Source of the DNA: an uncultured bacterium
GTDB lineage: Bacteria > Patescibacteriota > Patescibacteriia > CAIQCM01
Assembly (NCBI GenBank): GCA_903870305.1
Contig: CAIQCM010000155.1
Location: forward strand, 1-11,787
Length of the DNA: 11,787 nucleotides
Reading direction: 5' to 3'
Under the pieces are notes generated by a model. The model worked only from the letters and a program-made list of their open reading frames with translations, was not told where the DNA came from and searched no databases. The translations under genes were made by a program, and so were the position numbers. Position 1 is the stretch's first letter, and the number at the start of each line of letters is the position of its first letter. Positions 1 through 11,787 of the stretch are shown in pieces.

Positions 1-318
1 ACATGGGAGACGGATCCGGACAAAGACGGCATAAATTACATTTTGACGTCCTATGTTCCGCCGGCGCGAGAGGGCGATTGGCGGACGTTGAATGCGACCT
101 TCGACCTCGCAAAACTCTCGGTCGTGAGCCGTGCCGCCAATTTCACGATCTCCGTGCCGGGGATCGACCTTCAGCAAAAAGAGCTGCGTATTGCCGCGAT
201 CGACGTGACGCTAAAGCGCGCGCCGCTCGCGAGCCGCGACCTTTGGCCGGCCATTTTGAAGATGTGGAACTCGATTGTCGGAAAGCAGAAAGAGTTTGTG
301 AATAGTTTAACAAATTAA
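1..318 (+). CDS. C-terminal part of an unknown beta-rich protein (5' end outside window)
   Basis: The frame is open from the first base of the window to the TAA at 316-318, so this is the last ~105 codons of a longer gene rather than a small gene starting at the TTG at 43. The visible part has alternating hydrophobic residues suggesting beta strands (about 67-183), including the stretch ANFTISVPGIDLQQKELRIA, which resembles the strand pattern of a jelly-roll or carbohydrate-binding-like domain. It then ends in a short amphipathic helix (LWPAILKMWNSIVGKQKEFV). A DPDKDG stretch at the left edge could be a calcium-type loop or chance. No catalytic motif is visible and I do not recognise the family. 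The stop codon is the first triplet of the heptamer repeat region that follows. Confidence 0.72.
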   Translation, partial: TWETDPDKDGINYILTSYVPPAREGDWRTLNATFDLAKLSVVSRAANFTISVPGIDLQQKELRIAAIDVTLKRAPLASRDLWPAILKMWNSIVGKQKEFVNSLTN

Positions 319-404
319 TATCTAATATCTAACAACTAATATCTAATCCGCCGTATATGGCGGTCGTCCGGATTAGAGATTAGATATTAGACATTAGATA
401 TTCG
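316..404. repeat. Inverted repeat with heptamer-array arms (TAATATC type)
   Basis: This fills the gap between the first two genes. The left arm is five back-to-back 7-mers at 316-350: TAATATC, TAATATC, TAACAAC, TAATATC, TAATCCG. The right arm at 369-404 holds the reverse complement with the same period (GATTAGA, GATTAGA, TATTAGA, CATTAGA, TATTCG). The arms pair imperfectly around a GC core, CCGCC (348-352) and GGCGG (359-363), with a GTATAT loop. No T-run follows the core, so it is not a classical intrinsic terminator. The left arm includes the stop codon of the upstream gene. Confidence 0.85.
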
Positions 405-411
405 TCCGAGT

Positions 412-786
412 ATGCTCGAACAAGAAAACAAAACAAAAAAGATCATAGCGACCGCGGTCTCGCCTTTCGCGACCGCGTCGTTCGTTCTCTTGATCATTTT
501 GTCGCTCGCAGAATATTTCCGCCGCGGCTTTGTTTCTTTGTTCCTCGATTTTCGGATCCTGGCGGCCATTGTCTTGGCCCTTTGGATCATTGCCGTTATA
601 ACCGAAGCGCCGCCGCGCCGCCGCGTTCTCGCGGCTATCATGCCGGCGGTCGTTTTGCTTGCCGTTTCCCCGGTTCTGTATAAAATGATATTGCCCTTCG
701 GCCGCCTCGGCCTCGTCACTTTTATCGCAGGGATCGCTGTGATCATCGTGATCGCCATCGTGCTTTGGGGCAAAAATGAAACATAA
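412..786 (+). CDS. Small four-TM integral membrane protein of unknown function
   Basis: The ATG at 412 starts a 124-residue protein. A short charged N-terminus (MLEQENKTKK) is followed by four hydrophobic segments at about residues 14-33, 48-64, 72-90 and 98-119. The loop between segments 2 and 3 is basic (PPRRR, 67-71). By the positive-inside rule this loop is cytoplasmic, so both ends would also be cytoplasmic. No conserved polar residues inside the membrane segments suggest transport or catalysis, and I do not recognise the family. There is no Shine-Dalgarno site, and the start lies 7 nt after the right arm of the 316-404 inverted repeat. The last codons and the TAA (784-786) are written in the first heptamers of the next inverted repeat (778-862), so its C-terminus NET is set by that repeat. 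Confidence 0.72.
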   Translation: MLEQENKTKKIIATAVSPFATASFVLLIILSLAEYFRRGFVSLFLDFRILAAIVLALWIIAVITEAPPRRRVLAAIMPAVVLLAVSPVLYKMILPFGRLGLVTFIAGIAVIIVIAIVLWGKNET

Positions 787-862
787 AGCATGAAACATGA
801 AACATTCTAGTCCCTCGCCGCGACTCGGGACGAAATGCTTCATGCTGCGTGCTTCATGCTTC
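778..862. repeat. Inverted repeat with heptamer-array arms (GAARCAT type)
   Basis: The left arm is four consecutive 7-mers at 778-805: GAAACAT, AAAGCAT, GAAACAT, GAAACAT. The right arm is four consecutive 7-mers at 835-862: ATGCTTC, ATGCTGC, GTGCTTC, ATGCTTC, the reverse complement of GAAGCAT. Mismatches between the arms are mostly A/G or T/C transitions. The core between the arms has a GTCCC/GGGAC stem (810-814 and 827-831). No T-run follows, so this is not an ordinary terminator. The left arm overlaps the end of the preceding membrane-protein gene, and the right arm ends 11 nt before the HIT gene start. Confidence 0.87.
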
Positions 863-873
863 ATTCAACAAAT

Positions 874-1284
874 ATGGATTGTCTCTTCTGTAAAATCATC
901 GCCAAACAGATCCCGGTCGATCTTATTTATGAAAATGAAAAAGTCGTTGCCTTTTTGGATATCAATCCGGTGAACCCCGGGCATCTTTTGGTCGTTCCCA
1001 AAGTTCATAGTGAGAACATCGCCGTCGCCGCGGACGATGACCTTATCGCTTTGACGCTGGCCGTTAAAAAATTGGCCCCGGCCGTTTGCGCCGTCACCGC
1101 TTGCGACGGTTGGAATCTTGAGGTGAACAATGGCAATGCCGCGGGACAAGCGATTGATCACACTCATTGGCACATCGTGCCGCGCCGCAAAGACGACGGC
1201 TTCAAACATTGGCCCGGCCATCCGTACGCGGCAGGGGAGGCCGCCAAGATCATTGCTTTAATTCGCGAAAATTTAATGTCATAA
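874..1284 (+). CDS. HIT-family nucleotide hydrolase (Hint/HinT branch)
   Basis: This is a 136-residue histidine-triad protein. The triad HTHWH is at residues 96-100 (H96, H98, H100), followed by IVPR. The family core LDINPVNPGHLLVVPKVH (about 28-45) lies upstream, and C3/C6 of the N-terminal CLFCKI form the CxxC pair that often binds zinc together with downstream histidines. Hint-branch proteins hydrolyse purine nucleoside phosphoramidates and related adenylylated compounds through a covalent nucleotidyl-histidine intermediate; the exact substrate here is unknown. The frame is open from an ATG at 835, but those 13 extra codons are the right arm of the 778-862 repeat. The ATG at 874 gives the normal family start (MDCLFCKII) and is preferred. 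No Shine-Dalgarno site or clear -10 is visible. Confidence 0.95.
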   Translation: MDCLFCKIIAKQIPVDLIYENEKVVAFLDINPVNPGHLLVVPKVHSENIAVAADDDLIALTLAVKKLAPAVCAVTACDGWNLEVNNGNAAGQAIDHTHWHIVPRRKDDGFKHWPGHPYAAGEAAKIIALIRENLMS

Positions 1285-1298
1285 GTCGCCGCCGGCGC

Positions 1299-1339
1299 GC
1301 TATATAGCTATTGACATTTTTCATGTTTTCGGTTAAGTT
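1299..1339 (+). promoter_or_regulatory. Promoter of the 1395 gene, with adjoining palindrome
   Basis: A perfect -35 TTGACA lies at 1311-1316. It is followed at 17-nt spacing by TAAGTT (1334-1339), which keeps only the three most conserved -10 positions. A perfect 10-bp palindrome GCTATATAGC (1299-1308) sits directly upstream of the -35 and could be an operator or chance. A start near 1346 would give a leader of about 50 nt carrying the Shine-Dalgarno site. The rest of the 107-nt gap after the HIT gene holds nothing else I can support. Confidence 0.5.
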
Positions 1340-1381
1340 TTTGTTGCGTTTGTAAATTAACAACGGCCCTTGCGGCCCAAC

Positions 1382-1387
1382 AAGGAG
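1382..1387 (+). promoter_or_regulatory. Consensus Shine-Dalgarno site AAGGAG
   Basis: AAGGAG ends 7 nt before the ATG at 1395 and only 4 nt before the ATG at 1392. The spacing favours 1395. It is the only consensus ribosome binding site before any gene in this window, where the other starts have weak or no such site. Confidence 0.75.
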
Positions 1388-1394
1388 ATGGATG

Positions 1395-2129
1395 ATGAAG
1401 GAATTTCTCAACGATATCGATGATACCGGCGATCGTAAAGATGAACCCCCGTTGAAAAACGAACCCTCACCACCGGATGTAAAGAGGATCAGCGGGATCA
1501 TTAAGGATGAAGACAAGCTGATCGAAAACAAGGTCAACGAAACGGCGGATGGCCGGCTCGTGATTGGTATCGGTAAGGGGTTTGCGCCCGCATGCGTGTT
1601 GATTGCGTTCCTCGCAACGATCTTTGCGGTGTTCTATGGTCTCATCATTTTGACCTGGATTTCCGCTTCCGTGATGGCGGTGTCGATTGTTCTTGTCGTT
1701 GTTGCATGCTTACTCGACAGAACCGAAGAATTGTGTGATGAAACGAGACGCACGTTGAAGGCCAAAAACAGTGCCGATCCGCGGCTCCAGTTTGCCAGGA
1801 CGATCATCGCCGCGCATTCCGCATGGATAACGCTGAAGGGTCATTACCAGAGCGTTTATGCGGCCGTTTCCGGCGATCTTGGGGCCGAGGGCGACAAGAT
1901 CGCCGACGCTTGTTTTGTACTCCTCGGCGACGGAAGCAAGAGTATTTCCCGCGCCACCGCGATCTTCCTGCTCAAAGAGGATAGCCGCTTGTTTGGTCGT
2001 AATAGCGACGCTTACGATGAGGTCGGCTTCGGTACTCATGAGGCGGAGCTAACCGCGTTCATCGATGCGACAAGAACATCCGATTTCGGCAGACAACTCA
2101 TCAAGGCGGCCGTCAAAGCCCAAGTTTGA
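1395..2129 (+). CDS. Orphan two-TM protein with cytoplasmic helical domain
   Basis: Product of 244 residues if started at 1395; the adjacent ATG at 1392 would add one Met. Regions (numbered from 1392): an acidic, proline-containing hydrophilic N-terminus (1-55), two close hydrophobic segments (about 64-84 and 87-107) joined by a very short turn, then a mostly helical soluble domain (110-245). The hairpin topology places both soluble parts on the same side, probably the cytoplasm. Two cysteines (106, 115) flank the end of TM2 and a third is at 174. I see no nucleotide-binding, peptidase or transporter motif and do not recognise the family. The gene is a complete solo transcription unit with its own promoter, Shine-Dalgarno site and terminator, which makes it different from its neighbours and a possible recent arrival or a separately regulated gene. 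Confidence 0.8.
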   Translation: MKEFLNDIDDTGDRKDEPPLKNEPSPPDVKRISGIIKDEDKLIENKVNETADGRLVIGIGKGFAPACVLIAFLATIFAVFYGLIILTWISASVMAVSIVLVVVACLLDRTEELCDETRRTLKAKNSADPRLQFARTIIAAHSAWITLKGHYQSVYAAVSGDLGAEGDKIADACFVLLGDGSKSISRATAIFLLKEDSRLFGRNSDAYDEVGFGTHEAELTAFIDATRTSDFGRQLIKAAVKAQV

Positions 2130-2146
2130 CCGCCGATTCCCGACCC

Positions 2147-2190
2147 AACTGCGCCCCCGCTTATGCCGCCGGCGCAGTTTTTCTTTTTTA
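2147..2190 (+). terminator. Intrinsic terminator after the two-TM orphan gene
   Basis: A perfect 9-bp stem AACTGCGCC (2147-2155) / GGCGCAGTT (2171-2179) encloses a 15-nt loop. It runs directly into a T-rich tract (2178-2189, TTTTTCTTTTTT with one C). It starts 18 nt after the stop codon at 2127-2129. It is the clearest factor-independent terminator on the plus strand in the left half of the window. Confidence 0.88.
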
Positions 2191-2218
2191 CGACGCGACC
2201 GCGAAGATGCCTCTTTTA

Positions 2219-2247
2219 TTGACCAACGGCGCATTTTGTGCTATGGT
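2219..2247 (+). promoter_or_regulatory. Extended -10 promoter for rmlD-like gene, nearly leaderless
   Basis: -35 TTGACC (2219-2224), 17-nt spacer, -10 TATGGT (2242-2247) preceded by the extended TG (2239-2240). Transcription starting about 7 nt downstream would begin near 2254, two bases before the ATG at 2256, leaving no room for a ribosome binding site. Confidence 0.66.
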
Positions 2248-2255
2248 TATCACTT

Positions 2256-3086
2256 ATGAAAATACTTATTTTGGGCGCGAAGGGGATGCTGGGGAGCGCG
2301 CTTGCCGAGGAATTCAAGAACGGAAACGAAGTGCTCGCGTGGACGCGCGAGGAGCTTGATATATCTGACCCCGAAGCCATGGCCGGCGCGATCACTTCTG
2401 ACATTGACATGATCGTGAACGCGGCCGCCCTAACCGACATTGATGCGATCGAAGACAAACTCGACGAAGCGATGAAAGTGAACGCGCGCCCGTCGGCGGT
2501 GCTCGCGGACATTTGCAACATTTTGGGCATGACCTATGTCCACTTTTCCTCGGAGCATGTTTTTCCGGGGCGCGACAATCGCGGCTATGACGAGCGCGGC
2601 AAAACGGAACCGCTCTCGGTCTATGGCAGCGCCAAAGCGCAATCGGAAAAGTTCGCGCTGGAAAATGACCGCACTTACCTCATCCGCACTTCGCGGCTTT
2701 TCGGCGACCCGGGAACCTCGGCGAACGCCAAGGAGAGTTTTGTTCAAGATATCAAGAATGCCGCTTCGTCTCAGGGTTCGATCAACTCGGTTCACGATGA
2801 AGTGGCTTCGCCTACTTATGTGAAAGATCTTGCAAGATCGGTGCGTGAACTGGTTGAGGCGAAAAAACCTTATGGCGTTTATCATATCGTAAATTCGGGC
2901 TACGCCACCTGGTATCAGTTTGCGTCAAAAGTCGTTGAGCTTTCCAAATTGAACGCGACGGTCGCGCCGGTTGCGCGCCGCGAAATGCCCGTTGCCGCGG
3001 TTCGTCCGCGCTACGGCATGCTCGTGAATACAAAACTTCCTCAGCTTAGAAGCTGGGAAGAAGCGCTTACTGAATACCTTCAGTAA
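2256..3086 (+). CDS. rmlD: RmlD-like dTDP-4-dehydrorhamnose reductase / NAD-dependent sugar reductase
   Basis: This is a 276-residue Rossmann protein of the extended SDR superfamily, close to the usual RmlD length (~280-300). The N-terminal glycine motif GAKGMLG (7-13) follows a beta strand directly at the start, as expected for RmlD. The catalytic pair Y123 and K127 is in VYGSAK. The region SSEHVF (98-103) corresponds to the family's STDYVF, with Asp-Tyr replaced by Glu-His. The C-terminal RPRYGMLVNTKL matches the RmlD RPxxSxLxxxK signature. RmlD reduces dTDP-4-keto-L-rhamnose to dTDP-L-rhamnose. No rmlA, B or C lies next to it here, so another nucleotide-sugar substrate or a MAT2B-like role is possible. 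The upstream GTG at 2238 lies in the promoter and is not used. There is no Shine-Dalgarno site; translation is probably leaderless. Confidence 0.87.
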   Translation: MKILILGAKGMLGSALAEEFKNGNEVLAWTREELDISDPEAMAGAITSDIDMIVNAAALTDIDAIEDKLDEAMKVNARPSAVLADICNILGMTYVHFSSEHVFPGRDNRGYDERGKTEPLSVYGSAKAQSEKFALENDRTYLIRTSRLFGDPGTSANAKESFVQDIKNAASSQGSINSVHDEVASPTYVKDLARSVRELVEAKKPYGVYHIVNSGYATWYQFASKVVELSKLNATVAPVARREMPVAAVRPRYGMLVNTKLPQLRSWEEALTEYLQ

Positions 3087-3087
3087 G

Positions 3088-3178
3088 AACCAACAACCAA
3101 GAACCAATTTCCAAGATTTAAAAAACAAGGATGATCGCCTTGTTTTTTAAATTTGACCTTGGAATTTAGTTGTTAGCA
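3088..3178. repeat. Inverted repeat with heptamer-array arms (AACCAAN type) in convergent gap
   Basis: The left arm is four 7-mers at 3088-3115: AACCAAC, AACCAAG, AACCAAT, TTCCAAG. The right arm at 3158-3178 reads, in reverse complement, TGCTAAC, AACTAAA, TTCCAAG. The arms pair imperfectly around the terminator hairpin at 3117-3151. The 20-mer CCTTGGAATTTAGTTGTTAG at 3157-3176 recurs exactly at 11367-11386. The 22-bp run over 3095-3116 recurs exactly at 5248-5269. Confidence 0.85.
3117..3151. terminator. Bidirectional terminator between converging rmlD-like and PEGA genes
   Basis: A perfect 14-bp stem, TTTAAAAAACAAGG (3117-3130) and its complement CCTTGTTTTTTAAA (3138-3151), encloses the 7-nt loop ATGATCG. 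The stem carries a six-T run on either strand immediately after the CAAGG/CCTTG pairs, so it can end transcripts arriving from both sides. It lies 31 nt after the rmlD-like stop and 36 nt from the PEGA-gene stop. The G+C part of the stem is short, so efficiency is uncertain. Confidence 0.8.
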
Positions 3179-3186
3179 TTTTTAAC

Positions 3187-3924
3187 TTACTGCAGTATGC
3201 GCTTCCATAGCGTCTTGCCGGATTGATAATATAAGGTTTTGCCGTCGGAGGCGAGCGACAGTCCGTTTAATCCTTCTCCGGTCACGAGTGTAATATCGTT
3301 TCTGGTGTCCCGTCCGTCACGCTCGATCGCATGGATCGAAGTTTTGGTCTCATAGATCACCCAGCCGGTGTTCACGTAGGGGAGAATGGCGAGGATCTCG
3401 TCGGAAAGGCGCGTGACGGTCTCGCGGTCGCCGTTCTTATTTTCGACCCAGATCTCGAATCCGTCGCTTTTGAACGTTTCGCCGTTGCTCTCATATGAGA
3501 GCGGATTGGCGCGTTTGAGCATCGCGAGTTCCGTTTGATCGAGCGTTTCCGAGGGCGACGTCGCGAGCGCTTCGGGCGCGGCCGTTTTCCAAAGGACGAT
3601 GCCTTCGGCGAAGGTCGTGAGCGCGCTTTCAACCGGTAAAGTCTTGCTCCAGGCGCTGTAGCCCTTCTTTGTCACCTTGATCAGATAATCGCTCGGAAGC
3701 AGGTCGCGCAAGCGGGCCGGCGTATGATCCGATCGCAGCTTGCCATCCAAAAAGATCTCGGCGCCGGACGGCCGCGAACGCAAAAAAATTATTCCGACCT
3801 TTTCGAGCCGGACCTTTTTTTCATTCCAGCGGTAGCCGGCCGTGTAGAGGACGACGACGGGCGCGGTGACGAAAAAAAGAATAATGAAGCCGACAAGTAT
3901 GCTGATCCTTGTTCTATAGGTCAT
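3187..3924 (-). CDS. PEGA-domain protein with one N-terminal TM anchor
   Basis: A 245-residue protein. Residues 7-28 form one hydrophobic segment, followed by YTAGYRWN, a pattern I associate with PEGA proteins of Patescibacteria. A PEGA domain follows at about 44-98: IFLRSRPSGAEIFLDGK (46-62) carries the P-x-G-A-x-I-x-L-D-G-K core. The rest (about 130-245) is strand-rich with repeats ending in DGKTLYYQSGKTLWKR, like the blades of a beta-propeller; at this length it would be a partial propeller or a small beta domain. PEGA domains are found on surface proteins and are thought to bind other envelope components; there is no catalytic motif. It is transcribed alone on the minus strand, converging with the rmlD-like gene and diverging from murA. 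Its ATG (3924) is 11 nt from a TATGAT -10, so it too has little or no leader. Confidence 0.85.
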   Translation of the reverse strand: MTYRTRISILVGFIILFFVTAPVVVLYTAGYRWNEKKVRLEKVGIIFLRSRPSGAEIFLDGKLRSDHTPARLRDLLPSDYLIKVTKKGYSAWSKTLPVESALTTFAEGIVLWKTAAPEALATSPSETLDQTELAMLKRANPLSYESNGETFKSDGFEIWVENKNGDRETVTRLSDEILAILPYVNTGWVIYETKTSIHAIERDGRDTRNDITLVTGEGLNGLSLASDGKTLYYQSGKTLWKRILQ

Positions 3925-3964
3925 TTTGTTCTATGATCATATCTATTACTAACCGTCCGTCACA
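3909..3964. promoter_or_regulatory. Divergent PEGA-gene/murA promoter region with overlapping -10 boxes
   Basis: The perfect palindrome TATGATCATA (3932-3941) gives TATGAT, one base from the -10 consensus, on both strands: plus at 3932-3937 and minus at 3941-3936. The plus-strand -35 would be TTGTTC (3909-3914, spacer 17), giving murA a leader of about 20 nt. The minus-strand -35 is poor. RNA polymerase bound in one direction would block the other, so the PEGA gene and murA may compete for transcription. Confidence 0.55.
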
Positions 3965-5214
3965 TGTCCAAATTCATCATCAGAGGCGGAAATGCGCTCA
4001 AGGGCGAGGTCAAGATCTGCGGCTCGAAGAATGAGGTTTTGCCGGCGCTTTGCGCTTGTCTTTTGACCGCCGAACCGGTCATTATAAGGAATGTACCACG
4101 AATTTCCGATGTCGATAAGCTCTTAAAGATCATCATTTCGCTGGGCGCCGAAGCAGAGTGGACGGGCGATCATGAGGTCAGGGTTTGCGCGCGGGCCGTC
4201 AATTTGGGCCACCTCGACGCCGCATTGGTTGCTGGTTTTCGCGGCTCGGTGCTCCTTATGGGACCGTTACTCGCGCGCTTCGGCTCGGTCACCCTGCCGG
4301 AACCCGGCGGCGACATCATCGGCAAGCGGCCGCTTGACGACCACTTTAACGCTTTCGAGGAAATGGGCGCGAAGGTCGTTGTCGCGCACGACAGCGTTTC
4401 AATCAGCGGGTCGCTTCACGGCTCCGAAGATATTCTGCCGATCTTTTCGGTCACCGCGACGGAGAACGTGCTGATGGCCGCCGCGCTCACCGCCGGCCGC
4501 ACCGTCATCAAATTGGCCGCCGCCGAACCGCACGTGCAAAAGCTTTGCCAAATGCTCGCGGCCATGGGCGCGACGGTCGAAGGGGCGGGCACGCATACGA
4601 TCATCGTTACCGGCGCAAAAACGCTCCATGGCTGCGATCATACGATCTCGGGGGACATGCTTGAGGCGGGGACCTTTATTGTGGCCGTGGCGGCCACCGG
4701 CGGCGAAGCGACGCTTACGGGCGTCGAGATGAACGATCTCGACATGGTTTTGAACGTTGTTCATTCGATCGGCATCAAGACCTCAATAGCCCATGGAAAA
4801 TTGCGCGTCACCGCGCCCGCAGCCATCAAACCCTTTCATTTGCAAACGCTTCCTTACCCCGGGTTTGCCACCGACCTGCAAGCGCCGTTCTCGGTTTTGG
4901 CCACTCAAGCTGCCGGCATGTCAATGATCCACGACCCCATGTACGAGGGGCGGCTGGCGCATATCCCTTGGCTTGTGAAAATGGGCGCGAACGCCGTTGT
5001 CTGCGATCCGCATCGCGTCGTCATTTCCGGCCCCACGGCGCTTCATGGCTATGAGATCAAGGCGCTGGACATTAGGAGCGGCGCCACGATGGTGATCGCC
5101 GGACTCGCCGCGCGCGGCGAAACGATCGTGCACGATGCCGAAATTCTTGATCGGGGTTATGAACGCCTTGCCGAACGCCTCGCCTCGCTCGGAGCGGACA
5201 TAAGACGCGAATAA
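3964..5214 (+). CDS. murA: UDP-N-acetylglucosamine 1-carboxyvinyltransferase with Asp at the catalytic Cys position
   Basis: This is a 416-residue cytoplasmic enzyme of the usual length, made of two inside-out alpha/beta domains. It catalyses the first committed step of peptidoglycan synthesis, moving enolpyruvate from PEP to UDP-GlcNAc. Visible landmarks in E. coli-like positions are K22-N23 in GSKNEVLP, R122 in GKRP, D231 in SGDMLEAGTF, D304 in PGFATDLQAPF and R397 in DRGYERL. The active-site loop PGGDIIGKRP (115-123) has Asp117 where most bacteria have Cys (E. coli C115). The Cys-to-Asp form occurs naturally in mycobacteria, chlamydiae and Borrelia, remains active and does not react with fosfomycin. 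The region YEGRLAHIPWL (327-337) also departs from the usual ENRF form. It starts at 3964 with no Shine-Dalgarno site. The S41 gene begins 19 nt after its stop, with its own promoter in the gap. Confidence 0.95.
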   Translation: MSKFIIRGGNALKGEVKICGSKNEVLPALCACLLTAEPVIIRNVPRISDVDKLLKIIISLGAEAEWTGDHEVRVCARAVNLGHLDAALVAGFRGSVLLMGPLLARFGSVTLPEPGGDIIGKRPLDDHFNAFEEMGAKVVVAHDSVSISGSLHGSEDILPIFSVTATENVLMAAALTAGRTVIKLAAAEPHVQKLCQMLAAMGATVEGAGTHTIIVTGAKTLHGCDHTISGDMLEAGTFIVAVAATGGEATLTGVEMNDLDMVLNVVHSIGIKTSIAHGKLRVTAPAAIKPFHLQTLPYPGFATDLQAPFSVLATQAAGMSMIHDPMYEGRLAHIPWLVKMGANAVVCDPHRVVISGPTALHGYEIKALDIRSGATMVIAGLAARGETIVHDAEILDRGYERLAERLASLGADIRRE

Positions 5215-5224
5215 ATGTTATAAT
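5195..5224 (+). promoter_or_regulatory. Extended -10 promoter for S41 operon, leaderless
   Basis: A perfect -10 TATAAT (5219-5224) is preceded by the extended TG at 5216-5217. A four-of-six -35 CGGACA (5195-5200) lies 18 nt upstream, inside the murA coding end. Transcription starting 6-8 nt downstream falls at 5230-5232, immediately before the ATG at 5234, so the mRNA is predicted to be leaderless or nearly so. Confidence 0.75.
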
Positions 5225-5233
5225 GCCATATAT

Positions 5234-6571
5234 ATGGAAGAACCAAGAACCAAGAACCAATTTCCAAGAAACGGATTTCCAAGAAACGGATTTTTTAAGA
5301 AAGTCCGGCTTTCTTTGGGCGTTTACATTGCGATCATTGCCGTTCTTGCGAGTTTCGCGGGCGGCGTGGCGATCGGGCAGCGACAGGAAAAAACAGCCAC
5401 GGCTCCGGGTACCGGCGAGGTTACCAACAAAAACGCGCCGGAGCCGAATTATATTTCAAAGGACGTTGACATGAGCCAGTTCTGGAAGGTCTGGGATACG
5501 ATTCACAACGAATATCTCCGCACCCCGGTCGCCGACCCCAAACTTTTCTACGGTTCGATCAAAGGCATGGTCGCCTCCCTTGGCGATCCCTATTCGGTTT
5601 ATTTCGATCCTGACGAAGCGTCGCAATTCTCAAGCCAGCTTGAAGGCACCTTCGACGGGATCGGCGCGGAAATGGGTTTCAAGGATTTGCAAATGATCGT
5701 TGTCGCGCCATTGCCAAACACTCCCGCCTCAAAAGCCGGGCTTAAGGCCGGCGACGCCGTCCTTAAGATCAACGGCGAGGACACGACCAATATGCCGCTC
5801 GACATTGCCGTCTCCAAGATCCGCGGCTTAAAGGGGACCACAGTGACGCTTAACATTTATCGCAACGGTATCACCGACCCGTTCGACATTACGATCACCC
5901 GCGACAAGATCGTCGTTGACTCGGTGCAATCGAAAATGATCGACGCCTCGGGCAAAGAAATAACGGGTGCGGGGGGCATTGCGCTTATCACGATCAGCGA
6001 ATTCAACCAAGACACGGTTCAAGGGTTTGACGCAGCGCTTTCTGCCATGCAAATGCGCGGCGCCAAAGGTATCATCATCGACATGCGCGGCAACCCCGGC
6101 GGATACTTGGACGCCGCGGTCGAAGTTCCGCGCGACTGGGTGGGCGACGAGCCGGTCGTTATCCAGCGCAAATCCGACGGCTCCCAAGAAGTGATGAAAC
6201 CGACCATGAAGATCACGCCCGTCTCGCTCCCGACGGTGATCTTGGTCGACAAATGGACGGCGAGCGCGGCGGAGATCGTTTCCGGCGCCATGCAGGATTA
6301 TGGCAAGGCGACCTTGGTGGGAGAGACGACTTTCGGCAAGGGCGTGGTCCAAGAATATATCGACAGCTTCCCCGACGGTTCCGCATTAAAGCTCACGATG
6401 GCCGAGTGGCTCACCCCAAAAGGCCGCTCGATCGACAAAAAAGGGATCACCCCGGACATTGCCGTGGCGCTAACGGACGCCGACATCAAAGCCGGCAAAG
6501 ATCCTCAGCTCGACAAGGCGATCGAGATCGTAACGAAAAAACCCGATGCAGCAGCGACAGCTAAAAAATAA
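5234..6571 (+). CDS. S41-family C-terminal processing peptidase (CtpA/Prc type)
   Basis: This 445-residue membrane-anchored serine protease has one TM/signal anchor at about 28-48 with the body outside the membrane. An N-terminal helical segment (FWKVWDTIHNEYL, 83-95) typical of CtpA is followed by a PDZ domain (about 136-215, with LKAGDAVLKINGED at 170-183) and then the S41 catalytic fold. The Ser-Lys-Gln triad is intact: S344 in TASAAEI, K369 and Q373 in GKGVVQEY, with the Ser-Lys spacing of 25 and Lys-Gln spacing of 4 seen in E. coli Prc. RGNPGG (285-290) is the strand motif before the active site. Such proteases trim the C-termini of envelope proteins. The first ~22 residues, with a tandem FPRNG, are encoded by the heptamer repeat at 5241-5290 and are unlikely to be a conserved domain. 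Its end overlaps the Nudix gene by 26 nt. Confidence 0.95.
   Translation: MEEPRTKNQFPRNGFPRNGFFKKVRLSLGVYIAIIAVLASFAGGVAIGQRQEKTATAPGTGEVTNKNAPEPNYISKDVDMSQFWKVWDTIHNEYLRTPVADPKLFYGSIKGMVASLGDPYSVYFDPDEASQFSSQLEGTFDGIGAEMGFKDLQMIVVAPLPNTPASKAGLKAGDAVLKINGEDTTNMPLDIAVSKIRGLKGTTVTLNIYRNGITDPFDITITRDKIVVDSVQSKMIDASGKEITGAGGIALITISEFNQDTVQGFDAALSAMQMRGAKGIIIDMRGNPGGYLDAAVEVPRDWVGDEPVVIQRKSDGSQEVMKPTMKITPVSLPTVILVDKWTASAAEIVSGAMQDYGKATLVGETTFGKGVVQEYIDSFPDGSALKLTMAEWLTPKGRSIDKKGITPDIAVALTDADIKAGKDPQLDKAIEIVTKKPDAAATAKK
5241..5290 (+). repeat. Heptamer array plus 15-nt tandem repeat inside the S41 coding start
   Basis: Four 7-mers run through 5241-5268: AACCAAG, AACCAAG, AACCAAT, TTCCAAG, the same unit type as the left arm at 3088-3115, with 22 identical bases (5248-5269 versus 3095-3116). 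Then a 15-nt unit occurs twice (5261-5275 and 5276-5290), coding for FPRNG FPRNG. The whole stretch lies in frame between the ATG and the TM anchor. No inverted partner arm is present here. Confidence 0.85.
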
Positions 6572-7025
6572 TGTTCGCGTTGAGCACTCGGCCGGCGGCG
6601 TGGTATTTCGACGCTTGGATCGACGCATCTTGATCGGCTTGATCAAGGATTCTTACCATAAATGGACCTTTCCCAAAGGGCATTTGGAAAAGGGCGAAAC
6701 GCCGGCGCAAGCGGCGCTCCGTGAAACGCATGAAGAAATGGGACTGAAGCGCCTGCGCTTGGTCGCTCCCCTGGGGGACGTCTCGATAAAATTCAAAGAT
6801 CGTTTCGTCCATGTCGGGCAAACCGTGCAAAAACGCATTGATTTTTTTCTTATGGAAACGCCGAGCCATGAACAGGGCAAGCCCGAGCGCGGCGAGCGGA
6901 TAAGCGATATCCGCTGGGTGCCTTACCGCCAGGCCGTCAAGATCGTGAGCTATAAGAACGTTCAACCGATCGTGGCGCGAGCGGTGGCGCACTTGGATCA
7001 AGCGATTAAAAATAAGAAAGTGTGA
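6546..7025 (+). CDS. Nudix hydrolase, Ap4A-hydrolase-like
   Basis: A 159-residue Nudix protein. The Nudix box occupies residues 45-67: G45, E51, R59-E60, E63-E64 and G66 are in place, with the helix glutamates that bind Mg2+; the aliphatic position after RE is Thr61. The preceding KWTFPKGHLEKGE is typical of bacterial and animal-type diadenosine tetraphosphate hydrolases, which split Ap4A and related dinucleotides; RNA 5'-cap or (d)NTP substrates are also possible. A C-terminal DIRWVPYRQAVKIVSYKN gives the usual strand-helix end. The start at 6546 overlaps the S41 end by 26 nt. The ATG at 6571 is out of frame. It ends in a 4-nt overlap (GTGA) with the next gene, indicating translational coupling. 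Confidence 0.93.
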   Translation: MQQRQLKNNVRVEHSAGGVVFRRLDRRILIGLIKDSYHKWTFPKGHLEKGETPAQAALRETHEEMGLKRLRLVAPLGDVSIKFKDRFVHVGQTVQKRIDFFLMETPSHEQGKPERGERISDIRWVPYRQAVKIVSYKNVQPIVARAVAHLDQAIKNKKV

Positions 7026-9544
7026 ACTATAAGGATTACGCGATTCAAGATACTCAGAAGATCTTCGTCGATCTTAAAAGCGGCCCCGACGGGCTTTCCG
7101 CGGCCGCCGCGCTCTCGGCGCTTTCCGTGGGCGGCGCCAACCGCATCCCGCGGCCAAAGCTTTCCGGATTGAGGATCCTGCTTCGGCAACTTACCTCGCC
7201 GATGACCTACGTGCTGGCCGCGGCTTTTTTTATTTCGCTCATTGTTTCCGATCTTAGTTCGGCGCTTACGATCCTTGTTTTTTTGATCCTTAACGCCGTT
7301 CTGTCTTTCACCCAGGAATACCGGTCCGAGCATGTCGTCCAAAAATTGCAAAAGTTCATAACCCCGACGGCGCTGGTCAAACGCAACGGGGTTTGGAAAG
7401 CGGTGCCGCGCGATGAGGTGGTAGGGGGCGATATGGTCGCGGTCAAAGCCGGCGACGCTTTTCCGGCTGATGTTCGTATCATCAAGGCGGAGAATTTATT
7501 GGTCGACGAATCGATCCTAACCGGCGAATCGGCGCCCGCGGAAAAAGACGAGCGGACGATGACCGCCTCGCCGGAGACGCCGTCGGATGCCGTAAACATC
7601 GGTTTTGCCGGAACGATCGTCGTCTCCGGCGAGGCCGAAGCGCTGGTCGTCGCGACCGGCGGACAAACGGTCTTTGGCGGGATCGCCGCCGAGAGCAGCG
7701 AAACAAAACGGCCATCGATCTTCGAGCAGAACATTGCTTCGTTCTCAAAGTTCCTTGTTTGGCTCACGGTGATCGTGCTGGGAGCCGTGTACATCGCAAA
7801 CCTCTTGATCAAAGGCGCCGCTGAAAGCCCCATCGACCTGCTGCTCTTCTCGCTGGCCGTGGCCGTCTCGGTCATTCCCGAGGCCTTGCCTGCGGTCATC
7901 ACTATTACTTTTTCAAAAGGCGCGCTTATTTTGGCGCGGAAGAAAGTGGTCGTAAAACGACTCTCCGCGATTGAGGACCTGGGACACATTGAAGTGCTTT
8001 GCACCGACAAGACCGGTACGATCACCGAGAACAAACTCGCGATCGGCCGCGTCGTTTGCGGCAATGCCAATGCTTGCCTTCTTTCGGCGCTGCACTCGTC
8101 GGAGCTCCCGCAAGGAAAAAAACAAACCGTTTCATCGTTTGATGCGGCTATTTGGCATTTTGCCTCGAACGAGCTTCATGGCGAGGCCAAAAAAGCGGTT
8201 CGGCTTGATCAGTTGCCGTTCGATCCGACGCGGCGCAGGAATGCGACCATTGTTGAGCGCAATGGGAAGACGATCTTGGCGCTCAAGGGCGCGCCCGAAG
8301 ACATTCTCGATCTCTGCCATGTGACGGGCGCCGCGCGCGAGGCGGCCGAATCCGAGTTTAAGGCCATGGGTGAAGAGGGGATGCGCGTTTTGGCCGTTGC
8401 CGAACGCGAGGTCGTGAAAAAGGACGAATATGGCGCCGCCGACGAAGAGGGTGCCGTTTTCATGGGGCTCATCGGTTTTATTGACCCGCTTAAATCCACC
8501 GCCAAGGCCGCTATCGAGCTGGCCGAACGGCTCCATGTGCGCATCAAGATGATCACCGGCGATTCGGCCGAAGTGGCCGGCGCGGTCGGGGTCAAGGTGG
8601 GGATAATTAAGTCCGTAAGCGAAGTTGTAACTGGCGCGGAACTCGCCAAACTCAACGACGGCGCTTTCGCCGCCGCGGTCGAAGCGACAGACGTTTTCGC
8701 GCGCGTGACGCCGGACATCAAATACCGGATTGTGAACGCGCTTGAGAAAAAATTTGCTACCGGCTTTTTGGGCGAAGGCATTAACGATGCGCCGGCGCTT
8801 AAGGCCGCAAACGTCGCGATCGCCGTTGCCGAGGCCTCGGATATTGCCCGCGAAGCGGCGGACGTCGTGCTCTTGGAGCGTTCGCTTGCGGTCGTCGTCG
8901 ACGGCATAAAGGAAGGCCGCACCATCTTTGCAAACGTCACCAAGTACATCCGTTATACGCTGGTCGGAAATCTTGGCAATTTTTTCTCGATCGCCCTTAT
9001 CTCGCTTTTTGTCGATTACCTCCCGCTTTTGCCGGTACAGATCCTGCTCATTAATTTGCTCACCGACATTCCGTTCGTTGCGGTGGCCACCGATAACGTC
9101 GATATTGAAGACATTGCCACGCCGCACCGCTTTTCCATTCGCGGACTCGCCCTCTATGCCAGCATTCTCGGTTTTGTGGCTTCGCTTTTTGATTTTATCT
9201 TTTTCGCTCTCATGCGAAGCGCGCCGGTGGGCGAGATCCGCACGCTGTGGTTTGTCATGAATATGCTGACCGAGGTGGCGACGATCTTTGTCCTGCGCAC
9301 CAACCGGTTTTTCTTGAGTGCGCGTCGTCCGTCATGGCTTCTGACGCTGATCTCGGTCACCATAATGGCCGTCTCGGTCGTTCTGCCGTTCACGAGCTTC
9401 GGCGCGCGTGTTTTCAGTTTCGTCACCCCGTCTGCGGTGGGTCTTGCGATGGTCATCGCCATCATGTTTGTTTATGTCGCCGCGACCGAAGCCGCCAAGC
9501 TCGCTTATCTGCGGTTCTCCAAAAAAGTCATCCCGGTGCGGTGA
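7022..9544 (+). CDS. P-type cation-transporting ATPase (HAD-IC family, Mg/P3-like features)
   Basis: This is an 840-residue ion pump with the full P-type order: N-terminal cytoplasmic region, TM1-2 (about 60-97), actuator domain with LTGES (166-170), TM3-4 (about 243-295) with VIPEALP (284-290), phosphorylation site D329 in CTDKTGT, nucleotide domain with KGAPE (422-426), hinge ITGDS (511-515) and GEGINDAPALK (584-594), then six C-terminal TM segments. The wording around the hinge (TGFLGEGINDAP) and around VVVKRLSAIEDLG resembles MgtA-type pumps, but TM6 (NLLTDIPFVAVATDNVD) differs, so Mg2+, Ca2+ or H+ cannot be told apart here. Glu585 replaces the nearly invariant Asp of GDGxND. The GTG start (7022) overlaps the Nudix stop (GTGA) and is preceded by a weak AAGAAAG. 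Confidence 0.93.
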   Translation: MNYKDYAIQDTQKIFVDLKSGPDGLSAAAALSALSVGGANRIPRPKLSGLRILLRQLTSPMTYVLAAAFFISLIVSDLSSALTILVFLILNAVLSFTQEYRSEHVVQKLQKFITPTALVKRNGVWKAVPRDEVVGGDMVAVKAGDAFPADVRIIKAENLLVDESILTGESAPAEKDERTMTASPETPSDAVNIGFAGTIVVSGEAEALVVATGGQTVFGGIAAESSETKRPSIFEQNIASFSKFLVWLTVIVLGAVYIANLLIKGAAESPIDLLLFSLAVAVSVIPEALPAVITITFSKGALILARKKVVVKRLSAIEDLGHIEVLCTDKTGTITENKLAIGRVVCGNANACLLSALHSSELPQGKKQTVSSFDAAIWHFASNELHGEAKKAVRLDQLPFDPTRRRNATIVERNGKTILALKGAPEDILDLCHVTGAAREAAESEFKAMGEEGMRVLAVAEREVVKKDEYGAADEEGAVFMGLIGFIDPLKSTAKAAIELAERLHVRIKMITGDSAEVAGAVGVKVGIIKSVSEVVTGAELAKLNDGAFAAAVEATDVFARVTPDIKYRIVNALEKKFATGFLGEGINDAPALKAANVAIAVAEASDIAREAADVVLLERSLAVVVDGIKEGRTIFANVTKYIRYTLVGNLGNFFSIALISLFVDYLPLLPVQILLINLLTDIPFVAVATDNVDIEDIATPHRFSIRGLALYASILGFVASLFDFIFFALMRSAPVGEIRTLWFVMNMLTEVATIFVLRTNRFFLSARRPSWLLTLISVTIMAVSVVLPFTSFGARVFSFVTPSAVGLAMVIAIMFVYVAATEAAKLAYLRFSKKVIPVR

Positions 9545-9555
9545 TCTTATCCACT

Positions 9556-9583
9556 TTGGCTCACGCCGCCTTAAGAGTAAAAT
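9556..9583 (+). promoter_or_regulatory. Promoter for pyrG, nearly leaderless
   Basis: -10 TAAAAT (9578-9583), one base from consensus, ends 9 nt before the ATG at 9593. A weak -35 TTGGCT (9556-9561) lies 16 nt upstream. A start near 9590 leaves only about 3 nt of leader. No terminator is visible in the 48-nt gap, so read-through from the ATPase gene is also likely. Confidence 0.6.
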
Positions 9584-9592
9584 GATCCCAAT

Positions 9593-11215
9593 ATGACCAA
9601 ATACATCTTTATCGTCGGCGGCGTCATGAGCGGGGTGGGGAAGGGTACGGCCTCGGCCTCGATCGCGAAGATCCTTCAGTCAAAGGGCTTTCGCGTTTCG
9701 GCGATGAAAATTGACCCCTACATCAACGTCGACGCCGGCACGATGAACCCGGTCGAACACGGCGAGGTGTTTGTGACCGAGGACGGCGACGAGACCGATC
9801 AGGATATTGGCACCTACGAACGCTTCTTGGACATCGATGTCAACTCGACCAATTACATGACCACCGGCCGCGTTTATCAAACGGTCATCGAAAAGGAGCG
9901 CAACTTGGAGTACGGCGGCAAGTGTGTTGAGGTTGTTCCGCATATTCCCGAAGAGGTCATCCGCCGCATTAAAAAAGCCGCGAAAATTGCGCGCGCCGAA
10001 ATAATGATGATCGAGGTCGGCGGCACGGTGGGCGAGTATCAGAACGCGCTTTTCTTAGAGGCCGGCCGCATGATGCACCAAAAGAATCCGCATGATGTTT
10101 TGTTTGTGCTGGTTTCATATTTGCCGGTACCCTCGAAGATAGGGGAGATGAAGACCAAGCCGACGCAGAACGCCAACCAGCTTCTTAACTCCGTCGGGAT
10201 CCAGCCCGACATTATTTTGGGCCGCGCCGAATGTCCGCTCGATGAACCGCGAAAAAGAAAGATCGCCATGTTCTGCAATGTTGATGTTAAAGATGTTATT
10301 TCCGCGCCCGACGCCGATTCGGTCTATGAGGTGCCGGTTAATTTGGAAAAAGAAGGAATATCGAAACGTATTTTAAAAAAGCTTGGTCTTCGCGCCAGGA
10401 AAAAAGATCTTAAGGAGTGGCGCGCCTTTTTGCGCAAAGTGCATGAATCGGAAAAGCCGGTCAGGATCGCGGTCATCGGTAAATATTTTTCAACCGGCGA
10501 TTTTACGCTTTCTGACGTTTATATTTCCGTGATCGAATCGTTAAAGCACGCCGCTTGGCACTTCAAGCGCAAGCCGGAACTGCATTGGCTTAACTCCGAA
10601 CTCTATGAGAAGGAACCGGAACGGCTCAAGGACCTGTCACTATACGACGGCGTCGTCATCCCCGGCGGTTTTGGCACGCGCGGGGTTGAGGGCAAAATTG
10701 CCGTGATCAAATACGTGCGCGAGAAAAAGATCCCTTACCTCGGTCTTTGCTACGGCATGCAGATCGCCGCCATTGAATTCGCCCGTCATGTTGCCGGATT
10801 GCGCTCCGCGAATACCGCGGAGATCGACGCTTCTTCGCCGCACCTCATTGTCCATATCATGCCCGATCAAGAGGGCCTGGTTCGCCAAAAGAAATACGGC
10901 GGCACCATGCGCCTAGGCGCGTATCCGTGTGTGCTCAAACCGGGGACGATCTCGAGGGGTGCCTACGGCAAAAAAAATATTTCCGAGCGCCACCGCCACC
11001 GCTACGAGTTGAACAACGCCTATCGCGACCAACTCACGAAAGCCGGTCTCATCATCGCCGGCACCTCGCCTGACAACAAGCTTGTTGAAATAATCGAGCT
11101 CAAAAACCACCCCTTTTTCGTCGCCACCCAATTCCACCCCGAATTCAAAACGCGGCCCATGGCCCCGCACCCCCTCTTCCGCGAGTTCATCCGCGCCGCC
11201 ATTCGCGGAAAATAA
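9593..11215 (+). CDS. pyrG: CTP synthase
   Basis: A 540-residue enzyme making CTP from UTP, ATP and glutamine, with the family's normal two-domain length. The synthetase domain (1-~270) carries the P-loop GGVMSGVGKG (9-18), KIDPYINVDAGT (39-50), EHGEVFVTEDG (55-65), TTGRVYQTVIEKER (90-103) and KTKPTQ (187-192). The class-I glutaminase domain (about 288-540) has the oxyanion strand PGGFGTRG (357-364), nucleophile C386 in GLCYGMQ, ERHRHRYE (465-472) and the H515/E517 pair in QFHPEF, so the catalytic triad is complete. GGTVGEYQNALFLEA (143-157) differs from the E. coli GGTVGDIESLPFLEA, and the nucleophile elbow has Tyr after Cys instead of Leu. I take this as a lineage feature rather than loss of function. 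The start is supported by the conserved MTKYIFIVGG and the -10 box 9 nt upstream. Confidence 0.98.
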   Translation: MTKYIFIVGGVMSGVGKGTASASIAKILQSKGFRVSAMKIDPYINVDAGTMNPVEHGEVFVTEDGDETDQDIGTYERFLDIDVNSTNYMTTGRVYQTVIEKERNLEYGGKCVEVVPHIPEEVIRRIKKAAKIARAEIMMIEVGGTVGEYQNALFLEAGRMMHQKNPHDVLFVLVSYLPVPSKIGEMKTKPTQNANQLLNSVGIQPDIILGRAECPLDEPRKRKIAMFCNVDVKDVISAPDADSVYEVPVNLEKEGISKRILKKLGLRARKKDLKEWRAFLRKVHESEKPVRIAVIGKYFSTGDFTLSDVYISVIESLKHAAWHFKRKPELHWLNSELYEKEPERLKDLSLYDGVVIPGGFGTRGVEGKIAVIKYVREKKIPYLGLCYGMQIAAIEFARHVAGLRSANTAEIDASSPHLIVHIMPDQEGLVRQKKYGGTMRLGAYPCVLKPGTISRGAYGKKNISERHRHRYELNNAYRDQLTKAGLIIAGTSPDNKLVEIIELKNHPFFVATQFHPEFKTRPMAPHPLFREFIRAAIRGK

Positions 11216-11408
11216 CCAACCACTAACAACTTCCACCCGAGGCGGATCATCCTTGGGCTGAAAATTCCAAGGAAAGTTTCAAAAACTAATTTTCAAATTT
11301 TAAAAACGGGGCCGCGGGTCTCGTTTTTTGATTTTAATTTTTTTGATCATTAATCATTGGATATTTCCTTGGAATTTAGTTGTTAGTGGTTAGTTGTTAT
11401 CGTTAGTT
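11214..11408. repeat. Long branched inverted repeat with heptamer-array arms (TAACNAC type)
   Basis: Two perfect 14-bp arm pairs nest around a terminator core: 11218-11231 with 11378-11391, and 11262-11275 with 11364-11377. On the right the two arms abut. On the left they are split by a 30-nt segment (11232-11261) that forms its own 7-bp hairpin, CCCGAGG (11236-11242) / CCTTGGG (11251-11257) with one G-T pair, so the whole can fold as a three-way branch. Read on the minus strand, the right side is a 7-nt-period array (TAACAAC, TAACCAC, TAACAAC, TAAATTC, CAAGGAA). It contains the 20-mer also present at 3157-3176. This explains the 239-nt convergent gap together with the two terminators. Confidence 0.85.
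11302..11329 (+). terminator. Intrinsic terminator for pyrG
   Basis: At RNA level a 12-bp stem forms between 11302-11313 (AAAAACGGGGCC) and 11317-11328 (GGTCTCGTTTTT), with two G-U pairs and a 3-nt GCG loop. The seven pairs nearest the loop are mostly G-C and run straight into six Ts (11324-11329). It lies about 87 nt after the pyrG stop, at the centre of the inverted repeat at 11214-11408. Confidence 0.78.
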
Positions 11409-11410
11409 AT

Positions 11411-11446
11411 AACAAAAATCTCTCCATTTCTGAAGAGATTTTTGTT
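11411..11446. terminator. Terminator of the zinc-ribbon gene (bidirectional)
   Basis: A perfect 13-bp stem AACAAAAATCTCT (11411-11423) / AGAGATTTTTGTT (11434-11446) has a 10-nt loop. On the minus strand the stem ends in TTTTTGTT and begins 8 nt after the stop of the zinc-ribbon gene. On the plus strand it is followed by four Ts, so it can also stop read-through from pyrG. Confidence 0.85.
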
Positions 11447-11454
11447 TTCGCTGC

Positions 11455-11664
11455 TTAGAAGCGGCGAGGGCCGTTGGCCTGCTTGAACTTGCGCATGCAG
11501 TCGCGGCACTTCAAGGTCGAAGTTCTGGACGGATCAGGGTTGAAGGGGAGCTCCGTGATAGGGGCGCCGCACTCCGAACACTTGATGTTCATCGCGGAAA
11601 CGTCGACGATCTGGCGAGGAGCTTGCGAGAAGCCGCCGCCCATGTCGTTGTAAGTCATAGACAT
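11455..11664 (-). CDS. Small CxxC/CxxC zinc-ribbon protein (Patescibacteria type)
   Basis: A 69-residue basic-ended protein with two CxxC knuckles: C29/C32 in KCSECGAP and C53/C56 in KCRDCMRKF, probably binding one zinc ion. The N-terminal 28 residues are low-complexity (DMGGGFSQAPRQ) and the end is basic (KQANGPRRF). It belongs with the family often annotated as 'CxxC-x17-CxxC domain', small proteins abundant in Patescibacteria and suspected nucleic-acid binders; their role is unknown. Here the gap between knuckles is 20 residues, three more than the family name implies. The ATG at 11664 is used as start; a second Met at residue 3 is an alternative. It is monocistronic, with a strong promoter and its own terminator, suggesting high expression. 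Confidence 0.87.
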   Translation of the reverse strand: MSMTYNDMGGGFSQAPRQIVDVSAMNIKCSECGAPITELPFNPDPSRTSTLKCRDCMRKFKQANGPRRF

Positions 11665-11746
11665 AACTAATTGTTTGAATTAATCGACCTTTAGTCCGGT
11701 CTATGATCTACGAACGATTTAACCCGTTTTTGGATCTTTTGACCTT
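11665..11746 (-). promoter_or_regulatory. Long 5' leader of the zinc-ribbon gene
   Basis: About 82 nt separate the predicted transcription start from the ATG, in a window where several other genes have leaders of only a few bases. It contains a small hairpin, GACC (minus strand, 11701-11698) with GGTC (11689-11686), and no Shine-Dalgarno site near the start. I recognise no known riboswitch or ribosomal-protein leader. Extent depends on the promoter call. Confidence 0.45.
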
Positions 11747-11752
11747 GGCTAT

Positions 11753-11781
11753 AATATAGCACGGATTGCGCAGGTTGTCAA
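11753..11781 (-). promoter_or_regulatory. Near-consensus promoter for the zinc-ribbon gene
   Basis: On the minus strand: perfect -35 TTGACA (11781-11776), 17-nt spacer, extended TG and -10 TATATT (11758-11753), one base from consensus. It is the best sigma-70-type promoter in the window. The predicted start near 11746 gives an ~80-nt leader before the ATG at 11664. The -10 lies within the perfect 13-bp palindrome GCTATAATATAGC (11748-11760), which also puts TATAAT on the plus strand, without a good -35. Confidence 0.83.
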
Positions 11782-11787
11782 TTCCAT

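Follow-up and report, generated by a model that had tools for sequence, protein, structure and literature searches.

The window, by which we mean the whole stretch of 11,787 nt analysed here (contig C155 of an uncultured bacterium of the Patescibacteriota, genome G000), holds four gene gaps occupied by inverted repeats and a further one-armed array (Table 1). The initial annotation described the arms in these gaps (316-404, 778-862, 3088-3178 and 11214-11408) as having a strict 7-nt period. The inverted repeats with 7-nt arms were borne out. The best 21-nt lag-7 identity and the best 20-nt inverted match were 19/21 and 17/20 in 310-410, 17/21 and 16/20 in 776-866, 16/21 and 16/20 in 3084-3182, and 16/21 and 18/20 in 11212-11410. 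In each gap, these values were reached by none of 300 shuffles (lag 7) and none of 60 (inverted match), and lags 5, 6 and 8-11 gave at most 13/21. The words said to cross loci are also present (TAACAAC at 330-336; TTCCAAG at 3109 and 5262). Periodicity stands and strictness does not: units vary at 1-3 of their 7 positions, and the heptad pattern covers only part of the right arms at 3158-3177 and 11371-11400. The same test on four further stretches of the window yielded no signal in 2130-2255 or in 3925-3963, where the inverted test would have needed a longer stretch, a weak one in 1286-1390 (12/21, p = 0.03; inverted, p = 0.55), and a heptad array with one arm only in 5215-5320 (18/21, 0/300 shuffles; inverted, p = 0.37). 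This last array had been noticed previously merely as a shared word.

Table 1. Parts of the heptad elements in the window
Position	Strand	Feature	Remarks
316..350	+	F1 left arm: four TAAnnnC heptads and TAATCCG	Overlaps the upstream gene's stop codon
351..368	.	F1 loop; part predicted to fold as its own G+C-rich hairpin	Sequence and fold
369..403	-	F1 right arm	On its outer side, ends 8 nt ahead of the ATG at 412
776..806	+	F4 left arm: ATGAAAC/ATGAAGC heptads	
834..865	-	F4 right arm	
3083..3115	+	F2 left arm: AACCAAG heptads, end AATTTCCAAG	
3120..3150	.	Central hairpin, then T-run	Between convergent genes; by eye and fold, not in the terminator scan list
3158..3177	-	F2-related right arm	Partly heptad
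5238..5267	+	One-armed F2 module	Inside the longest reading frame (5234-6571) for an S41 peptidase, at its 5' end
11212..11234	+	Left arm with CCACTAACAACTTCC	
11263..11377	.	Long interior: nested inverted repeat and terminator-like hairpin (11302-11328)	
11371..11400	-	Right arm: TTAGTTG/TTAGTGG heptads	

The lag-7 scan of intergenic DNA proposed in the initial annotation revealed a clear excess over shuffled sequence. It covered 436 of 948 kb (60 of 160 contigs and the window), many of the contigs having been chosen for TAATATC words, so that the sample was partly picked for matches; it gave 85 tracts, against a mean of 0.0 over 20 shuffles, and lags 4-6 and 8-13 gave none. Over all scanned contigs together, 67/261 gaps carried a tract. 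The proportion was 9/65 in 31 contigs that had been selected by their number and were absent from the TAATATC list, a figure that is biased low because contigs with listed TAATATC words were left out. No tract was detected in 102 gaps of 150 kb of Escherichia coli K-12. Gaps with tracts occurred in all gene orientations (31/107 for ++, 24/91 for --, 6/32 convergent and 6/31 divergent), and 70 distinct units were recognized. An inverted partner lay within 200 nt for 65/108 tracts in G000 (complement control 15) and for 12/24 in the congener G001 (control 4); this pairing was weak in two genomes of a second genus, G050 (6/35) and G132 (4/29).

The copies have common borders. Information in F1 was about 1.8 bits inside the arms and fell to 0.5 or less outside (39 arms); the search pattern set the last 19 positions of F1, not its outer border. 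Outside the 28 F2 modules it was at most 0.7. The flanks of F1 arms and F2 modules were mostly unrelated, as were the loops, and variable borders of the type left by slippage were not observed in either family. The number of units per tract peaked at four in all four genomes (44/112 tracts in G000), the score floor hiding shorter arrays. Among F1-like arms, 23/51 had no partner within 420 nt, and visual inspection of three F1 flanks revealed no target-site duplication. A non-autonomous repeat family had been one of the options offered initially; the dispersed, bounded copies agree with it, except that there are several families rather than a single one. We give an even chance to the reading that many gaps hold short dispersed repeats with definite borders, which belong to several families and behave like REPs or MITEs, bearing in mind that the copies are related to each other, the numbers are small and the gene calls are home-made.

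Turnover between the congeners was considerable. In all 10 gaps with heptads in both G000 and G001, the copy was closer to a home paralogue, taken as the best of many, than to its orthologue, and the mean closeness of orthologues did not exceed that of pairs drawn at random across the two genomes (0.112, 0.128). Gap alignments with z>3 were obtained for 13/14 plain gaps, 7/12 with heptads in one genome and 2/8 with heptads in both (plain versus both, p = 0.002). The whole 316-404 element of the window is absent from G001, which has an empty site there (L107 3304-3310); G001 also lacks the element at L004 5235, and has a one-armed ATTAGAT array in place of F4 in the gap corresponding to 776-865. 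Three gaps keep a similar family by eye (L048, L051 2409 and L056 1257). Site co-occurrence over all 74 gaps had an odds ratio of 7.6 (p = 0.006) at score 10. However, site conservation is not claimed for this pair, because significance was lost at score 11 (p = 0.056) and once both gaps were at least 40 nt long (p = 0.21 or 0.27). The second genus, in contrast, shows conservation: all four G050/G132 gaps with heptads in both genomes were homologous (z 3.8-9.4), as were 10/15 plain gaps, and orthologues were closer than random pairs (0.394, 0.144).

These patterns would be expected if the gap arrays were copies of several non-autonomous dispersed repeat families, each arm comprising some four units of 7 bases, that spread by transposition-like or ectopic copying. 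The copies may insert at many places and persist chiefly between genes, probably because most units carry stop codons. Slippage by seven bases might have founded each unit, and selection may eliminate perfect palindromes. The data can be accounted for without a host function. Dispersal does not explain the 7-base period common to unrelated families.

Array and mirror might instead be built in place, by 7-base replication slippage and template switching at hairpins. In most genomes, heptanucleotides reportedly outnumber the other classes of long repeat, and the length of contact with the polymerase has been suggested as the reason (PMC4679880). A local origin of this kind has been proposed for long simple sequence repeats built of 7-nt units. 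The preference for period 7 and the great diversity of the units are in keeping with a local origin, which we nonetheless regard as rather unlikely: the borders are defined, one unit family recurs at many loci around mostly unrelated loops, and the F1 arms of a same element were less alike than under shuffled pairing (0.853 versus 0.875, p = 0.012; 13 of 14 pairs, L006 10746 having been dropped with its left arm out of register). Without one contig-end palindrome, dropped after it had been seen, the values were 0.844 and 0.874 (p = 0.0002). Less-alike arms were also found in F3, F4 and one G001 family (n = 4, p = 0.25), though the F5 group behaved in the opposite way to F1, its arms not being less alike; for all 38 G000 elements, p = 0.15. 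Since F1 arms are less complementary than random pairs, they argue both against local template switching, so that the earlier suggestion of template switching plus slippage at terminator hairpins lacks support for F1, and against a selected RNA stem.

The arrays could also be functional RNA hairpins (terminators, mRNA stabilizers or processing sites) kept by selection while their sequence merely drifts. The terminator scan located a terminator-like hairpin within 11214-11408 and none inside the centres of the other three gaps (26 sites in the whole window against 19.3 expected, sd 5.5); the hairpin with T-run within 3088-3178 is the one found by eye and folding. One G050/G132 gap keeps exactly 73 nt and its heptad register with a changed unit, and another nearly keeps its length (62 and 66 nt), both by eye; for gaps of at least 40 nt in this pair, heptads occurred in both genomes in 2 cases, in one in 3 and 0, and in neither in 18 (p = 0.04). 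The corresponding counts for G000/G001 (6, 12, 2, 12) gave p = 0.21, arrays are not restricted to any gene orientation, and no Rfam match reached the gathering score in the window. Furthermore, between co-directional genes, wobble-capable arm mismatches were G.U on the antisense strand in 81 cases and on the sense strand in 39 (per element, 21 antisense, 9 sense and 10 ties, p = 0.043; 7 versus 7 in G050/G132). This excess is opposite to the expectation for a conserved mRNA stem and speaks against the RNA-stability elements of the initial annotation; selected RNA hairpins thus seem quite improbable.

Mirrored heptad arms had been thought undescribed, which is wrong. Xanthomonas GGGAATC arrays form 70 (Xcc) and 75 (Xac) inverted pairs (Rehm et al. 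2015, PMC4692102), and degenerate heptanucleotide repeats pair into a hairpin in P6b of the Nostoc tRNA-Leu intron (PMC3488679). As described in the former source, the Xanthomonas GGGAATC and Nostoc GGGGA(C/T)T heptamers resemble ours: most lie between genes, certain fixed positions are degenerate, four units are the usual number, inverted pairs are frequent, and length and sequence vary between related species. They differ in that the type studied is a single G-rich unit, discussed as G-quadruplexes (PMC4692102), whereas many AT-richer families occur in one genome here. The main units AATATCT, AACCAAG and AAACATG contain no GGG on either strand and thus no quadruplex G-tracts. A few TTAGGGN arrays do have them. 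The Nostoc intron likewise folds degenerate heptads into one hairpin, but is a single locus and not dispersed (PMC3488679). The TAACTGA repeats of Beggiatoaceae are intergenic heptads of 2-6 units with stops in all frames, located near starts, but have a single unit and, by the published account, one inverted set among 170 (MacGregor 2015, PMC4679880). Rickettsia palindromic elements are also small, dispersed and of several families, some lying in frame in unrelated genes; they measure about 150 bp, and a heptad period does not figure in the description consulted (PMC10969869). Mirrored CTAATNN arrays were found in cyanobacteria (Microseira and others) in the present analysis. The core unit is identical, and in 26 Microseira loci, each retrieved because it had such a match, 56/88 tracts had an inverted partner; some arrays lie, by eye, inside longer outer inverted repeats, unlike those described here. 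No report on mirrored heptad arrays in Patescibacteria was found in the literature, judged by titles. Mirrored arrays are thus already known, and the many unit families, fast turnover and imperfect arms are apparently what our data add.

For cyanobacteria, Xanthomonas and Beggiatoaceae, it has been asked independently what lies behind the seven bases, the number of about four units and the mirrored layout. One small genome with many unit families, and a congener in which the corresponding gaps often have other families or none, make these questions testable by comparison; what remains constant when the unit changes is the form. Patescibacteria, cyanobacteria and Xanthomonas might even share a widespread class of mobile hairpins in which form, not sequence, is the common trait (a period of 7, mirrored arms of about four units, the stem kept imperfect) and which is copied by a machine that reads 7-base spacing rather than letters, a proposal that we consider distinctly improbable.

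Heptads might alternatively serve as binding arrays, one per domain of an RNA- or DNA-binding protein acting on translation starts. Cold-shock proteins have been suggested as readers of the TAACTGA repeats, which lie mostly just before start codons, and Bacillus subtilis CspB can bind heptamer repeats (PMC4679880). In our data, 9 of the 23 unpaired F1-like arms end 3-19 nt before a start codon, and tracts within 12 nt of a start exceeded expectation in G050/G132 (6/19, 1.8 expected, p = 0.005) and in G000/G001 gaps of 40-100 nt (22/33, 17.9 expected, p = 0.035). However, G000 gaps of at least 100 nt showed no such excess (8/39, 7.2 expected), and 70 distinct units would be too diverse for a single reader, making binding arrays very doubtful. 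In the same long gaps 13/39 tracts lay within 12 nt of a stop (7.5 expected, p = 0.02); gap length explains nearly all of the placement there. Stops in all frames were rejected as the reason for period 7: among distinct units, 57/70 contained a stop on at least one strand, compared with 55.4 for letter shuffles (p = 0.33).

REP/BIME elements are modules with definite borders, about 35 nt long, which occur singly or in inverted form between genes and are species-specific, as here; unlike the present elements, they are without heptad arms and are tied to RAYT genes. Mobilization by a RAYT (Y1) transposase is extremely improbable: the genome does encode one Y1 transposase (227 aa, HUH-like motif), with an AATTAGG heptad element about 110 nt from the 3' end of its gene, and single and inverted-pair layouts with a variable spacer recall BIMEs, but the gene sits among GCCGAGGCGAAGCCTCGGC hairpins that did not match the heptads by eye, the CTAATNN-rich genomes G031 and G033 have no Y1 match, G097 is not among the matches listed, and Y1 is not associated with the CTAATNN pattern (32/47 genomes with it, 54/97 without, p = 0.20). 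No copying enzyme was found. Loss of SbcD was also considered, as a permissive factor: 0/144 genomes of the class exceeded the curated cut-off (12 weak matches), compared with 8/14 controls. It is ruled out as a requirement for the arrays, because cyanobacteria have mirrored arrays too and a Synechococcus control matched SbcD.

If the elements are mobile, as the reading as dispersed repeat families suggests, they may be a source of gap turnover in reduced genomes and of occasional added peptides in core proteins. F2 has no stop in any frame, and 4/28 F2 modules lay inside called genes, compared with 0/50 for F1, F3 and F4 (p = 0.014); the module at 5238..5267 is not counted, because the home-made caller started that gene at 5314. 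Two of the four in-gene copies, in RsmA and CysS, encode the identical peptide TKNQEPISK. At the F2 stretch RsmA is 6 residues longer than the three solved homologues aligned; in CysS the stretch corresponds to no clear addition.

The initial annotation had described 7-base arrays arranged as inverted repeats in four gaps of the window, which is contig C155 (11,787 bases) of a Patescibacteriota assembly (G000; 948 kb, 160 contigs), and this description held for every gap, with 0/300 shuffles matching the array and 0/60 the inverted arrangement in each. The pattern TAATATCTAATATCTAA, with up to two mismatches, gave 140 matches in the genome, and its reversed form gave none. The excess of arrays repeating every seven bases (lag-7 tracts) also extended beyond the window: 85 intergenic tracts were found in 436 kb (60 contigs and the window; shuffle mean 0.0), many of these contigs having been picked because of matches, and contigs picked by number had tracts in 9 of 65 gaps. 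No intergenic tracts were detected at lags 4–6 and 8–13 in these 436 kb, and 62 were detected at lag 14. The signal was weaker in the congener G001 (22 lag-7 tracts; other lags ≤4, but 20 at lag 14) and in the two genomes G050 (27 tracts) and G132 (22; elsewhere ≤4, but 15 at lag 14), which share a second genus belonging to a different family within the class. E. coli yielded no tracts in 102 gaps.

An inverted partner (≥72% identity, ≤200 nt) was identified for 65 of 108 G000 tracts, versus 4 with a further direct copy, 4 with a reversed and 15 with a complement control; at 65% these values were 74, 9, 6 and 32, respectively. The F1 arms (TAAnnnC heptads; 39 copies) contain the same 4–5 heptads between a weak outer CG border and an inner CCG border, with little conservation beyond, and their loops are mostly unrelated (4 to 349 nt across 14 pairs); by eye, three F1 loci have a CCTCTCC...GGAGAGG loop in common. 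For F2 (AACCAAG heptads), the repeated module, AAGAACCAAGAACCAAGAACCAATTTCCAA, spans about 30 nt; 13 of its 28 copies have an inverted partner. Further unit families include ATGAACN, ATGAAAC, TAGAACN and TTAGGGN, and 70 distinct units were counted over the four genomes and the class loci.

Table. Positions of heptad elements and neighboring features
Locus	Position	Feature
Window	316-404	Mirrored element; absent from G001 (the two genes there almost abut)
Window	778-862	Mirrored element; in G001, a one-armed ATTAGAT array instead
Window	3088-3178	Mirrored element
Window	11214-11408	Mirrored element
Window	5238-5267	Fifth array, a one-armed F2 module without mirror, within the opening codons of the longest reading frame for an S41 peptidase
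Window	5260-5289	15-nt tandem duplication (TTTCCAAGAAACGGA) directly after the one-armed F2 module above, S41 peptidase frame
L048		Gap with similar family in G000 and G001
L051	2409	Gap with similar family in G000 and G001
L056	1257	Gap with similar family in G000 and G001
L006	3165-3259	Mirrored TTAGGGN heptads, similar to telomere repeats
L004	11890-12119	Almost perfect fold-back enclosing a contig-end F1 element; outer arms 25 nt, identical; possibly an assembly artefact
L044	4965-5648	Y1 (RAYT-like) transposase
L044	~4940-5760	Several GCCGAGGCGAAGCCTCGGC hairpins around the transposase; separate REP-like family

Between G000 and G001 (134 reciprocal best pairs, median protein identity 81%; 74 gaps in common), inheritance of an element as such is the exception. 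Where both genomes carried heptads in a shared gap (10 gaps), the mean similarity of orthologous copies did not exceed that of random cross-genome pairs (0.112 vs 0.128), and each copy had a closer paralogue in its own genome, the paralogue being the best of many; a similar family was kept, by eye, in three gaps. Whole-gap alignment (gaps of 25–350 nt, z>3) succeeded for 13/14 plain gaps, 7/12 with heptads in one genome and 2/8 with heptads in both. Between G050 and G132, all four gaps with heptads in both genomes aligned, as did 10/15 plain gaps, and orthologous copies were closer than random pairs (0.394 vs 0.144); in one gap, the unit drifts with exact length and register retained. Both turnover and conservation therefore exist.

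Local copying of each mirror would be expected to make an element's own arms the closest pair. However, F1 arms of the same element were less alike than shuffled pairings (0.853 vs 0.875, p 0.012; 13 of 14 pairs, one being out of register), also after removal of a contig-end pair, possibly a fold-back created by assembly (0.844 vs 0.874, p 0.0002). F3, F4 and one G001 family differed in the same direction, but not the F5 group, and the 38 G000 elements together gave p 0.15. Wobble-capable arm mismatches in G000 favored the antisense strand, relative to the flanking genes, over the sense strand (81 vs 39; per element 21 vs 9, p 0.043), as in G001 (19 vs 9; elements 4 vs 1), and were even in G050/G132 (7 vs 7); arm and wobble counts are not fully independent, because the copies are related. 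These results argue against selection for a sense-RNA stem in the G000/G001 genus and in favor of a weakening of perfect palindromes.

Read directly, F2 is free of stop codons in all frames, and 4 of its 28 copies lie within called genes, versus 0/50 for F1, F3 and F4. The genes, named from protein sequences, are uL22 (in its tail), RsmA, CysS and SSB, the RsmA and CysS identities being supported by solved homologues. These two proteins have the peptide TKNQEPISK in common, where RsmA is six residues longer than the three aligned homologues, and CysS is intermediate in length between its two homologues. F2 in genes resembles Rickettsia palindromic elements (PMC10969869).

Bounded modules are dispersed, turn over in one genus and are occasionally placed in genes. 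A copying process would spread them, 7-base slippage would found units, and perfect palindromes would be removed. SbcD is part of a hairpin-cutting nuclease; none of 144 class genomes had a match above the curated cut-off (12 weak matches). Its apparent absence may permit mirrored repeats in the class and cannot explain those of cyanobacteria.

Mirrored heptad arms had been regarded as undescribed, but earlier reports already contain inverted pairs of heptad arrays, mostly of four units, in Xanthomonas (PMC4692102) and paired heptads in a Nostoc intron (PMC3488679), as well as direct arrays in Beggiatoaceae (PMC4679880). The G000 arrays are therefore not a new kind of phenomenon; what seems to be additional here is the number of unit families in a single genome, the way congeners have replaced them, and arms that are imperfect. 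Literature searches found no report for Patescibacteria, which does not prove absence in print.

The CTAATNN form was present in 47 of 144 sampled class genomes, a reversed control pattern also giving some matches. Named genomes, scanned for mirrored triplets of this one unit, gave at least 120 stretches, a result indicating presence rather than frequency; among the matches listed, 72/80 were from a few cyanobacterial species and eight from a Rickettsiales bacterium (2), a Phycisphaeraceae bacterium (1), uncultured bacteria (2) and Patescibacteria (3; Sungiibacteriota, Liptonbacteria and Moraniibacteriota). In cyanobacterial loci L175, L183, L184 and L186, the mirrored arrays sometimes lie inside a longer outer inverted repeat, e.g. 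AAGTTGCTAGTTAT...ATAACTAGCAACTT. Locus L080, from genome G111, has direct arrays of perfect CTAATCC, with longer ones in other G111 contigs, unlike the short four-unit arms.
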